From assembly GCA_019638615.1 (NCBI GenBank), contig JAHBTL010000008.1, positions 124,001 through 188,000 of the forward strand: DNA of 64,000 bases, given 5' to 3'. The DNA is from Chitinophagaceae bacterium. Lineage in GTDB: Bacteria > Bacteroidota > Bacteroidia > Chitinophagales > Chitinophagaceae. This document shows, piece after piece, positions 1 to 64,000 of this stretch (position 1 is the stretch's first letter; every line of letters starts with the position of its first letter). The notes beneath the pieces are model-generated. The model was not told where the DNA came from and searched no databases. It saw nothing but the letters and a program-made list of their open reading frames with translations. A program made the position numbers and the translations under genes.

Positions 1-11
1 AAGCATTCAAC

Positions 12-1559
12 GTGATAAAAAAACTAGACAAGCTCATTCTTAAAGCCTTTATTGGTCCTTTTATTGTCACTTTTTTTATTACGCTGTTCATCCTGATACT
101 CCAGTTTTTCTGGAAATACATAGATGATCTCGTAGGCAAGGGGCTCGACGCACTGACTATTATCCGGCTAACCGGCTATGTAAGCGCTACCGCCGTACCG
201 TTGGCTTTGCCCCTGGCTGTACTTATTTCGTCGATCATGACATTTGGAAAGCTGGGAGAAAGCTTTGAAACGGTGGCCGTTAAGTCGGCAGGCATTCCTC
301 TTTTGCGATTTATGCGTCCTCTTTTCCTCGTGTCTGTTTTAATATCAGTGGTGGCCTTCCTGTTTTCAAATTATGTGATCCCGGTGGCGCAGCTAAAATT
401 TCAAACCCTTTTATACGATATAACGGTAGCCAAACCGGCATTCAACCTGAAGGAAGGCGTTTTTTTCCGGGAGTTTGAGGGGTATACCATTAAAGTGGGG
501 AAGAAAGAGAAGGATAATACAACCATACATAACATTATCATCTTTGAAAAAAATTACAGCTTACAGGATAACATCATTGTGGCCGAACATGGAAAGATGA
601 ACATAAGTGCCGATAAGAAATTCCTTGAGTTTTATCTTGAAAATGGCTGGCGCAATGAAGAACGGGGTCCATCCTACAGCATTAATACCGACTATATAAG
701 GCTGGGCTTTAAAAATTATAAAAAAGTATTCGACCTGAGCTCATTTAAAATGATGCGCACGCCCGACAGCCTTTTTAAGGATAACTTCAGGATGCTGAAC
801 GTAAAGCAGCTAAATAAATCAATTGACTCATTAAAGCGGACTGCCTTAAAAGAGATGGAGAAAAAAACAGATCGCGAAATAGGGATCAATTATGATTTTG
901 TCCGCAAAGAGATCAACCCGCCTAAAACCCCGGTTGCAACCGTTACAATACCCGAATCTGCCATTGCTATTAAGGAAGGCGTTAAACCCCTGGCTCCCAA
1001 AAACCTGAAATACGATTCCCGCCGCAAACCTTCAATGGAAATATGGGAATGGCCAAAGCCTGTTGGATACGAACAGCTACTTCCGGATTCGGTACGAAAG
1101 CCAATACTTTCAAGGGCCATAGATAAAGTAAGCACGGCAAAAAACAACCTGGATGCCATTGCGGAAGAAGGAAAGATAAAGCGAAAAGAACTGCGCTTTC
1201 ATCTTATAGAATGGCACAGGAAATTCAGCCTGTCGTTTGCCTGTATTGTACTCTTTCTCATCGGGGCCCCTCTTGGGTCTATTATCAGGAAAGGAGGAAT
1301 GGGCATGCCACTGGTGATTGCAGTTATCTTCTTCCTTATTTTTCACCTGTTAAATATGTTTGGTGAGAAATTTGTACGTGAAGACATCACCGGAGCTTTT
1401 ACAGGCATGTGGATGTCGACACTGGTATTGTTGCCTATAGGTTTTTTTCTAACCTATAAAGCCATGCACGATTCCCAGCTCTTTAACAAGGAGTTTTATT
1501 ACCGGCTCTTCAAAAAGATCCGGATATTTCTCAATCAATTAAAAATATCCAAAGCCTGA
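12..1559 (+). CDS. LptF/LptG-family lipopolysaccharide export permease
   Basis: The product (515 aa) is a YjgP/YjgQ-type permease, the membrane part of the LptB2FG ABC transporter that extracts LPS from the inner membrane. Three hydrophobic segments occupy roughly residues 12-120 and three more residues 400-480. A long hydrophilic periplasmic part lies between them, which is the family architecture. The N-terminal stretch with KYIDDLVGKGL is typical of Bacteroidota members. The first codon here is GTG at 12. Only 11 bases precede it, so a start further upstream cannot be excluded, but the N terminus looks complete. The periplasmic part carries a charged, proline-rich section (about residues 280-360). 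The next gene follows after 19 bases and may be co-transcribed. I cannot decide between LptF and LptG from the sequence. Confidence 0.9.
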   Translation: MIKKLDKLILKAFIGPFIVTFFITLFILILQFFWKYIDDLVGKGLDALTIIRLTGYVSATAVPLALPLAVLISSIMTFGKLGESFETVAVKSAGIPLLRFMRPLFLVSVLISVVAFLFSNYVIPVAQLKFQTLLYDITVAKPAFNLKEGVFFREFEGYTIKVGKKEKDNTTIHNIIIFEKNYSLQDNIIVAEHGKMNISADKKFLEFYLENGWRNEERGPSYSINTDYIRLGFKNYKKVFDLSSFKMMRTPDSLFKDNFRMLNVKQLNKSIDSLKRTALKEMEKKTDREIGINYDFVRKEINPPKTPVATVTIPESAIAIKEGVKPLAPKNLKYDSRRKPSMEIWEWPKPVGYEQLLPDSVRKPILSRAIDKVSTAKNNLDAIAEEGKIKRKELRFHLIEWHRKFSLSFACIVLFLIGAPLGSIIRKGGMGMPLVIAVIFFLIFHLLNMFGEKFVREDITGAFTGMWMSTLVLLPIGFFLTYKAMHDSQLFNKEFYYRLFKKIRIFLNQLKISKA

Positions 1560-1578
1560 ACGGCCATTTTACATACAT

Positions 1579-2118
1579 ATGACCAACTGGAAGATCATTG
1601 GCTTTTTCTTTGCCGGGACACTTATTTTACTGTTGCTCCTCAGGTGGCAGGGAAGAACCCTGTATACCCCTGCTGCACCAAAAGGGATCGTATCTCTTGA
1701 GCTCAGCAGCAACCCCGGCGCTGCAAACGCCATCGCCCATGAGTGGCGGCCAACCTTAATAAATGCATTCCGATGGAATATGCTGCTTGATTTTTTTGTT
1801 ATTCCGTTTTACGGGCTGTTCCTGTATTCCCTGTGCGGCTACTTTTCGGTTCTTTATAAGCAGGGTATCTTCCAGCGGGCCGGGGTATTAATGGCATTTG
1901 GCAGTTTAATGGCAATGTTATTTGATGCCGGTGAAAACATACTTATGATTATCTCCATTCATTGGGTCATTACCCCTGTAACTACCCTGCTTACCAGTGT
2001 GTTTGCTGTTCTTAAGTTTGGATTGATCCTGCTGGCTATATTGTATATACTTGTATCGGCTGTATGCATGCTGTTGGGAAAATGGTTGTCAGGAGGTGAA
2101 GTGGAAGGTAAAGGGTGA
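1579..2118 (+). CDS. Small integral membrane protein of unknown function
   Basis: This 179-residue product is not a family I recognise. It has four probable membrane segments: residues 5-21, about 70-90, 103-128 and 140-168. A short periplasmic-like loop rich in Ala, Asn and Pro follows the first one. An acidic DAGEN motif sits in the third segment, which is unusual for a lipid-embedded helix and may be functional. It lies 19 bases downstream of the LptF/G-type permease in the same direction, so an operon is likely, but this alone does not assign a role in LPS export. ATG start at 1579. Confidence 0.7.
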   Translation: MTNWKIIGFFFAGTLILLLLLRWQGRTLYTPAAPKGIVSLELSSNPGAANAIAHEWRPTLINAFRWNMLLDFFVIPFYGLFLYSLCGYFSVLYKQGIFQRAGVLMAFGSLMAMLFDAGENILMIISIHWVITPVTTLLTSVFAVLKFGLILLAILYILVSAVCMLLGKWLSGGEVEGKG

Positions 2119-2378
2119 AAGGCGGGCAATTCATCAACAGGGCCTTCCATAATTGGCTCAGCCTTTGCCGGAACCTCGTGCAGGGGCAGTTGGACCAACA
2201 AAGGCTGATTATGACTTGCAATCGGGGGCGAAGATAGTATTTTGAACTACCCGGCCAAATGATTATAATCAAAATAAAAGTCAAAATTATTATGTACAAT
2301 AAACGCCGGTAATCTCATTACATTCATGCATTTCTGCCTACATTCGTTCTGCTGTATTTTACCTGAAAATTTTTGATC

Positions 2379-3749
2379 ATGCAATCATGGAAAGAATATC
2401 AATCGGCTAATAAAGAACGTTTTTTAAACGAATTGCTGGAGTTACTGCGCATTCCTTCTGTAAGCGCCAGAAGTGAAAATAAAAAAGACATGGCAGCCTG
2501 TGCGGAGGCTGTTCAAAAAAAGCTGCTGGAAGCAGGCGCCGGTAAAGCGGAAATATTCCCTACTGACGGACACCCGGTAGTATACGCTGAAAAGATCATC
2601 GATGCCGATCAGCCCACTGTACTGGTGTACGGGCATTACGATGTTCAGCCTGCAGACCCCCTTGAGCTATGGAACAGTGGTCCTTTTGATCCTGTGATTA
2701 AGGATGGAAAAATTTACGCAAGAGGTTCCTGCGACGACAAGGGACAGTTTTATATGCACGTAAAAGCGCTGGAAACACTGGTTAAAACCAATACCCTCTC
2801 CACCAATATCAAATTCATCATTGAGGGAGAAGAAGAAATAGGATCCCCCAATCTTGCAAAATTTGTCACTTCTCATAAAGACCTGCTCAAAGCAGATGTT
2901 ATCCTGATAAGCGATACAGCCATGATCAGTATGGATACGCCATCTATTGACATCGGCGTCCGTGGACTGTCTTACATTGAAGTTGAAGTAACGGGGCCCA
3001 ACCGCGATCTTCACAGCGGAGTATATGGCGGGGCCGTAGCCAATCCTATCACGATACTCGCAAAAATGATCGCCTCCTGCCACGATGAAAACAACCATAT
3101 TACGATCCCCGGCTTTTATGATGCTGTAGTTGAATCAACCCCGGCAGAAAGGAAATTAATGGCTGAAGCGCCTTTCAGCGAAGAGGAATATAAAAAAGAT
3201 CTCGGCGTTTCTTCTTTATGGGGCGAAAAAGGATATACCACCAATGAAAGAACCGGCATTCGTCCTACGCTTGAGCTGAACGGGATATGGGGCGGTTATA
3301 CCGGTGAAGGCGCTAAAACGGTGTTGCCTTCAAAGGCTCACGCAAAAATTTCGGCCCGACTGGTGCCTGACCAATCGTCTGCCGATATTACAACAAAGCT
3401 GTTGAATTACTTCCGGAGCATTGCTCCTGACGGCGTAACCGTAAAAGCAGAAGAACATCATGGAGGAGAGCCCTATATGACGCCTATTGACTCAGTTGCT
3501 TACAAGGCCGCCGCCAAAGCCATCGAAACTACTTTCGGCAAATCGCCCATCCCGGTACGCGGCGGTGGAAGCATCCCTATCTGCGCTCTTTTTGAAAAGG
3601 AACTGGGAATAAAAATTGTTTTCATGGGCTTTGGATTAGACAGCGACAACCTTCATTCGCCCAACGAAAAATTTGACATTTTTAATTTTTACAAAGGCAT
3701 AGAAACCATTCCTTATTTCCACCGGTATTTTGCGGAAATGAGTAAATAA
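2379..3749 (+). CDS. M20-family metallodipeptidase (CNDP/PepV-like)
   Basis: This 456-residue cytosolic dipeptidase of peptidase family M20 hydrolyses dipeptides using two zinc ions. Metal and catalytic motifs appear in order: GHYDVQP (His about 86, Asp about 88), GSCDDKG (bridging Asp about 119), EGEEEIGS (catalytic and metal Glu about 151-152), a SDTAM Asp, and a C-terminal NLHSPNE with the last metal His. The dimerisation (lid) domain lies between these, with the DLHSGVYGG motif. I chose ATG 2379 over the in-frame TTG at 2373 because the protein from ATG starts at the usual point. No signal peptide is visible. The gene stands alone, with about 260 bases upstream and a repeat-bearing gap downstream. 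Confidence 0.9.
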   Translation: MQSWKEYQSANKERFLNELLELLRIPSVSARSENKKDMAACAEAVQKKLLEAGAGKAEIFPTDGHPVVYAEKIIDADQPTVLVYGHYDVQPADPLELWNSGPFDPVIKDGKIYARGSCDDKGQFYMHVKALETLVKTNTLSTNIKFIIEGEEEIGSPNLAKFVTSHKDLLKADVILISDTAMISMDTPSIDIGVRGLSYIEVEVTGPNRDLHSGVYGGAVANPITILAKMIASCHDENNHITIPGFYDAVVESTPAERKLMAEAPFSEEEYKKDLGVSSLWGEKGYTTNERTGIRPTLELNGIWGGYTGEGAKTVLPSKAHAKISARLVPDQSSADITTKLLNYFRSIAPDGVTVKAEEHHGGEPYMTPIDSVAYKAAAKAIETTFGKSPIPVRGGGSIPICALFEKELGIKIVFMGFGLDSDNLHSPNEKFDIFNFYKGIETIPYFHRYFAEMSK

Positions 3750-3767
3750 AAACGCATTGCATTGCAG

Positions 3768-3865
3768 TTTGTCATGCTGACGCAGGAAGCATCTGCCTTC
3801 GCTATGATGCCTGTTTGCATATATGCATTGCGTTGCAACAGATTCCTCGTACCTCGGAATGACAA
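3768..3865. repeat. Dispersed intergenic repeat, copy 1
   Basis: This element of about 100 bases begins TTTGTCATGCTGA and ends TCGGAATGACAA, so its tips form an inverted repeat. Inside are GCATCTG and GATTCCTCGTACCTCGG blocks. A similarly built element lies 70 bases further on, and a third is found in opposite orientation near 9133. It sits just after the M20 dipeptidase stop codon. I see no open frame or transposase in it. Confidence 0.7.
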
Positions 3866-3936
3866 GCTAGAGAAATATATATTGAACAATAGTACAAATA
3901 CGGAACGATTGATCCACTGCTGAACATAGCCCATTG

Positions 3937-4049
3937 TTTGTCATGCCGAAGTATGAGGCATCTATCTTCGCTCCAGTCACTGGTTACATATTTATAGCCT
4001 TTTGCTATAGATTCCTCTCCCGACCTTCGGTTGGGATCGGAATGACAAA
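3937..4049. repeat. Dispersed intergenic repeat, copy 2
   Basis: Same build as the copy at 3768: it begins TTTGTCATGCCGA, carries GGCATCT and AGATTCCTC blocks, and ends with CGGAATGACAAA. The centre differs in sequence. It also contains CCGACCTTCGGTTGGG, a small local palindrome. Copy 1 and copy 2 lie in direct orientation. The remainder of the 3750-4174 gap shows no credible gene. Confidence 0.7.
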
Positions 4050-4174
4050 CAAAAGGAAGAGGAATGAACTGTGGAGATAGTTCCAGACACCACAGCCCTC
4101 CCTGTCATTTCAAAACGCTTTAGCTGTACAAATGGATTACTCAATATCACATCCACGCAACCCGGGTGATACGC

Positions 4175-5797
4175 TTATACCAGGCTGAACGAATCGCCAT
4201 CAAACAACCCCTTGTCGCTTAGCTTCAGATGCGGGATGACCAGCAAAGCCATGAATGAAAGCGTCATATAGGGAGCACTGAGCGAAGAACCCAGATCTTT
4301 GGCAGCTTTATCTATTGCAGCATATTGACGCGCTATTCCGTAACCGTCTTCATCGCTCATTAATCCTGCTACAGGCAAAGGCAATATCATTTCATTGTCT
4401 TTCGAATAAAGGCTTACTCCTCCTTTATGACGGATGATGCTGTTTACAGCCTTGCATATGCTTTCATCATCTGCACCCACAGCTACTATATTATGACTAT
4501 CATGCGCAACCGAAGAGGCGATGGCCCCCTTCTTTAATCCGAAATTTTTGATGAATGCGACCGCTACCGGTGCATTGCGGTAACGGTTCACCACCACTAT
4601 TTTTAAAATATCTTTTTCTATATCTGCTGCCTTTACAAATCCCTGCTGCCATTTCCCGGTAATCAGTTGTCCGTCGAATGCTTCTATTACAGGAGCATTT
4701 TCATTTAAGGAAATGATCCCTTCACCTGAAAAATCACTTGCAGCTTTCATTGAACATGAAAAATTATTAACCCGGGGCAACCTGCTGTTCTGCGGAAGCT
4801 GAATGTTCGACATTCCGTTTTCCGCCACCAGCGAACCTTTTATATAAGTTTGAAGTACTTCAAAATGCGTGAGATTGTTGACCAGGATAAAATCGGCGTT
4901 GTCTCCCTCCTGCAGCAAACCGGTTTCCAGCTTATAATGCTTTACAGGATTGATACAGGCCGCCTGCAATACATGAAATACATCTATACCCTTCGCTACT
5001 GCCCGGGCGCATAGCTGGTTGATATGTCCTTCCGCAAGACTGTCAGGATGTTTATCATCGCTGCAAAACATTATTTTATCAGGATAATCATGCAGGAGGT
5101 CAATTAACGCGTCAAAGTTTTTAGCGGCGCTTCCTTCTCTTATTAAAATGAACATACCATTTTTAAGCTTGTACAAGGCTTCTTCCCTTGTAAAACACTC
5201 ATGATCTGTTGAAATACCAGCCGCGATGTATTGTCTGGCCTGCTCTCCCGTCAATCCCGGCGCATGCCCGTCCACAGGCTTGCCCAACTCATGCGCCGCT
5301 TTGATTTTCGCCATCACTTCAGCATCCTGCATCAATACTCCGGGAAAATTCATCATCTCGCTCAGGTATTTAATTTCAGGTTTTTGCAGCAATTGCCTTA
5401 TCTCGCTTACATTTAATGCAGCGCCTGCTGTTTCGAAGTTCGTTGCGGGAACGCAGCTTGGCGCACCAAAATAAAATCCAAAAGGCACTCTTTTCCCATC
5501 TGCGATCATGTATTCCACCCCTTCCATTCCACATACATTGGCAATTTCATGAGGATCGCTTACTGTTGCAACGGTGCCATGCACTACTGCCAAACGCGCA
5601 AATTGAGAAGGTGTCAGCATGGAGCTTTCTATATGAACATGCGCATCAATAAAGCCGGGTAAAAGGTAAGGCAACCGGTCTTCGATATTCCGGTTGAACA
5701 ACTTTTCAACAGATTGAATTTTATCATTCAATATCGTAACGGCAGCGGGAAATACATCCCTGTCCTGTATGTCTATAAAGTTTGCCTTAATGATCAT
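4175..5797 (-). CDS. ade: Adenine deaminase
   Basis: This 540-residue amidohydrolase deaminates adenine to hypoxanthine in purine salvage. The N-terminal metal site HVHIESSM (His about 53 and 55) follows LLPGFIDA. Next come [14 protein letters not shown], the STDHE signature and CSDDKHP, all as in bacterial Ade. A C-terminal domain with [11 protein letters not shown] and GLMSDE is specific to Ade and separates it from dihydroorotases. I chose the ATG at 5797; an in-frame TTG lies three codons upstream, but the shorter form starts MIIKAN, as in relatives. The gene stands alone and converges with the M20 dipeptidase gene across the repeat-filled gap. Confidence 0.93.
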
Positions 5798-6030
5798 AAT
5801 TTTCAAGGTATTTAAACTTACTAAAAAAACAAGTTGCTTCCATCGTGAAATTACAAATCCAGAAATTCATAAACCCTACCCTTCCGCCATGAAAAGAATC
5901 ATTGCCAGAGCTGACCCAAAAGCATTGCGATCCCGACCAAAGGTTGGGAAAAGCAATCCCAAATACTTAAGCCATTATCGTTCAATGAGATTACTTTCCC
6001 GACACAGTCGGGATTCCTCCCCAGAATACG

Positions 6031-6403
6031 TTCAACGACCTTTGGGTCAACCCGAATAATTTCAGTTTTGCTGCTCCTCCAACCGTTACTTCTTTTACGT
6101 CTGTATCTGTTGCTCCCGGCCTGATCGTTACAGGTACCGGTACCAATTTTACCGGCGCTACTCAGGTTACCATAGCAGGTGTGAGTGCCGTTTTTACTGT
6201 TGTTCCCACCACCTCTGTCACGCTGTGGACAGCCTGTTTATCACTAGCAGGTAATGCAATACAGTCAGCTCTTCCGCTCATATATTGCAGTTGAATTATA
6301 GTTTTCCCAAAGGAATGTATTGGATTAAAGTGGGAGGACAGAACAGGTTCTGCAAACAGTTACCGGCAATAATACTGTAACCCTGCTTCTACCGATAAAA
6401 TAA
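6031..6403 (+). pseudogene. Remnant of a cell-surface protein gene with IPT/TIG domain and sorting tail
   Basis: Between adenine deaminase and the lipoprotein gene there is no intact frame, but translation gives recognisable fragments. From 6076 one frame reads PPTVTSFTSVSVAPG and then TGTGTNFTGATQVTIAG, the usual pattern of an IPT/TIG immunoglobulin-like domain. A stop lies at 6292. In the next frame from 6291, NYSFPKGMYWIKVGGQ resembles a type IX secretion C-terminal sorting domain. A further frame change then gives LQTVTGNNTVTLLLPIK and a stop at 6401. A terminator hairpin begins two bases later. I read this as the decayed 3' end of a T9SS cargo gene with at least two frameshifts. Family assignment rests on pattern only. 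Confidence 0.5.
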
Positions 6404-6404
6404 A

Positions 6405-6437
6405 AAAGAGGCTGTCCTGTGGTGGAACAGCCTCTTT
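6405..6437. terminator. Bidirectional intrinsic terminator
   Basis: A perfect 11-bp stem (AAAGAGGCTGT at 6405-6415 with ACAGCCTCTTT at 6427-6437) encloses an 11-base loop. A-rich and T-rich arms make it usable on both strands. It lies directly after the remnant gene on + and 22 bases beyond the stop of the lipoprotein gene on -. Confidence 0.75.
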
Positions 6438-6458
6438 CATTTGGGAACAATCGCTTGA

Positions 6459-7625
6459 TCAATTTAAGAGGTACCAGGAAGCCGGGTTAACCCGGTTATA
6501 AAATTTCACCAGGTCACGCCCACCTCCTTCCCGGTCGGGTTGAATGATGATCAGGAGACGGCAGGACACCAAATCTATTATACCATCCGGCCTTGCAGCA
6601 AAGCTGCCTGCTTGTGGTGTTGAAGTTCCCAGTGTGGAAAGCACTGTATTGGAGCTAAGCGTCCATGTTCCTTCCAGGAAGCTGCGATCGAAATCTTCTT
6701 TTACCACACCCGGGGCTACCCCGCAAAAATTACTTTCTTTAGGGTAAGGATCAGCTGAAATAAACTCTGTCAGCCCCGCATAAGTGCCGTCTTCGAAGAA
6801 TTTATACAATTCATTGGGCCAGTTAAAAAAAGTCCTGAACATTAAAGATGCTTTATCCTTATCTGCGCAACTTGCAGTGTATTCGGAAGTAGTACCCCCA
6901 TGACAACAACCGAAAATGCGCTGACCTTCGATACCCCACAATTTATGAGGCGCATTAAAAAAAAGATCCTCTCCCAAAGGATCGCTAGTATTCGGTATAA
7001 AAGACATGCTCCAAAACCAGGACTCTCCTTGTTTTGTAAGAAGCCCGCATTCACCCCGGAGATCCGCTGTTGGCTCAGCAATTTCAACCGGTACGGTAAT
7101 TTCACCCAGCGTCTGGCCGGTTGAATCGTGAGGAACAAGCGTTACTTCAAAAGGAGGCGCCCCTCCGGCCGGGGGTACACCGGAAAGATCTTCCAAACCT
7201 TTCGGATCAATTCCAACAAGTATCATAGATACGGTATCGCTGGCAGCAATATCAGGCACTTCGGGCACATCATAATAAAAGGTTCCGCCGATTGATCCTG
7301 CCTGCACCTGTATATATACCCCTGCTACGTCTTTCGTTGTATCCTCATGCAGAAATTCTATTGGAAGCTTCCATTTATCAACCAGATAGAGTGTGTCTTT
7401 GAATGATATTTTTAAAGAACTGCCCGCCGGGCCTTGGGGGATGCTCCCGGTTACTTTTGTAGCATTCTTAAACCTGAGATGATTGGAAATGATGTCAGCG
7501 GCTTTGGTGTCATCGTTACGGGGGGGATCAGTATTATCCTGGCCGGGTGTTTTCCTGCATGAGCACAACAATGCTGCAGTCAATACCATTAACCACAAGC
7601 TGTATACAGGTTGTACATGTTTCAT
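6459..7625 (-). CDS. Putative lipoprotein of unknown function
   Basis: This 388-residue protein starts with a type II signal peptide; the lipobox LCSC places the lipidated Cys at about residue 23. The mature part opens with a charged, disordered stretch (about 25-45). The middle is beta-rich and looks like an immunoglobulin-type domain (about 50-185). The C-terminal half has six or more cysteines, including a GECG, an FGCCHGG and an NFCG motif, suggesting disulfides outside the inner membrane. I do not recognise the family. On the minus strand a TAGCTTTG box (7646-7653) lies about 20 bases upstream of the ATG and fits a Bacteroidota -7 element. The divergence of the 3' region from any neighbour suggests a single-gene unit closed by the terminator at 6405. 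Confidence 0.65.
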   Translation of the reverse strand: MKHVQPVYSLWLMVLTAALLCSCRKTPGQDNTDPPRNDDTKAADIISNHLRFKNATKVTGSIPQGPAGSSLKISFKDTLYLVDKWKLPIEFLHEDTTKDVAGVYIQVQAGSIGGTFYYDVPEVPDIAASDTVSMILVGIDPKGLEDLSGVPPAGGAPPFEVTLVPHDSTGQTLGEITVPVEIAEPTADLRGECGLLTKQGESWFWSMSFIPNTSDPLGEDLFFNAPHKLWGIEGQRIFGCCHGGTTSEYTASCADKDKASLMFRTFFNWPNELYKFFEDGTYAGLTEFISADPYPKESNFCGVAPGVVKEDFDRSFLEGTWTLSSNTVLSTLGTSTPQAGSFAARPDGIIDLVSCRLLIIIQPDREGGGRDLVKFYNRVNPASWYLLN

Positions 7626-7692
7626 TGTATTTGTTTTTGTAAATACAAAGCTATTGCGGCAACGTTCGGATGTATAGAATAAAATTTACCTG

Positions 7693-8538
7693 CTATTGTT
7701 CCGACAGCAGGTTCTCGTAGAAGTAATAAACAATGGATTTTGTATTAATGTATTCAAGTGGTGTATAGCCAGTGAAGGATTTGAATTCACGAATGAAATG
7801 GCTTTGGTCTGCAAACCCCGAATCATAAGCAAAGCCAGCCCATGATCTGACCAGGCATTGCGAAATATTTTGAACAGCCCGATCGAAACGGATCATTTTT
7901 TTAATGGCATTGGGTCCTGTTCCGGCATGATTTTTAAACAGGTGGATAGCGTGTTTCTGGCTATAGCCCAGGTGCCTGCTCACCAGTTCCGATACAGATA
8001 TTCCGGGATCATTGATTTTCTTTTCAAGGTGATTCCATTGGGCTATTTGCGGCAATGAACAGTTGGACAAATGGGCTAAGATCCAATCATTAAGTACGGT
8101 AAAAACCGAGACGTCATCCTTTGCTTCAAGTAAGCGTTGCTGCACTACCGATATTTCATTTCCCCATACACTGGTGGCTGAAAGGTTTTTATCTGTAAAA
8201 TGATAAGCAGGAATTTTGAATAAGTGATTAAAGCCGAAAAGGGTGAAACGCATTCCCACCATGTAGTAATTTGCAGGCGGAAAAAAGTCAAAATAAGTAT
8301 GCCGCAGCCCGGATACAATACTGTCTTCAATAACAGGAGCCTGTTCCCCGATATAACTTTTGCCGCTGACTTTATCGCCGAGGTTAAAAAAGATTTCAAA
8401 TTTATTATTGGGGAAAAGCCTTTCAGGGATTTTCGTTCCGTTCCCTTTCATGATCACAAAATGATCAACAACGGCATTTACCGGAAAACCCGGTATCAAA
8501 AGTGTATAATTAATATGGTTACGGATAAATGAAAACAT
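7693..8538 (-). CDS. AraC-family transcriptional regulator
   Basis: This 281-residue regulator has a C-terminal AraC/XylS double helix-turn-helix at about residues 185-270. The strongest signature is the second recognition segment, AGFAYDSGFADQSHF followed by REFKSFTGYTPLEY. The N-terminal part (about 1-150) resembles the beta-rich domain found in many Bacteroidota AraC proteins, with LFPNNKFEIFFNLG. No ligand can be named. It lies upstream of the lipoprotein gene on the same strand with a 67-base gap, but that gene has its own -7 box, so co-transcription is uncertain. Confidence 0.88.
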   Translation of the reverse strand: MFSFIRNHINYTLLIPGFPVNAVVDHFVIMKGNGTKIPERLFPNNKFEIFFNLGDKVSGKSYIGEQAPVIEDSIVSGLRHTYFDFFPPANYYMVGMRFTLFGFNHLFKIPAYHFTDKNLSATSVWGNEISVVQQRLLEAKDDVSVFTVLNDWILAHLSNCSLPQIAQWNHLEKKINDPGISVSELVSRHLGYSQKHAIHLFKNHAGTGPNAIKKMIRFDRAVQNISQCLVRSWAGFAYDSGFADQSHFIREFKSFTGYTPLEYINTKSIVYYFYENLLSEQ

Positions 8539-8562
8539 TGTATCCAGTCCTGTTTTTTATAT

Positions 8563-8787
8563 AATGACTACTCAGGCTGCGAACCATTTGTAATCGCTTC
8601 GTTTGATCTGGAATTAAATTTCGGTATTCCCGTGATAGAAAACAACTACCGGATTAGTGATGAAGTATCCCCAAAACCGGGCAGAAAATACAGTATGGCG
8701 CTGACCATCAGCACAATCCCATGGATTTGCCTCTCTCGCCGCAAAATCCATTTAACTCAATGCAGCACACGGGCTGGATCGCAGTGA
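8563..8787 (+). pseudogene. Possible gene remnant without start
   Basis: One frame is open across this stretch and its first two thirds read like a real protein: CEPFVIASFDLELNFGIPV followed by ENNYRISDEVSPKPGRKYSM. No start codon or homologous full gene is visible, and the end of the frame turns into unlikely sequence. It may be the residue of a deleted gene next to the AraC regulator. This is a weak call based on amino-acid composition alone. Confidence 0.25.
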
Positions 8788-8948
8788 CCGTTCGCGGGAG
8801 ATCCGTCATTTCGAGTAAACGATTAGAGAGCTCAATCATTGGGTCGTGACAAGTTGTATTCTTTTACAGTTTTTGCATACGTCTTGATTTGGAGAAAATA
8901 TATCAGGGTTCTGTTGCTGAGTTCACAGTAGTGCGAAAGCCTAATCAA

Positions 8949-9028
8949 TCCCGCAAAAGCGGGACGGGAAATGGCGGTAATCATTTCCCGGCGGCTTTTT
9001 GCGTTACTTTTTTCCGCAAAAAAGTAAC
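8949..9028. repeat. Cluster of three hairpins ending in GTTACTTTTTT palindrome
   Basis: Three inverted repeats follow one another: TCCCGC/GCGGGA (8949-8964, 4-base loop), CGGGAAAT/ATTTCCCG (8965-8990, 10-base loop) and GTTACTTTTTT/AAAAAAGTAAC (9003-9028, 4-base loop). The last is a perfect 11-bp stem with A/T tracts and could end transcription on either strand. Similar short palindromes recur in many bacterial genomes in noncoding DNA. A 108-residue open frame over this region is most likely an artefact of the repeats. The rest of the 8539-9386 gap holds the weak remnant at 8563, a dispersed repeat at 9133 and the lpxD-type promoter. Confidence 0.55.
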
Positions 9029-9132
9029 AAAGAAACCAGCGCCAGGCATTGTGGTTGAAAAGAAAGCGAGTTTTATAAGTAACAAACCCGCAGTTCATAC
9101 TTTATTGATAAATAGTGAACTGAATAATATGT

Positions 9133-9219
9133 ATTCTAGGTACGAGGAGATTGTAGCAGAAGATTACAAATATACAAGAGCAGATGCCGATCCCGAACAC
9201 TCGGGATTGGCATGACAAA
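9133..9219. repeat. Dispersed intergenic repeat, copy 3 (reverse orientation)
   Basis: Read on the minus strand this starts TTTGTCATGCC, then GGCATCTG, and ends CTCCTCGTACCTAGAAT, matching the copies at 3768 and 3937 at both ends. An internal hairpin, TGCCGATCCCGA at 9185-9196 against TCGGGATTGGCA at 9201-9212, forms a 12-bp stem with one G-T pair. The far end lacks the ATGACAA tip, so this copy is degenerate. Confidence 0.55.
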
Positions 9220-9339
9220 CTGTAGTGCAGTGTTCGGCATTAGTGCAAAAGTTCAACAATCGTACGATAAGCTCCTGATGCTGTTCTTGTTTCTGTTTAT
9301 GCAATAACACATCCTGCAAGAAATGGACAAAGCAATAAC

Positions 9340-9372
9340 TTTGGCAGAGTTGTGTACGCTGTTTTATTTTTG
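9340..9372 (+). promoter_or_regulatory. Bacteroidota-type promoter for the LpxD-family gene
   Basis: TTTG at 9340-9343 and TATTTTTG at 9365-9372 are separated by 21 bases, matching the -33/-7 arrangement of Bacteroidota housekeeping promoters. Transcription would start about 9379, leaving a short leader before the ATG at 9387. Confidence 0.5.
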
Positions 9373-9386
9373 TCAAAACTTCTTGT

Positions 9387-10331
9387 ATGAAATTTCCTTT
9401 TCCGGTTTCTATAGAATGGGTGGCTGATTTGATCGGTGCACGTCCTGTTGGCAACCTTAGTGCGTCCGTAACGGGCATCAATGAAATTCACCGGGTGGAA
9501 GAGGGCGACCTTGTTTTTGTAGATCATCCCAAATACTATAAAACATGCATTGAATCTGCAGCCACCTGCATTATCATTAATGAGGAAACAGCATTCCCTT
9601 CCCATAAAACATTATTGGTGACGGAGCAACCATTTGAAGCATACCTTACTATTGTACGACACTTCCGTCCGTATGAACCTGCTGTTAAAGCCATCAGCGA
9701 TTCTGCTGTGATCGGTGAAGGTGCAAGGCTGTCGCCGGGTGTAGTTATAGGGCATCATGTACAAATAGGGAAGAACTGTGTGTTGCATCCGAATGTTACC
9801 ATACTGGATCATTCTGTTATAGGCGATAACGTAGTGATACAGGCCGGAACAGTGATTGGCTCGGACGCTTTTTATTATAATACTAAAAAGAACCGGGAGG
9901 TATGGTACAAACGGATGGAAAGCTGCGGCAGGGTGGTGATCGAAGACGATGTGGAAATTGGCGCGGGCTGTACCATCGACAGAGGCGTAACCCATGATAC
10001 AGTAATAGGTAAAGGAACAAGGATAGATAATATGGTGCATATAGGGCACGATACCATACTTGGTAAAAACTGTTTGCTGGCAGCACAGGTAGGCATAGCA
10101 GGAGGAGTAGAAATAGGCAACGGCGTTACACTCTGGGGGCAGGTAGGGATCAGTAAAACGTTAACCATTGGTGATAATACCACCGTGCTTGCAAAAAGTG
10201 GCGTGGCTGCATCGTTGGAAGGTGGTAAAATATATTTTGGCTCTCCTGCAGAAGATGCAATAATAAAAAAGAGAGAGCTGGTTTGGATAAAACGCATCCC
10301 GGAATTATGGAAAAAGGCAATGGGGCAATGA
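9387..10331 (+). CDS. LpxD-type UDP-3-O-acylglucosamine N-acyltransferase
   Basis: This 314-residue acyltransferase has an N-terminal LpxD-like domain (about 1-95) and a left-handed beta-helix of isoleucine-patch hexapeptide repeats (about 100-285), for example IGEGARLSPGVVIG. Its NMVHIGHDT motif includes the catalytic His used by LpxD to transfer a 3-hydroxyacyl chain to UDP-3-O-acylglucosamine in lipid A synthesis. It is somewhat shorter than classical LpxD and lacks the long C-terminal helix. It is also not next to lpxA, lpxC or fabZ. It may therefore be the second, LpxD-like paralogue seen in Bacteroidota rather than the main enzyme. I leave the symbol empty for that reason. Confidence 0.82.
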   Translation: MKFPFPVSIEWVADLIGARPVGNLSASVTGINEIHRVEEGDLVFVDHPKYYKTCIESAATCIIINEETAFPSHKTLLVTEQPFEAYLTIVRHFRPYEPAVKAISDSAVIGEGARLSPGVVIGHHVQIGKNCVLHPNVTILDHSVIGDNVVIQAGTVIGSDAFYYNTKKNREVWYKRMESCGRVVIEDDVEIGAGCTIDRGVTHDTVIGKGTRIDNMVHIGHDTILGKNCLLAAQVGIAGGVEIGNGVTLWGQVGISKTLTIGDNTTVLAKSGVAASLEGGKIYFGSPAEDAIIKKRELVWIKRIPELWKKAMGQ

Positions 10332-10373
10332 TCAGATCCCTGCCTTCTTTCTTTTATTGATACAACGACCCTG

Positions 10374-11561
10374 TTACTGTTGCATCACAGGCGCTGCGGT
10401 TGAATCAGGTACAGGTGCGGAAGTACTGTCAACCGGGGCAGCCGGAGGTACAACAGGTTCGGGTGGCGACGCGGGCTGGAAAGGCTGATTGGGATAATAA
10501 TTGTATGGAAGGAAGTCTGCCATTTTTTCCCAGGCCCAATAACCCAAAGTCAGCACATCTTTTTGATCAAAATAAAAACCGTTTTCTTCTATTACTATTC
10601 CGTCTGCCAGGTCAAGAATAGAAATTTGCAAAGGAGTGCTCAATGGCAATTTGCTTACAGTTAAATAAGCAGGGTCCGGCTTTTCTTCTGAATATACTAC
10701 TCTTAGCTTGCCGGGGAAGAACAAACCGATCTTGGGATAATCCGTCATATCATAGTAAGTCGTATCATACGGATTCATTACAGGTTTGCTTTTATTGGTG
10801 TTATCGTCTATCATTTCAATTTTATATCCGTCTTTCCGCAGGGTACTGTCGCGGTAAGCTCTCATGAATTGCAATACGGAGCCATTATATGCTTTCAGCC
10901 TGTGTTCTTTCCAGGTCATTTTCTCTTCTACGGAACCTTCCATTTCTTCATAAAAAGGAAACCCGGTGTACAATGTTTTACCATCGTTGTACTCATGCAC
11001 AAAAGAGTCGAGCTGGTATTTAATAACATATCCCAATGCCTTGTTCCTGATAACCAGGATGGAATCAGTAATTACTTTCAGCCTGTTTTTTTTCTTGCTG
11101 TAAAAAAAGCGCAATACTTCGGGATTATCAATGGTGCACTCTTTACTGTTGGCTGTTTTGCCAATGAAATTATCCTTCAAAAAACCTCCATACTTTTCCC
11201 AGCCGTTCCGCACCTCGGTAGTAGCTACAATGGCCACTTCTTCCAGACTTTTTTCTTTGGCCTTCATTTCAATAACCAGGCTGCTCACTTCCGGCATGTT
11301 ATCACTAATGCGTATTGACTGGGTTTCCATTCCCATAAAAGATACGGCAAGATCATAGCCGCCGTTATTAAGTGTAAGATGGAAATTGCCTTCGGCATTG
11401 CTGACGGTACCGATCGTGGTGTTCTGGCAGAAAACCGAAGCGCCCTGCAATGGCTGTTGGGTAACTGCGTCTATTACCTTACCTGCTACGCGAAAGGTTC
11501 CCTGTGCCAATAAAACAGCAGGAAAAGCAAACATCAGGAACAGCCAGGACATTTTTTTCAT
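10374..11561 (-). CDS. Exported protein with carboxypeptidase-regulatory-like domain
   Basis: This 395-residue product has a type I signal peptide (MKKMSWLFLMFAFPAVLLAQ). A CarboxypepD_reg-like beta-sandwich follows at about residues 25-105, with VAGKVIDAVTQQPLQGASV and NAEGNFHL. The rest (about 115-360) has no domain I can name. It ends in a proline/alanine/serine-rich tail (PEPVVPPAAPVDS) that looks disordered. I set the start at ATG 11561 because the signal peptide begins there; an in-frame GTG at 11624 would put 21 odd residues in front. Proteins of this build are common in Bacteroidota and often surface-related. The 3' ends of this gene and the LpxD-type gene face each other with a 42-base gap. 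Confidence 0.75.
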   Translation of the reverse strand: MKKMSWLFLMFAFPAVLLAQGTFRVAGKVIDAVTQQPLQGASVFCQNTTIGTVSNAEGNFHLTLNNGGYDLAVSFMGMETQSIRISDNMPEVSSLVIEMKAKEKSLEEVAIVATTEVRNGWEKYGGFLKDNFIGKTANSKECTIDNPEVLRFFYSKKKNRLKVITDSILVIRNKALGYVIKYQLDSFVHEYNDGKTLYTGFPFYEEMEGSVEEKMTWKEHRLKAYNGSVLQFMRAYRDSTLRKDGYKIEMIDDNTNKSKPVMNPYDTTYYDMTDYPKIGLFFPGKLRVVYSEEKPDPAYLTVSKLPLSTPLQISILDLADGIVIEENGFYFDQKDVLTLGYWAWEKMADFLPYNYYPNQPFQPASPPEPVVPPAAPVDSTSAPVPDSTAAPVMQQ

Positions 11562-11687
11562 ACCGGGAAATTTTGATAAGATATTTTTTGAGAACAGGGT
11601 AAAAGTAAAATAAGCCGTTACCACATGTCAAATGCTTTGCCACTTTTTCTTAACGGAAAGATATATAATAACATATACCCGGGGGAA

Positions 11688-12659
11688 TTATTGCCCTGAC
11701 TGATAGACCGCACAATATTCCGTAATGGTTTGATCCAAAGGCTTATACGTAAAGCCTGGCAAATATTGCAACAACTTTGAGTTATCGTACATTGTTTTTC
11801 GCCGGGCTGTGCGGGCTGTTTCTCTGGTAATTAAGGGTTCCATTCCGGTAAAAAAGCTCCTCCATTTTTCGAACATACAGAGCACTCTTATAACGGATGA
11901 TGGCGCTTTCCTGTGAGGCGGCTTTTTTCCAAATGCCTTTGCCATGGATGTGAACACCGATCTGAATGGAAGGTTTTCCGCGCTTACTATAAACTTTTCG
12001 GCCGTTATATCGCTGTCCATCAGTCCTATCATCGCTTTGGCTACATCTTCCGCATCTACAAACCCGCCTGAACCATCGGTATACCATACAAACTCTTCCC
12101 ATACTTTCTTGAATAACGATGAAGATCCATCGTTCCAGTCGCCTACGCCTAAAATGGTTGATGGATTGATGATCACCGCACTCAATCCCTCGCTTATACC
12201 CCGCCATACTTCCAGTTCTGCAAAGTATTTGCTTCTGCCATAGTTGGAGTTATTTTTGTCTTCTTCATTCCATTGATCTTTTTCCGAAGCAGGCACGCCG
12301 TCCTTCTTTCTGCCCAATGCAGATACAGAACCTACATGCACCAGCTTTCGTACACCTGTTCGCAGGGCAGCGTTCACCACATTAGCGGTTCCTTCTGCAT
12401 TGATCTTCAGCATTTCGTATTTTCTTGCCGGGTTAAAAGATACGATGGCTGCGCAATGGTATACTTCCTGCGCCTGCGCCATAGCCTCTTCTAATATCAC
12501 GGTATCCAGTACATCCCCCTTTATCCAGTGAACTGATTTTGCATAATCGGTATCAGGAATAGCCGTGCGGTACAAAGCGGATACGGGTTTGCCTTGTGCT
12601 ACCAGGGCACGTAATAAATAACTGCCTAATAAACCCGTACCGCCTGTAACAAATATCAT
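11688..12659 (-). CDS. NAD-dependent epimerase/dehydratase (extended SDR)
   Basis: This 323-residue enzyme has an N-terminal Rossmann fold with the dinucleotide motif TGGTGLLGSYLL. It carries an SVSALG stretch with the active-site Ser (about 111) and a YGRSK catalytic Tyr140/Lys144 pair. The INPSTILGVGDW segment is typical of extended SDR proteins related to dihydroflavonol reductases and NAD-dependent epimerases. The substrate cannot be inferred. I chose ATG 12659, where the first beta-strand (MIFVTGG) begins, instead of an upstream frame extension to 12728. It stands alone, between the carboxypeptidase-D-like gene and pheS on the same strand. Confidence 0.85.
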   Translation of the reverse strand: MIFVTGGTGLLGSYLLRALVAQGKPVSALYRTAIPDTDYAKSVHWIKGDVLDTVILEEAMAQAQEVYHCAAIVSFNPARKYEMLKINAEGTANVVNAALRTGVRKLVHVGSVSALGRKKDGVPASEKDQWNEEDKNNSNYGRSKYFAELEVWRGISEGLSAVIINPSTILGVGDWNDGSSSLFKKVWEEFVWYTDGSGGFVDAEDVAKAMIGLMDSDITAEKFIVSAENLPFRSVFTSMAKAFGKKPPHRKAPSSVIRVLCMFEKWRSFFTGMEPLITRETARTARRKTMYDNSKLLQYLPGFTYKPLDQTITEYCAVYQSGQ

Positions 12660-12853
12660 GATGAAAAAAGTAAATGATTCGTTCGCCAAAGCTAAATGAA
12701 AATTATACAGGCTTTGAGCAATCAGCAATCAGCCTTGAGCCTGGGAGCCAATATGGCCGGGCAGGATTGAAAAAATCAGAAGTTTCGTATTTCAGCAAGA
12801 CAAACTATAGTGCAAAGACCAATCAATATTCTCCACGCTTCCACTTTCTTCTC

Positions 12854-12886
12854 CTGCTATTTTCAAATTAACCAATTTTCAAATTA
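12854..12886. repeat. TTTTCAAATTA word repeat touching the pheS stop codon
   Basis: The block TTTTCAAATTA occurs twice (about 12859-12869 and 12876-12886), separated by a short spacer. The last bases of the second copy form the TAA stop of pheS on the minus strand. The same kind of word appears inside leuS (15573-15596). Confidence 0.55.
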
Positions 12887-13915
12887 TACCACTCCCCTGA
12901 ACTGTTTCAGGAACCTTACGTCGTTTTCGCTGAACAAACGGATATCATTGATGCCGTATTTCAGCAGCGCGGGGCGCTCCACACCCATGCCAAATGCGAA
13001 CCCGGTATATTTTTCAGGATCGATATTGCAATGCTCCAACACTTTGGGATGCACCATGCCACAACCCAGTATCTCGAGCCAGCCGGTGTATTTGCATACA
13101 TTACATCCGACACCTTTGCACAACTGGCAACTGATATCCATTTCGGCGCTGGGTTCGGTAAAAGGAAAATAGCTGGGCCGGAAACGCACTTTTACATCGT
13201 TGCCATACATTTCCTGCACAAAAAAATAAAGCGTTTGCTTGAGGTCGGCAAACGAAACATTTTCATCTATATATAATCCTTCTACCTGGTGAAAAAAACA
13301 ATGGCTCCTGGCGCTGATGGTTTCATTGCGATAAACTCTTCCCGGGCAAATAATACGCAAAGGCAGCCTGCCTTTTTCCATTTCCCTGATCTGGATATTG
13401 CTGGTATGCGTGCGCAGCAGCCAGGCAGGATCGGTAGAAATATAAAAAGTGTCCTGCATATCGCGTGCCGGATGATGTTCCGGCAGATTGAGCGCGGTGA
13501 AGTTGTGCCAGTCGTCTTCAATTTCAGGACCTTCGGCAACCGAAAAGCCCAGGCGCTGGAAAATAGAAACAATCCGGTTCCGCATCATACTGATAGGATG
13601 ACGGCTGCCTACGGGAATAATGTCACCCGGCAGGGTGAGGTCGATATCAACCGCCGCCGCCGTTTGACCATTTTCGGCTGCTTCTTTAAGGCTATTGTAC
13701 TTTGCTTCTGTAAATTGTTTGAAGTCGTTCAGTATCTGCCCGAACTCTTTTTTACGTTCGGAAGGAACATTTTTCATCTCACCCATCAGGCTTTTCACTA
13801 AACCCTTTGTTCCTAAATAGGTTATACGAAATTGTTCGGCGCCTTCCGCTCCGGGGGTATGGTAGGCTTCTATGTCCTTGCGATGTGTTTCAAGCTGTTG
13901 TAACAATTGCTCCAT
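12884..13915 (-). CDS. pheS: Phenylalanine--tRNA ligase alpha subunit
   Basis: This 343-residue catalytic subunit charges tRNA-Phe with phenylalanine, together with PheT (not in this window). The N-terminal coiled coil (about 1-85) is followed by the class II core. Motif 2 shows CPGRVYRNE, and motif 3 shows GFAFGMGVERPALLKYG near the C terminus. An MRNRIVSIFQRLGFSVAEGP stretch opens the core, and HPARDMQDTFY follows it. A cysteine cluster CQLCKGVGCNVC precedes GCGMVHP and may bind zinc, as in some relatives. The gene starts 26 bases downstream of ftsX and is probably co-transcribed with it. Its stop codon overlaps a short repeat. Confidence 0.95.
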   Translation of the reverse strand: MEQLLQQLETHRKDIEAYHTPGAEGAEQFRITYLGTKGLVKSLMGEMKNVPSERKKEFGQILNDFKQFTEAKYNSLKEAAENGQTAAAVDIDLTLPGDIIPVGSRHPISMMRNRIVSIFQRLGFSVAEGPEIEDDWHNFTALNLPEHHPARDMQDTFYISTDPAWLLRTHTSNIQIREMEKGRLPLRIICPGRVYRNETISARSHCFFHQVEGLYIDENVSFADLKQTLYFFVQEMYGNDVKVRFRPSYFPFTEPSAEMDISCQLCKGVGCNVCKYTGWLEILGCGMVHPKVLEHCNIDPEKYTGFAFGMGVERPALLKYGINDIRLFSENDVRFLKQFRGVV

Positions 13916-13941
13916 TCCGCGAAGATAAGGAAGGAAAACTG

Positions 13942-14814
13942 TTAATACAGATCATCCAGCTTCATCTTCAGGTATTTGGTAACGCTGCGGTGGGTGCTGA
14001 TAAAGGTGATAACAATGCCGATCACGATAATTCCAAAAAATAATATTCCCAGCAAGGTAAAATCGCGCAATACCTTTATGGCCGGCAGCCAGCTTTCTAC
14101 CCCTATAATGAGCAGGATCAATACCGCAATCGCTATAAGGGCGCTGATCAATCCATTTATTACGGCTTTTATATCAAAAGGCTTTGAAATAAACCAACGG
14201 GTAGCGCCTACCATCTGCATGGTTTTAATTAAAAACCGGTTGCTGAACATGGCCAGTTTAATGGTGTTATCGATCAGGATCAATACCAGTATGCCCAGCA
14301 TGGCCACTATACCCAGCAGCACCCAGCCAATTTTTCTAACGGTATCTTCCAGGTTCACCACCACATCCCTCGGGTATTTTACATCATCTACATTGGCTAC
14401 CTGTGAAAGCTCTTCTACAATCACATTCAATGAGTCCTTATTAACATACTCAGGCTTCAGATTGAAATCGATGCTCCTTTTCAGTGGATTTTCATCCAGA
14501 ATGCCTTCCCACGATTCGTTGCCTTCTTCTATATATTTTTTCTTTGCCTCAGCTTTTGAAATAGGTACAGCCGTAACTGTATAAGACTTCGCTTTAATAT
14601 CCGCCAGTAATTTATCAGCATCTTCGGCAGACATGTCGTCTTTTAAATATACCTGCACCTGTACATTACTCCTGAAATAACGCTCCAGCTTGCTGCCGTT
14701 AATTACCAGCCAGCCAAAAACACCAATCAATATCAATAATGAAGCTACACCAAGGATGCTGAAAAAATAGGAAGGTTTACTTCTTCTCATCGAACTTTTG
14801 CTGATCTCATTCAT
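13942..14814 (-). CDS. ftsX: Cell division protein FtsX (ABC permease-like)
   Basis: This 290-residue membrane protein works with the ATPase FtsE to link septation to activation of peptidoglycan hydrolases. It has one TM segment near the N terminus (about 19-41), then an extracytoplasmic domain (about 45-160). Three more TM segments follow, at about 165-190, 215-240 and 255-280, which is the FtsX topology. The VQVYLKDDMSAEDADKL segment matches the extracellular part of Bacteroidota FtsX. FtsE is not adjacent, which is usual in this phylum. pheS follows 26 bases downstream. Confidence 0.88.
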   Translation of the reverse strand: MNEISKSSMRRSKPSYFFSILGVASLLILIGVFGWLVINGSKLERYFRSNVQVQVYLKDDMSAEDADKLLADIKAKSYTVTAVPISKAEAKKKYIEEGNESWEGILDENPLKRSIDFNLKPEYVNKDSLNVIVEELSQVANVDDVKYPRDVVVNLEDTVRKIGWVLLGIVAMLGILVLILIDNTIKLAMFSNRFLIKTMQMVGATRWFISKPFDIKAVINGLISALIAIAVLILLIIGVESWLPAIKVLRDFTLLGILFFGIIVIGIVITFISTHRSVTKYLKMKLDDLY

Positions 14815-15050
14815 GCTGCAGAACGGGTTTTATATCATTTAAGCAATCTGATACGGAAAATCATTGCTCACATTCTATTTCCATGCTCCCACTTTTCTTT
14901 GTATCCACTTCAGGGTGTACGGACGGGCAGGCGCAAAAATAACGGTTTTATAGCTGCTTTCCGTAATTTTGCTGCCCTCTTAACGCAGGTTCGCATTGAA
15001 TATTTTCCGTTGAGACGATTTACTTCAGACTATAAGAGAGTTTTAACAAT

Positions 15051-18000
15051 ATGGAATATAATTTCAGGGAGATTGAAAAACGCTGGCAGCAGCAATGGAA
15101 AGAAACAGGCGCTTATAAGGTAAGCAACCGCTCGCCCAGGCCCAAGTATTATGTGCTGGACATGTTCCCTTATCCAAGCGGGGCGGGCTTACATGTGGGG
15201 CATCCGCTGGGGTATATTGCCAGCGATATTTTTGCCCGCTACAAGCGTCTGAAAGGATTTAATGTGCTGCACCCCATGGGGTACGATGCTTTTGGCTTGC
15301 CGGCAGAGCAATATGCCATTGATCATGGTATTCACCCGGCAGTATCTACCGATAAAAACATCAATACTTTCAGAAAGCAACTGGACAATATCGGCTTTTG
15401 CTACGACTGGGATCGTGAAATACGCACCAGCGATCCGCAATATTATAAATGGACGCAGTGGATATTCCTTCAATTGTTTAAAAGCTGGTACAACCGCAAA
15501 ACAAAAAAAGCGGATAGTATTGACAGATTGATCAAAATTTTTGAGACGGAAGGAAATATCAACCACGAAATTCCCAATTCTAAATTTCAAATTTCAAGCC
15601 TGTCTGTGGCGGCAGATCTGAAATCGCAGGTCTTTTCTGCTGCTGACTGGGCATCGTTTGATGAATTTACACAGCAGTGTATATTAATGGAATACCGCCT
15701 GGCATACTGTGGCTACGGGGAGGTAAACTGGTGTGAGGCGTTGGGAACCGTATTGGCCAACGATGAAGTGATCAATGGCGTAAGTGAGCGCGGCGGTTAC
15801 CCTGTAATAAAGAAAAAGCTGCGGCAGTGGTACCTGCGCATTACCGAATACGCCGACCGTTTGCAAAGCGATCTTGATACCCTGGAATGGAGCGACGCCA
15901 TGAAGGAAATGCAAACCAACTGGATCGGAAAGAGCAGCGGGGCGGAAATGGTATTTCCCCTCTCTATCTCTCCCCGCAGGGGAGAGGAAACGGAGGAGAA
16001 TGAAGCGAAGATTGTGGAGAAGGACAAAGAAAATATTCCTGGTTTTGGATATGCAAAATACAAGGTGGGCAGCGAAATGAGCTTTGAAAATGCCAAACGC
16101 ATGAGAAAGGAGCCTACGGAAGCTGAAAAGTTATTATGGAATAAATTAAAGAATAAAGCAACCGGATATAAATTCAGACGACAGCATCCAATTGAAAACA
16201 GCATTGCGGATTTTGTTTGCTTAGATACATGGTTGATCGTAGAAGTAGATGGAGGATATCATGAAAATACGGAACAACAGCAACTTGATAAAGAACGGGA
16301 TGCTTTTTTGAAAGAAATCGGTTTTACTACTCTACGGTTTACAAATGAACAAGTAATAGGCGATGTTGAAAAGGTGGTTAAGACGATCAAAGCTACCTGT
16401 GATGAAATTAAAAGTACAGGCGCCCAAAAAAGAGCTGCAGCCGGGAGCTCCTCTCCCTTGCAGGGAGAGGCGGGGGTGAGGGTATACACCACCCGCCCCG
16501 ACACCATTTTTGGTGTGGATTTTATGGTATTGGCTCCTGAACATGAACTGGTGGAGCAGATCACCACGCCTGAACAAAAAGCCGCGGTGGACGAATATGT
16601 TGCCTGGGTAAAAAGCCGCAGCGAACGGGAACGCATGGCCGAGAAGAAAATATCGGGTTGCTTTACCGGGGCGTACGCGGTCAATCCTTTGAGCGGTAAA
16701 GAAATCCCCATCTGGATCAGTGAGTATGTGCTGGCGGGATATGGCACCGGCGCTATTATGGCAGTTCCCAGCGGCGATGAACGCGATCATAAGTTCGCCC
16801 GGTTCTTTCATATACCCATTACCAATATTTTTGGAGAAGCATACAAAGGCGATGAAGCCATTGCGGATAAAAATGTAACACTGTACAACAGTGATTTTAT
16901 AACCGGTCTTAAGGTGAAAGACGCTGCGGAAAAAGTAATTGAATGGCTGGAAGATAACGGAGATGGCGAACGGAAGGTAAATTATAAAATGCGTGATGCA
17001 GCGTTTAGCCGTCAGCGTTATTGGGGCGAACCTTTCCCCATTATCTGGAAAGATGGCATTGCGTACCCCATGAAAGAAAGCGAGCTGCCACTGGAATTGC
17101 CTCATGTAGATTCTTACAAACCGGGACCTGAAGGCGAAGGGCCGCTTGCCAATATTTCATCCTGGGTAGACATCCCTACGCTGGACGGAGACCCAACCGG
17201 GCTGCGGCGCGAAACCAACACCATGCCCGGTTACGCCGGCAGCAGCTGGTATTTTTTGCGGTACATGGATCCCCACAATAACGAAGCTTTCTGCGACCGG
17301 GAAGTATCTGATTACTGGAACCAGGTGGACTTATACATTGGCGGCACCGAACATGCAGTTGGGCACCTGCTATACAGCCGCATGTGGACAAAAGCCCTGT
17401 ACGACCTGGGATATATCGGCTTTAATGAGCCGTTTAAAAAGCTGGTAAACCAGGGAATGATACAGGGCAGCAGCAGGTTTGTGTATAGAATAAGAGGAAC
17501 AAATTCTTTTGTTTCTTTTGGATTAAAAGATCAATATGAATTTGATGAGATTCATGTAGATGTAAATATTGTAGATGGATTAGAGTTAGATATAAATGCT
17601 TTTAAATTATGGAGGCCGGAGTTTGAGAATGCAGAGTTCATTTTTGAAGATGGAAAGTATATATGCGGAACACTTACGGAAAAAATGAGTAAGCGATTAT
17701 TCAACACGGTTAACCCCGATGATCTCGTGAACAAATACGGCGCCGATACCTTCCGCATGTATGAAATGTTTTTGGGCCCGGTGGAGCAAAGCAAACCCTG
17801 GGATACTAAAGGAATTGAAGGGGTACATCGTTTCCTGAAAAAATTATGGCGCCTGTTTTATGATGAAGCCGGTCCCACCTGGACGCTGGCGGCTCCTTCT
17901 TCCCTCGAAAGAGCAGAGCCAGAACCTACCGCAGAAGAGTTGAAAATATTACACCGTACCATTAAAAAAATTGAAGAAGATACCGAACGATTTTCGTTCA

Positions 18001-18392
18001 ATACGGCGGTCAGCGCCTTTATGATAGCGGTGAATGAGCTGACGGATCTGAAGTGCAATAAAAAATCGATACTGGAAAAAATACTGGTGCTGCTGGCGCC
18101 TTACGCCCCGCATGTGTCCGAAGAACTCTGGCACCAGTTGGGCAACAGCGGGAGTGTGCTGGATGCTGAATATCCTGTATTCGAGGAAAAATATATAGCA
18201 GAAACTTCGAAAGCCTACCCGGTGGCAATTAATGGTAAAACACGCACGGAGATCAATATCGCGCTGGATGCTACCCAGCCGCAGATAGAAGCAATTGTGA
18301 TGGCGGATGTTGTTGTACAAAAATGGCTGGATGGAAAACCGCCGAAGAAGATCATCTATGTGAAAAACAGGATGATCAACGTGGTGATGTAA
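15051..18392 (+). CDS. leuS: Leucine--tRNA ligase with an inserted DUF559 domain
   Basis: This class I synthetase charges tRNA-Leu. The catalytic core carries HVGH (residues 48-51), and KMSKR (878-882) stands where KMSKS is more usual. The CP1 editing domain is present, with VYTTRPDTIFG (478-488) and AVPSGDERD. The anticodon-binding and C-terminal domains follow. Bacteroidota enzymes are usually around 920-950 residues; this one has 1113. The excess is mainly an insert at about residues 303-477, between GAEMVF and VYTTRPDT, which contains a full DUF559 domain. A second short insert lies at about 170-194. The frame is open throughout and no frameshift is needed. A TAATTTTG box at 14964 is a candidate -7 element. 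The stop lies 4 bases from the stop of the convergent FAD oxidoreductase gene. Confidence 0.93.
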   Translation: MEYNFREIEKRWQQQWKETGAYKVSNRSPRPKYYVLDMFPYPSGAGLHVGHPLGYIASDIFARYKRLKGFNVLHPMGYDAFGLPAEQYAIDHGIHPAVSTDKNINTFRKQLDNIGFCYDWDREIRTSDPQYYKWTQWIFLQLFKSWYNRKTKKADSIDRLIKIFETEGNINHEIPNSKFQISSLSVAADLKSQVFSAADWASFDEFTQQCILMEYRLAYCGYGEVNWCEALGTVLANDEVINGVSERGGYPVIKKKLRQWYLRITEYADRLQSDLDTLEWSDAMKEMQTNWIGKSSGAEMVFPLSISPRRGEETEENEAKIVEKDKENIPGFGYAKYKVGSEMSFENAKRMRKEPTEAEKLLWNKLKNKATGYKFRRQHPIENSIADFVCLDTWLIVEVDGGYHENTEQQQLDKERDAFLKEIGFTTLRFTNEQVIGDVEKVVKTIKATCDEIKSTGAQKRAAAGSSSPLQGEAGVRVYTTRPDTIFGVDFMVLAPEHELVEQITTPEQKAAVDEYVAWVKSRSERERMAEKKISGCFTGAYAVNPLSGKEIPIWISEYVLAGYGTGAIMAVPSGDERDHKFARFFHIPITNIFGEAYKGDEAIADKNVTLYNSDFITGLKVKDAAEKVIEWLEDNGDGERKVNYKMRDAAFSRQRYWGEPFPIIWKDGIAYPMKESELPLELPHVDSYKPGPEGEGPLANISSWVDIPTLDGDPTGLRRETNTMPGYAGSSWYFLRYMDPHNNEAFCDREVSDYWNQVDLYIGGTEHAVGHLLYSRMWTKALYDLGYIGFNEPFKKLVNQGMIQGSSRFVYRIRGTNSFVSFGLKDQYEFDEIHVDVNIVDGLELDINAFKLWRPEFENAEFIFEDGKYICGTLTEKMSKRLFNTVNPDDLVNKYGADTFRMYEMFLGPVEQSKPWDTKGIEGVHRFLKKLWRLFYDEAGPTWTLAAPSSLERAEPEPTAEELKILHRTIKKIEEDTERFSFNTAVSAFMIAVNELTDLKCNKKSILEKILVLLAPYAPHVSEELWHQLGNSGSVLDAEYPVFEEKYIAETSKAYPVAINGKTRTEINIALDATQPQIEAIVMADVVVQKWLDGKPPKKIIYVKNRMINVVM
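15558..15632 (+). repeat. Short repeat-like insert inside leuS
   Basis: This stretch encodes about 25 residues including PNSKFQISSL and AADLKSQ, between a conserved IFETEGN and FSAADW. Its DNA (TCTAAATTTCAAATTTCAAG and then CTGTCTGTGGCGGCAGA) looks like the word repeats and palindromes otherwise found between genes in this window, for example at 12854. The synthetase region is naturally variable, so an inserted origin is an inference. Confidence 0.4.
15957..16481 (+). mobile_element. DUF559 cassette bordered by CTCTCCC/GGGAGAG hairpins, in frame within leuS
   Basis: The cassette adds about 175 codons to leuS. Its left border holds CTCTCCCC-gca-GGGGAGAG (15968-15986) and its right border CCTCTCCC-ttgca-GGGAGAGG (16450-16470), each an 8-bp stem. 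Between them lies a DUF559 domain (about residues 340-455) with EAEKLLWNKLKNK, YKFRRQHPI, IADFVC and LIVEVDGGYH. Asp387, Glu398 and Asp400 keep the acidic spacing of the Vsr/PD-(D/E)xK nuclease fold. Similar hairpin words next to DUF559 genes are, as far as I recall, common in bacterial genomes. I interpret this as a repeat-linked cassette that landed in leuS without breaking its frame. No transposase is included. Confidence 0.75.
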
Positions 18393-18396
18393 CCAT

Positions 18397-19458
18397 CTAT
18401 TTCAGCCATTTACGCAATGGTTGCACAGGCAGAGACGGCACAGCTTTCCTGACAGATAGCAGTTCGTTGCATAACTGTTTTGCCAGCAGGGGTCCCGCAG
18501 AGAAGCCTTTTGTGCCCAATCCGTTTAGTATAGCCACAGAAGGCATTACAGGATGAACGCCCACCAGGAATTCCTGCCCGGCTGTAGTAGGTCTTTCCGC
18601 CACAATATGATCTTCCACGGTAAAAGGAAGCCTCAGCCAGTTGTGTAACAGTTGTTCTGTATGTAGCCTCCATTGGCGATTGGGTAAAAGATCATCGAAC
18701 TGCCATTGATAATTGCTGCCGCACCAAAACAGGTGGTCATCCGCAGGTACCAGCCGGATCGTATGATGATAGATATATTGACTGGATAAGCCGGGGATGG
18801 CAACCAGCAATGCTTCCCCACGGTTTTTTGTAAAAGGCAATGAATGAAAGAACGGATTTTGCGATGCCGCCGCTCCTTCGCAGAAAATAACTTTTTCCGC
18901 GGCGATGTTTTTGTACAATACTGCGTGGGGAGAAACAGCACAATCCTTTATATTGAATGAATCTTCAATAAAGAGTTGTTTGTTCTTCAGAAAAGAACGC
19001 CATTGTGCAATAAGCGTTGCCGCATGTATTTTCCACACAGGTCTTACAATGCCCAAAGCATCAAATTGCCTGAAAGCGTCCTTTGCCAATTGTAAGTCAT
19101 GGGATGTGGGTGCTGCTAACCAGGGATTGCCTTTATTTTTCTTTTGCAGGAATGATTGAAAAGTTTCGTTTGATTGAAACGAGAGCATGGCCAACTCCTC
19201 TATCAAAGGAATATTAAAAAGCGATTCAAGCGCCCGGTAAGTACGAATGGCTTCAGGAAGAAATTGTTCTACATTTGATAAAGGCTCCCACCTGTTAATA
19301 TTTACGGGGTTCATAACCGCCCCCGCCACCAGGCTGGCTGCAGGCAACCCGTTGCCGCCGTCTATTACAATACAATCTTTTCCCGCCTTCCACAACTCAT
19401 AGCTGATCAATGTACCTGCTATACCAAGTCCCACTACCAGGAATTGTGTTTGCAGCAT
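18397..19458 (-). CDS. FAD-dependent oxidoreductase (DAO family)
   Basis: This 353-residue flavoprotein has an N-terminal FAD-binding motif VVGLGIAGTLISYEL. It continues with the D-amino acid oxidase/glycine oxidase fold (GGNGLPAASLVAGAVMNP) and ends with GVHPVMPSVAILNGLGTKG, which contacts the flavin in this family. The substrate is unknown; relatives oxidise amino acids or act on the aminoalkyl group of modified tRNA bases (MnmC-like). The context gives no further hint. The gene converges with leuS, with only 4 bases between the stop codons. Confidence 0.82.
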   Translation of the reverse strand: MLQTQFLVVGLGIAGTLISYELWKAGKDCIVIDGGNGLPAASLVAGAVMNPVNINRWEPLSNVEQFLPEAIRTYRALESLFNIPLIEELAMLSFQSNETFQSFLQKKNKGNPWLAAPTSHDLQLAKDAFRQFDALGIVRPVWKIHAATLIAQWRSFLKNKQLFIEDSFNIKDCAVSPHAVLYKNIAAEKVIFCEGAAASQNPFFHSLPFTKNRGEALLVAIPGLSSQYIYHHTIRLVPADDHLFWCGSNYQWQFDDLLPNRQWRLHTEQLLHNWLRLPFTVEDHIVAERPTTAGQEFLVGVHPVMPSVAILNGLGTKGFSAGPLLAKQLCNELLSVRKAVPSLPVQPLRKWLK

Positions 19459-19601
19459 ATATTAACGTGAGTTTTGGGTGTTCAAAAATAATAATCAACA
19501 GGGTGATACACTCTCTTTCCAATATTTCATCAATAATTTTCTCGCGGCGTTCACTGCGGAGCAGCGTTCACAACGAATGCTTCTTTGTGGACTTCACCTC
19601 T

Positions 19602-19624
19602 CAGCCTGCCGACAGGCAGGGCTG
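19602..19624. repeat. CCTGCCGACAGGCAGG palindrome
   Basis: A hairpin with CCTGCC and GGCAGG arms around GACA, with partial CAG/CTG extension, lies in the 213-base gap upstream of the FAD oxidoreductase gene and downstream of the helicase gene. Degenerate forms of the same word are seen inside leuS near 15600. It may be a dispersed palindrome rather than a terminator, as no T tract follows. Confidence 0.4.
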
Positions 19625-19671
19625 TGTACACTGTGTGAAATATATTTTCCTGGCCCAAAACTAACGGTATA

Positions 19672-22155
19672 TTAATGAACAATGCGAAGCCTGGCATAGT
19701 TGAGCATGATCTTTTTTTCGCCATTCAGCTCAAATTTAACCAACGCTACCGGGTTCTGCGCGCTGCCTTCTACCTTTATTACTTCTCCAAAGCCAAACTT
19801 CTGGTGCTCTACCTTTTGCCCGGCCTGCAGGCTGCTGGTATCGCTGGCGGTAAAATCGGCTGACGGTGTATGCTCCGTAACTTTATTTTGTGGTTTGGGT
19901 CCCAGGTAAGCAGGCGCGGTTTCTTTTTTTCGGTTGGGTGCGGGGCCATATTGTTTTTCGGCCTGCCAGGCAGTACGCTGGGCGCCAAACCCGCCGCCAT
20001 TCATGCGCTCAAATGCTGAACCCAGGCCAGACCCGCTGCTGTTGCGGAATCCGCCGCCGGCATAGCTTCGGTCTAAAAAAGTTTCCGGTATCTCGCCGAT
20101 AAAACGGCTGGGCTCGTTTTGTATCAGGCTGCCGAAACGATAGCGGGCATTGGCGTGGGTGATCCACAACTTTTGCTTGGCGCGTGTCACCACTACATAA
20201 AACAAACGCCGTTCTTCTTCCAGCTCTTCCCTTGTATTAATGCTTAACGCATTCGGAAATAAATTTTCTTCCAGCCCTGCTGCAAATACACAGCCGAACT
20301 CCAGTCCCTTAGCAGCATGTATGGTCATTAATTTAACAGTATCTGCGTTGGGATCTTTTTCTTCTGCATCGGTCAGCAAAGTGATCTGCTGGAGATAGGC
20401 GCCAAGGCTTTTATCTTCCTTTTCCGGGGCATTTTCCTCATCCTGTGGAGTAGCCTCAGCGGTTTCCTGCCGGTCTTCTCCGGATGCACCAAACAATCCA
20501 AAACCTACATCATCCATCTCATCCTGTAAGTCACGCTCATCCTCTTCATCTGCAAAAGGAATGGGCTGGTTACTGCTGTCTACCCACTCTTTGATGGAAT
20601 TGAGCAATTCCTGCACGTTCTCATAGCGTGCTACTCCTTCGGTGCTTTTATCGTTAAACAATTCTTTTACAAAACTGGTTTGTTTGCCCACATGCACTGC
20701 CACTTCATACGCGTTCCTGGTTTTAAGCATGCTGGCAAAGCTCCTGATCATGGTTACAAATTCCTGTATGGATTCCTTCGCTCCGCTTTTAAACCCAAAT
20801 TCAGCAGCCCGTTCCAGCACCTGCCAGAAAGAGATATTGTTTTCGTTGGCAGCAAGAATGGCTTTGTCAATAGTAGTTTTACCAATTCCCCTGGCCGGGT
20901 AATTAATGATCCTTTTTAAAGCTTCTTCGTCGTTCGGGTTAACCAGTACCCGCAGGTAGGCAATATAATCTTTGATCTCCTTACGCTGGTAAAAGCTGAT
21001 GCCCCCGTAAATGGTATAGGCAATGCCCATGCGGCGCAAAGCTTCTTCAAAAGCGCGGCTTTGCGCGTTGGTACGATAGAGTATAGCAAAATCCTTGTTC
21101 AGGTAATGGTTCCGCAGCTTCTGCTCCTGGATGGTGTCCGCTACAAATTTCCCTTCGTCATTATCCGTCATGGTACGTACCAGCCTTATTTTTTCACCCC
21201 GTACATTTTCAGTGAATAATGTTTTTTCTATCTGTCCTTTGTTGTTGCTGATGATTTCGTTGGCAACATCCAGTATATTTTGAGTGCTCCGGTAATTCTG
21301 TTCCAGCTTCACCACCTTTACATCATCGTAGTCTTTCTGAAACTGTAATATGTTTTCGATGGTAGCACCGCGGAAGCTATAAATGCTCTGTGCATCATCG
21401 CCCACCACGCACACATTTTCGTGCATGGCGCCCAGCAGCTTAATGATTTCGTATTGAGCGGGATTGGTATCCTGGTACTCGTCAATCAGAATATATTTAA
21501 ACTTACGCTGGTACCTGCTCAATGCTTCCGGGAAATTCCGGAGCAACTCGTACATTTTTATCAGCAGGTCGTCAAAATCCATGGCGCCGTTTTTAAAACA
21601 GCGTTTGGTATATGCATCAAAAATTTTAGCGATGGCAGGGCGGTTGCTGCGCATGTCTTCCTGCTGGATAGCGTAGTCATTGGCATATTCCTCCGCATTT
21701 ACCAAAGCATTCTTAGCGCTGGAAATACGATTGTATACTGTATTGGGCTTATAATGCTTATCATCCAGGTTCATTTCATTGATCACCGCTTTGATCACGC
21801 TTTTAGCGTCGTCCGTATCATAAATGGTAAAATTGTTGGGATAACCCAGTCTGTGGGCCTCGCCCCGGAGTATGCGGGCAAACACGCTGTGAAAAGTACC
21901 TATATATAAATTCCGCGCTTCACTGTTGCCAAGGATATGCTCTATCCGCTCCTTCATCTCCTTTGCCGCTTTGTTGGTAAACGTAAGCGCCAGTATATTA
22001 AAGGCGTCTACCCCTTTTGCCATCAGGTGCGCAATGCGGGTAGTAAGCACCTTGGTTTTACCGCTACCTGCTCCGGCAATGATCATCAGCGGCCCATCCA
22101 TATGTAATACGGCTTCTTTTTGCCTTTCGTTCAAACCCTTTAAATAATCTTGCAT
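19672..22155 (-). CDS. UvrD/PcrA-type ATP-dependent DNA helicase
   Basis: This 827-residue superfamily 1A helicase unwinds DNA 3' to 5' in repair and replication. Motifs appear in order: Walker A AGAGSGKTKVL (about 28-38), Walker B ILIDEYQDTN, QNYRST (motif IV region), YGGISFYQRKEIKD, LMTIHAAKGLEF (motif V) and FYVVVTRAKQKLW (motif VI). An acidic linker with many Asp and Glu (about 540-590) interrupts subdomain 2B/2A. The C terminus has a Tudor-like module (GQKVEHQKFGFGEVIKVEG) as in PcrA. It is transcribed alone, away from the ECF sigma factor gene, across a repeat-rich gap. Confidence 0.93.
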   Translation of the reverse strand: MQDYLKGLNERQKEAVLHMDGPLMIIAGAGSGKTKVLTTRIAHLMAKGVDAFNILALTFTNKAAKEMKERIEHILGNSEARNLYIGTFHSVFARILRGEAHRLGYPNNFTIYDTDDAKSVIKAVINEMNLDDKHYKPNTVYNRISSAKNALVNAEEYANDYAIQQEDMRSNRPAIAKIFDAYTKRCFKNGAMDFDDLLIKMYELLRNFPEALSRYQRKFKYILIDEYQDTNPAQYEIIKLLGAMHENVCVVGDDAQSIYSFRGATIENILQFQKDYDDVKVVKLEQNYRSTQNILDVANEIISNNKGQIEKTLFTENVRGEKIRLVRTMTDNDEGKFVADTIQEQKLRNHYLNKDFAILYRTNAQSRAFEEALRRMGIAYTIYGGISFYQRKEIKDYIAYLRVLVNPNDEEALKRIINYPARGIGKTTIDKAILAANENNISFWQVLERAAEFGFKSGAKESIQEFVTMIRSFASMLKTRNAYEVAVHVGKQTSFVKELFNDKSTEGVARYENVQELLNSIKEWVDSSNQPIPFADEEDERDLQDEMDDVGFGLFGASGEDRQETAEATPQDEENAPEKEDKSLGAYLQQITLLTDAEEKDPNADTVKLMTIHAAKGLEFGCVFAAGLEENLFPNALSINTREELEEERRLFYVVVTRAKQKLWITHANARYRFGSLIQNEPSRFIGEIPETFLDRSYAGGGFRNSSGSGLGSAFERMNGGGFGAQRTAWQAEKQYGPAPNRKKETAPAYLGPKPQNKVTEHTPSADFTASDTSSLQAGQKVEHQKFGFGEVIKVEGSAQNPVALVKFELNGEKKIMLNYARLRIVH

Positions 22156-22402
22156 GGGTGCAAGTTAATAAAAGAGAGAGTGCGGGAAAAGTTTGTGAAG
22201 AACTTCAGGCTGATCGCGGGACCGAAGCACCACGGGAGCATTTCAATTTTTTGCAGGCGGGAGGCACGCCATCCGCTGCCGGCCGGTGTTTCACCATAGC
22301 CGTCAACTTAAGAAATCTGAGCCAGGGTTTGGAACTTTGGTTGCTGATTCATAGACCTCAAATGCGTGCTCCGGGCGCGGTCTTCTTTATAGAACCAGGG
22401 TA

Positions 22403-22617
22403 GCGCCGATGGCGCATAATTGAAATTTATTCTCTTTGTCTACAAACGGGTTGTGCCGATGGCACAGCAAATCTGATATGTTCAGCAGCATTTTGTATAG
22501 CGGAACAACTGACTAAAAGTATTTCATTCACCTGTGGCTACACATCTGCAACATGCCGCGTAGCGGCTACCTGTTTGTAGAAAAAATGCCGGGTGTTTTA
22601 TTTGCCCCGTCAGGGGC
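22403..22617. repeat. Four REP-like GC-rich hairpins
   Basis: Four small palindromes lie in about 215 bases: GCGCCgatGGCGC (22403-22415), TGTGCCgatGGCACA (22452-22466), GCCGCgtaGCGGC (22555-22567) and GCCCCgtcaGGGGC (22604-22617). Each has a 5-6 bp stem and a 3-4 base loop beginning with g. Two are followed by TAC and one is preceded by GTA. The spacing and design recall REP elements mobilised by RAYT transposases, but no such gene is present. The flanks (22156-22402 and 22620-22858) show no gene; a TATTTTTG box at 22845 lies too close to the sigma factor start to be convincing. Confidence 0.55.
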
Positions 22618-22858
22618 TACCCTTAATGTAAAGTAAAGTGATCAGTGAATTACAGGAAAATATTTCACCCTATGTCAGGACTACCAACCCTTTGCTAACC
22701 CTAAAATAGCTATTCAGGTGCTTAACTAAATGACAGCACCCGAAAAAGCGGCTATGGTATCTTACCAACCGGAAAGCTGTGTATAGAACAAAAAATCGAA
22801 ATACGCCCGGCACCACCGACCCATAAAAAATCTGTTGAAATAGCTATTTTTGTTTTCG

Positions 22859-23458
22859 ATGAAAGTGCACATTGCCAATGATAATGATTGCCTGCAACTG
22901 TTATCCCGGGGGGAAACTACTGCCCTTCAGTACCTTATACGCATTTATTTCCCCGTGCTGTGCAGGTATGCAAGGTCTGTAATGCGCTCCGGTCATGTTG
23001 ATGCGGAAGATGTGGTAGAGGAGGTATTCATCAAATTATGGCAGCGGCATGCCGATTTTAAACATATTTCCGAAGTAAAAGGATTTTTGTACACCTCTGT
23101 GCGGAACAGTTGCCTGAATATATTGCGCAGCCGGCAAAGGGAGCAGGCCAGGAATGAGGTATTCATGCATTTGTATGCCGCTGATGCACAGGGCACAGAA
23201 AGGGAAATCATTATATCGGAGCTGCTTGCCCTTATCAGGAAAGCTGTTGATGAGCTGCCACCAAAAATGCGTGAGATATTTTTTCTGAGCTACTATAAAA
23301 AAATGTCCACTCCTGAAATTGCCGAACAATTAAAGCTTTCTCATCAAACGGTGCGTAATCAAAAATGCAAAGCCCTGTCTTTGCTGAAAAAGCAGTTCCA
23401 CGAAAAAAGCCCTGCTTTCTTCCTGTTGCTATGCTTTCTTTCCGGGCTGGGAAAATAA
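22859..23458 (+). CDS. ECF RNA polymerase sigma factor, FecI type
   Basis: This 199-residue sigma-70 family protein has region 2 (about 20-90; DAEDVVEEVFIKLWQR is the region 2 signature for -10 recognition). Region 4 follows (about 125-185; ELPPKMREIFFLSYYKKM then TPEIAEQLKLSHQTVRNQ). Such factors work with a FecR anti-sigma protein and a TonB-dependent transporter carrying a signalling domain, and both follow directly. I chose ATG 22859 over an in-frame TTG at 22850. The hydrophobic C-terminal tail (FFLLLCFLSGL) is odd for a cytosolic protein and is sometimes seen in this Bacteroidota group. Confidence 0.9.
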   Translation: MKVHIANDNDCLQLLSRGETTALQYLIRIYFPVLCRYARSVMRSGHVDAEDVVEEVFIKLWQRHADFKHISEVKGFLYTSVRNSCLNILRSRQREQARNEVFMHLYAADAQGTEREIIISELLALIRKAVDELPPKMREIFFLSYYKKMSTPEIAEQLKLSHQTVRNQKCKALSLLKKQFHEKSPAFFLLLCFLSGLGK

Positions 23459-23523
23459 AAGTATTTTTTCCGTGGTACAAAACCGGGATCGCGGTGTATA
23501 TACTTTGTAATGCTACGTTAATC

Positions 23524-23600
23524 GTGAAAAGTCAGAGGTCAAATGTGAAAAGTCAAACGTGAAAATCTCACCTTTCACTTTTCACGTCTCACAACTGCTT
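23524..23600. repeat. GTGAAAAGT word array with inverted copy
   Basis: GTGAAAAGTC occurs at about 23524 and 23545, and GTGAAAA at about 23559. The inverse CTTTCACTTTTCAC is found at about 23572-23585. Together they can fold into a long imperfect hairpin between the sigma factor and anti-sigma genes. The array belongs with the other word arrays in the window by its design, not by sequence. Confidence 0.5.
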
Positions 23601-23643
23601 ACGTTATAATGGTCTTAACTTAACAGTAGCATACACATTTTGT

Positions 23644-24906
23644 ATGGATGAAAAGCATGTTGACTATTCTATTTATATAGCCGGGTTAATATACCAGTAC
23701 AGGAACGGCTCACTCTCAGGAGAGGCATTGACCGAGCTCAATGCCTGGATTGCCGCCAACGACAGCAACCGGCTGCTTTTTGAAGAGCTGACCGGCGATG
23801 ATGTATTATTTGATGAGCTGCTGAAGATGGAGAACGAAGAAGTGGAAAATCATGTGCAGCGTATTGTAGAGCGGACCGGGGCTGGTAGTATAGAGGAAGC
23901 ACCTCTCCCTGCCATTGGTCGTTCCCGGAAGAAATGGTACTGGATAGCCGCCGCACTGTTTTTTGCTGTGCTGTCGGTAGCTGCTTTTTATTTTATCGAT
24001 CGTCAGGAAACGGCAGGCACACTCCCGCACTATGCAACCCATCCTCTTATTCAGCCCGGTAAGGATAAAGCCATTTTACAGCTTGCTGACGGCACGCAAA
24101 TACCGCTCGACAGCAGCCCCGGAGATATAGCCAATCAACAGCATCTCACTATAAAGAATGATAGCGGTACAGTGATCTATATGCCTGCTGCCCGGCTACC
24201 CGGCAATGCGCTGCCCTCAATGCATAGCATCATCACTCCCAGGGGAGGGCAATACCAGGTAGTGCTGCCCGACGGGACGCATGTATGGCTGAACGCATCC
24301 TCTTCTATTACTTTTCCTACAGCTTTCGCAGGTACGGAAAGACGCGTTGAAATAACCGGCGAAGCTTATTTCGAGGTAGCGGAAGTGTTTTCTTCTTCTG
24401 CAGATCACCAAAAAGGTAAAAATAAAGTCCCTTTTATCGTTGATATAAATATGCCTTCCGGTACTGCCGGCGAAGTATTGGTACTGGGGACGCATTTTAA
24501 CATTAACGCCTATCCGGATGAATCGGCTATAAAAACCACCCTGGTGGAAGGCGCTGTTACAGTCAGGAAAGGAAAGGAATCCTTAAATATCCGGCCGGGG
24601 CAACAGGCAAGCATGGGCGTGCAGGAAGGCTCCATTACAACCAGCTACCCCGATATAGAAGAAGTGCTGGCCTGGAAAAACGGGAGATTCAAATTCAATA
24701 ATACCGATGCGGTCAGCATTATGCGCCAGATAGCCCGATGGTATGATGTAGAGATCAAAACAGAGGGCGACCTCAGCGCTATCCGGTTCTCGGGGGGCAT
24801 AAGCCGTAAGGATGATATAGAAAAGCTGCTGGAGATCTTGGAGAGTGAAGGCAGAGTGAAGTTTATAAGGCAGGGAAGAAATATTACCGTGGAATCCAGC
24901 CGCTGA
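23644..24906 (+). CDS. FecR-type anti-sigma factor
   Basis: This 420-residue inner-membrane regulator senses the transporter in the periplasm and controls the ECF sigma factor. The N-terminal cytosolic part (about 1-92) is followed by one TM segment (about 97-115, WYWIAAALFFAVLSVAAFYF). The FecR domain (about 200-310) has TPRGGQYQVVLPDGTHVWLN and EVLVLGTHFNINAY. A C-terminal DUF4974-like domain (about 350-418) has FKFNNTDAVSIMRQIARWYD. The order sigma, FecR, SusC-type transporter with STN domain matches the trans-envelope signalling arrangement of many Bacteroidota loci. Start ATG 23644; the gap to the sigma gene holds a repeat array. Confidence 0.92.
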   Translation: MDEKHVDYSIYIAGLIYQYRNGSLSGEALTELNAWIAANDSNRLLFEELTGDDVLFDELLKMENEEVENHVQRIVERTGAGSIEEAPLPAIGRSRKKWYWIAAALFFAVLSVAAFYFIDRQETAGTLPHYATHPLIQPGKDKAILQLADGTQIPLDSSPGDIANQQHLTIKNDSGTVIYMPAARLPGNALPSMHSIITPRGGQYQVVLPDGTHVWLNASSSITFPTAFAGTERRVEITGEAYFEVAEVFSSSADHQKGKNKVPFIVDINMPSGTAGEVLVLGTHFNINAYPDESAIKTTLVEGAVTVRKGKESLNIRPGQQASMGVQEGSITTSYPDIEEVLAWKNGRFKFNNTDAVSIMRQIARWYDVEIKTEGDLSAIRFSGGISRKDDIEKLLEILESEGRVKFIRQGRNITVESSR

Positions 24907-25098
24907 ACAGCCCATGAACTTACATTATTTTATCACCATAAACGAATAGAATAGCTATGATCAAATAAGCCATCTACAACAAATAACCGGTTTTAAAACG
25001 AAACGGGAACCCTGCCGTTACAGGATCCCCGATGGTTTTGAACTACTAAGGTTGCTTCGACTAAAAAACAATTTCGCAAATCAAAACTTAACAAAAGT

Positions 25099-28000
25099 AT
25101 GAACCAAAATGCTTATGGCAATGCCTTTTCGGTAAAAGGGCATTTATGGGCGCAAACATTGCTTTATATGAAATTAACTGCTTTGTTGCTATTTGTTGCC
25201 TGTTTGCACGTGAGTGCCAGAACCTACTCCCAGAAAGTTTCCCTCTCAGGCAAAAACCTCTCGTTAGAGCAAATATTCGAAATGGTAAAAGCCCAAACGG
25301 GTTATGATGCCATATATAACCCCGACCTGCTCAAAAAGGCAAAACGGGTTTCCATCCATGTACAAAATGCTGATCTCGCAGAGACCTTGCAATATTGCTT
25401 CCGGGATCAGCCGCTTGGTTTCCTGATCCGGTATAATACTATTATAGTTACCACAAAGCCAAAGGAAAGAGAATCATTTACTGTATCTGCTGAAGGCCTC
25501 GTCCAGGGTATTCCTGTATTAGCAATTAGCGGGAAGGTGCTTTCAGAAACCGGCGAACCCCTGTCTGGCGTTAGCATTGCGGTCAAAGGAACGGCCAAAG
25601 GCACTATTACCGGCAATGACGGAAGCTTTACTATCGAAGTCAACCCCGGAGATGTGCTGGTAGCGTCGTTTGTAGGATATGTGCCACAGGAAATAAAAGT
25701 AACGCAAAATAAAAATATCTCTATAAAGTTGAAACAGGCGGCAAATGAAATGGATCAGGTGGTGGTAGTAGGATATGGGACACAAAAGAAAAAAGATTTA
25801 ACCGGTGCTGTATCCTCAGTTAAGTTTACCGATGCACCTGTAAATACTTTCTCCTCAGTGGCACAAGCATTGGCAGGAAAAGCTGCGGGACTACAGGTAT
25901 CCACCATTTCTGCTCAACCGGGTGGGCAAACTACGTTTAACATCAGGGGTGCTACCTCTACTGGGGCCGGCAATGCTCCTCTTATTGTAATAGACGGCTT
26001 CCCGGTTTCGTCATCAGATGAGCCAGGTAGCGGCAATCGCTACAACGGAGGTCCTAAAGACAATACTTTGGCAACATTAAATCCTAATGATATTGAATCT
26101 GTTGTTGTGCTGAAAGATGCGAGTGCCACAGCTATATACGGCGCAAGAGCGGGGCATGGTGTTATTCTTATTACTACAAAGCGTGGTAAAGAAGGTAAGC
26201 TAAGAATCGATTATGATGGCTCAATGGCTACACAACATATGTTTGCAAGAGTTGAAGCACTCAATGCAAGTGATTGGATGAGCGAATACAACCGATATAA
26301 GCGGGAGCGTTATTTATACGATAACCGGATGGGAGTTTACAGCAAAGGAGGCAATACCAAACCCATAGATTGGACTGGGTTTACGGGCGACCGTTTTACC
26401 GATGAACAAATTGCTAAACCAGAATATAACACGGACTGGGTAGATGCTGTAACGAGAGTAGGCTTTCAACAGCAGCACTCCCTTACTATGAGTGGTGGTT
26501 CTCAGAAAACAAAATATTTAACCTCAGTTAGCGCCTTCGATCAACAAGGCCTCTTGCGAAATAATAATATGAAACGCTTTAACATTCGCATGAATCTTGA
26601 TCAGGAAATCAGCCGTATTTTCAAAACTGGGCTTAACCTCAATCTCAACCAGAATAAGTTTTCCAATATGCCATTAGGAAGCGGGGAGTTTGAAAATGCC
26701 GGAGTTTTAACGACTTCAATACAATCGGAGCCTATACGTCCTATAAGAGATGCAAATGGCAATTTCACAAAAAACCTGGCTGCAGATTATCTGCCTAACG
26801 CAGTCTCCATGCTTGACATTACGGACAATTCCCGGCTTGAGCGAGTACTTGCCAATGCCTTTCTGGAAGCAACACCCATTTCCGACCTACGACTGAAAGC
26901 AGCGCTTGGCTTTGATCGCAGTTTAAATCAACGTAAAACATATCTCCCTAAAACTACGCTCTATGGACAGAGCGTTAATGGGGGCGCTTATATTTCATCT
27001 AATGAGCGAGCTGATTACCTGGTTGAGCTGACTGCTGATTACCGGAAAACATTTCAAAAACACAACCTGAATGCATTGGCAGGTTATTCATTCCAGGACT
27101 TCAATTGGAGCGGAGTGGATGCAGGAAACCAAAATTTTCTGATTGACGGTTTCTTATATAATAATCTTGGTGCGGGTGCATTTCAGAAACCCACAGTAAG
27201 TTCTTCAGCAGGTAAAAATCAAATGGCTTCTTTTTTTGGACGTATCAATTATAATTACGACTCCCGGTATTACTTTACCGCAACACTGCGGGCTGACGAA
27301 GCCTCTAATTTAGCTGCGGGACATCAATGGGGCTCTTTCCCTTCCATCGCCCTTGCATGGAATATCAGTAAGGAAAATTTTTTTCGCCCGATGCAGGATA
27401 TGGTTTCCCAACTCAAACTCAGGGTGAGTTATGGTGAGACCGGTAACTCCAATATTGGCAATAAAGCACGTGACCTGTTTTACGTAGGTCGCAACTATCT
27501 TTTTGGTGGCACCGAAAGTAAGGGAGTATATCTTGGGCAAATGGGTAATAAAGCCCTTACATGGGAAACAACAGCCGAAATGAATATAGGTCTTGATATT
27601 GAATTATTGAATCGCATAAATATTACTGCAGAATACTATAAGCGTACCATATCGGATCTATTGAGTACACGAACCCTGATGTCTTTTTATGAGTTGACTA
27701 CTATTGCTGCCAATATTGGCAAAACGCAGAGTAAAGGTTTTGAATTAACGATCAACACACGTAATATTGAGCGGAAAGATTTTTCATGGACTTCTGACCT
27801 TACGTTTTCTTTTTATCGTGATCGCTGGAAAGAACGTGACCCCTCCTGGAAGCCGGCCGTATACCAGCAGGTGAATGACTACATACGAGCTCAATTCGGA
27901 TACAGAGCTGACGGGTTGATACAGCCGGATGAAACCGGTAATATTTCTTTCATGCCGGGTACTGTAGCCGGCCAGGTAAAGCTCAGGGACCTTGACGGAT

Positions 28001-28590
28001 TTCAACGTGATGGAAATGGCGCTGTGATGTATGACGCCAACGGACTTGCCTTAAAAACAGGTAAGCCTGATGGGCGACTGGATGATGCTGACATGGTGTT
28101 CCTGGGAACAACTGATCCCGGTTACCTGTTTGGATTCAACAATACATTTACCTATAAGCAATTCGATTTAAACTTTTATATCTACGGTGTAGCCGACCAG
28201 TTGAAAGGAGGCGATTACCGCACATCTGTGGGACCCGAACGCATCATTACAGATTATGGAATGCCATCTTCTGTAAAAGATTTCTGGTCGTCTGAGAATC
28301 CCAATAATACTTACTTTGGCTTATTTCAAAGTCAAAGTCCTTTTGGTACCGGTGATTACCTCTTGAAGAAGATATGGTTTGCAAGAATGCGTAACATTAC
28401 CCTGGGATATAAAGTACCGCTCAAACCTAACAACACCATACAGGGCATCCGTATATACGTTGATGTAAACAACCCATTCATCCTGACCAATTACAAAGGA
28501 CTTGATCCTGAAACCGATTCATGGGTGGGAGGCATTTATGCTTATCCCAATGCAAGAACCTATAGTTTAGGTATTAAGCTCACCTTTTAA
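25099..28590 (+). CDS. SusC/RagA-family TonB-linked outer membrane transporter with STN domain
   Basis: This 1163-residue outer-membrane protein imports oligosaccharides or similar ligands with its SusD partner, powered by TonB. After a signal peptide (hydrophobic stretch at about 23-40) comes an STN domain (about 50-115, SLEQIFEMVKAQTGYDAIYN), the part that talks to FecR. A CarboxypepD_reg-like domain (about 145-215) and the plug follow. The SusC signature VVGYGTQKKKDLTGAVSSV lies at about 224-242. The C terminus is a long beta-barrel ending in SLGIKLTF, with a terminal Phe. The presence of the STN domain with sigma/FecR upstream predicts substrate-induced expression. The gene appears intact; susD-type follows after 11 bases. 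Confidence 0.95.
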   Translation: MNQNAYGNAFSVKGHLWAQTLLYMKLTALLLFVACLHVSARTYSQKVSLSGKNLSLEQIFEMVKAQTGYDAIYNPDLLKKAKRVSIHVQNADLAETLQYCFRDQPLGFLIRYNTIIVTTKPKERESFTVSAEGLVQGIPVLAISGKVLSETGEPLSGVSIAVKGTAKGTITGNDGSFTIEVNPGDVLVASFVGYVPQEIKVTQNKNISIKLKQAANEMDQVVVVGYGTQKKKDLTGAVSSVKFTDAPVNTFSSVAQALAGKAAGLQVSTISAQPGGQTTFNIRGATSTGAGNAPLIVIDGFPVSSSDEPGSGNRYNGGPKDNTLATLNPNDIESVVVLKDASATAIYGARAGHGVILITTKRGKEGKLRIDYDGSMATQHMFARVEALNASDWMSEYNRYKRERYLYDNRMGVYSKGGNTKPIDWTGFTGDRFTDEQIAKPEYNTDWVDAVTRVGFQQQHSLTMSGGSQKTKYLTSVSAFDQQGLLRNNNMKRFNIRMNLDQEISRIFKTGLNLNLNQNKFSNMPLGSGEFENAGVLTTSIQSEPIRPIRDANGNFTKNLAADYLPNAVSMLDITDNSRLERVLANAFLEATPISDLRLKAALGFDRSLNQRKTYLPKTTLYGQSVNGGAYISSNERADYLVELTADYRKTFQKHNLNALAGYSFQDFNWSGVDAGNQNFLIDGFLYNNLGAGAFQKPTVSSSAGKNQMASFFGRINYNYDSRYYFTATLRADEASNLAAGHQWGSFPSIALAWNISKENFFRPMQDMVSQLKLRVSYGETGNSNIGNKARDLFYVGRNYLFGGTESKGVYLGQMGNKALTWETTAEMNIGLDIELLNRINITAEYYKRTISDLLSTRTLMSFYELTTIAANIGKTQSKGFELTINTRNIERKDFSWTSDLTFSFYRDRWKERDPSWKPAVYQQVNDYIRAQFGYRADGLIQPDETGNISFMPGTVAGQVKLRDLDGFQRDGNGAVMYDANGLALKTGKPDGRLDDADMVFLGTTDPGYLFGFNNTFTYKQFDLNFYIYGVADQLKGGDYRTSVGPERIITDYGMPSSVKDFWSSENPNNTYFGLFQSQSPFGTGDYLLKKIWFARMRNITLGYKVPLKPNNTIQGIRIYVDVNNPFILTNYKGLDPETDSWVGGIYAYPNARTYSLGIKLTF

Positions 28591-28601
28591 TTTAATTAAT
28601 C

Positions 28602-30095
28602 ATGAAGAAGTTATTATATAATATATTAATTGCGTTGAGCATCATCGTATGTTTCAGCGCCTGTACAAAACTTGTATCGGAGGATTACTCCAATATTGAT
28701 CCCGGCTTTTTTCCTGAAAACGATAACGATGCGCTTGCTTTGGTTACAGCCTGCTATAATCCATTTTCTGCAGGCGGCTACTCAGGTTACTGGAGTTCCG
28801 CTTCAGGTGGCTTTCATGTAATGTCTGAAATGGCCACAGATATGCTGGACTGCCAGTGGGGGGCAGACCCCTGGGGGCCAGTGGTTTCGTTTAACTGGAA
28901 TGCCAACTGGACGGCTGTAACAAATTTTTATTTCCGTTACCAGCACATCAGCCGTATTACCCTTGCTATTCATCGTATAGAAAGCCTTGACATGAAAGAT
29001 AAAACATTACAGGCACGGTTAATTGCCGAATGCAAAACCCTGCGCGGATGGCTGGCTTATATGTTGTATGATCTGTATGGGCCGGTTCCGTTGGCTACGC
29101 TGGAACAATTGCAGGATCCACTCGGTGATATACAAATTCCACGGGCAACGGAAGAGGAAATGCAGCAATTTATTGAAACGAATCTCACCGAGGCATTAAA
29201 TGCTAATGTGTTGCCGTTACGTGCTACAGGCAGTAACTACGGGCGTGTTTCGGCGGCGCTTTGCCATACCCTGCTGATGAAGCATTATATGTTAATTAAG
29301 CAATGGGGTAAGGCTGAGGCTCAGGGGCGTGAACTTCGGAAAGCTGAATATGGGTTTGGGCTGATGAATCGTTATAAGGATATCTTTACTTTGGCAAATG
29401 AAGGTAATAATGAAATTATTCATGCCGCCACAGCATCCTTATCCACTAACCCCACTCTATGGCTCGCTCATGTATTACCAGGTCCTTTTTCAACGCAGAA
29501 CCCCGCCATACAAAAATGGGGAGGCTACCGGATAACCTGGAAATATTTTCATACGTATGATCCGGCAGACAAAAGGCTTGAGGTGATCAGCGGGCAATTT
29601 ACCGGCACTGACGGAGTAGTGTATAATGAACAAAATCCGGGTGCACCCCTTGCCAAGGGCGCCGTTCCTATAAAAGTAGGTGAAGATCCGGCTTCCACGG
29701 GAGAAAATAGCGGGTTGGACTGGATCATATATCGCTACGCGGATATGCTGACGCTTTTGGGAGAAGCCATTGTACGCAACGGTAATACTATAACGCAGGA
29801 AGCGGTTGATTTGCTGAATTCAGTTAGAACCAGGGCTGAACTACCTGCTTATACCCTGGCTGATTTTCCATCAACACAAATATATTTTGATAAAGTGCTG
29901 GAAGAACGTGGTCATGAGCTATTTTGCGAAGGCGCCCGTCGCTCAGACCTGATACGCCATGAAAAATACCAGGCTGCGGCAATCTCTAAAGGATATGGTG
30001 ATACTTACCGCCCGCAGGTATTTGAACGTTGGCCCCTGCCACAAAGAGCCATTGACGAAGGAAAAGGAATTGTTGTTCAAAATACGGGCTATTAA
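28602..30095 (+). CDS. SusD/RagB-family nutrient-binding outer membrane lipoprotein
   Basis: This 497-residue surface lipoprotein caps the SusC-type barrel and captures the glycan ligand. The lipobox is FSAC (Cys about 21). The helical TPR-like fold is supported by typical segments: HISRITLAIHRIESLD, ECKTLRGWLAYMLYDLYGPVPL, RYADMLTLLGEAIVRNGN, LLNSVRTRAELPAYTLADFP and VLEERGHELFCEGARRSDLI. The end matches the family, with WPLPQRAID and VVQNTGY. It lies 11 bases after the SusC-type gene and 45 bases before the glycosidase-like gene, so one transcript is likely. Confidence 0.95.
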   Translation: MKKLLYNILIALSIIVCFSACTKLVSEDYSNIDPGFFPENDNDALALVTACYNPFSAGGYSGYWSSASGGFHVMSEMATDMLDCQWGADPWGPVVSFNWNANWTAVTNFYFRYQHISRITLAIHRIESLDMKDKTLQARLIAECKTLRGWLAYMLYDLYGPVPLATLEQLQDPLGDIQIPRATEEEMQQFIETNLTEALNANVLPLRATGSNYGRVSAALCHTLLMKHYMLIKQWGKAEAQGRELRKAEYGFGLMNRYKDIFTLANEGNNEIIHAATASLSTNPTLWLAHVLPGPFSTQNPAIQKWGGYRITWKYFHTYDPADKRLEVISGQFTGTDGVVYNEQNPGAPLAKGAVPIKVGEDPASTGENSGLDWIIYRYADMLTLLGEAIVRNGNTITQEAVDLLNSVRTRAELPAYTLADFPSTQIYFDKVLEERGHELFCEGARRSDLIRHEKYQAAAISKGYGDTYRPQVFERWPLPQRAIDEGKGIVVQNTGY

Positions 30096-30140
30096 ATTAT
30101 CTGGTCAACCTGCAAATACTGCAGAGCAAAAATGTAAAGT

Positions 30141-31256
30141 ATGAAAATAAAAATTTTGATAGCACTTGGTATAGGAGTAGTATTGTCGGCATGTTATTCT
30201 CAACAATCCGGTCGGTCGGCTGCCGTATCCGCTACCTTTACTGCACCTGATTGGGGAGAGCAAAAATGGAAAGATGTACCGGAAAACCCACTTATAGATC
30301 CTGCAGGCTATGGGCTTCCGGAACTGGTAATCGGCGACCCGCAGATTTTAACGCCCGGCGAGTTTGATAAACAGTGGCACGCGTTTTATCATGGCTTCTC
30401 GCACGATGAAAAGGGGTGGCATACCTGGTTCTTCCATTCCGTTTCAGATGACGGGCTTCGCTGGAAAGAAGTTTTCAGGGAAGAGGGAGAAGTGGGCATA
30501 CAATACCTGTTTAGTGATGGTGATCGCTGGATCCAGTATTACACTGCCACAACAAAAGCTATAGGTAATACGGAACTGAAGAAAAAATATGGCACCATCA
30601 TACGGGCACGTACAACAACTGATTTTATACATTGGTCGGAGCCTGTTGACCTGGTTATGCCCGACCTGCCTAAGGAGCGTGAGGGATCAGGAATAGAAGC
30701 GCGTAATCCATGTGTAATTCAATTGCCGGATGGCCGTTACAGGATGTATTACAGTGCCGGGATGGTTTTTTTAAAAGATGCAGGTTATGGAGAACCCAAG
30801 TATATTTTTTGTGCAGAAGCAGACAACCCGCTTGGACCGTTTATAAAAAAAGAAGAGCCTGTTCTGGCACCTGATACAAGCCTGCCATACAGGAACTATG
30901 GTTGCGGAGGTTTTAAGGTGTTTGGTTATAAAGACGGGTATGTTGCTTTTTACAATCCTATTTACATTGATAAGGAAGAAAAATCGCGTTCCGAGATCCG
31001 TATGCTTACCAGTAATGATGGCTTGCAATGGCAAGAAGCAGAGTGTAACCCTATCGTTAGGCCAGTTCTATCCATACCCTGGCGCTCTGCCATCATTTAC
31101 CAGTTAGATGTTGTGCCCTGGGATGGCTCGTTGCTGATGTACTTCAACGCACGTGAAGGCTGGCGCGGCGGGGAAGAACGGATTGGCGCCGTGCGGCTGA
31201 ACCTGAACGGCGAAACACCTGTTGTAAAATTGAGAAAGCCGTTTAATAAAAAATGA
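30141..31256 (+). CDS. Glycosidase-like beta-propeller lipoprotein (GH43/GH32-type fold)
   Basis: This 371-residue lipoprotein has lipobox LSAC (Cys about 18). The sequence shows repeated blade motifs of five-bladed propeller glycosidases: GDPQILTPGEFDKQWHAFYH, SVSDDGLRWKEV, ARTTTDFIHWSEPVDLV, RNPCVIQLPDGRYRMYYSAG and LTSNDGLQWQEAE. Candidate acidic catalytic residues include the Asp in GDPQ and a Glu in GIEARNP. The exact GH family and linkage are not clear from sequence alone. Its place behind SusC/SusD suggests it acts on, or binds, the same glycan at the cell surface. The last four bases overlap the start of the next gene (ATGA). Confidence 0.75.
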   Translation: MKIKILIALGIGVVLSACYSQQSGRSAAVSATFTAPDWGEQKWKDVPENPLIDPAGYGLPELVIGDPQILTPGEFDKQWHAFYHGFSHDEKGWHTWFFHSVSDDGLRWKEVFREEGEVGIQYLFSDGDRWIQYYTATTKAIGNTELKKKYGTIIRARTTTDFIHWSEPVDLVMPDLPKEREGSGIEARNPCVIQLPDGRYRMYYSAGMVFLKDAGYGEPKYIFCAEADNPLGPFIKKEEPVLAPDTSLPYRNYGCGGFKVFGYKDGYVAFYNPIYIDKEEKSRSEIRMLTSNDGLQWQEAECNPIVRPVLSIPWRSAIIYQLDVVPWDGSLLMYFNAREGWRGGEERIGAVRLNLNGETPVVKLRKPFNKK

Positions 31257-31939
31257 GAAAGCTGTTCATTATTTCGCTTGTCATAATACTGCAGACATGC
31301 AGCAAGCATCCTGAATATAAAGTGAACACTATTGCTGATGGCCTCATTATGGTAGATGGACAAAGCATTGAAAAGGCCTGGTTGTACGCACCACCTCTCA
31401 CATCATTCACCAATCCCTGGAATAAGGAGGTTTCACCCGAAACCTCCTTATCTATGCTAAAAGATAGTACGTATCTGTATTTTTCTTTCAGTGCTAAAGA
31501 CAATAAAATATTAGTTGATCCCAATTTTTCAACCGAACGGGATATTGAAAAAGAAGACCGGGTGGAGCTGTTCTTTTCCAAAGACAGGGAGATGAAAGAA
31601 TATTATTGTTTTGAAATGGATGCAAAAGGCAGGACGCTTTCATATGCCGCCAAACATTACCGGCAATTTAATTTTAACTGGGAACCACCTGAAGGATTTA
31701 ACATTGCCGCGCATATACACGGTGCCGGTTATGCTGTAGAAGGCTCCATTCCTCTTGAGTTTATACATAAACTGGCTGGCAGTAACGTATTATACTTCGG
31801 AACATACCGTGCAGAATTTAGCAAAAAGGGAGCAGCAACTATTGAAAATTGGCTTACCTGGATAGATCCGAAAACCGCAACACCCGACTTTCACGTACCG
31901 CTTACATTAGGCGAGTTAGTGCTCAGTGATAAAAAGTAG
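31253..31939 (+). CDS. Carbohydrate-binding module family 9-like lipoprotein
   Basis: This 228-residue protein has a short signal peptide and a lipobox LQTC (Cys about 16). The mature part looks like the CBM9/DOMON-like fold: LYFSFSAKDNKI followed by EKEDRVELFFSKD, then YYCFEMDAKGRTLSYAA and YAVEGSIPLEFI. A LTWIDPKTATPDFHVP end follows. Such domains bind sugars or support outer-membrane enzymes. The start overlaps the glycosidase-like gene by 4 bases, so translation is coupled and the two are functional partners of the locus. No enzyme domain accompanies it, which is unusual for CBM9. Confidence 0.72.
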   Translation: MRKLFIISLVIILQTCSKHPEYKVNTIADGLIMVDGQSIEKAWLYAPPLTSFTNPWNKEVSPETSLSMLKDSTYLYFSFSAKDNKILVDPNFSTERDIEKEDRVELFFSKDREMKEYYCFEMDAKGRTLSYAAKHYRQFNFNWEPPEGFNIAAHIHGAGYAVEGSIPLEFIHKLAGSNVLYFGTYRAEFSKKGAATIENWLTWIDPKTATPDFHVPLTLGELVLSDKK

Positions 31940-31997
31940 ACAATACTTTCGTCCCGCCGGAGGGAAAAGACAAGAAGTGCAGAGTGAGACCGGATGA

Positions 31998-32479
31998 ACA
32001 GAAAAATTAGCGGATTCATTTGACCACAATAATGACAGAAGGCGTAATTTAATCGTAGCAGTTGGCAAAACTTACTTTGGTAAAAAAAGGACGTCGTCCG
32101 ATACCATAACCGCAAGTGTAGTAAGCAGGAATTCAGCTTTCACAACAAAATACAGGCATGGACCAAGCCCATATTGGAGCAATGGTACTAATATTACATT
32201 GACGAAGTATACAGAGGTCCTGCTCAATTATGCTGAAGCATTATTTAAGTCGGGGGAGCCGAAGCAGGCCTATCTGGAGTTGAATAAAGTGAGGCTGAGA
32301 GCAAAAATTGCCGCAAACCCTTTTCGGCAGACGAAGATGCTTTTATGAGCAATATAATGCAGAAAAGACATTGTGAGTTGAATTTTGAGCCCAATATTTG
32401 GTTTCATTATATATGCACCCTCCAAGCAGCTAAATTTTTAACAGATGAATGTGGCATCACATTTCAGTTTGGGGGATAA
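31998..32479 (+). pseudogene. Frameshifted C-terminal fragment of a SusD/RagB gene
   Basis: A stop codon (31995) precedes an open stretch that reads DRRRNLIVAVGKTYFGKK and then ITLTKYTEVLLNYAEALFK and LELNKVRLRA, classic SusD C-terminal sequence. Near 32325 a one-base deletion shifts the frame. The continuation FSADEDAFMSNIMQKRHCEL and FLTDECGITFQFGG in the next frame ends at a stop (32477). The N-terminal two thirds and start are missing. It is not a copy of the intact SusD next door, so it is left over from another locus. Translation gave clear matches to the family on both sides of the shift. Confidence 0.75.
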
Positions 32480-32761
32480 AAATGTCAAAGTTTTTGTTGA
32501 ACCCCTACAGGGCTCAATGTAAAATTGCCACAATATACCACCGGTTACACCAGTGACTATTCAAAACCAAACCCCATTCGGAGTATTTGAGTGCTCTGAT
32601 TTTTTAAGTTGACGACTTAAGACACCGACCGATAGCAGGTTCTACATACGGTGTTACAACCCGCCTGCGAAAAATTGGAATGTGCCAAGTGCGTCCATAA
32701 AGCTGGCTTTTATCGTACCTTGCATTATTCGTAATGACTAAAATCCATAAAGACTGAAATA

Positions 32762-33749
32762 ATGCGAAGGCTATCCCTGCTGCTGCCGGTTTTTATCGTG
32801 CAGCAATTATATATAAACGCTTCTTCCGCCCCAGACCTCCGGAAATAATTCCCTGTTATGGGAGATCTCCGGCAACGGGCTTACCAGGGCATCCTATTTA
32901 TATGGCACCATTCACCTGATCTGCAAAAAGGATTTTTTCATAAGCGATATGCTCAAACAAAAATTTGCTTCCACAGATAAGCTATACCTTGAAGTGGACA
33001 TGGATGATCCCTCCGTAAACATGAAAATGCTGCAGTTATCCATGCTCAAGGGAAAAAAACTAAGCGATTTCTTTTCTGACAGCGATTACAGTAAGCTCAA
33101 CGATTTTTTCCGGGATACCATTAAGATGCCGCTCACTTTCCTGGGCGAAGGTTTGTCTACAAGTAATGGCGATTTATGGCTGCGGCAGCGACGCCTGATG
33201 CAACCTGCATTTCACCATCAGCAAATACAGGATTTTGCTGCAATAATCAATGAAGAAACCGCCACATTCATCAATCGTTTAAAAAAGTTCGCACCTGGTG
33301 ACGTTATTGATATAACACATCAATTGCTTGAACTAACCATCAGGATCATCAGCAGAACCATGTTTGATATACGTTTTGGAGCGGAGATAAATGAAATGGT
33401 ACGGGCTTTGGAGGAATTGGCAGCTTATGCTGTATCATGGATGAAGTCTCCTGTTAAATTACCATTGGTATTACCTACGCCTGCCAACCGGGCATATAAA
33501 AATAATTGCGCTGTTTTTGATAAGATGATATACCGGGTCATTGACAGGAGAAAGGAAGAACAGGCTTTAAACGGCCCGAAATCATCTGCCGGTTTGCCCG
33601 ACCTGCTGCTTTGCTTTCGTGAACAGAAATATTGTTATTGTTTGCAGTGCGGAACTTTTTTCCTGAAAAATCCATACTTCGATCAGCCTGTTGCCAATAC
33701 GATGCTACAGGGCATTTTTCTTGTGTGCATAGCTCATTCGTTTCAGTAG
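32762..33749 (+). pseudogene. Chimeric, truncated TraB/GumN-like - cytochrome P450 gene
   Basis: From ATG 32762 a signal-peptide-like stretch (MRRLSLLLPVFIVQQLY) runs into a stop at 32846. One base shifted, NSLLWEISGNGL and YLYGTIHLICKKDFF continue, as in TraB/GumN proteins. They go on in frame (open from ATG 32949) through LYLEVDMDDP to about residue 62 of that frame. From about residue 66 the sequence is a cytochrome P450: GDLWLRQRRLMQPAFHHQQ is the C-helix region, followed by ITHQLLELTIRIISRTMFD. P450 similarity stops at about residue 220, before the I-helix and heme-Cys region; 46 unrelated residues follow. It cannot bind heme as a normal P450. The P450 piece seems unbroken up to the truncation. 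Confidence 0.65.
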
Positions 33750-34778
33750 TTTCAAGTGCGAAATAAGTCCGCCCCAATATGTAGTGTGATTGGTTTTGAT
33801 ATTATTTGTCAATAAGATGTCGTACAAAATTCTGTTCAATTTTGGATAATGTATGTGATGATAATGCGGAAACAAATGATGTGCAATGTGATTATTGAAG
33901 CCACCCAAAATAAAGTTCGCCGTTTCACTGAACGGGTGCATATCGTTTGAACTTTTAATCTGGTTCATTAGCCACGATGTCCTGATATAACCGTTTTCGT
34001 CAGTTGTCGGGTATTCGGTTGTCTCAACATGATGCGTCATAAAGAAAGTGAAAAGTAAAAATAAGGATTGCGACAGGTGCATAAGCAAAAAACCTGTCAG
34101 TACGATGTACCAGCTTTGCTGACTGAACATTATGGGAAAAACAAGCATATAACTTACATACACCATTTTTTGTATCCAAAATGAAAGGTGATATTTCACA
34201 CCTTTTTTTTCTGTGTATTCGTCTTCTGAAAACAGAATAACAAAGTCTTTTATGAATACCCAAAACAGCGAATAAGTCGTGTATGCAAGCGGTGCGTATA
34301 TATGTTGCAAACGATGAAACCAAAGATGTTTACTCCCAGGTATTACCCGTATCAAATTGGTTATTTTTAAATCAGAGTCGTAGTCTTCTACGTTCGGGGC
34401 GTAATGATGTGAATGAACGTGCCTTTGTTTCCACGCTTCAGCGTGTGCACCAACCATGGTGTACATAAAAATGTAGCAGAGATTGTTTAGCTTTTTGCTT
34501 TTGAAAATAGTGTTATGAGATAAATCATGAGCAAAATTAAACGCAAAAAGCAGCGATGAGAAACCATAAAGAACGAAACACAATACAAAAGAGACAGGAT
34601 TTTCGGTAAAGTATAAAAGCGTATAACAACATCCCGATATAAAGAAATAGAAAATAAACTTAGTCCAGAGCTTTAAGTAAAAAGCATGATTGTCTATAAC
34701 CAGCTTTTCTTCTACCTGTTTGTATATGGTTTTCAGCAATTCGCTGTCCCGGGCTATATGAATGTGTTTATCTCTCAA
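33705..34778 (-). CDS. Membrane fatty acid desaturase (second of a pair)
   Basis: This 357-residue di-iron desaturase of the linoleoyl-CoA/Delta-6-like group has histidine boxes HDLSH (about 88-92), HVHSHH (about 122-127) and HIAHH near the C terminus, with four hydrophobic membrane stretches. It introduces a double bond into an acyl chain; the position is not inferable. The first codon is TTG at 34778, embedded in the stop region of the upstream desaturase gene (11-base overlap), and there is no ATG near, so coupled translation is likely. The two desaturases are homologous but not near-identical. Base use is visibly A/T-rich compared with the housekeeping neighbours, suggesting horizontal origin. 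The 3' end overlaps the end of the chimeric ORF on the other strand by 45 bases. Confidence 0.87.
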   Translation of the reverse strand: MRDKHIHIARDSELLKTIYKQVEEKLVIDNHAFYLKLWTKFIFYFFISGCCYTLLYFTENPVSFVLCFVLYGFSSLLFAFNFAHDLSHNTIFKSKKLNNLCYIFMYTMVGAHAEAWKQRHVHSHHYAPNVEDYDSDLKITNLIRVIPGSKHLWFHRLQHIYAPLAYTTYSLFWVFIKDFVILFSEDEYTEKKGVKYHLSFWIQKMVYVSYMLVFPIMFSQQSWYIVLTGFLLMHLSQSLFLLFTFFMTHHVETTEYPTTDENGYIRTSWLMNQIKSSNDMHPFSETANFILGGFNNHIAHHLFPHYHHIHYPKLNRILYDILLTNNIKTNHTTYWGGLISHLKLLKRMSYAHKKNAL

Positions 34779-35865
34779 ACGGAATCGGATTTAATTTTTG
34801 AGAAACTCCCATACCTTTTAAAAACCTGAAATGTGAGGCTAAAGTTTTGTAGTACGGCATTTCCATATATGTCAAACCATATTTTTGGGCAACTTCACGA
34901 AATATCGGCAATATCTCTAAGTAATGAACGTGGGAGATATTCGGCAACAAATGGTGTAAAGCATGCGCATTAAAACCGCCTAATGTCCAATTGAAAAAAA
35001 CACTGTCAGCGTTATAATCAACAGATGTACACATTTGCAGTTTTGGCCAGCTCATATTTAGTTTATTGTCTTTGTCGGGTGTAGGGTGAGAAACATAGTC
35101 TGAAACATGAGATACCCCCAGCACAGCAACAAAAATTAAAGAAACCATAAAATGGTTTAATAAAAATGCCAACGATACAGTTATCCATCCAAAAGGCAAA
35201 AACCAGATTGGCAGGATTATCATATAACCAAAATATATCAATTTAAAAATAACCAGTTTTACAATTTCCTTTTTGGGTATTTCTATTTTTATTGTCCTGC
35301 TTGAATAATTAAAAATCATCAGCGTTTCCCGAAAGAAAAACCAATTAAGTGAATATAATAAATAAAGAACCGGAGCATACAGATATTGGTAACGATGAAA
35401 CCATTTTAGCTCCTGGCTTTCAGTCATACGAAATAATGGGTTGTTAAGTACGTCAATGTCGCTGCCTTCTATATTGGTATACAGGTGATGAGATTCATTG
35501 TGATTTTTTCCCCAAACGTAAGCGTTGTTCCCCTGGAGGTTAAAGCTGATTGAAAATAAAACCTTGTTCCAATACTTGCTTTTTACGGCAACCCCGTGTG
35601 CAGCATCGTGAGAAATATTGAATGCCGTAAGGAGTAAAGACAATCCCATTAAAAGATAAAAAGCATAAAATGCTGCTGTTGTTGCGCTCGTAATCATCAG
35701 CCTGTAAAAAAGAATGTCAAGACCGAAATACAGAATGATTTTAAAAATCATTGTCTTATTTCCCGTTTTACGAATACCTTTTTCAGTAAAGTACTGTTCG
35801 ATTCTTTCGTTCAGCTCTTTATAAAAGCCAGAGCCTTCGTCTTTTGAAAATTTCAGTTTATTCAT
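34768..35865 (-). CDS. Membrane fatty acid desaturase (first of a pair)
   Basis: This 365-residue desaturase has histidine boxes HDAAHG, HNESHH and HALHH, spaced as in fatty acid desaturases of the linoleoyl-CoA type. Four hydrophobic segments lie between them. It shares the layout and several motifs with the next gene (for example FNISHDAAH against FNFAHDLSH), so the pair likely arose by duplication. ATG at 35865. The overlap of 11 bases with the second desaturase implies one transcript. Like its partner it is A/T-rich. No cytochrome b5 domain is attached, so electrons would come from a separate donor. Confidence 0.9.
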   Translation of the reverse strand: MNKLKFSKDEGSGFYKELNERIEQYFTEKGIRKTGNKTMIFKIILYFGLDILFYRLMITSATTAAFYAFYLLMGLSLLLTAFNISHDAAHGVAVKSKYWNKVLFSISFNLQGNNAYVWGKNHNESHHLYTNIEGSDIDVLNNPLFRMTESQELKWFHRYQYLYAPVLYLLYSLNWFFFRETLMIFNYSSRTIKIEIPKKEIVKLVIFKLIYFGYMIILPIWFLPFGWITVSLAFLLNHFMVSLIFVAVLGVSHVSDYVSHPTPDKDNKLNMSWPKLQMCTSVDYNADSVFFNWTLGGFNAHALHHLLPNISHVHYLEILPIFREVAQKYGLTYMEMPYYKTLASHFRFLKGMGVSQKLNPIPFER

Positions 35866-36042
35866 TTTAATGCTTGTCGTTATCGCCGGGTCTTCCTAAA
35901 ATACCCTGTAATGCGCTAATAGCTGAGCTCCTTTGAAATTACTATAAAAAACAGGAGGTTCCCGGTATAAACATCCGTCTTTTTAAGCGTCATAGTGAAA
36001 TGGTTAAGCTCTTATTTTATTAAGGGAGAAAAAAATATCATA

Positions 36043-36678
36043 TCAGTTGCCAAACAGCCAACCCACTTTAACCGACCAATACCGGTTGTTTAATTTGCCA
36101 TCTGAATTTCCTCCAGTAAACAGGTTACTGAACCCGTGATTATACTGTGCCGAAATGAAAAGGTTTTTAGAAATGTTATAGCCCGCCAGTATATTAGCGC
36201 CAATATCCATCCTTTTAAAATCATCTTCATCCTCATTGCTTCCGAATTTTACTTTGGTACTTGCGGTATAGTCGCCTGACTTATATTTCAGCTTACCGGA
36301 AATACCTACACCAAAAGAGGGACCTGCACCTATGAAAAAAGAGCTGCCGGGTTCACCAAAATTGTAAATAAAATTTACAGGAACCTCTATATAGTTCAGA
36401 GACAAGGTTACACTTTCTTCCTCTTCTTTTTCCTTCCCGCCTTTTTGCACAAAGTGCAACCCGGGCTGAATGCTGATGTTGTCACTAATGGCCATATTTA
36501 CTAACAGCCCTGCCGCAAAACCAATTTTAGGGTCCAGCTTTTCTTTTTCTCCATCCACTTTTGAGAACATATCAGACAAAACAGGCCCCGCAGAGATTCC
36601 TACCCTGATATCCTGTGCATTCATAGATGTGCATGCCAATAGCATGGCAATACCGGCAATAATAGTATTTGCTTTCAT
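36043..36678 (-). CDS. Outer membrane beta-barrel protein
   Basis: This 211-residue protein begins with a signal peptide (MKANTIIAGIAMLLACTSMNAQ). It then shows the alternating strands of a small 8-stranded barrel of the OMP_b-brl/PorT type: IRVGISAGPVLSDMF, GFAAGLLVNMAISDNISIQP, LNYIEVPVNFIYNFG, FFIGAGPSFGVGISGK and NISKNLFISAQYNHGFSNLF. It ends with VKVGWLFGN. An acidic loop (SNEDEDDFKRMD) may face outward. I chose ATG 36678 at the signal peptide rather than the longer frame from 36708. Function unknown. Confidence 0.8.
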   Translation of the reverse strand: MKANTIIAGIAMLLACTSMNAQDIRVGISAGPVLSDMFSKVDGEKEKLDPKIGFAAGLLVNMAISDNISIQPGLHFVQKGGKEKEEEESVTLSLNYIEVPVNFIYNFGEPGSSFFIGAGPSFGVGISGKLKYKSGDYTASTKVKFGSNEDEDDFKRMDIGANILAGYNISKNLFISAQYNHGFSNLFTGGNSDGKLNNRYWSVKVGWLFGN

Positions 36679-36997
36679 TGTTTTATTTTTTAAATGATGA
36701 ATAGGCATACTTTTTTAAAATACTTATAACAGTATACCGGACCAAAAAGCAAAATGAGATAGAGGATTAAACTTGAGAAGGAAGCACAAGCAAATATTTT
36801 GCAGGTACAAATTAAAATGTAATAAGCAAGTTTTTTATACTACTTTGGTAAAAGGCATATTTAGCTTGGTATTTAGTCACCGGTATTAAGTAGTTTGTTT
36901 TCCATGTATTCATCGGCTAATCAGCAGGCTGCCAAACAAGATAGTTAAACCATCAAACGCTCTTTTTTATCCGCCTCAAAAAAGCTACATTAGGGGT
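36679..36997. other. Divergent intergenic region without a gene
   Basis: This A/T-rich stretch separates the divergent outer-membrane barrel and propeller kinase genes and must hold the promoters of both. I see no clear TTTG-N21-TAnnTTTG pair, no hairpin of note and no short open frame with credible composition. Confidence 0.4.
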
Positions 36998-39900
36998 ATG
37001 TACAAACAGGCATTGCTGCCGGCAATTTTAATTATTGTAATGTGCTGTCATAAAAGCTACGGGCAATTGTATGAGCCTGCGGCAGATGCTTTGCCTGTTT
37101 TCAAAAAGATCAGCCACCCGTTCATGCCCACTATCACATCCGAATATTTTTATTTCAGCAATGACGGGCTGATGTGGTTTTCTACGGCAAGAGGCCTTAC
37201 TTCATTCGATGGCAGTGAAGTGGTATACTATTCGGATAATGAACAGGCCTATAAGCTGGGACTCAACAAGATCACCGCTATGCTGGACGACGATTCGGGT
37301 AACCTTTATATAGGAACATCTAACGGGGTAATCGTATTTAACCGTGCAAGGCAGGATTTTAAATCGTTGACCTATATTTTTCCCGATGATCAGAGACTGG
37401 CTGACCTGCAGGTAAACAGTTTTTATAAATACAACGCAACAACATTATACATTGGACTGAACAATAAGGGAATGCTGGACTACAACATGCATTCCGGGGC
37501 ATTTGAGCAGATTGATTTTACAGCATTTATACCAGAAGACTGCACCTGTAAAAGCAAGGCCATCATTAACAGTGTACTGAGCTTTGCAGAAAACCCAAAC
37601 GACCCAAATTCGGTTTGGGTGGGTACATACAACGGTATTTTCAGTTACCATACCGGTACCAAAAAACTGAGCCGGCTGTTCAATGTACTGAACCCGGCTG
37701 TTAATAAATACAACAATTTCCCTGTGTTGTACGATATCAGGACTATGGCAGTAGCCAATGACAGTATTATCTGGTTTAGCACTTCGGTTTTTGGAATGGG
37801 TAAATATCATATCCCCAGTGGTGAAGTAACGTTGTTTTTACACGGCGCCCGGCTTAAAACACCTGACCTGTGGAAAGCGTATACCCTCAACAGCTTTGCA
37901 CGCTGGAAAGACGACCTGCTTATTCTCGGAGTTGCATCACCCCATCCCGGTGTGTTCGACATACGCACCGGAGATGCTCGGCTTTTCAGCGTAACCAAAG
38001 ACCCTGAATCGCTCGACGACATTCAGTTCATCGCCAACGACCGGAAAGGCAATGTATGGCTATTGGATCATGCCGCATTGTTTGCTTCGCTTCCCGACCA
38101 TTATAATGTACAATCAGTGAACATTGAGGAACAAACTACTAAAAACTATTTACCGAACCAGTTGGGAGATATTGACTACGACTCAAAGGAATCTGTATAT
38201 TATGCAGCTGTTGTTTTTTCAAGCGGGGTACATGTGCTGGATAAAAACTTCAAGCCACTGAAAATAATTCCGACTCCCCTGTACACCAACAGGTATACGT
38301 ACCGCGAAACATCAAACGAGTTCATTACGCAGGATGGCAGCGGCAGGTGGTGGACTACCTGCCTCGAAACCTATATACTTGAGCCAGGCGGCCGAAAATT
38401 TGAATACGCCGATAAAATTTCTCCATCGCTCAGTTGGTTAAATACAGTTGAAGAGATGCTGGATCTTGCTACCACCAAAGACGGCAATGTACTATTTAAA
38501 ACCCTGTCAGGAACAGTATACCACATCAACCATAAAACATTTGCGACAGATACTCTTTTTATACCGGACTACGGTACAAAAGCGGATTACGTGGTTACTA
38601 CAAAAATGATCGCTTATGACAGCTCCCGTAATACCGTGTATCTTAATAATGATAAATATATAGTACAGTATAATCTCGACAAAAAAACAAGCCGGCAGGT
38701 GCCGGTAAGCCAGATATTGTCTGGTACCCCCCATTCTATCCAGGATATTGAATTCAGCACAGACTTCAATAACAGGATATGGATATGGGCGCCCTGGTTT
38801 GGTATTTATATCATCAACCCCGACAGCTTTGTTTGTGAGGACTCTATTGCCAATGGAACAAGGGGGTTTATTTCCGGCAATTATGACTATTTAAGGTATG
38901 GGGGAGATGGATATATGTTCCTGATGGGGCAAAAAGGAACATTGATCTACAATTATAAAAAAGAGCGATCTCTTTTATTGGACCACGGTAATCTTTGGGG
39001 CGGAGTGCAACCGTATTTTGTGGGCTATTGCAATAATCACCTGGTGATGAACGAAAGGAACCGGATACGTTATTACAACCTGGACAATTTTGAAAAATTT
39101 GATTTTACGGTTAACCCTGTCATCAATACCATTACGTCCGATACATCGGTTGTGTATATCCGCGATAGGAGGAGAAAGGAGACGCTTACTTTATCGCATC
39201 AACAGAACAATCTTGCTTTCCTGTTTTCTGCCCAGGAATTTTTCTTTCCTGAAAGAATACAATACGCATATCAATTGGAGGGTGTAGACAAAGATTGGCA
39301 GTACACCAATGCGTTGAACAGAAAAATCAATTATACCAGGCTTCCTCCGGGCAAATACACTTTTAAGCTCAAGGCACAAATAGAAGGCGGCGACTGGTCG
39401 GTCAAAGAGGTTACCAGCTCCATTGAAATTGTGCCGGCCTTCTGGCAAACACGCTCCTTTCGTTTGCTTGTTATCGCTGCTGCAATAGGTTTAATTATTG
39501 CTTTGGTGAATTGGCGCATTACCGGCATCCGGAAAAAAGAAGAACAAAAAACAAAATACGAAAAAGAACTGCTTGAGCTGGAAGCAAAAGCATTGCGTAC
39601 GCAAATGAATCCTCACTTTGTATTCAACAGCCTTAATTCCATTAAATCCATCATCGACAAGAATGAAAATGAAAAAGCAGTAAACTATCTTACTACATTT
39701 TCAAAACTGATAAGGATCCTGTTTCAAAACTCGGGGAAACGGGAAATAAGCCTGTATGAAGAACTGGAGACCTGCCGTTTATATGCGACACTGGAAAAAA
39801 TGAGATTTGGCGACAAGCTGAATGTAATTTTTGATGTTGATGAAAGTCTTGATCTTAAAGATATTGAAGTGCCCGCGCTTATCTTACAACCTTTCATTGA

Positions 39901-40201
39901 AAACGCGATATGGCATGGACTGATGCCAAAAGAGGAGGGAGGGAACGTATGGATCGCAGTTAGGAAAAGAGAGAACGGAGTAGATTGTATTATTGAGGAT
40001 GACGGAATAGGAAGGTCACTCTCTCAACAGTTTAAATCTGCTTACAACGCCAACCATCAATCAAAGGGAATAACACTTGCGCAGGAAAGGCTGGAACTGG
40101 ACAGGTTGCTTAATAGCCGGGAAGAAACAATTGCTATTACCGATAGAGACGGGAAAAGCGGAACAATCGTTACACTCACGTTTAAAGAAAATTTGCTATG
40201 A
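36998..40201 (+). CDS. Sensor histidine kinase with two-component propeller and LytS-type kinase domain
   Basis: This 1067-residue receptor has a signal peptide (cleavage near SYGQ, about 23). A long series of propeller repeats runs over about 40-690 (for example NDGLMWFSTARGLTSFDG, GNLYIGTSNGVIVFN). A Y_Y_Y domain (about 755-815, YAYQLEGVDKDWQYTN) and one TM segment (about 823-842) follow. The kinase belongs to the His_kinase/LytS family: QMNPHFVFNSLNSIKSII carries the phospho-accepting His, and DDGIGRS with NPHFVFN-type motifs mark the ATPase part. It differs from hybrid two-component systems in having its response regulator as a separate gene, which overlaps by 4 bases. The ligand is unknown; no polysaccharide locus is adjacent. 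Confidence 0.92.
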   Translation: MYKQALLPAILIIVMCCHKSYGQLYEPAADALPVFKKISHPFMPTITSEYFYFSNDGLMWFSTARGLTSFDGSEVVYYSDNEQAYKLGLNKITAMLDDDSGNLYIGTSNGVIVFNRARQDFKSLTYIFPDDQRLADLQVNSFYKYNATTLYIGLNNKGMLDYNMHSGAFEQIDFTAFIPEDCTCKSKAIINSVLSFAENPNDPNSVWVGTYNGIFSYHTGTKKLSRLFNVLNPAVNKYNNFPVLYDIRTMAVANDSIIWFSTSVFGMGKYHIPSGEVTLFLHGARLKTPDLWKAYTLNSFARWKDDLLILGVASPHPGVFDIRTGDARLFSVTKDPESLDDIQFIANDRKGNVWLLDHAALFASLPDHYNVQSVNIEEQTTKNYLPNQLGDIDYDSKESVYYAAVVFSSGVHVLDKNFKPLKIIPTPLYTNRYTYRETSNEFITQDGSGRWWTTCLETYILEPGGRKFEYADKISPSLSWLNTVEEMLDLATTKDGNVLFKTLSGTVYHINHKTFATDTLFIPDYGTKADYVVTTKMIAYDSSRNTVYLNNDKYIVQYNLDKKTSRQVPVSQILSGTPHSIQDIEFSTDFNNRIWIWAPWFGIYIINPDSFVCEDSIANGTRGFISGNYDYLRYGGDGYMFLMGQKGTLIYNYKKERSLLLDHGNLWGGVQPYFVGYCNNHLVMNERNRIRYYNLDNFEKFDFTVNPVINTITSDTSVVYIRDRRRKETLTLSHQQNNLAFLFSAQEFFFPERIQYAYQLEGVDKDWQYTNALNRKINYTRLPPGKYTFKLKAQIEGGDWSVKEVTSSIEIVPAFWQTRSFRLLVIAAAIGLIIALVNWRITGIRKKEEQKTKYEKELLELEAKALRTQMNPHFVFNSLNSIKSIIDKNENEKAVNYLTTFSKLIRILFQNSGKREISLYEELETCRLYATLEKMRFGDKLNVIFDVDESLDLKDIEVPALILQPFIENAIWHGLMPKEEGGNVWIAVRKRENGVDCIIEDDGIGRSLSQQFKSAYNANHQSKGITLAQERLELDRLLNSREETIAITDRDGKSGTIVTLTFKENLL

Positions 40202-40944
40202 TCAATGCCATTATCATTGACGATGAACAAAATTGTATTGACACCTTATCGTTCGATCTGGGTAAGTATTGCCCTGAAGTACAACTCCTGGCTTGCTGTA
40301 CCTCGCCAAAGGAGGGGTTGATCGCTATAAAGCAGTTAAAGCCTGATCTTGTTTTCCTGGATGTGCAAATGCCGTGGATGAATGGCTTTGAAATGCTGGA
40401 AATTCTTGAATCGATCGACTTTGCCATTATATTTACAACGGCCTTTGATCAATTTGCTGCAAAAGCCTTCCGTTTGAGCGCCATAGACTATTTATTAAAG
40501 CCTATAGATGTCACCGATCTTAAAGAAGCAGTAAAAAAGGCCGCTGAAAGAATACAACTTAAAACAGGTTCCGACCATATTGACAATCTGCTGCGCAATA
40601 TCAGGCAGGCAGAATCAAGCCAGCGTGTCGCTTTTCCCGGAAGAGACGGATATGAATTTATTGAAGTGAACAACATTATATATGCCCAGGCAGAGGGAGC
40701 GTACACTTGTGTTTTTTTAAAGGACAACCGGAAGGTACTCATATCAAGAACATTAAGTGATATAGAAGAAATGCTGCCTCCTGCGTCTTTTCTTCGCATT
40801 CATCATTCCACACTTGTTAATACCCTGCACGTCACTCATTTTTTAAGAACCGATGGAGGATATATTATCATGAACAACAACGTCAGGCTGAGCATCTCAA
40901 AATCAAAAAAAGAAAAAGTAATGGAAAAGCTGGGGCTAAAATGA
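40198..40944 (+). CDS. LytTR-family response regulator
   Basis: This 248-residue DNA-binding regulator has a receiver domain at about 1-120. The IIDDEQNCID acidic pocket, VFLDVQMPWMNG with the phospho-acceptor Asp, the TTAFDQFAAKAF Thr region and YLLKPID with the conserved Lys are all visible. The C-terminal LytTR domain (about 140-245) has FIEVNNIIYAQAEGAYTCVF and FLRIHHSTLVN. It receives phosphate from the propeller kinase encoded just upstream; the ATG lies inside the kinase stop (ATGA overlap). Its target genes cannot be named from this window. Confidence 0.93.
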   Translation: MINAIIIDDEQNCIDTLSFDLGKYCPEVQLLACCTSPKEGLIAIKQLKPDLVFLDVQMPWMNGFEMLEILESIDFAIIFTTAFDQFAAKAFRLSAIDYLLKPIDVTDLKEAVKKAAERIQLKTGSDHIDNLLRNIRQAESSQRVAFPGRDGYEFIEVNNIIYAQAEGAYTCVFLKDNRKVLISRTLSDIEEMLPPASFLRIHHSTLVNTLHVTHFLRTDGGYIIMNNNVRLSISKSKKEKVMEKLGLK

Positions 40945-40970
40945 ACCCGGTCGGTCGCATTTGCCTTCGG

Positions 40971-42395
40971 TCACTTCAATAGCAAGTTCCTTAGAAGGGT
41001 TTCGTATACTTTAATGCCCTCCCGCAACTGGTTTAAAGTAATGTGCTCATTGCTGTTATGGAAAGAAAGCAATTGTGCCCGCGTCAACTGTATCGGCGTT
41101 AATCCATATACAGGCACACCCATTCTGCGTAAAAAATTATTATCGCTGTATGAAGGAGATAAAATCGGCAATACCGCACTGTTGTCGTAAACTTCTTCTA
41201 TTGCCTTTTGAAATTGTTTATAAAAAAGGCCTCTTTCTGATACAGGCGCTGACGGTGTCTCTTTTAATACCGTAACATGAATGTCCTCTACATCAAGCGT
41301 GCTTCGGATGTCCTCAACAAATTTTCCGGGATCGGTATCCGGCAAAAGCCTGCAGTCCAGTAATGCTTCTATTTCCGGGGCTATCTGGTTGGCGGGAAGC
41401 TGCGCGTTATTAATATTGGTTACCGTTATCGTATTGGTTAAAATGGAAAAGATGATGGGATCTTCCCGCAATGCTTTTTTCATGAGCCCTTTAAACAGCC
41501 GGGGGTGCTTCAGCACCAGTTTACGGGTGCCTTTTTCGTACCGGCCTATGGTTTTAAAGAATGCGACTGTAGTTGCATCAAATACTATTTCCTGTTTTTT
41601 TTTCAGCAACCTGTTCAGCGCCTGGGTCATGACCTTATTGGCATACAGCGGGGGAGGAACCGACCCATGTCCCGATGTTTTGATGTGCAGGCTTAGCTTC
41701 AGCCACAGCGCTTTTTTTTCAGCAACCGATATGCAATAAAAAGGTTGTTCGGGGTGGCCCCTGGAAATTTGCGACAGGCCCGTGCCTCCTTCTCCAAATA
41801 CAACAACGGGATTTAATTTTTCAAACGAATTTTCAATCACATCTTTTATTCCCTGGTTATCCATTTCTTCTCCCGATACACAAAGCAGTGTAACATTATA
41901 CGGAAGCGCTTCTTCTCCCCCCCATTGTTTTGCCTTTTCTATTGCCATCAACTGCATGATAGCAACTCCCTTCAGGTCTATTGCACCCCTTCCCCAAACA
42001 CTGTTATCCGCAATGGTCCCCGAAAATGGTTCATACAACCAACTGCCGGTATTGCCTTCAGGCACCACATCAATATGATTCAGGAAAATGATATTAGGCT
42101 TATTGTCTGATAAAGGAGACAGGGAAGCCGCAAAGTTGTAGCTATTCTCCGGGGATGGAAGTCTTTCTACTATCAGGCCTTTGTCGCGGCATATATCTGC
42201 GAGAAACTCGCCGGCTTCTTTTTCAAATCCGCTCAACGACTTTTTTTGTATATACTGGCTTAACAAGGTCGCCTCCTCAGTTGCTATTTGGTAAGAAGTG
42301 CTTTGGGGCAGTCCGGGAATGCTGCATACATACATTAATGCAGACAGCATTTGCAATCGTATAAAATGGTGATGGTATTTTTTAGCAATGTGCAC
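40971..42395 (-). CDS. Exported M20-family peptidase
   Basis: This 474-residue metallopeptidase carries M20 motifs FLNHIDVVPEG (metal His and Asp), WGRGAIDLKG (bridging Asp), CVSGEEMDNQG (catalytic and metal Glu) and a C-terminal SFHNSNEHI (metal His). A lid domain with SGHGSVPPP lies in the middle. The frame starts with GTG at 42395, giving a basic N-terminal region and a hydrophobic stretch (LQMLSALMYVCSIPGLPQS) that looks like a signal peptide. The first ATG is at 42350 and would leave a very short signal. The substrate (dipeptide or N-acyl amino acid) cannot be told. It converges with the LytTR gene at a 26-base gap. Confidence 0.85.
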   Translation of the reverse strand: MHIAKKYHHHFIRLQMLSALMYVCSIPGLPQSTSYQIATEEATLLSQYIQKKSLSGFEKEAGEFLADICRDKGLIVERLPSPENSYNFAASLSPLSDNKPNIIFLNHIDVVPEGNTGSWLYEPFSGTIADNSVWGRGAIDLKGVAIMQLMAIEKAKQWGGEEALPYNVTLLCVSGEEMDNQGIKDVIENSFEKLNPVVVFGEGGTGLSQISRGHPEQPFYCISVAEKKALWLKLSLHIKTSGHGSVPPPLYANKVMTQALNRLLKKKQEIVFDATTVAFFKTIGRYEKGTRKLVLKHPRLFKGLMKKALREDPIIFSILTNTITVTNINNAQLPANQIAPEIEALLDCRLLPDTDPGKFVEDIRSTLDVEDIHVTVLKETPSAPVSERGLFYKQFQKAIEEVYDNSAVLPILSPSYSDNNFLRRMGVPVYGLTPIQLTRAQLLSFHNSNEHITLNQLREGIKVYETLLRNLLLK

Positions 42396-42489
42396 GCTCC
42401 GGTACAGGTTTTGGGTAACTTGGCTCTACCTGTCAAACATACTCAATATTTATGATCTTTTTCTATATAAAGTTTATAGTCAGGCACAC

Positions 42490-42524
42490 AAAAAAGTTGT
42501 GCGCAGCACCAACTGCGCACAACT
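42490..42524 (-). terminator. Intrinsic terminator of the 90-residue gene
   Basis: A perfect 12-bp stem, AGTTGTGCGCAG (42495-42506) with CTGCGCACAACT (42513-42524), with a 6-base loop. On the minus strand it is followed by five T residues (42494 down to 42490). It lies about 86 bases beyond the stop codon of the small gene and can end its transcript. Confidence 0.75.
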
Positions 42525-42609
42525 GTACCCTTTAATACTGGTTTGCAGGTGTTTCTCATGGCCATAAACTTACTTATTATACTGCATCGATCGGCGGAAG
42601 TAACAGGAC

Positions 42610-42882
42610 TTACGCAGCAACCTTCATCTGCGACGAAATAGCTTCCAGCATGTGCGCAATCTGCATTTCAACAGATGGAGATATAGCCGGGTCCCGATCA
42701 TCTTTCATAATGGCATAACGGTCAAGTTGCTCATTCCAACCAAAAATGAACACAGGACTATTATTTACGCTGACGCGAAAACGAAGTTGTTCACTTCCGT
42801 TCAAATAAGACGTTGCGTTTACTGTATAAGGTCTGTCTCCTGCTGTGATTTCAAATATTGTTCTTTTCGTTTTCATAATCAT
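42610..42882 (-). CDS. Small conserved-looking hypothetical protein
   Basis: This 90-residue protein starts MIMKTKRTIFEITAGD. It is composed of predicted beta-strands (RPYTVNATSYL, EQLRFRVSVNNSPVFIFGWN) followed by a C-terminal helix (VEMQIAHMLEAISSQMKVAA). There is no signal peptide or membrane segment. I do not recognise the family. Having its own strong terminator at 42490 supports that it is a real, independently expressed gene. Confidence 0.6.
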   Translation of the reverse strand: MIMKTKRTIFEITAGDRPYTVNATSYLNGSEQLRFRVSVNNSPVFIFGWNEQLDRYAIMKDDRDPAISPSVEMQIAHMLEAISSQMKVAA

Positions 42883-43297
42883 GATTGTTTAGTTTGATTG
42901 ATTTAGTTGCCCGATGCCAATTAATCCAATAAACAGGCCACAACACCTGCTTTTATTGTTAAAGAAAATAAAATTGCCTTTACAATCCTGTTGCTCAAAT
43001 AGTTAAACATTAGGAACAGCAATGCTTTAGAAGAGCTGCTTACCTGAATGTTTGTACGGCAGGAACACAGTTCATCGTTTAAAAACAACAATAGAAATTA
43101 AAAAACGAAGCTTTATTCTTAAAAAATTCTGATCGCATTATTTCTGTTGTAACTTTGCGTATCCGGATAAGCAACACGTACAATCTGTTGTACCACTTCT
43201 GGCCGACCAGCCGCTGTAGGAAACGTTTTTAATTTTAAAAGCCATTGAATAACATACCATTTATTATTGCCTGCCATAACATTTAAATGTTTGGTTT
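42883..43297. promoter_or_regulatory. Divergent control region of the small gene and mqo
   Basis: This 415-base gap holds no convincing gene. TAACTTTG at 43150-43157 fits a -7 box reading towards mqo, which would give a leader of about 130 bases; no clear -33 box precedes it. Within that leader lies a small perfect hairpin, GTACAA/TTGTAC at 43178-43193, around tctg. I see no recognised riboswitch. Confidence 0.35.
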
Positions 43298-44815
43298 ATG
43301 AGTAAGTCATTTTTTAACAACGACAAGCCGGATGTTGTTTTGATAGGCGCCGGGATCATGAGCGCTACATTGGGTGTAATACTGAAAGAACTTCAGCCCG
43401 ACCTTACCATACAGGTGCTGGAGCGTTTAGATACCGTTGCAGCGGAAAGTACGGACGCCTGGAATAATGCCGGTACAGGCCATTCTGCATTTTGTGAGCT
43501 GAATTATACTCCTGAAAAAGCGGATGGTACGGTAGACTGTTCCAAAGCTGTAAAAATAGCCGGGCAGTTTGAACAAAGCCGCGAGTTCTGGACCTACCTC
43601 ATCGATAGGGGCTATATACGCAATCCGCAGGACTTTATCCGCACGATCCCTCATATCAGCTTTGTGATAGGAGAAGAAAATGTGGCATACCTGAAAAAGA
43701 GATTTGAAGGACTTATCCAATACGATCTTTTTGATGGCATGCAGTATTCCGAAAACCCGGAACAGCTAAAAGAATGGATACCGCTGGTAATGGAAGGACG
43801 TGATAACACCGAAAAGGTAGCAGCTACACGAATGGATATAGGCACTGATGTTAATTTTGGTGCGCTTACACGTAAATTATTCAGGTACCTGTTCGACTAT
43901 TCCGATGTGAAGCTGCATCTTGCTCATGAGGTGCACGATCTTCAGCAGGATAAGAACGGGCACTGGAAAATAAAAGTAAAAAACCTTACTACCGGTAAAA
44001 AGAGAACCATTACATCTAAATTTGTTTTTATAGGCGCGGGTGGCGGTTCTTTACCATTGCTCGAAAAATCGGGTATACCGGAAAGTAAAGGCTATGGCGG
44101 GTTCCCGGTAAGCGGACAATGGCTGATATGCCATAACCCTGCTGTAATTGAAAGACACAACGCCAAGGTATATGGCAAGGCTGCCGTGGGTTCTCCTCCC
44201 ATGAGCGTACCGCATTTGGATACGCGTATGATTGACGGAAAAAAATCGCTGCTGTTCGGACCCTACGCAGGCTTTTCAACCAAGTTTTTAAAAAACGGAT
44301 CGTTCTGGGATCTTCCGTCTTCCATTAAGATCAGTAATATAAAGCCGATGGTAATGGCAGGCATTCACAATATGCCGCTTACCAAATACCTTATAGAGCA
44401 GGTAAGCCAGAGCCAGGAAGACAGGATGGAAGCATTGCGGGAATATTTTCCGGAAGCCCTTGCAGAAGACTGGGACCTGGAAGTTGCAGGACAAAGGGTA
44501 CAGGTAATTAAAAGAGATGAAGAAGAAGGCGGCGTGCTTGAATTTGGTACGGAAGTGGTGAATGCCGCCGATGGCAGCATAGCCGCTTTGCTGGGCGCTT
44601 CTCCGGGCGCTTCCACTGCGGTATCTATTATGCTGGATCTGCTGAATCGTTGTTTTCCTGAAAGAATGAAAACGGCTGAATGGCAGGATAAGATCAGGGA
44701 AATGATCCCGTCGTTCGGTAAATCATTAGCACAGGATACCGCTTTATGTAAACAAACCCGCGAAAGAACTGCCCTTGCTTTGAACCTGGCGGTTGAGCCG
44801 GAAGTAACGACATAG
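43298..44815 (+). CDS. mqo: Malate:quinone oxidoreductase
   Basis: This 505-residue FAD enzyme oxidises malate to oxaloacetate and passes electrons to menaquinone at the inner membrane, replacing or assisting NAD malate dehydrogenase in the citric acid cycle. The N-terminal FAD motif [17 protein letters not shown] is followed by the Mqo signature [34 protein letters not shown] and a C-terminal [20 protein letters not shown] complete the pattern. Length matches the family. It is a single-gene unit with a long leader. The citric acid cycle gene fumC begins at the far end of the window but is not linked. Confidence 0.95.
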
Positions 44816-44858
44816 AATACACGAAACAGCAAATTTACGGATAAGCAAGGCATTTCTT

Positions 44859-45311
44859 TTAGCGTCTGCTCCTGAAAAAATTTTTCATCAGCGCTGCGCA
44901 TTCTTCCTGCAAAACGCCTTTTACCACAAGCGTTTTGGGATGAAAAGGGGTAGCGGTTGGGTGATCGCTGTAGGGCGGTTTGCTGATGCTTCCGTTTTTT
45001 TCGTCGGAAGCGCCAAAAACGACTTTTCCGATTTTACTCCAGTACAGTGCGCCGGCACACATCAGGCAGGGCTCAACAGTGATATAGATAGCGGCATCAG
45101 GCAGGTATTTCCCACCTAAATGGCTGAATGCCGATGTAACAGCGATCATTTCGGCATGCGCGGTAGCATCGTTTAGCTTTTCCACCTGGTTATAACCACG
45201 TGCAATGATCCTGTTGCTCATTACTATGACAGCGCCCACCGGCACTTCTCCTTCATCGTATGCCCTTTGCGCTTCTTTAAGCGCCTGCTGCATATAGTAA
45301 ACGTCTGTCAT
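44859..45311 (-). CDS. tadA: tRNA-specific adenosine deaminase
   Basis: This 150-residue zinc deaminase converts adenosine 34 of tRNA-Arg to inosine. Zinc and catalytic motifs are HAE (52-54) and PCLMC (81-85), with GEVPVGAVIV before them and FGASDEKNG after them, as in TadA. I set the start at ATG 45311; an upstream in-frame extension to 45338 adds residues without family support. The gene diverges from the sulfatase gene across about 110 bases. A guanine deaminase is a remote alternative, but length and motifs favour TadA. Confidence 0.88.
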   Translation of the reverse strand: MTDVYYMQQALKEAQRAYDEGEVPVGAVIVMSNRIIARGYNQVEKLNDATAHAEMIAVTSAFSHLGGKYLPDAAIYITVEPCLMCAGALYWSKIGKVVFGASDEKNGSISKPPYSDHPTATPFHPKTLVVKGVLQEECAALMKNFFRSRR

Positions 45312-45423
45312 AAGCCGAAGATATACAAAACAAGCCAAGCCGGCCGGTGATAATGACTCCCTGCCTAAAAATGCGGTAGATTATGCTAATTTGCGCTACT
45401 GTAAGCACGATAAAAAACATTGT

Positions 45424-46893
45424 ATGAGAACTGTATTTTACATGACTATTGCATGCCTGCTGCAATTGCATGTGCAAGCCCAGAGAGCAAAACCCAATAT
45501 TATTTACATTTATGCCGACGATATGGGCATCGGTGAATTAGGCTGTTACGGCCAGCAAAAAATAAAAACACCTCATATAGACAGGATAGCCCGCGAAGGG
45601 ATCCGGTTTACACAACACTATTCTTCGTTTCCGGTTTGTGCGCCATCGCGCTGCGCATTGCTTACAGGTCGTAATGCAGGGCATTCTTACATACGGGGTA
45701 ATTACGAGCTGGGTGGTTTTGAAGATGATAAAGAAGGAGGGCAGATGCCTTTGCCCGAAGGAGCTTTTACCATTGCACATCTTATGAAACAGGCAGGGTA
45801 TACAACCGGCGCCATAGGAAAGTGGGGACTGGGAATGTTTGATAATACAGGCAACCCTAACAAACAGGGGTTTGATTATTTTTACGGCTATGTATGTCAG
45901 AAGCAGGCGCACAATTTTTATCCCACCCATTTATGGGAAAACGGGAAATGGGATACGCTTAACAATCCATATATCAAAGTTCATTCACCATTGCCTGCCG
46001 ATGCTTCCGACAGCGACTTTGAAAAGTTTAAAGGCAAAGATTATTCGGTAACTAAAATGGCTGAAAAAACCTTTGCTTTTATACGACAGCACAAAAACAA
46101 GCCTTTCTTTCTTTACCTTCCCTATACAGGGCCGCACGTATCGTTGCAGGCACCGGAAGAAGCTGTTAAAGAATACCTGGGCCGGTTCAACGAGCAACCG
46201 TATTACGGGAACAAAGGCTATGCGTCTGCAAGATATCCTTTGTCAACATACGCAGCAATGATAACCTATATGGACAAACAGGTTGGATTGATCATGGATC
46301 TGCTGAAAGAACTGGAACTGGATGAAAACACCATCATAATGTTCAGCAGCGATAACGGCGCTACTTTCGACACGGGTGGAGCAGATACTGAGTTTTTTAA
46401 AAGCACCGCCGGGCTGCGGGGCCGTAAAACAGATTTGTATGAAGGCGGCATCAGAGCGCCTTTTGTGGCCCGCTGGCCGGGGCATATACCGGCAGGTGCG
46501 GTTTCCGATCATATTTCGGCACAATTCGACCTGATGGCTACCCTGGCGGATATTACCGGCAATAAAGCACCGGCAAACGACGGCCTTTCTTTTTTACCTG
46601 CCCTGCTTGGAAAAAACAACCAACAGAAAAAACATCCATTTATTTATTTTGAGTTTCCCGAAAAAAGCGGACAGGTTGCGCTGCGGATCGAAAACTGGAA
46701 GCTGGTGAAAAGCAACATGAAAAAAGACCGGAATACGCCCTGGGAATTGTATGATCTGTCTAAAGACAGCGCCGAAACCACCAACATAGCGGCACAATAT
46801 CCGGAACTGGTGAAAAAAGCGGATTCGCTGCTGGAGCAATCTCACCGTCTCGCTCATATACGCGACTGGGAGTTTGTAAACCCGAAGTTTTGA
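45424..46893 (+). CDS. Exported sulfatase (arylsulfatase-type)
   Basis: This 489-residue enzyme has a signal peptide (MRTVFYMTIACLLQLHVQAQ). The alkaline-phosphatase fold of S1 sulfatases begins with IYIYADDMGIGELGCYG, whose Asp pair binds calcium. The sulfatase motif VCAPSRCALLTGR follows, in which Cys72 would be converted to formylglycine by a maturase. IGKWGLG and SSDNGATFDTGG provide further active-site residues. The substrate is a sulfate ester, possibly a sulfated glycan, but no polysaccharide locus is linked here. I chose ATG 45424 at the signal peptide; the frame extends upstream to 45391. No maturase gene is in the window. Confidence 0.9.
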   Translation: MRTVFYMTIACLLQLHVQAQRAKPNIIYIYADDMGIGELGCYGQQKIKTPHIDRIAREGIRFTQHYSSFPVCAPSRCALLTGRNAGHSYIRGNYELGGFEDDKEGGQMPLPEGAFTIAHLMKQAGYTTGAIGKWGLGMFDNTGNPNKQGFDYFYGYVCQKQAHNFYPTHLWENGKWDTLNNPYIKVHSPLPADASDSDFEKFKGKDYSVTKMAEKTFAFIRQHKNKPFFLYLPYTGPHVSLQAPEEAVKEYLGRFNEQPYYGNKGYASARYPLSTYAAMITYMDKQVGLIMDLLKELELDENTIIMFSSDNGATFDTGGADTEFFKSTAGLRGRKTDLYEGGIRAPFVARWPGHIPAGAVSDHISAQFDLMATLADITGNKAPANDGLSFLPALLGKNNQQKKHPFIYFEFPEKSGQVALRIENWKLVKSNMKKDRNTPWELYDLSKDSAETTNIAAQYPELVKKADSLLEQSHRLAHIRDWEFVNPKF

Positions 46894-46916
46894 TATGAAG
46901 AGGCTATGAGCGGCCG

Positions 46917-46987
46917 GCTGTGGGTTTATAGTTTATAGTTTGTGGTTTTAACCATAAACAACAAATCTCAAACCATAAACCTGAAAC
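46917..46987. repeat. TTTATAG word array forming a hairpin
   Basis: GGTTTATAGTTTATAGTTTG (about 46923) is answered by inverted words CCATAAACAACAAATCTC and ACCATAAACC (about 46952-46982). The two halves can pair around TTTTAACC. The array fills the gap between the sulfatase and rpiB genes and follows the design of the arrays at 51254 and 52509. Confidence 0.55.
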
Positions 46988-47046
46988 TTGCACAAGTCTT
47001 CCCTACATTTGCAGTAAGCAATATTCTTCACCAGTTAATATACTTT

Positions 47047-47514
47047 ATGAGTAACATGTTGAGGTCTTCCTTCAATCTCTTTCTGCCTGTTGCCATTGGC
47101 TGCGATCATGCGGGTGTAGCGTATAAAGATGAAATAGTAAAGCAACTGAAAGCCGAAGGATTTAGCATTAGTGACTTTGGGACTCATTCAAAGGATTCTG
47201 TTGACTACCCCGACTTTGCACATCCTGTGGCCAATGCGGTTGAAAAAGAAGAAGTGGCTTTAGGCATATTATTATGCGGCAGCGGGAACGGCGTTGCCAT
47301 TACTGCCAATAAACATCAACAAGTACGGGCAGCCATATGCTGGAGTGTAAATGTTTCCAAGCTGGCACGGCTGCACAACGATGCCAATATACTCTGTTTG
47401 CCGTGCAGGTTTGTATCGCTCGACCTTGCTTTGGAGATGGTGTGGAAGTTCATAGAAACAGAATTTGAGGGTGGCCGCCATGCAGACAGGGTAGGGAAAA
47501 TAGCCTGCATGTAA
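47047..47514 (+). CDS. rpiB: Ribose-5-phosphate isomerase B
   Basis: This 155-residue isomerase of the RpiB/LacA/LacB family interconverts ribose 5-phosphate and ribulose 5-phosphate in the pentose phosphate pathway. Signatures are IGCDHAGVAYKDEI near the N terminus, VDYPDFAHPVANAV, and the LLCGSGNGVAITANKHQQVR loop with the catalytic Cys. CWSVNVSKLARLHNDANILC follows as in RpiB. I chose ATG 47047; a second ATG at 47056 is possible, and the longer frame from 46942 translates repeat DNA and is not credible. Confidence 0.92.
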   Translation: MSNMLRSSFNLFLPVAIGCDHAGVAYKDEIVKQLKAEGFSISDFGTHSKDSVDYPDFAHPVANAVEKEEVALGILLCGSGNGVAITANKHQQVRAAICWSVNVSKLARLHNDANILCLPCRFVSLDLALEMVWKFIETEFEGGRHADRVGKIACM

Positions 47515-47602
47515 TCCTGCACATATACGCGACGTCGCCATTTATCACATCTCTCTGAACATATTTTTATTATGTTTGGAGATATTTTTATTAAACCTCT
47601 TC

Positions 47603-49114
47603 ATGGTTATGAAACAACTTATCTGCCTGGTGCTTTTTGTATCGGTTTCCTTTGCATACGGTCAACAAAAAGCAAACCCCAAACCATTTGCTAAAGAGAT
47701 TTCTGTAGAAGATCTGGAAAGACACCTGTATATACTGGCAGGAGATGAAATGGAGGGAAGGGAAACTGCTACGGAAGGTCAGCGCAAAGCAGCCGGCTAT
47801 ATAGAAAATGAATTTAAAAAGCTTGGACTGGCGCCGGGCATGGGCAATGATTACCAGATGCCATTTCCTGTATACGCGGATTCGTTGTTAAACACGTCGC
47901 TGGCAGTAAACGAAAAATCATTCCTGGCCGGGGTTGATTTCAGTGTAAATATAATGGCTGCACACAATATCTCCTTCCGTTTTTCTGAAGTTGTATTCGC
48001 CGGTTTGGGTATTGTTGATTCTACACGGGATGACTACAGCAACCTGGACGCGCAGGGGAAACTGGTGGTTGTTTTGTCATCAAAATTCGGAGAGCATTTA
48101 CCGGCCAATACTAAAAAGCAATTCAATCCTTACAAACAGCAGGAGGCAGCTATGCGGAAAGGTGCGGCGGCTTTACTGGTAATTGATAAAACCATTGCGC
48201 CAATCGTACCTAAAGGCAATATGTATGTAAATATGTACAGGAGCAGTTTCCGCATCAATACATTTACTATCGCCGAAACTGTGGCCCAGGCAATTTTGGG
48301 AGATGAATATGCTGTGGTAAAAGATGCTGCTTTAAAAAATGTCACAGCTTCCGGAAATTACAAAGCTGCGATTGATCTGGAGTTTACCAAAGCCATTGTT
48401 ACAATGCAAAGCACCAACGTATTGGGGCTTTTAGAAGGAACTGATCTGAAAGATGAATATGTGGTGCTGACCGCACATTATGATCACCTGGGTGCCAGAA
48501 AAGATAAAATATGGTATGGCGCCGACGATGATGGCTCCGGAACAGTAGGCATACTGGAACTCGCCAAAGCATTTACAAAAGCCAAGGCGGCAGGCAAAGG
48601 TCCGCGCCGGAGCATTTTATTTATGACGGTAAGCGGTGAAGAAAAAGGGCTTTGGGGATCTGATTATTACGGATCGAATCCCGCATTTCCATTGGAGAAA
48701 ACTACCGTAAACCTGAATATAGATATGATTGGACGGATAGATCCCAGCCGCAAAAAGGGAGACTCGACTAATTATGTTTATATAGTGGGGGATGACAAAC
48801 TCAGCTCCGACCTGCGTCCCATCAGCGAAGCAAATAACAAAAAATACCTGAAACTGGAGCTGGATTATAAATACAATGATCCCAAAGACCCGGAAAGAAT
48901 TTACTATCGCAGCGATCATTATAATTTTGCTAAACACGGTGTACCCATTATTTTTTACTTTAACGGACTGCATGCCGATTATCATCAACCTACCGACACT
49001 CCTGACAAGATCAACTATCCGCTCCTGCAAAAAAGAACCCGGCTGGTATTTTATACAGCCTGGGATATGGCTAACAGGGATGCGATGCTTAAGCGGGACA
49101 TCCCTTTAAACTGA
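47603..49114 (+). CDS. Exported M28-family zinc peptidase
   Basis: This 503-residue secreted peptidase has a signal peptide (MKQLICLVLFVSVSFAYGQQ). A protease-associated-type domain precedes the M28 catalytic domain (about 265-490). The zinc ligands and catalytic Glu can be followed: HYDHLGARKD (His, Asp), GADDDGSGTVGILELAKAF (bridging Asp), VSGEEKGLWGSDYY (Glu pair), NIDMIGRID (Asp) and HADYHQPTDTPDKI (His). The family cleaves N-terminal amino acids from peptides. In-frame ATGs at 47603 and 47609 are equally plausible; I gave the first. Confidence 0.9.
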   Translation: MVMKQLICLVLFVSVSFAYGQQKANPKPFAKEISVEDLERHLYILAGDEMEGRETATEGQRKAAGYIENEFKKLGLAPGMGNDYQMPFPVYADSLLNTSLAVNEKSFLAGVDFSVNIMAAHNISFRFSEVVFAGLGIVDSTRDDYSNLDAQGKLVVVLSSKFGEHLPANTKKQFNPYKQQEAAMRKGAAALLVIDKTIAPIVPKGNMYVNMYRSSFRINTFTIAETVAQAILGDEYAVVKDAALKNVTASGNYKAAIDLEFTKAIVTMQSTNVLGLLEGTDLKDEYVVLTAHYDHLGARKDKIWYGADDDGSGTVGILELAKAFTKAKAAGKGPRRSILFMTVSGEEKGLWGSDYYGSNPAFPLEKTTVNLNIDMIGRIDPSRKKGDSTNYVYIVGDDKLSSDLRPISEANNKKYLKLELDYKYNDPKDPERIYYRSDHYNFAKHGVPIIFYFNGLHADYHQPTDTPDKINYPLLQKRTRLVFYTAWDMANRDAMLKRDIPLN

Positions 49115-49193
49115 CAGATACCATAAAATGTTTTTTTTCGTTATAATCTTTTTAAAGTATTTTGTTTTAAAATAGGCTCATTTTGACTAAAAA

Positions 49194-49541
49194 ATGAATG
49201 TAAACAGGATAAGATATATTATTTTGGAAACATTATGTTTAGTTGTAATAGGCGAAATCATTTCCTTACTGGCCAGTAAAAATTTTTCATGGGAGGTCAG
49301 CCTGTTAACCCTGGCTGAAGTGTTTATTTTGGCCATCTTTTCATTTGTTGCAAAAAAGGCGCCTTATAGTGCCATTCTTTCCACCCTGGTTGTTTTTATT
49401 GCTATTTCAATAGTGTCTGCTGCTGTAAAACCTACCTACCTTGGGGGTAGCATCATTATCAAAATTTTTATATTGATCTATCTTGTACGCGCTATTCCCG
49501 AAGCAAGAGAACAGCAGGCATTGGCGAAGGAAAAAAATTAA
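49194..49541 (+). CDS. Small integral membrane protein of unknown function
   Basis: This 115-residue product has four hydrophobic stretches, at about residues 8-26, 35-52, 58-77 and 85-98. It ends in a charged tail (PEAREQQALAKEKN). The pattern, with a PTYLGGS between the last two, suggests a small four-helix membrane protein. No family is recognised. ATG 49194; it stands 80 bases downstream of the M28 peptidase and converges with rnhB across a 9-base gap. Confidence 0.62.
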   Translation: MNVNRIRYIILETLCLVVIGEIISLLASKNFSWEVSLLTLAEVFILAIFSFVAKKAPYSAILSTLVVFIAISIVSAAVKPTYLGGSIIIKIFILIYLVRAIPEAREQQALAKEKN

Positions 49542-49550
49542 GTCCTCCTG

Positions 49551-50159
49551 TTATTTTTCATCCCATAAGCTCATTTGTTCCACCGCCGTACACTGGAAAC
49601 TTTTACGGTGATAACAGCTTAAGCCGTACGTACTTATTGCTTTGCGGTGTGCCGCAGTACCATATCCTTTATTGTTATCCCAGTTATAGTGAGGGTATTC
49701 TTTGTGCAGTTGCCGCATGTAATCATCCCTGTAAGTTTTAGCCAGTATACTGGCGGCTGCTATTGAGGCAAAACGTCCATCCCCTTTAATCATGCAATGA
49801 TGAGGCACTGAACCGTATTTTTTAAACCGGTTTCCGTCTATAAGCAACAGCTCCGGTGTTACTGCCAGGCCGTCCAGGGCTATGTGCATGGCTTTAAAAG
49901 ACGCATTGAGTATATTAATGGAATCGATTTCTTCATGATCCACGCTCGCTACCTTATAAGCAATGGCATGTTCTTCTATATATAGGCGCAACACGTCGCG
50001 GTGGTGCGGCAATACCTGTTTTGAATCGTTCAGCATCGGATGGAAAAAATTGCGGGGCAGGATAACGGCTGCAGCAAATACCGGCCCGGCCAAACAACCC
50101 CGGCCTGCTTCATCGCAACCCGCTTCAATCAATACTTCCTGGTAAAATGACGCTAACAT
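49551..50159 (-). CDS. rnhB: Ribonuclease HII
   Basis: This 202-residue enzyme cleaves RNA in RNA-DNA hybrids and starts the removal of single ribonucleotides from DNA. The first catalytic Asp-Glu pair is in AGCDEAGRGCLAGPVFAAAV, close to the N terminus as is typical. The next acidic site lies in LLIDGNRF, followed by KGDGRFASIAAASILAKTYRD, which carries further conserved Asp and Ser residues. NWDNNKGYGTAAHRKAI completes the family pattern. The gene diverges from ctaA with 50 bases between the start codons. Confidence 0.95.
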   Translation of the reverse strand: MLASFYQEVLIEAGCDEAGRGCLAGPVFAAAVILPRNFFHPMLNDSKQVLPHHRDVLRLYIEEHAIAYKVASVDHEEIDSINILNASFKAMHIALDGLAVTPELLLIDGNRFKKYGSVPHHCMIKGDGRFASIAAASILAKTYRDDYMRQLHKEYPHYNWDNNKGYGTAAHRKAISTYGLSCYHRKSFQCTAVEQMSLWDEK

Positions 50160-50209
50160 ATTGATGCTGCAATGTTAGGAATAAAAATCAGTACAATACT
50201 TTTGCATTT

Positions 50210-51253
50210 ATGAACAATTCGCTCACGCAACAGAACGACAGGCAGGTAGGATACTGGCTTTTAACCGGGGTTGGAATGATAATGATACAGGTGCTGTTAG
50301 GCGGTATTACAAGACTTACCGAATCAGGACTGTCCATTACGGAATGGAAACCTGTAATTGGCATGCTGCCTCCGTTAAATGAAGCCGCCTGGCAGGTGGA
50401 ATTTGCCAAATACCGTCAAACAGACCAGTTTAAATTTATACATGCAGATTTTACCTTATCGGAGTTTAAATTTATTTTTTTCTGGGAATGGTTTCACCGG
50501 CTGTGGGCCCAGCTGCTGGGGTTTGTTTTCCTGATCGGCTTTGTTTATTTCCTGGTAAAGCGAAAGTTCCGGAAAGAAATGATCGCGCCACTGGTCATTC
50601 TTTTCCTATTGGGTGGCGTGCAGGCCGCCATTGGCTGGATTATGGTGAAAAGCGGGCTGGTACCGGAAATGTATTTTGTAGGACATGTTGAGCTTACCAC
50701 GCATTTTATAGCGGCGCTTATATTACTGGTGTATACGCTATGGTTTGCATTGCAGCTTATTGTGCCGGCACAACAGGTAGTATATAATAAAACGCTTTGG
50801 CGGTTTACATGGGTATTGTTGCTGGTGCTGTTTGTTCAGCTTACTTATGGCGGATTTATGGCAGGGTTACGGGCCGCTACGGTAGCGCCTACCTGGCCTA
50901 CCATTAACGGGGAATGGTTTCCTGCTTCGCTGTTTAAAGAAGACGGGGGCGCCAATTACTTCAACAACCCGTTTATGGTACAGTTCATTCACAGGGGGCT
51001 TGCCTATATTTTAACTGTGTTATTACTGCTATGGTTTTTTAAAGCAGGCCGCGCTCAGGTTTCAGACTGGTTGAAAAGAACAAAATTTTTCCCGCTTTTG
51101 CTGGTGTGCGTGCAGGTAATATTGGGCATTTGCACGGTTGTATACTCACCATCGGCCAATGCATTGGTGTGGCTGGGAGTGATGCATCAGTTTACAGCCA
51201 TGCTGCTGCTGGTGTCGCTTGTTTGGGTTTTGTACCTGGTGAAGCGTTCTTAA
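50210..51253 (+). CDS. ctaA: Heme A synthase (COX15/CtaA family)
   Basis: This 347-residue membrane enzyme oxidises the C8 methyl of heme O to give heme A for cytochrome oxidase. Eight hydrophobic helices are visible. The conserved histidines lie in FFWEWFHRLWAQLLG, VGHVELTTHFIAALI, QFIHRGLAYILTV and VMHQFTAMLLL. GGITRLTESGLSITEWKP near the N terminus is the family signature, and GGFMAGLRAATVAPTWPTIN precedes the second half. A TACTTTTG box at 50197 lies so close to the ATG that a very short leader would result. Other cytochrome oxidase genes are not in this window. Confidence 0.94.
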   Translation: MNNSLTQQNDRQVGYWLLTGVGMIMIQVLLGGITRLTESGLSITEWKPVIGMLPPLNEAAWQVEFAKYRQTDQFKFIHADFTLSEFKFIFFWEWFHRLWAQLLGFVFLIGFVYFLVKRKFRKEMIAPLVILFLLGGVQAAIGWIMVKSGLVPEMYFVGHVELTTHFIAALILLVYTLWFALQLIVPAQQVVYNKTLWRFTWVLLLVLFVQLTYGGFMAGLRAATVAPTWPTINGEWFPASLFKEDGGANYFNNPFMVQFIHRGLAYILTVLLLLWFFKAGRAQVSDWLKRTKFFPLLLVCVQVILGICTVVYSPSANALVWLGVMHQFTAMLLLVSLVWVLYLVKRS

Positions 51254-51363
51254 GCAGGTTTCGGGTATCAGGTTGCAGGTTACAGGTTTGTTTTTAGTTT
51301 ACCTGCAACTTGTAACCTGAAACCTGCAACAACCATAAACTACAAACGATAAACTCCAAACCA
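51254..51363. repeat. CAGGTT word array and hairpin between convergent genes
   Basis: GCAGGTTTC, CAGGTTGCAGGTTACAGGTT on the left is mirrored by ACCTGCAACTTGTAACCTG and AAACCTGCAAC on the right, around TTTTTAG. A second word (AACCATAAACTACAAACG) follows. The large imperfect hairpin stands between the stop codons of ctaA (+) and the ABC permease gene (-) and may serve as a transcription terminator for both. Confidence 0.55.
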
Positions 51364-51378
51364 CTTCAAATTCCTGTC

Positions 51379-52467
51379 TTATGCTTTTCCTTTCACATCC
51401 ACTGCATCGCGCAGCCCGTTTCCCAGTAAATTAAAAGCCAGCACCAGCAGCATAATGCAAACGCCCGGCGCAATGGCCAAAAGCGGATTGTTCGTAATAA
51501 TAAAATTGTAGTTTTCCTTAATCATCAATCCCCAACTGGGTTGCGGAGGCTGAATGCCTACGCCTAAAAAGCTCAGCCCGGCCTCCACTACAATGGCAGT
51601 TGCAAAGTTAGACGCGGCCATTACCATTACAGGGCCCGTAACGTTGGGCAATATATGGTGTATGAGTATACGTGCATTGGTATAACCCAGCGCCCTGGCA
51701 GCCTCTATATATTGCAGCTCACGCAAGCTTAGCACCTGTGTGCGGATGATACGGGCAGTATTTACCCAAAGCGTCAATCCAACGGCAATGAATACCTGCC
51801 AGAAACCCTTGCCCAGCACCAGCGTTATGGCAAATACGAGTAGCAGCGTTGGTATGCTCCATATAACATTAATAAACCACATTACCATGTTATCTGTTCT
51901 TCCTCCAAAATAACCTGCGACCAACCCCAGGATAATGCCAATGGTCAATGAAATAAATACTGCTATTAATCCTACCGCCAGGCTCACCCTGACTCCTACG
52001 ATCAGCCTGCTCAGGATATCCCTGCCAAATTTATCGGTGCCCAGCCAGAATTTTTTTTGAACTATCTTCAGGTCTGCTCCCGAGCCGGCAAAAAAAGCAA
52101 GCCGTTCACCTATGTTTTCGTCTACGTATTTGCTGGTTATAATGCTATCACCTACCCGTTGATACGAGTGAATGGGTATATAATAGGCATCGTCCTCCTG
52201 GCCATTCAGCAGGCGGTTAAAAAAACCAGCGCGGGCTACCTTTTTTTCTTTAGGTACTACTACAAAATCCATAACGAAGCCGGGTTTTTGGCCTCCTATT
52301 TCTACAATCATCCTGTTGGCATTGGGCGAATGATCGGGCGATACATAGTACGCGATCACACTTAAAACCAAAGCACATGCTATGATGACAACTCCGGCAA
52401 AAGCACCTTTATTTTTTAAAAGCCGCTTCCGGGCGTTGCTGAAAAAAGTAGAAGATTCATGTTGCAC
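51379..52467 (-). CDS. Peptide/nickel-type ABC transporter permease (OppC/DppC family)
   Basis: This 362-residue inner-membrane permease has a first TM segment at about 22-45. A large extracytoplasmic insert of about 100 residues follows, and five further segments lie at about 155-350. The permease core shows GTDKFGRDILSRLIVGVRVS, the EAA loop YIEAARALGYTNARILIHHI and SFLGVGIQPPQPSWGLMI, all marks of the OppC branch. The long insert before the core is usual in Bacteroidota but longer than in enterobacterial OppC. GTG is the only plausible start (52467). The partner permease, ATPases and binding protein are not adjacent, so the transporter is encoded in pieces. Confidence 0.88.
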   Translation of the reverse strand: MQHESSTFFSNARKRLLKNKGAFAGVVIIACALVLSVIAYYVSPDHSPNANRMIVEIGGQKPGFVMDFVVVPKEKKVARAGFFNRLLNGQEDDAYYIPIHSYQRVGDSIITSKYVDENIGERLAFFAGSGADLKIVQKKFWLGTDKFGRDILSRLIVGVRVSLAVGLIAVFISLTIGIILGLVAGYFGGRTDNMVMWFINVIWSIPTLLLVFAITLVLGKGFWQVFIAVGLTLWVNTARIIRTQVLSLRELQYIEAARALGYTNARILIHHILPNVTGPVMVMAASNFATAIVVEAGLSFLGVGIQPPQPSWGLMIKENYNFIITNNPLLAIAPGVCIMLLVLAFNLLGNGLRDAVDVKGKA

Positions 52468-52508
52468 GCTGTAAAGTACAGAAATTTGAGATGAGCTGTG
52501 GAGCTTTC

Positions 52509-52683
52509 AGCTGTTTGAGGTATCAGCGGATTGCTGATTTGAGATGTTTGTGGTCTATAGTTTATGGTTTATAGTTGGGGTATCCATTAACTCCAAACCC
52601 GAAACCTGTAACAGCTATCAGTCAGCTTTCAGTAATCAGCCATTCAATCTCAAATCTCAAATCCCCAAATCAGCAATCAGAAA
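52509..52683. repeat. Mixed palindromic word array
   Basis: Several words occur with their inverted forms. GGATTGCTGATTTGAGAT (52529-52546) is answered by ATCTCAAATCCCCAAATCAG at about 52654 and CAGCAATC beyond. CTATAGTTTATGGTTTATAG lies at about 52555. TTTCAGCTG lies near 52505, and CAGCTATCAGTCAGCTTTCAG words lie near 52610. The array fills the gap between the ABC permease gene and the 729-residue protein gene and carries no reading frame. Confidence 0.55.
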
Positions 52684-52707
52684 TCTTCCTTGTGACCTGC
52701 AATAAAA

Positions 52708-54897
52708 CTACTCCATGCTTCCCATTTGACGGGTATACGCTTTAATGAACAGCGCGCCGAGGTTTTTATGGGGAGGAATATAATTGTCAAATCTTTCCTT
52801 GGCATCGCCCGACGTAAAGCGCAATGAAAGATCTCTCCAGATGGTTAACCACTCAACATTTTTTCCTTCTTTAAGATCATCGTTAATTTCTTTAAGGATG
52901 GGTTCGTTGATGAGCCTTGTACCTACTTCTTTAGAAGAAATGATGTGTGCATCGGGGCATGTTTTTAATACATCATCCAGATTATGAAAACCACCGCATG
53001 AACCTAATATTACAATTTTAGAGGAAGGAGGCAGGTTCCGGATGGTGGAGCTTACCCAATAGCTGTGCCCCCTGTGTATGGTAATTGCCGGCTTCAGAGA
53101 CCTTTTGTGCATAAATTCCTGCAGGCGGGTCTGCGCTACGGAATCCAGCCCCTTTTCGTAATCCAGCGGAAGGTTAGCATAAATAAATACGGGTTTGCCT
53201 TTAACAGACTTTATCTCTACCCACTCCGGTGTTTTACTCACTTTCCATTCACTGCCTGTGAACATGCTCATAAAGTTGGCATACGAATCTTTTCCGTCCT
53301 TATCTCCGTAAAAGAAAACCTGCTGCACCACGCGCCCGCTGTCGTCTACCAGGTTATTGTATTCAACTTTATAAACCGGGGGTATTTTCAGCTTTGCCGA
53401 TATATCAATGGTACTATCCTGCGACGATTGAAATATGGTTTGCAGAATGTCGTATATCACAATGGTTCTGCGATCGTCTTTTTCTTTTCCCAGCAAAAGA
53501 TTTTTTTCAATTTCCTGGTCTATCAGTTTTGTAACCAAAGGGTTTTTTAAGCTTCCGTAAGAGTCTGCCACATCCACTGCGTCTTCCAGGGTGCCGCTTT
53601 TTTCCAGCCCGCGCACAAATGCCATCATCAGCCTTTGTGAGCTGCTGTCGGGCATGGTTTGCAAAAATTCGTCCAGCTTGTTATAGCCGGCCGCCAGCTT
53701 AATGAATTTTTTAAACCTGTCGAACCTAACGCTCATCAATAAGCTGTCGCCTGCAGGAGTGGGCATTCGTTGCATCATCCTGTTAAAAACGCCTTTATAG
53801 CTTGAGGTATAAATTACATCCTCGCCCAAAACAATTAAATAATACAACTCCTGGGGGGTAAGCTGATCCAGTATTTTAAATCTCACATTGTCGGGGGAGT
53901 CGTGCAGGGCATTGATCTGCTCTATAAAAACATTCTTTGCACGATCCTGCAGCTTTGCCACCAGCTTATCATATGCTAAAGGTGTATCCCTTTTTATCAA
54001 CCGTTCAGTATAACTGGTTTGTATATGAACCAGCATTCTGTAATACTTGAGGTTGTCGTCCATCACATTAAATATATCTTCCAGCGTAAGTCTTCCGCTT
54101 ACCAGCTCATCTAAGAACGGATAATATTGCTGGCCGCTTTTACTGTTAGCGATAGATACAATAACTTTTACAAGCGAATCGCTGCTCCTCCTGATCAGCT
54201 TACCTACATTGGTACGTGTGGCGGCGGCATAGTCGTATAGCTGATTGGGATTATGGTGCGCGGCTACCCGCACCAGGCTGTCAGCAAATGGCACATCAGC
54301 ATACTGCTCCAGCATCAATAAAATCTTGTCCGGGTTTTTTTCGCAATATTTTCGCAGGAGAATTTGCCGGGCATTGGTGAACCCCTTATTCTCATACATG
54401 GCGCTGACGTTACCATTAATATTGATATTGCCCACTTCGTAGGAGGCGCTCTGTACAATAGAACTGATATCTTCCTGGTTGATATCTGCCTGCATCAACG
54501 CTTTATAATTATTAAGCAGTTCCTGACCCAATACAGGGCTAAACGATTTATTACGCCATCCTGCATTAAAGCCTTTTAGCAGGTTTTCTACACCACTCAG
54601 GTATTTAACTTTTAGCCTGTGATCTAATTTGGGGTTGTTCTCAATAGAATCTCTCAGGACATCTACCCCTTTGAAAAGGGCATCCGTTACAAACTGGTTA
54701 AGGTTGTTATTAGATGATACATTGATAACCTGTCCATTACCATGATTAAACTGAAGCGCCAGTTTTTGCTCTTTCTCAATATTGTCGTGATACCTGATCC
54801 GGGCAATGTCTATCTTTTTTTTAAGCGTATCTGCCTCAGCCCTGGATTTTATACCTACAACGCTTAATAATAATATGAGTGTAACTATTTTATGCAT
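52708..54897 (-). CDS. Exported protein of unknown function with a His/Cys protease-like C terminus
   Basis: This 729-residue protein starts with a signal peptide (MHKIVTLILLLSVVGIKSRA). The body is almost entirely helical, charged and without repeats I can name. Towards the C terminus the pattern changes: AITIHRGHSYW (His608 and His611) and, 23 residues after the second His, KIVILGSCGGFHNLDDVL (Cys634), each at the end of a hydrophobic strand. This is the arrangement of catalytic His and Cys in clan CD peptidases (caspase, gingipain, CHAT). KNLGALFIKAYTRQ ends the protein. I do not recognise the family, and the protease idea is an inference. ATG 54897 was chosen because the signal peptide begins there. 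Single gene, flanked by a repeat array. Confidence 0.72.
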   Translation of the reverse strand: MHKIVTLILLLSVVGIKSRAEADTLKKKIDIARIRYHDNIEKEQKLALQFNHGNGQVINVSSNNNLNQFVTDALFKGVDVLRDSIENNPKLDHRLKVKYLSGVENLLKGFNAGWRNKSFSPVLGQELLNNYKALMQADINQEDISSIVQSASYEVGNININGNVSAMYENKGFTNARQILLRKYCEKNPDKILLMLEQYADVPFADSLVRVAAHHNPNQLYDYAAATRTNVGKLIRRSSDSLVKVIVSIANSKSGQQYYPFLDELVSGRLTLEDIFNVMDDNLKYYRMLVHIQTSYTERLIKRDTPLAYDKLVAKLQDRAKNVFIEQINALHDSPDNVRFKILDQLTPQELYYLIVLGEDVIYTSSYKGVFNRMMQRMPTPAGDSLLMSVRFDRFKKFIKLAAGYNKLDEFLQTMPDSSSQRLMMAFVRGLEKSGTLEDAVDVADSYGSLKNPLVTKLIDQEIEKNLLLGKEKDDRRTIVIYDILQTIFQSSQDSTIDISAKLKIPPVYKVEYNNLVDDSGRVVQQVFFYGDKDGKDSYANFMSMFTGSEWKVSKTPEWVEIKSVKGKPVFIYANLPLDYEKGLDSVAQTRLQEFMHKRSLKPAITIHRGHSYWVSSTIRNLPPSSKIVILGSCGGFHNLDDVLKTCPDAHIISSKEVGTRLINEPILKEINDDLKEGKNVEWLTIWRDLSLRFTSGDAKERFDNYIPPHKNLGALFIKAYTRQMGSME

Positions 54898-55056
54898 AGC
54901 AAACTGCCACAAAGTTAATATAATAGGTTGAACGATTGTTTTTGTCCAATGCACCCTGTTTTTATTGAAGCCAACGGAAACCTTACCACTAACGTTGCCT
55001 GACTGAATTTAGTGCCAGAATTGAAAGAATGGGTTAACAATTTCATAATCCTTTGT

Positions 55057-55089
55057 TTTGGGCGGGTATAGCCTGCCGGATTATTTTTG
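55057..55089 (+). promoter_or_regulatory. Bacteroidota-type promoter for the response regulator gene
   Basis: TTTG (55057-55060) and TATTTTTG (55082-55089) are 21 bases apart, as in the promoter at 9340. Transcription would start near 55096, which supports ATG 55108 as the start codon rather than the upstream in-frame TTG at 55087. Confidence 0.5.
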
Positions 55090-55107
55090 CGTAAACATAT
55101 TGTTAAT

Positions 55108-55788
55108 ATGGATTTTAAAGGAAAGAAGGTGCTGATTGCCGATGATGAACCGGATATATTGGAAATTATTGGTTATAACCTAAGGAAGGAAGGCTATGAA
55201 ACCATTATCGCAAAGGACGGGGATGACGCACTTCATAAATCCAAATTGTTTCAGCCCGACCTGATTTTACTGGATGTAATGATGCCTCATAAAAACGGCA
55301 TGGAGGTATGTAAAATCCTTAGATCTCAACCTGCTTATAACGATACACTGATTATTTTTCTTACCGCCCTCAGCGATGAAATATCGCATGTAAAGGGGCT
55401 CGAGTATGGCGCCGATGACTATATCAGCAAACCGGTTAGTCCTAAAATACTGGTAACCAAAGTAAATGCCTTATTCAGGAGAATACAAAAACCCGAAAAT
55501 GAAAAGGTAATTCAGGTAGGCAATATTATTATTGATCCTGTTAGGTTTATTGTAACGGTCAATAGCCAGGAAATTGTTTTGGCTAAAAAAGAGTTTGAGT
55601 TGCTCCATTTGCTGGCAACCAAACCAGGCAGAGTATTTTTGCGAAACGAAATCCTTAGCCAGATATGGGGTACAGAAGTGATCGTTGGGGATAGGACCAT
55701 TGATGTGCACATCCGGAAAATACGTCAGAAACTTGAGGTAGATTGTATTACAACAGTGAAGGGAGTAGGCTATAAAATGGTGGTGTAA
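55108..55788 (+). CDS. OmpR/PhoB-family response regulator
   Basis: This 226-residue regulator has a receiver domain (about 1-120): LIADDEPDILEI acidic pocket, LILLDVMMPHKNG with the phospho-acceptor Asp, FLTALSDE and DYISKPVSP with the conserved Lys. The C-terminal winged helix (about 130-225) has LAKKEFELLHLLATKPGRVF and VGDRTIDVHIRKIRQKL, typical of the OmpR branch. The histidine kinase gene follows 120 bases downstream, so they form one two-component system. The input signal is unknown; resemblance to PhoB/PhoR of Bacteroidota suggests an envelope or phosphate role, but that is not proven. No phosphate-uptake genes lie nearby. Confidence 0.93.
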   Translation: MDFKGKKVLIADDEPDILEIIGYNLRKEGYETIIAKDGDDALHKSKLFQPDLILLDVMMPHKNGMEVCKILRSQPAYNDTLIIFLTALSDEISHVKGLEYGADDYISKPVSPKILVTKVNALFRRIQKPENEKVIQVGNIIIDPVRFIVTVNSQEIVLAKKEFELLHLLATKPGRVFLRNEILSQIWGTEVIVGDRTIDVHIRKIRQKLEVDCITTVKGVGYKMVV

Positions 55789-55908
55789 ATTCCTTATAAG
55801 GATTTCAGATTATATAATCTTTAACCCGCTTGTGCTGCAATATGTCATAATATCATTTGATCTTTACAGGATGATATTATAGCATTATCGAAAACCTTTA
55901 CACGGCAA

Positions 55909-56958
55909 ATGTTTAGTACCAAAAATACATCACCTCAGCAACTGGCTGGTTTCACTTCATTTATTATCAGTTTTTCTGTAGCCATCGGAATGTTTTTTCT
56001 AAAGCCTGAATGGTGGGTATTCCTGCTTGCTTTGCTGATCGTATTCCTGGGCAGTTACGTGCTGATTCTCTACACGCTTCAACGGTTTATTTATCGCAAA
56101 ATCAAACTGATCTATAAATTTATTTACCAAACCAAAGCAAGTAAAAGAGAGGAGTTCTATTACAAAAACCTGCTTCCACAAAAAAGTATGGAAGAGGTAA
56201 GCTCGGATGTTGAAAAATGGGCTGAGCAAAAGAAAAAAGAAATTGAGGTGTTAAAAGCCAACGAAGCATATCGCAAGGAATTTTTGCAAAACCTGTCGCA
56301 CGAGTTAAAAACCCCCATTTTTGCCATACAGGGCTATATTGACACGCTGTTGGAAGGAGCATTGGAAAATCCTGAAGTAAGCGCCAGGTTCCTGAATAAT
56401 GCATCAAAAAATATTTCAAGACTGGCCAACCTGCTGCATGACCTGGATGAAATTACCCGCCTGGAGAGCGGAGAGCAAATATTGTACAAGGAAAATTTTG
56501 TTATACAGGACCTGATAAGAGAGGTTTTCGACTCTTTATCGGTGTTGGCCAGCAAACGCGATATCAGGTTAAGTATAAAAAAAGGCTGCGAGTTTCCTAT
56601 TGTTATTTTTGCGGATAAAGAAAAAATCCGCCAGGTACTTATTAATCTTACCGACAATGCCATTAAATATGGCAAAATAAATGGGAATGTTACAGCGAGT
56701 GCATATATAACCGACGAAAAACATGTATTGGTTGAAATAAGCGATGATGGAATAGGAATTGCCGAAGAACATATACCACGTATATCCGAACGCTTTTATC
56801 GTACAGATGCCGCGCGCAGCCGAAAAGAAGGCGGTAGCGGACTGGGCCTGGCCATTTGTAAACATATAATAGAGGCACATGGTCAAAGCATGCATATACG
56901 CAGCAAACCGGATGTAGGAACTACATTCGGCTTTATACTCAATGCCCGTAAAGAGTAA
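55909..56958 (+). CDS. Sensor histidine kinase (PhoR-like)
   Basis: This 349-residue kinase has two N-terminal TM segments (about 15-30 and 36-55) with hardly any periplasmic loop, so the signal is probably sensed in or at the membrane. A linker with a coiled-coil character (about 60-120) leads to the HisKA domain with FLQNLSHELKTPIFAIQG, which carries the phospho-accepting His. The ATPase domain shows LINLTDNAIKYG (N box), VEISDDGIGIAEEHI (G1) and GGSGLGLAICKHIIEAHG (G2). It pairs with the OmpR-type regulator upstream. Confidence 0.93.
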   Translation: MFSTKNTSPQQLAGFTSFIISFSVAIGMFFLKPEWWVFLLALLIVFLGSYVLILYTLQRFIYRKIKLIYKFIYQTKASKREEFYYKNLLPQKSMEEVSSDVEKWAEQKKKEIEVLKANEAYRKEFLQNLSHELKTPIFAIQGYIDTLLEGALENPEVSARFLNNASKNISRLANLLHDLDEITRLESGEQILYKENFVIQDLIREVFDSLSVLASKRDIRLSIKKGCEFPIVIFADKEKIRQVLINLTDNAIKYGKINGNVTASAYITDEKHVLVEISDDGIGIAEEHIPRISERFYRTDAARSRKEGGSGLGLAICKHIIEAHGQSMHIRSKPDVGTTFGFILNARKE

Positions 56959-57325
56959 GATCATTCCTGCATCCCGGAATTTTATCCACATTTAAATTTT
57001 TTCGATAAACGAAAACAAAACCAGGTTGAAAAGAGGACTTTAAGAGGTCTGGTTGCAATTTATCTTTTCGTCAAAAATATCCCTGTTGTATTTAATGAAA
57101 AGATTTTCAGTACTTAGTAAAAATCTTTAAAATACCGTAAAAATACTATCAAAACCCGTGCTAAAGTTGGCGAAGCAGTGAAAAATCTTGCAAAAACAAA
57201 AAAACATTGTAATTTAGCCCCAGTTTTCATAGGGTACGGATTAAAAACGGGCCAGGGTTTCCACCCCGGCCCAACTTATTTAAGGCCAAATTTTATTAAT
57301 TATTTCATTGCTGATTACAAGGTTC
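56959..57325. other. Intergenic region with one terminator and no gene
   Basis: This 367-base A/T-rich stretch lies between the convergent kinase and polysaccharide deacetylase genes. Apart from the hairpin at 57249-57272 I see no structure. CCAGGTTGAAAAGAGGACTT and AAGAGGTCTGGTTG near 57020-57055 form a loose imperfect inverted repeat (CCAG...CTGG). No open frame has credible composition. Confidence 0.4.
57244..57272 (-). terminator. Intrinsic terminator of the polysaccharide deacetylase gene
   Basis: GGGCCaGGGT (57249-57258) pairs with ACCCcGGCCC (57263-57272), a 9-bp stem with one mismatch and a 4-base loop. On the minus strand it is followed by GTTTTTAA. It lies 54 bases beyond the stop of the deacetylase gene. 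Confidence 0.6.
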
Positions 57326-57949
57326 TTATAAATTAATTTTATCAAACCTGTAATCCTTCGATGTAAAATGCTCTAATACCCGTGGCAAAGTAAATGTCAA
57401 TTTTTGCATCGCTTTTTCGCTGTCATGAAAAACAATAATGTTGCCAGTTTTTGACAAACCAATAACATTTTTCAAACATTTTTCCGGTGAGAGTTGTGGA
57501 TCAAAGTCTGCACTCAATACACTCCACATAATGACGTGCATGTCAAAAGCTTCTTTTATATATTTTACCTGTAACGCAGAAATCCTGCCATAAGGAGGCC
57601 TGAACAGGCTGGAATCGATGTATTTTTTTGCTTCAACCAGGTCTTCAAAATATTTCCTGTCATCTGTTTTCCATCCATTCAAATGATTGTGTGTATGATT
57701 GCCTGTTCTGTGCCCTTCGTTCAGGATCCGCCTGTAGATATCAGGATATTCAACAACATTTTTTCCAATGCAAAAAAAAGTTGCATGCGAATTGTATTTT
57801 TTTAAGGTATCCAGCACGAAAGAAGTTGCTTCCGGATGAGGTCCGTCATCGAACGTGAGATACAAAACCTTTTCTTTACCTGGTATTTGCCACACGCATG
57901 ATGCATATAACCTTCTTAAAATCCATGGAGTTCTTACCAAATAAAACAT
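57326..57949 (-). CDS. Polysaccharide deacetylase (NodB homology domain)
   Basis: This 207-residue carbohydrate esterase family 4 enzyme removes acetyl groups from N-acetylglucosamine-type sugars, probably in peptidoglycan or a surface polymer. NodB motifs: LTFDDGPHP (catalytic Asp and metal Asp), HRTGNHTHNH (metal His pair), RPPYG (motif 3), MWSVLSADFD (motif 4) and NIIVFHDSEKA (catalytic His). There is no clear signal peptide; the N terminus MFYLVRTPWILRRLY is hydrophobic and basic and may be a membrane anchor. I chose ATG 57949 over the GTG at 57955. It diverges from gltX. Confidence 0.9.
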   Translation of the reverse strand: MFYLVRTPWILRRLYASCVWQIPGKEKVLYLTFDDGPHPEATSFVLDTLKKYNSHATFFCIGKNVVEYPDIYRRILNEGHRTGNHTHNHLNGWKTDDRKYFEDLVEAKKYIDSSLFRPPYGRISALQVKYIKEAFDMHVIMWSVLSADFDPQLSPEKCLKNVIGLSKTGNIIVFHDSEKAMQKLTFTLPRVLEHFTSKDYRFDKINL

Positions 57950-58057
57950 AGTCACAGTTTTTAGAAATTCTCAACCCCTCAGCCCGGCATATTAAATAGA
58001 ACAGGGATTGCGAAATTCAAAACATCAGCGGTTGCCTGTTCACAACTAAGGTAACTC

Positions 58058-58090
58058 TTTCTAAACATTGGCTAAACCATCTTAATTTTG
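58058..58090 (+). promoter_or_regulatory. Probable Bacteroidota-type promoter for gltX
   Basis: TTTC at 58058-58061 and TAATTTTG at 58083-58090 are again 21 bases apart. The -33 box deviates in its last base. Transcription would start very near the ATG at 58097, giving a very short leader. Confidence 0.35.
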
Positions 58091-58096
58091 CCGCCT

Positions 58097-59623
58097 ATGC
58101 ATACTAACAAAGTTCGCGTGCGATTTGCTCCCAGTCCTACAGGCGGATTACATTTGGGAGGAGTAAGAACAGTTTTATACAATTATTTATTTGCCAGGCA
58201 ACACAAAGGCGTTTTTATTGTAAGAATTGAAGATACAGACCAGAGCCGTTTTGTGCCGGGTGCTGAAGAATATATTTTTAATTGTTTGAAATGGGCCGGC
58301 CTGGAGCCTGATGAAAGCGTTGTGCAGGGAGGTAAGTATGGGCCTTACCGCCAAAGTGAACGCAAGCCGCTATACCGGAAATATGCGGAACAACTGGTTG
58401 CTGACGGACATGCTTACTACGCATTTGATACACCCGAAGAGCTCGATAAAATGAGAGCCGATTTCAAGACAGAACAAAACCCTTCTCCGCAATACGATCA
58501 GCATATACGCGGCAGGATGCGCAATTCACTTACCCTTCCCCCTGAAGAAGTGAAACATTTGCTCGATTCCGGGGCGCCCTGTGTAATAAGAATAAAAATG
58601 CCGGCGGATGAGGTAGTTTCATTTACCGATATGATCAGGGGCGAGGTAAATTTTAATACTTCTGTAGTGGATGACAAGGTGCTGCTGAAAGCCGATGGAA
58701 TGCCCACCTATCACCTGGCCGTAGTGGCAGATGATTATTTGATGGAAATTACGCATGCTTTCAGGGGAGAGGAATGGTTGCCAAGTGCGCCGGTGCATGT
58801 ATTATTATGGAAGTATCTTTTTGGAATAGATAAAATGCCGCAATGGGCTCACCTGCCTTTAATACTGGGTCCCAATGGCAAGTTGAGCAAGCGTGATGGA
58901 GCTAAATACGGTTTTCCTGTTTTTGCCATGAACTGGACAGATCCTAAAACGAATGAGCTGACAGAAGGGTTCAAAGAAAAAGGATTTTTGCCCGAAGCGT
59001 TTATCAACATGCTTGCCCTGTTAGGCTGGAACGATGGAACAGGGCAGGAAATATTCACTAAAGACGAACTGATAGAAAAATTTTCTATGGAGAGGGTGCA
59101 TAGCGGTGGGGCAAAGTTCGACTATGAAAAAGCAAAATGGTTCAATCACGAATGGATCAAACAATCGGAGCCTGCAAAATTGCGGCAACAGGTAAAACAG
59201 GTGTTAGCGGCAAAGAATATACCGGCGGCAGATGATCTACTGTTAGACAAGGTGATATTACTGGTAAAAGAACGATGTCACTTGCTGACCGATTTTGCAG
59301 AACAGGCTGCTTTCTTTTTTGTGGCACCCGAAACATACGACATGGATGCGGTAAAACCCAAATGGAATGAGAGCAAGCAATTATTCTTTACAGAAATAAT
59401 CAGGAATTTTGAGTTGGCTATTGTGTGGAACGCGCCAGACCTTGAACATAATTTTAAAGAAATTGCAGCAGCCAATCATTTGAAACCCGGCGAAGTTTTA
59501 TTGCCTTTCAGGATAATGCTGGTAGGGGGAAAATTTGGCCCACATGTGTTTGATATTGCCACCTTATTGGGCAAACAGGAAACGATCAGAAGGATAAAAC
59601 ATTTTTTATCCCTTTTACAATGA
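58097..59623 (+). CDS. gltX: Glutamate--tRNA ligase
   Basis: This 508-residue class I synthetase charges tRNA-Glu. The ATP-binding HIGH-like motif is in RFAPSPTGGLHLGGVRT, where HLGG stands for HIGH. The KMSKS-like motif is GKLSKRDGAKYG. IEDTDQSRFVPGAEEYI and DDYLMEITHAFRGEEWLPSA are family segments, and the C-terminal helical anticodon-binding domain occupies about 360-508. I chose ATG 58097 above an in-frame TTG at 58088. Whether it is discriminating (Glu only) cannot be judged. Single gene, with a usp gene 143 bases downstream. Confidence 0.94.
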   Translation: MHTNKVRVRFAPSPTGGLHLGGVRTVLYNYLFARQHKGVFIVRIEDTDQSRFVPGAEEYIFNCLKWAGLEPDESVVQGGKYGPYRQSERKPLYRKYAEQLVADGHAYYAFDTPEELDKMRADFKTEQNPSPQYDQHIRGRMRNSLTLPPEEVKHLLDSGAPCVIRIKMPADEVVSFTDMIRGEVNFNTSVVDDKVLLKADGMPTYHLAVVADDYLMEITHAFRGEEWLPSAPVHVLLWKYLFGIDKMPQWAHLPLILGPNGKLSKRDGAKYGFPVFAMNWTDPKTNELTEGFKEKGFLPEAFINMLALLGWNDGTGQEIFTKDELIEKFSMERVHSGGAKFDYEKAKWFNHEWIKQSEPAKLRQQVKQVLAAKNIPAADDLLLDKVILLVKERCHLLTDFAEQAAFFFVAPETYDMDAVKPKWNESKQLFFTEIIRNFELAIVWNAPDLEHNFKEIAAANHLKPGEVLLPFRIMLVGGKFGPHVFDIATLLGKQETIRRIKHFLSLLQ

Positions 59624-59766
59624 TAATATAGCACTGGCGATTTTATTCCAGGGTAATTTTGGGTGGGGTTCTTCCATATTTTATAACAAAGTATTTTGTA
59701 TCTTACCCGTTTTATACTTATCGTAACTACGGTCAGCCATTTCCTTACTTATAAAAAACCACATGT

Positions 59767-60594
59767 ATGAAAAATATTCTTGCCGCGGTTGATTTTTCTG
59801 ATTCCTCAGCGAATGCAGCTTTGTATGCCTTGCATATGGCTGGCAGTATACAGGGCGCTTCCCTTACATTGTTGTATGTATATGAAAGCATTTCCGCCGG
59901 AAGTGACGGCACTCCTTTACTGGTAGACGCTGAAGCCAGACGGTCAATAGCGTTAACAGCCCTCCAGCATTTAAAAGAAAGGATTAGTGTTGGCTCGGCC
60001 TTACCGGTAGAAGCAGTAGCAGAAGAAGGAAGTTTAACGGCCAATCTTGAAAAGTATGTAAAAAGAAATGCAATTGATCTTGTAGTAATGGGTATTACGG
60101 GCAGTACCAGGCTTGAGCAACTGATCGTGGGCAGCAATACATTAAATGTTATTAATAAAGACATCTGCCCGGTATTAATAATTCCATCAACAGCAACATA
60201 TAAAAAAATACAAACGGCGGTTTTTACCACCGATCTGCAAAGGGTGGAGGAAACTACTCCGTTAAAACCTTTGAAGGATTTCCTTGATACATTTCATCCA
60301 AAGTTATATGCTGTGCATGTAGCTACCGAACATGCCGCCGTTCCGGATGAATATAAAGAAGAGAAAGAAAAACTGGCTGAATTGCTAAAAGAGTATCATC
60401 CGGCTTCTTATTTTTTGCTCGAACAGGATTTCACAGGCGCCGTATCAAAATTTACCGAATACTATAATGCAGATATCATCATTACGGTTCCGCGCAGGCA
60501 TTCATTTCTTAAAAATCTGTTCACCGAAAGCCATACCAGGAAACTTGCTTATCAGAGCACTCTTCCAATACTCGCCATCCATTCATGGGAGTAA
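59767..60594 (+). CDS. Universal stress protein with two Usp domains
   Basis: This 275-residue protein is a tandem of two UspA folds. The first (about 1-142) starts MKNILAAVDFSDSSANAALY and ends with the nucleotide-binding signature VMGITGSTRLEQLIVGSNT followed by CPVLIIP. The second (about 150-275) is more divergent; its end, RRHSFLKNLFTESHTRKLAY, replaces the usual glycine-rich loop, so it may have lost ATP binding. Such proteins are cytosolic and respond to starvation or redox stress. ATG 59767, 4 bases after an ACC-ACATGT context; no Shine-Dalgarno site. It stands alone. Confidence 0.9.
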   Translation: MKNILAAVDFSDSSANAALYALHMAGSIQGASLTLLYVYESISAGSDGTPLLVDAEARRSIALTALQHLKERISVGSALPVEAVAEEGSLTANLEKYVKRNAIDLVVMGITGSTRLEQLIVGSNTLNVINKDICPVLIIPSTATYKKIQTAVFTTDLQRVEETTPLKPLKDFLDTFHPKLYAVHVATEHAAVPDEYKEEKEKLAELLKEYHPASYFLLEQDFTGAVSKFTEYYNADIIITVPRRHSFLKNLFTESHTRKLAYQSTLPILAIHSWE

Positions 60595-60887
60595 TGATGA
60601 AACAATTATAAAGTATATCTGCTCTTATACTTCCTTATCAACCTTCCGGGGATAATTTTTCTTCCAGCCGGAATGATCTGTGATATGCAGGTATTCAAAA
60701 TCCAGCCTTCTCTTGCTATTGACTGGTGCTGCTCATAGCTTTTTGTAACCGGCAGCAGGCTTGTAATACGGTTGTAAACACTTTACATGCATATTTACGC
60801 GCTTCACTCAATTTTACCTGCGCTTCACTTAGATGTGTTTCGGGATAAGAAGCTCATTTTACATCTTTGCAGCGTCAAACAAATGAG

Positions 60888-61580
60888 ATGCGTGGCAAGG
60901 AGAAAAAAAATTGGAATACAGCAGCGGTGGTTAAGCAACTTTTATTTACAGTAGTAATAATGGCAAATGGACTTGCAATGCTGGCACAATCAAACAGTAG
61001 TTCCGTACCAGGTGTGTACAGCCTGTATGGTGTAAGCGAAGTTGCTTCGCAGTTATGGTTGAAAGAAGATGGCAGTTTCGAATTTTTTTTCTCCTATGGT
61101 GCGGTAGACAGGACTGGTAAGGGCAGATGGACAGTGAACGCAACCGATAGTGGCAGGCTGGTATTGAACAGTGAAACACGACCGTCCCGGGACTTTGCAT
61201 TAACGGCAAGCTCAAAAACAAAAGACAGGCTCGTTACCATAAAAATCAATGACCCTAATACTGCTGTACTGCCCTTTGTTTTGGCAAGATTACATACCAC
61301 TACGGGGGTAGTTGAAAAAAGAGCCGATAGTAAAGGTTATATAACTGTACCATTGCAGTCGATAAATAAAATTGAGATTGCCCTTGAACTATGCGCCGAC
61401 CGGTTCTCAGTATTTGTACCGCAGAACAGCCAGGATAATTTTTTTGAATTCGGGTTTGAGCCGTGGATAGCTGAAGTGTTCTTCAACAACATTACACTGC
61501 AAAAAACCGCAGGTGGCTTAAAGGGATATCATCCGCTGCTGGAAGGATCAGAGTTTATATATGAAAAAGCCGGAAAATAA
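60888..61580 (+). CDS. Exported protein of unknown function
   Basis: This 230-residue protein begins with a basic N terminus and a hydrophobic stretch (about 13-33) ending in MLAQS, which reads as a signal peptide. The mature part is beta-rich. It opens with PGVYSLYGVSEVASQLWLKE, followed by GSFEFFFSYGAVDRTGKGRW, a pattern of a small lipocalin-like or copper-resistance-like barrel, though I cannot name the family. The frame is open from TTG 60867; ATG 60888 is the better start. The end overlaps the next gene by 20 bases. Confidence 0.62.
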   Translation: MRGKEKKNWNTAAVVKQLLFTVVIMANGLAMLAQSNSSSVPGVYSLYGVSEVASQLWLKEDGSFEFFFSYGAVDRTGKGRWTVNATDSGRLVLNSETRPSRDFALTASSKTKDRLVTIKINDPNTAVLPFVLARLHTTTGVVEKRADSKGYITVPLQSINKIEIALELCADRFSVFVPQNSQDNFFEFGFEPWIAEVFFNNITLQKTAGGLKGYHPLLEGSEFIYEKAGK

Positions 61581-62013
61581 AACATATAAATCAATATATA
61601 TGACCAGTATGTCGGGCACAGGAAAATATTTTAAACAGCCTGCAGTAGCCATAAGTTTTGCATTGCTTACAATAGCAGGCGGAAAACATATCCGGAATGG
61701 AAAACAACGTGCAGGACAGGAGCTTCTTAAATGGAAAGGTTGGCAGGTTCAGCCAGGAGCATATTTTTCAGGCGTTGGTTACAGCCCTGGCGCTATAGCA
61801 TGGGAAGGTTATCCGGGTACAACAGAAATAATACCAGGCAGTACGGAACAGGCTTACGATGATCATAGCAGTGATGAACAAATCGCCGGGATAAAAATAT
61901 TTTCAGGTTTTCGCATGGATGGCGATGATACTTTGATGTCGCCCGAAGAGCGGCTACGAATCATTTTCAGGGAAAAACGCGGCTCTGCGGCACCTGCAGG
62001 TAACGCAATATAA
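61561..62013 (+). CDS. Small protein of unknown function
   Basis: This 150-residue product overlaps the preceding gene by 20 bases in another frame and ends shortly before a strong terminator, so it is likely the last gene of a two-gene unit. It has one weak hydrophobic stretch (about 27-40, PAVAISFALLTIAGG), possibly a signal sequence if the start is ATG 61600 or 61609. The rest is polar, with WKGWQVQPGAYFSGVGYSPG and an acidic-aromatic section. I recognise no family. Confidence 0.5.
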   Translation: MKKPENKTYKSIYMTSMSGTGKYFKQPAVAISFALLTIAGGKHIRNGKQRAGQELLKWKGWQVQPGAYFSGVGYSPGAIAWEGYPGTTEIIPGSTEQAYDDHSSDEQIAGIKIFSGFRMDGDDTLMSPEERLRIIFREKRGSAAPAGNAI

Positions 62014-62050
62014 TATTGATTTTATAAGGGATGTTTGGTTTCAGGGAAAT

Positions 62051-62074
62051 CCCCGCTCGGGCGGGGTTTTTTTT
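62051..62074 (+). terminator. Intrinsic terminator
   Basis: CCCCGC (62051-62056) pairs with GCGGGG (62061-62066) around TCGG, followed directly by eight T residues. This is a classic factor-independent terminator, 38 bases beyond the stop of the 150-residue gene. Confidence 0.88.
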
Positions 62075-62161
62075 AACCATACAGCATCTAACAACGGTTG
62101 TTATTAAATGCCGCATTGCAGCTTAGTGTTCAATCTTAAACCAATTATACATAACAACATC

Positions 62162-62917
62162 ATGAAACGGATTTCTATTAATTTTATCAAACGCTTCTTT
62201 CAGCAAATATTTACAGCAGGTACGCTGTTTGCCATAAGTGTATACCTGTGGGTAAGAATATTATTGCATGATATTCCCTTTGAAATAATGGAGGAAACCT
62301 CCATGCTACTTCAGATGATCTTCACCAGTTGCGCCATCGTAGCCCTTTGCACAGGCTCTTTTTATTCTATGAGCTTTATGGTAGCCAAAAGAAATAAAAT
62401 TGTTGCAAAATTAAAGCCCATGAAGTACCAGTTGACACAGTTGCTTGTACCGGTTGTTATTGCCGGTGTGCTTGCTGGTTGTAATGCTTATGCGCAGGGG
62501 ATTAAAAAAGACATGAATACCGGTATGGTTACCCACTACAAAGGGCTGGTTGTAGAAGATGCACAAATTGTAATGAACAACGAAGTATTGGGGCATACGG
62601 ATATCCCCATTGGCGAAAGCTTTGTTATAATCAATCAGGGGATAAAAGGGCTGGCGGTAAAAAACGACAAAGTTTCGGTAGGCTGCTCCCTGACCATTAC
62701 CGATAAAAACGGGAATGTTCTTCTTTCAGAACCTGATCTTTTTAAAGGAAACGATGCGTTTGACAAAAACAAAGCTGAATACCTGAAATGTACAGTAAAC
62801 ACCGGTGCGCCCATGAAGTGGGAAGAAAAATACAATGTTAAAGTAGTGTTCACCGACAAATACGGGACAGGTACTATTGAAAACAATATTACTATCCGCA
62901 TGATCGATATGCCCTGA
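62162..62917 (+). CDS. Membrane protein fused to a lipoprotein-like module
   Basis: This 251-residue product has two parts. Residues 1-80 carry two hydrophobic segments (about 16-35 and 47-72) and basic loops. At Met87 a second beginning appears: MKYQLTQLLVPVVIAGVLAG, followed by CNAYAQG, which looks like a lipoprotein signal with Cys at about 107. A beta-rich domain with SVGCSLTITDKNGNVLLSEP and YGTGTIENNITIRMIDMP then follows. Internal ATG 62420 would produce a 165-residue lipoprotein alone. The frame is open throughout. Either the gene is a natural fusion, or two genes lost the stop between them. The longer frame to 62108 has no support. Function unknown. Confidence 0.6.
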   Translation: MKRISINFIKRFFQQIFTAGTLFAISVYLWVRILLHDIPFEIMEETSMLLQMIFTSCAIVALCTGSFYSMSFMVAKRNKIVAKLKPMKYQLTQLLVPVVIAGVLAGCNAYAQGIKKDMNTGMVTHYKGLVVEDAQIVMNNEVLGHTDIPIGESFVIINQGIKGLAVKNDKVSVGCSLTITDKNGNVLLSEPDLFKGNDAFDKNKAEYLKCTVNTGAPMKWEEKYNVKVVFTDKYGTGTIENNITIRMIDMP

Positions 62918-63021
62918 TAGGAGGTAACTCCATTCATGCTGCTTCAATACGGGCGGGAAATACCGGTACGAAAATAAAATGATGCAATTGTTTCATTTAC
63001 ATTTGCCTGAAACATTGGCTT

Positions 63022-63801
63022 ATGTATCAAACATTGCTTACAAGTAACGAGGGAGGCATACTCATCATAACCATCAACCGCCCCGATAAGCTTAACGCGC
63101 TCAATAAAAAAGTCATTGAAGAGCTGGCGGCCGTGATCAATGATGTATATGCTGACCCCAATATACGGTCGGTTATTATTACCGGCAGCGGATCCAAAGC
63201 ATTTGTTGCCGGGGCAGATATCAGTGAATTCAGCACATTAAACTCGCAGGGAGGTAAAGAGCTCGCGGAAAGAGGTCAAAACCTGGTATTTAATAAAATT
63301 GAAAACAGCCCCAAGCCGTTCATAGCGGCCGTAAACGGCTTTGCTTTAGGCGGCGGCTGCGAGCTGGCTATGGCGTGCCATTTCAGGGTGGCCAGCGACA
63401 ATGCAAAGTTTGGTCAGCCGGAAGTAAACCTGGGGTTGATACCGGGATATGGAGGAACGCAGCGTTTGACCCGGTTAATTGGTAAAGGCAGGGCAATGGA
63501 ACTATTAATGACCGGGGCATTGATTGACGCTAAAGCCGCCCTGGACTATGGACTGGTTAACTATGTAGTGCCACCAACCGGTCTCCTCAACAAAACAAAA
63601 GAATTAGCGGAACTGATCAACTCCAAAGCACCCCTGGCTGTTGCCGGGTGCATTAATGCTGTAAATGCCGCATTCGATAACAGCAAAAAGGGGTATGAGG
63701 TTGAAATATCCATCTTCGGTAATTTATTTGATACGGAAGATGCGAAGGAAGGAGCCGCCGCATTTATGGAGAAAAGAAAGCCTTTATTCTCCGGCCGTTA
63801 A
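63022..63801 (+). CDS. Enoyl-CoA hydratase/isomerase family protein
   Basis: This 259-residue crotonase-fold enzyme probably hydrates enoyl-CoA in fatty acid or amino acid degradation. The oxyanion-hole segments are AFVAGADISEF and NGFALGGGCELAMACHFRVA. The catalytic Glu pair is suggested by GCELAMACH and FGQPEVNLGLIPGYGGTQRL, as in short-chain enoyl-CoA hydratase (crotonase). Length matches. The substrate chain length is not inferable. It stands upstream of fumC by about 80 bases on the same strand, with no known pathway link. Confidence 0.92.
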   Translation: MYQTLLTSNEGGILIITINRPDKLNALNKKVIEELAAVINDVYADPNIRSVIITGSGSKAFVAGADISEFSTLNSQGGKELAERGQNLVFNKIENSPKPFIAAVNGFALGGGCELAMACHFRVASDNAKFGQPEVNLGLIPGYGGTQRLTRLIGKGRAMELLMTGALIDAKAALDYGLVNYVVPPTGLLNKTKELAELINSKAPLAVAGCINAVNAAFDNSKKGYEVEISIFGNLFDTEDAKEGAAAFMEKRKPLFSGR

Positions 63802-63884
63802 ACCCTCAGCAAAAATGGCCATTTATATTTTATCTTTGGCGCTCTGCAAATCAATAATACTCACTTTTTATATTAAATACTGCC

Positions 63885-64000
63885 ATGAATTACAGGATTG
63901 AAAAAGACACAATGGGCGAAGTAAAGGTTCCCGCCGACGCCTATTTTGGAGCCCAAACACAACGAAGCATTGATAATTTTAAAATAGCGCAGGACATTAA
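63885..64000 (+). CDS. fumC: Fumarate hydratase, class II (5' part, cut by the window end)
   Basis: Only the first 38 codons are present: [20 protein letters not shown] followed by [16 protein letters not shown]. This is the N terminus of the fumarase/aspartase superfamily; the [20 protein letters not shown] pattern is that of class II fumarase. The enzyme hydrates fumarate to malate in the citric acid cycle. An aspartate ammonia-lyase has a similar start, so the remainder of the gene is needed to be sure. Confidence 0.8.

Follow-up and report, generated by a model that had tools for sequence, protein, structure and literature searches.

A putative mobile DUF559 nuclease cassette with triplex-motif ends, carried in frame within leuS and other bacterial genes

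The window, a stretch of 64,000 nucleotides from a Chitinophagaceae genome, contains a leucyl-tRNA synthetase gene, leuS (15051..18392, + strand), that is open as one uninterrupted frame of 1113 codons and whose product matches the bacterial LeuRS model TIGR00396 with 958 bits against a cut-off of 548. Conserved LeuRS sequence ends after GAEMVF (residue 297 on) and restarts with VYTTRPDTIFG at residue 478 (nucleotide 16482). The 175 codons between them form an in-frame cassette (15957..16481, + strand; 525 bp) that includes a DUF559 nuclease domain at residues 346-450 (16086..16400, + strand; PF04480, E = 1.1e-31, 109 bits against a curated cut-off of 20.6); the edges of the cassette are approximate because the native loop has been replaced. 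It is evident that a sequence-only reading of this stretch was right about the length of the open frame, about where LeuRS breaks off and resumes, about the DUF559 sequence between the two blocks, and about the numbering of the acidic residues Asp387, Glu398 and Asp400. The flanking blocks adjoin at residue 237 of T. thermophilus LeuRS (1h3n) in our alignment, and the insert lies at the start of the CP1 editing domain, PF13603 starting at residue 473 of the window protein. Its calculated mass with the insert is 127.6 kDa. We take the insertion point, partly from a poor structure model of full-length LeuRS (pTM 0.39), to be a beta-hairpin loop. The closest named relative of the insert comes from a Chitinophagaceae MAG and is 82% identical. 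All Pfam matches within the 175-residue insert overlap the nuclease, and short uncatalogued regions could escape such detection. A search of the full-length protein against Pfam and NCBIfam, with matches up to E = 1 considered, returns no intein or Hint model, so that an intein is rejected for want of a splicing domain. Nor is this gene a dying duplicate, a case that the sequence-only reading had held against itself: the 7.18-Mb genome has no second leuS, its sole other match (E = 7e-5) being a 913-aa frame that is presumably another class I synthetase.

Both borders of the cassette carry hairpins, CTCTCCCC-GCA-GGGGAGAG on the left (15968..15986; 8-bp stem, 3-nt loop) and CCTCTCCCT-TGC-AGGGAGAGG on the right, and the two borders are inverted repeats, 90% complementary over 21 nt. 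These hairpins had been recognised from the sequence alone as plain hairpins; they are really part of a larger structure, the whole intrastrand-triplex motif (PMC4666352). At the left end (15957..15986, - strand) a pyrimidine arm CTCTCCCC is followed by the loop TGC, the purine arm GGGGAGAG, the loop ATA and a mirror tail GAGAGGGG, and the right end (16450..16483, + strand) reads CCTCTCCCT-TGC-AGGGAGAGG-CGGG-GGTGAGGGT, inverted relative to the left end. A triplex-motif scan of the 64-kb window returned two motifs, both of them the insert ends. The pattern CTCTCCCN{2,10}GGGAGAGG has four listed matches in the 7.18 Mb and its reversed control has 0; three of the four listed matches are the leuS insert (two sites, one read on both strands). 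The border hairpins at the leuS insert are not a matter of chance.

The same borders were then compared over many copies. Hairpins at the two borders of 106 inserted copies have mean scores of 13.3 and 13.2, compared with 9.0 in the rest of the same loci and 8.1 after shuffling. When the left and right borders of 112 copies are compared as inverted repeats the score is 19.8; cross pairs reach 12.6 and a direct comparison 14.8 (L055, which is the same place as L068, was retained in both comparisons). Beyond each hairpin stands a tail that repeats the hairpin arm in mirror image and varies with that arm. Among 173 ends, the mirror match of tail and arm is 0.819, against 0.677 after permutation (sd 0.007; 0 of 200 permutations as high). 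A direct-repeat reading of the tail gives 0.690 against 0.665, which is above all permutations but by little, and an inverted reading does not rise above them. The order is the same when the set is thinned to 83 ends (mirror, 0.797 against 0.653; direct, 0.681 against 0.641). If A is allowed for T, the mirror match goes up to 0.886 (permuted 0.736), as expected of a purine-motif triplex. Across 111 copies (103 inserted and 8 free-standing, without L055 and copies with less than 200 nt of flank), the triplex motif lies within 350 nt in the expected orientation upstream of 66, downstream of 56 and on both sides of 49, whereas the wrong orientation occurs upstream of 4 and downstream of 7; the background is 18 of 2190 strand-windows, and shuffled sequences give 0 of 113. 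The scanner was written after these borders had been seen, so the independent test is that of 44 further loci given below. One or both ends lack the strict motif in 62 of the 111 copies. The N-terminal fusions (argB, priA, thrB and murU) are all without the strict motif at both ends, and many of them instead bear short CCCCTAAAGGGG-type hairpins. Rfam gave no match in 4 loci. The border peptides suggest that the borders are read through in several frames.

The nuclease has kept its active site. D387 (16209..16211), H404 (16260..16262) and D413 (16287..16289) are invariant in 104 of 104 inserted copies, and in the ExD pair (16242..16250) E398 is found in 104 and D400 in 103 of the 104, all on the + strand; L055 and L017, a partial domain, are not in this count. 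For a domain that had only to fold within its host, these residues would be dispensable. A profile built from 84 copies matches NGO0050 (3hrl, E = 6.6e-36), the catalytic domain of I-Bth0305I (3r3p, E = 1.4e-6) and PvuRts1I (E = 0.002). The AlphaFold model of the insert (pLDDT 84) agrees in Foldseek with 3hrl (TMt 0.88, E = 1.5e-6) and with 3r3p (TMt 0.73, with an E of only 4.5e-3), and more weakly with Vsr (TMt 0.41, E = 0.13). In the LeuRS protein, flexible linkers probably tether the domain to the CP1 hinge. Thirteen pairs of copies were compared for dN/dS, of which 4 were saturated; among the 9 that yielded a value, 8 lie at 0.05-0.11 and the ninth, a near-identical metH pair, at 0.25. Taken with the invariant residues, these sequence comparisons indicate purifying selection on the active site as well as on the reading frame. 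The dS is saturated between the copies in G000, G007 and G009, and cassettes of the same type within the genus are old.

DUF559 is found far beyond leuS. The source genome has two copies, the second fused in frame to the N-terminus of argB, and the domain is present in 8 of 12 genomes of the genus, 128 of 244 in a family sample and 222 of 395 in a phylum sample. Among the 150 family places listed (at least 150 in all), 89 are in frames of 250 aa or more. In the fetched loci we counted 110 different frames with DUF559, of which 102 reach at least 250 aa; these counts are not a rate, since the loci were picked mainly for long frames. Besides leuS, 17 other kinds of host gene (18 with leuS) carry DUF559 in frames of at least 250 aa, the hosts being named by NCBIfam or Pfam or by alignment. 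Two hosts have several sites, leuS with two and metH with three. The others are metG, argB, aroC, cinA, ade (adenine deaminase), thrB, recG, priA, gcpE, hsdR, an Lhr-type helicase, an Eco57I-type methylase, a DegT aminotransferase, an M23 peptidase, a MurU-like nucleotidyltransferase (its match is below the cut-off of that model) and a fused methylmalonyl-CoA-type mutase that we take to be icmF. Two cassettes in one leuS are found in G006, G007, G035 and G240. For 3796 pairs of copies in different host genes, nuclease identity goes with border similarity (rho 0.19; permutations give a mean of 0 and an sd of 0.056, with 0 of 300 as high); for example, the copies in metG (L118) and ade (L126) have nearly the same left border. 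The unit of motif, nuclease and motif recurs in unrelated genes, and related cassettes resemble one another in their borders even when they sit in different genes. L055 was left out of the rho, mirror, motif and GGGGWSAS counts as well as of the cassette tree, and L017 was also left out of that tree. The cassette tree set has 28 copies at leuS site A, so this site is occupied well beyond the source genome.

We then considered what occupies the same site in close relatives. At leuS site A, G000, G007 and G009 have cassettes of type A, and G001, G002, G003 and G006 have type B. G005 has a scar free of DUF559, G004 a short remnant, and G008, G010 and G011 a low-complexity AAATTT-type stretch; six of the seven outgroups have a short native loop, and the other, G016, has a somewhat longer loop without DUF559. 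By eye, the 48-bp scar consists of the left arm of one type B border and the right arm of the other. The scar-type pattern CCTCACCCCN{12,42}GGGGNTGAGG occurs once in the 12 genomes, in leuS of G005, and abundant motif-only copies of the leuS scar type are rejected on that count. In G001, G002, G003 and G005, the type B border is followed on its right by an extra GGGGTGA-type tail, like the end of type A, as if type B had replaced type A. On a host tree built from parts of LeuRS and MetH, sister species at 100/99 support differ at the leuS site (G000/G005, G003/G007 and G001/G011). By the starred branches of this tree, type A requires at least 3 changes and type B at least 4, no fewer than with shuffled labels; if the scar is counted as type B and the remaining states as none, the whole site needs 5 changes. 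A single old insert inherited vertically, which the sequence-only reading had named as a finding that would count against it, is rejected, as the two types, the scar and the other states conflict with the host tree. In metH of one genus, the loop after DF[IV]AP is short and empty in 9 species and filled in 3; the insert needs 3 changes on the host tree, yet the three cassettes form one starred clade in the cassette tree. Close species differ in whether a given site holds a cassette, another cassette, a scar or nothing. Target-site duplications were not found at cassette sites, and any co-conversion of the leuS flanks would, by a weak test, reach at most the innermost 90 nt.

The quick cassette tree (101 columns) also bears on whether the inserts could be old vertical domains that serve their host proteins, for example in nucleic-acid binding. 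The cassettes of icmF, recG and argB form one clade each (unstarred support 83-93), a pattern that vertical descent would also give; the strong purifying selection fits such a role as well, and synthetases and helicases are among the hosts. However, leuS-A needs 9 changes on this tree, at least 2 of them by starred branches, and one starred clade contains a mixture of aroC, leuS-A, leuS-B and lhr cassettes. The hosts also include an adenine deaminase, a chorismate synthase, a homoserine kinase and a B12 mutase. Sister species differ in whether they have a cassette, the borders travel with the nuclease, and the invariant nuclease residues would not be needed for a binding role. We consider it highly improbable that the inserts are host-serving domains.

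Outside the loci on which the scanner was developed, the motif is again found next to DUF559. Among 30 further loci of the phylum, the best-scoring ones, it is in the right orientation upstream of 18, downstream of 19 and on both sides of 15. In the wider sample of 44 loci, the right orientation is found upstream of 24 and downstream of 24, against 19 and 19 for the wrong one, with a background of 13 of 402; motif orientation in this wider sample is not specific, and the wrong orientations are mostly around free-standing genes. Fourteen records from outside Bacteroidota were included, namely E. coli and 13 plasmids, the latter taken from 43 DUF559-matching plasmid records at one or two per genus and picked before their flanks were inspected. 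A correctly oriented motif is present on at least one side in 7 of the 14 and on both sides in 4 (two Deinococcus, Synechocystis and Sphingomonas), and 7 have none; free-standing DUF559 genes in Deinococcota, Cyanobacteriota and Pseudomonadota are also flanked by the motif. In E. coli K-12 MG1655, a single motif, oriented as expected, lies downstream of ycjD (1351407-1351760, minus strand), at 1351204-1351239. Table 1 of PMC4666352 lists it as TMECO no. 9 among 23, and the main text of that paper, as available to us, mentions neither ycjD nor DUF nor endonuclease. A PF04480 search of the control E. coli genome gave no match, although ycjD of MG1655 is annotated as DUF559. Twenty-eight phage records match the DUF559 domain, none over 80% of it. 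Within the family sample, 52 of 244 genomes contain the commonest motif and none its reversed control. DUF559 is present in 46 of these 52 and in 82 of the 192 others (P = 1.7e-9, kinship ignored), an association that is partly built in because the cassette ends themselves carry the motif.

The source genome also has six elements, 216-249 bp long, that share an interior, carry an outward motif at each end and have no DUF559, together with two single-motif members of the same family that likewise have no DUF559. These motif-only elements look like non-autonomous derivatives, and since they exist beside DUF559, another enzyme could move them. The chief candidate is a RAYT- or TIRYT-like tyrosine transposase (Y1, HUH) acting on the triplex element in trans, with DUF559 as a passenger or helper. 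Y1_Tnp genes are present in 12 of 12 genomes of the genus, the motif-only elements measure about 216-250 bp, and the terminal repeats with a GGGGWSAS motif described beside some TIRYT genes (PMC3733652, in the part available to us) fit the GGGGTGAG of many tails. We looked at nine Y1 loci, seven in the source genome (one weak and one with a stop) and two in relatives. None of the nine has the triplex motif in its 1.5-kb flanks, and none has a right-oriented GGGGWSAS within 350 nt, so that Y1/RAYT ends are rejected; among the DUF559 copies, in contrast, motifs stand on both sides of 49 of 111, and GGGGWSAS on both sides of 16 of 111. A passenger, moreover, would not need an invariant active site. 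It is unlikely that a Y1 transposase is what moves the element.

Another possibility is purely allelic homing, in which every cassette is a homing endonuclease tied to a single target and the triplex motifs are no more than structured linkers or scars. This is consistent with the kinship to I-Bth0305I and with the fact that many species have a cassette at identical points of leuS and metH, those at leuS-A belonging to more than one lineage, and the WHO elements of yeast, as described in the available part of PMC7282813, offer a precedent for homing without splicing. On the other hand, the motif also flanks free-standing DUF559 genes and bounds motif-only elements, which argues that it belongs to the element and not to the target. 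Cassettes appear to jump between unrelated genes, and a Pfam search found no separate DNA-binding domain in the insert. Allelic homing alone seems to us rather unlikely to account for the whole.

We think it probable that the leuS insert belongs to a family of mobile DUF559 cassettes with triplex-motif ends, which colonises genes in frame and is translated rather than spliced. The canonical cassette would be a compact DUF559 nuclease between two outward-facing intrastrand-triplex motifs in inverted orientation. Such cassettes would enter host genes in frame, at loops that the host protein can spare, and would be translated as part of that protein, with nothing to splice them out. The nuclease may cut motif ends or alleles that lack the cassette, and repair templated by a copy that has it may then spread the cassette by homing-like copying, with rare jumps to new genes. 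Recombination or slippage between the two hairpins could delete the cassette and leave a motif-only scar. The evidence of movement is comparison among genomes, in which no movement event has been observed; from it we infer that DUF559 itself may drive the movement. The core idea of the sequence-only reading, a repeat-bordered DUF559 cassette that sits in frame in essential genes as an intein-less guest, is supported, and its claim that the cassette is mobile gains from the 17 other host genes, the empty metH sites and the leuS scar; the leuS site is not unique to this genome. All three findings that this reading had held against itself failed to appear, the domain search having returned DUF559.

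A broader proposal, to which we give even chances, is that DUF559 is the missing mobility enzyme of the PIT/TM repeats: it would recognise the triplex ends and move the element, would have become in Bacteroidota an unspliced guest of essential proteins, and would define, in the pairing of triplex ends with a Vsr-fold nuclease, a new class of mobile element. If so, DUF559 would supply mobility for long-catalogued repeats scattered over hundreds of bacterial genomes, and a nuclease travelling between two triplex motifs is a testable answer to how they spread, including in E. coli K-12, where ycjD is at hand. The cassettes also suggest how selfish DNA can live in essential genes without introns or inteins, by keeping the frame, by having borders that can be read through and by landing in loops. 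Their sites could serve as natural maps of insertion-tolerant loops in LeuRS, MetRS, MetH, AroC, RecG and others.

The components of this system are known, and their union is new as far as we have searched. In the literature covered (titles and the starts of abstracts, with most subscription journals outside), no DUF559 inserts in host genes were evident, the combination of palindrome or triplex ends with an in-frame DUF559 was not found, and no paper on insertions in LeuRS came up. YcjD, which is listed as a PD-(D/E)XK nuclease (PMC1189080, as far as its text was available), and NGO0050 belong to the same DUF559 family but are free-standing genes and not inside a host frame. I-Bth0305I (3r3p), an EDxHD homing endonuclease, resembles the insert in the profile and fold of its catalytic domain; it is, however, a mobile-intron protein with extra DNA-binding regions, according to the accessible part of PMC3943268, whereas the leuS insert looks like a nuclease domain on its own, within a host protein that is not spliced. 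The WHO/HO elements of yeast likewise need no protein splicing to home into FBA1, a metabolic gene, but they replace the 3′ end of FBA1, are eukaryotic and use another, intein-related nuclease family (PMC7282813, same part). The Rickettsia palindromic elements are also bordered by palindromes, in frame in unrelated genes and translated (PMC10969869 and PMC3733652, both in part). They differ in being of about 150 bp, in encoding short peptides with no nuclease described in those parts and in being from Rickettsia, whereas the leuS cassette is of 525 bp with a nuclease. REPtrons and the RAYT and TIRYT systems share the plan of short palindromic ends, an enzyme gene and non-autonomous copies (PMC3733652, in part), but their enzyme is a Y1 tyrosine transposase, and cassette-type ends were found at 0 of the 9 Y1 loci here.

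The closest relatives of the cassette ends are the intrastrand triplex motifs, TM or TMECO, of Holder et al. (2015, PMC4666352), earlier called PIT, and what follows on them refers to the part of that paper open to us. The exact TMECO consensus, CCCTCNCCCN3-6GGGNGAGGGN3GGGNGAGGG, does not fit the leuS insert ends, which are of the CTCTCCCC.../CCTCTCCCT... types and are of a wider class than TMECO proper; both ends nevertheless have the hairpin and the mirror third strand, with A and T interchangeable, by which TM/PIT are recognised. For TMECO oligonucleotides a triplex was reported in solution and no stable triplex in vivo. The authors found no mobility gene near the E. coli motifs, horizontal transfer being offered as a possible hypothesis for their spread. 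Both systems have a pyrimidine arm, a loop, a purine arm, a short second loop (often TTA or CCG) and a mirror purine tail. Inverted pairs occur in both, four of the five E. coli pairs facing inward by the coordinates and strands of Table 1, and TMECO no. 9 adjoins ycjD. The E. coli motifs are given as always intergenic, whereas here the motif bounds a DUF559 gene inside coding sequence.

Besides the cassette, an in-frame DUF559 nuclease insert bordered by triplex motifs, leuS also contains a variable stretch, PNSKFQISSLSVAADLKSQVF, at window 15571-15640. This stretch is similar to the AAATTTCAAATTTGAAATTT repeat, which lies in frame at the cassette site in two other genomes of the genus (G010 and G011), and it is perhaps a second kind of repeat that is read in frame. 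Near the end of LeuRS, at window 17889-17931, AAPSSLERAEPEPT is found, and its counterpart in G006, of the same genus, is APSPSERAGGEASP. To judge from this pair, one more short motif seems to have been inserted here and to be read in frame.

In the argB locus of the same genome (L002), argB has not only the N-terminal DUF559 copy but also a short repeat, NPPSGVRGRG, which lies in frame at L002:1951-1980 and includes a CCCCTTCAGGGG hairpin. The carbamoyltransferase-like gene upstream of argB carries an internal AACCAAAA repeat in frame, and its N-terminus seems to be read from the repeat LPPYTLYLPPFTFHP; the stretches concerned are at L002:285-380 and 861-903. In the argB fusion of G005 (L017), the match of the DUF559 part is confined to the C-terminal half of the domain profile (65-108), and this copy is apparently decaying.

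The HsdR restriction subunit of G073 (hsdR, L180:1670-5809) hosts two nuclease guests, a GIY-YIG domain at residues 265-331 and a DUF559 cassette, in the same protein. The metH match in G001 (L192) has one in-frame TAA inside.

The genome of the window also harbors a family of 216-249 bp elements that have triplex-motif ends and a conserved interior but are free of DUF559 (L278:1754-1989, 6098-6314 and 8853-9068; L281:1279-1527, 3972-4193 and 6688-6908; L279:1559-1595; L280:1576-1614). Several of these elements are spaced by ~2.7 kb and look as if they sit in repeated units.

In E. coli K-12, TMECO no. 9 of the E. coli triplex-motif set (PMC4666352, Table 1), at L197:6205-6240, adjoins ycjD, the 3′ end of which is overlapped by a further hairpin-like stretch.
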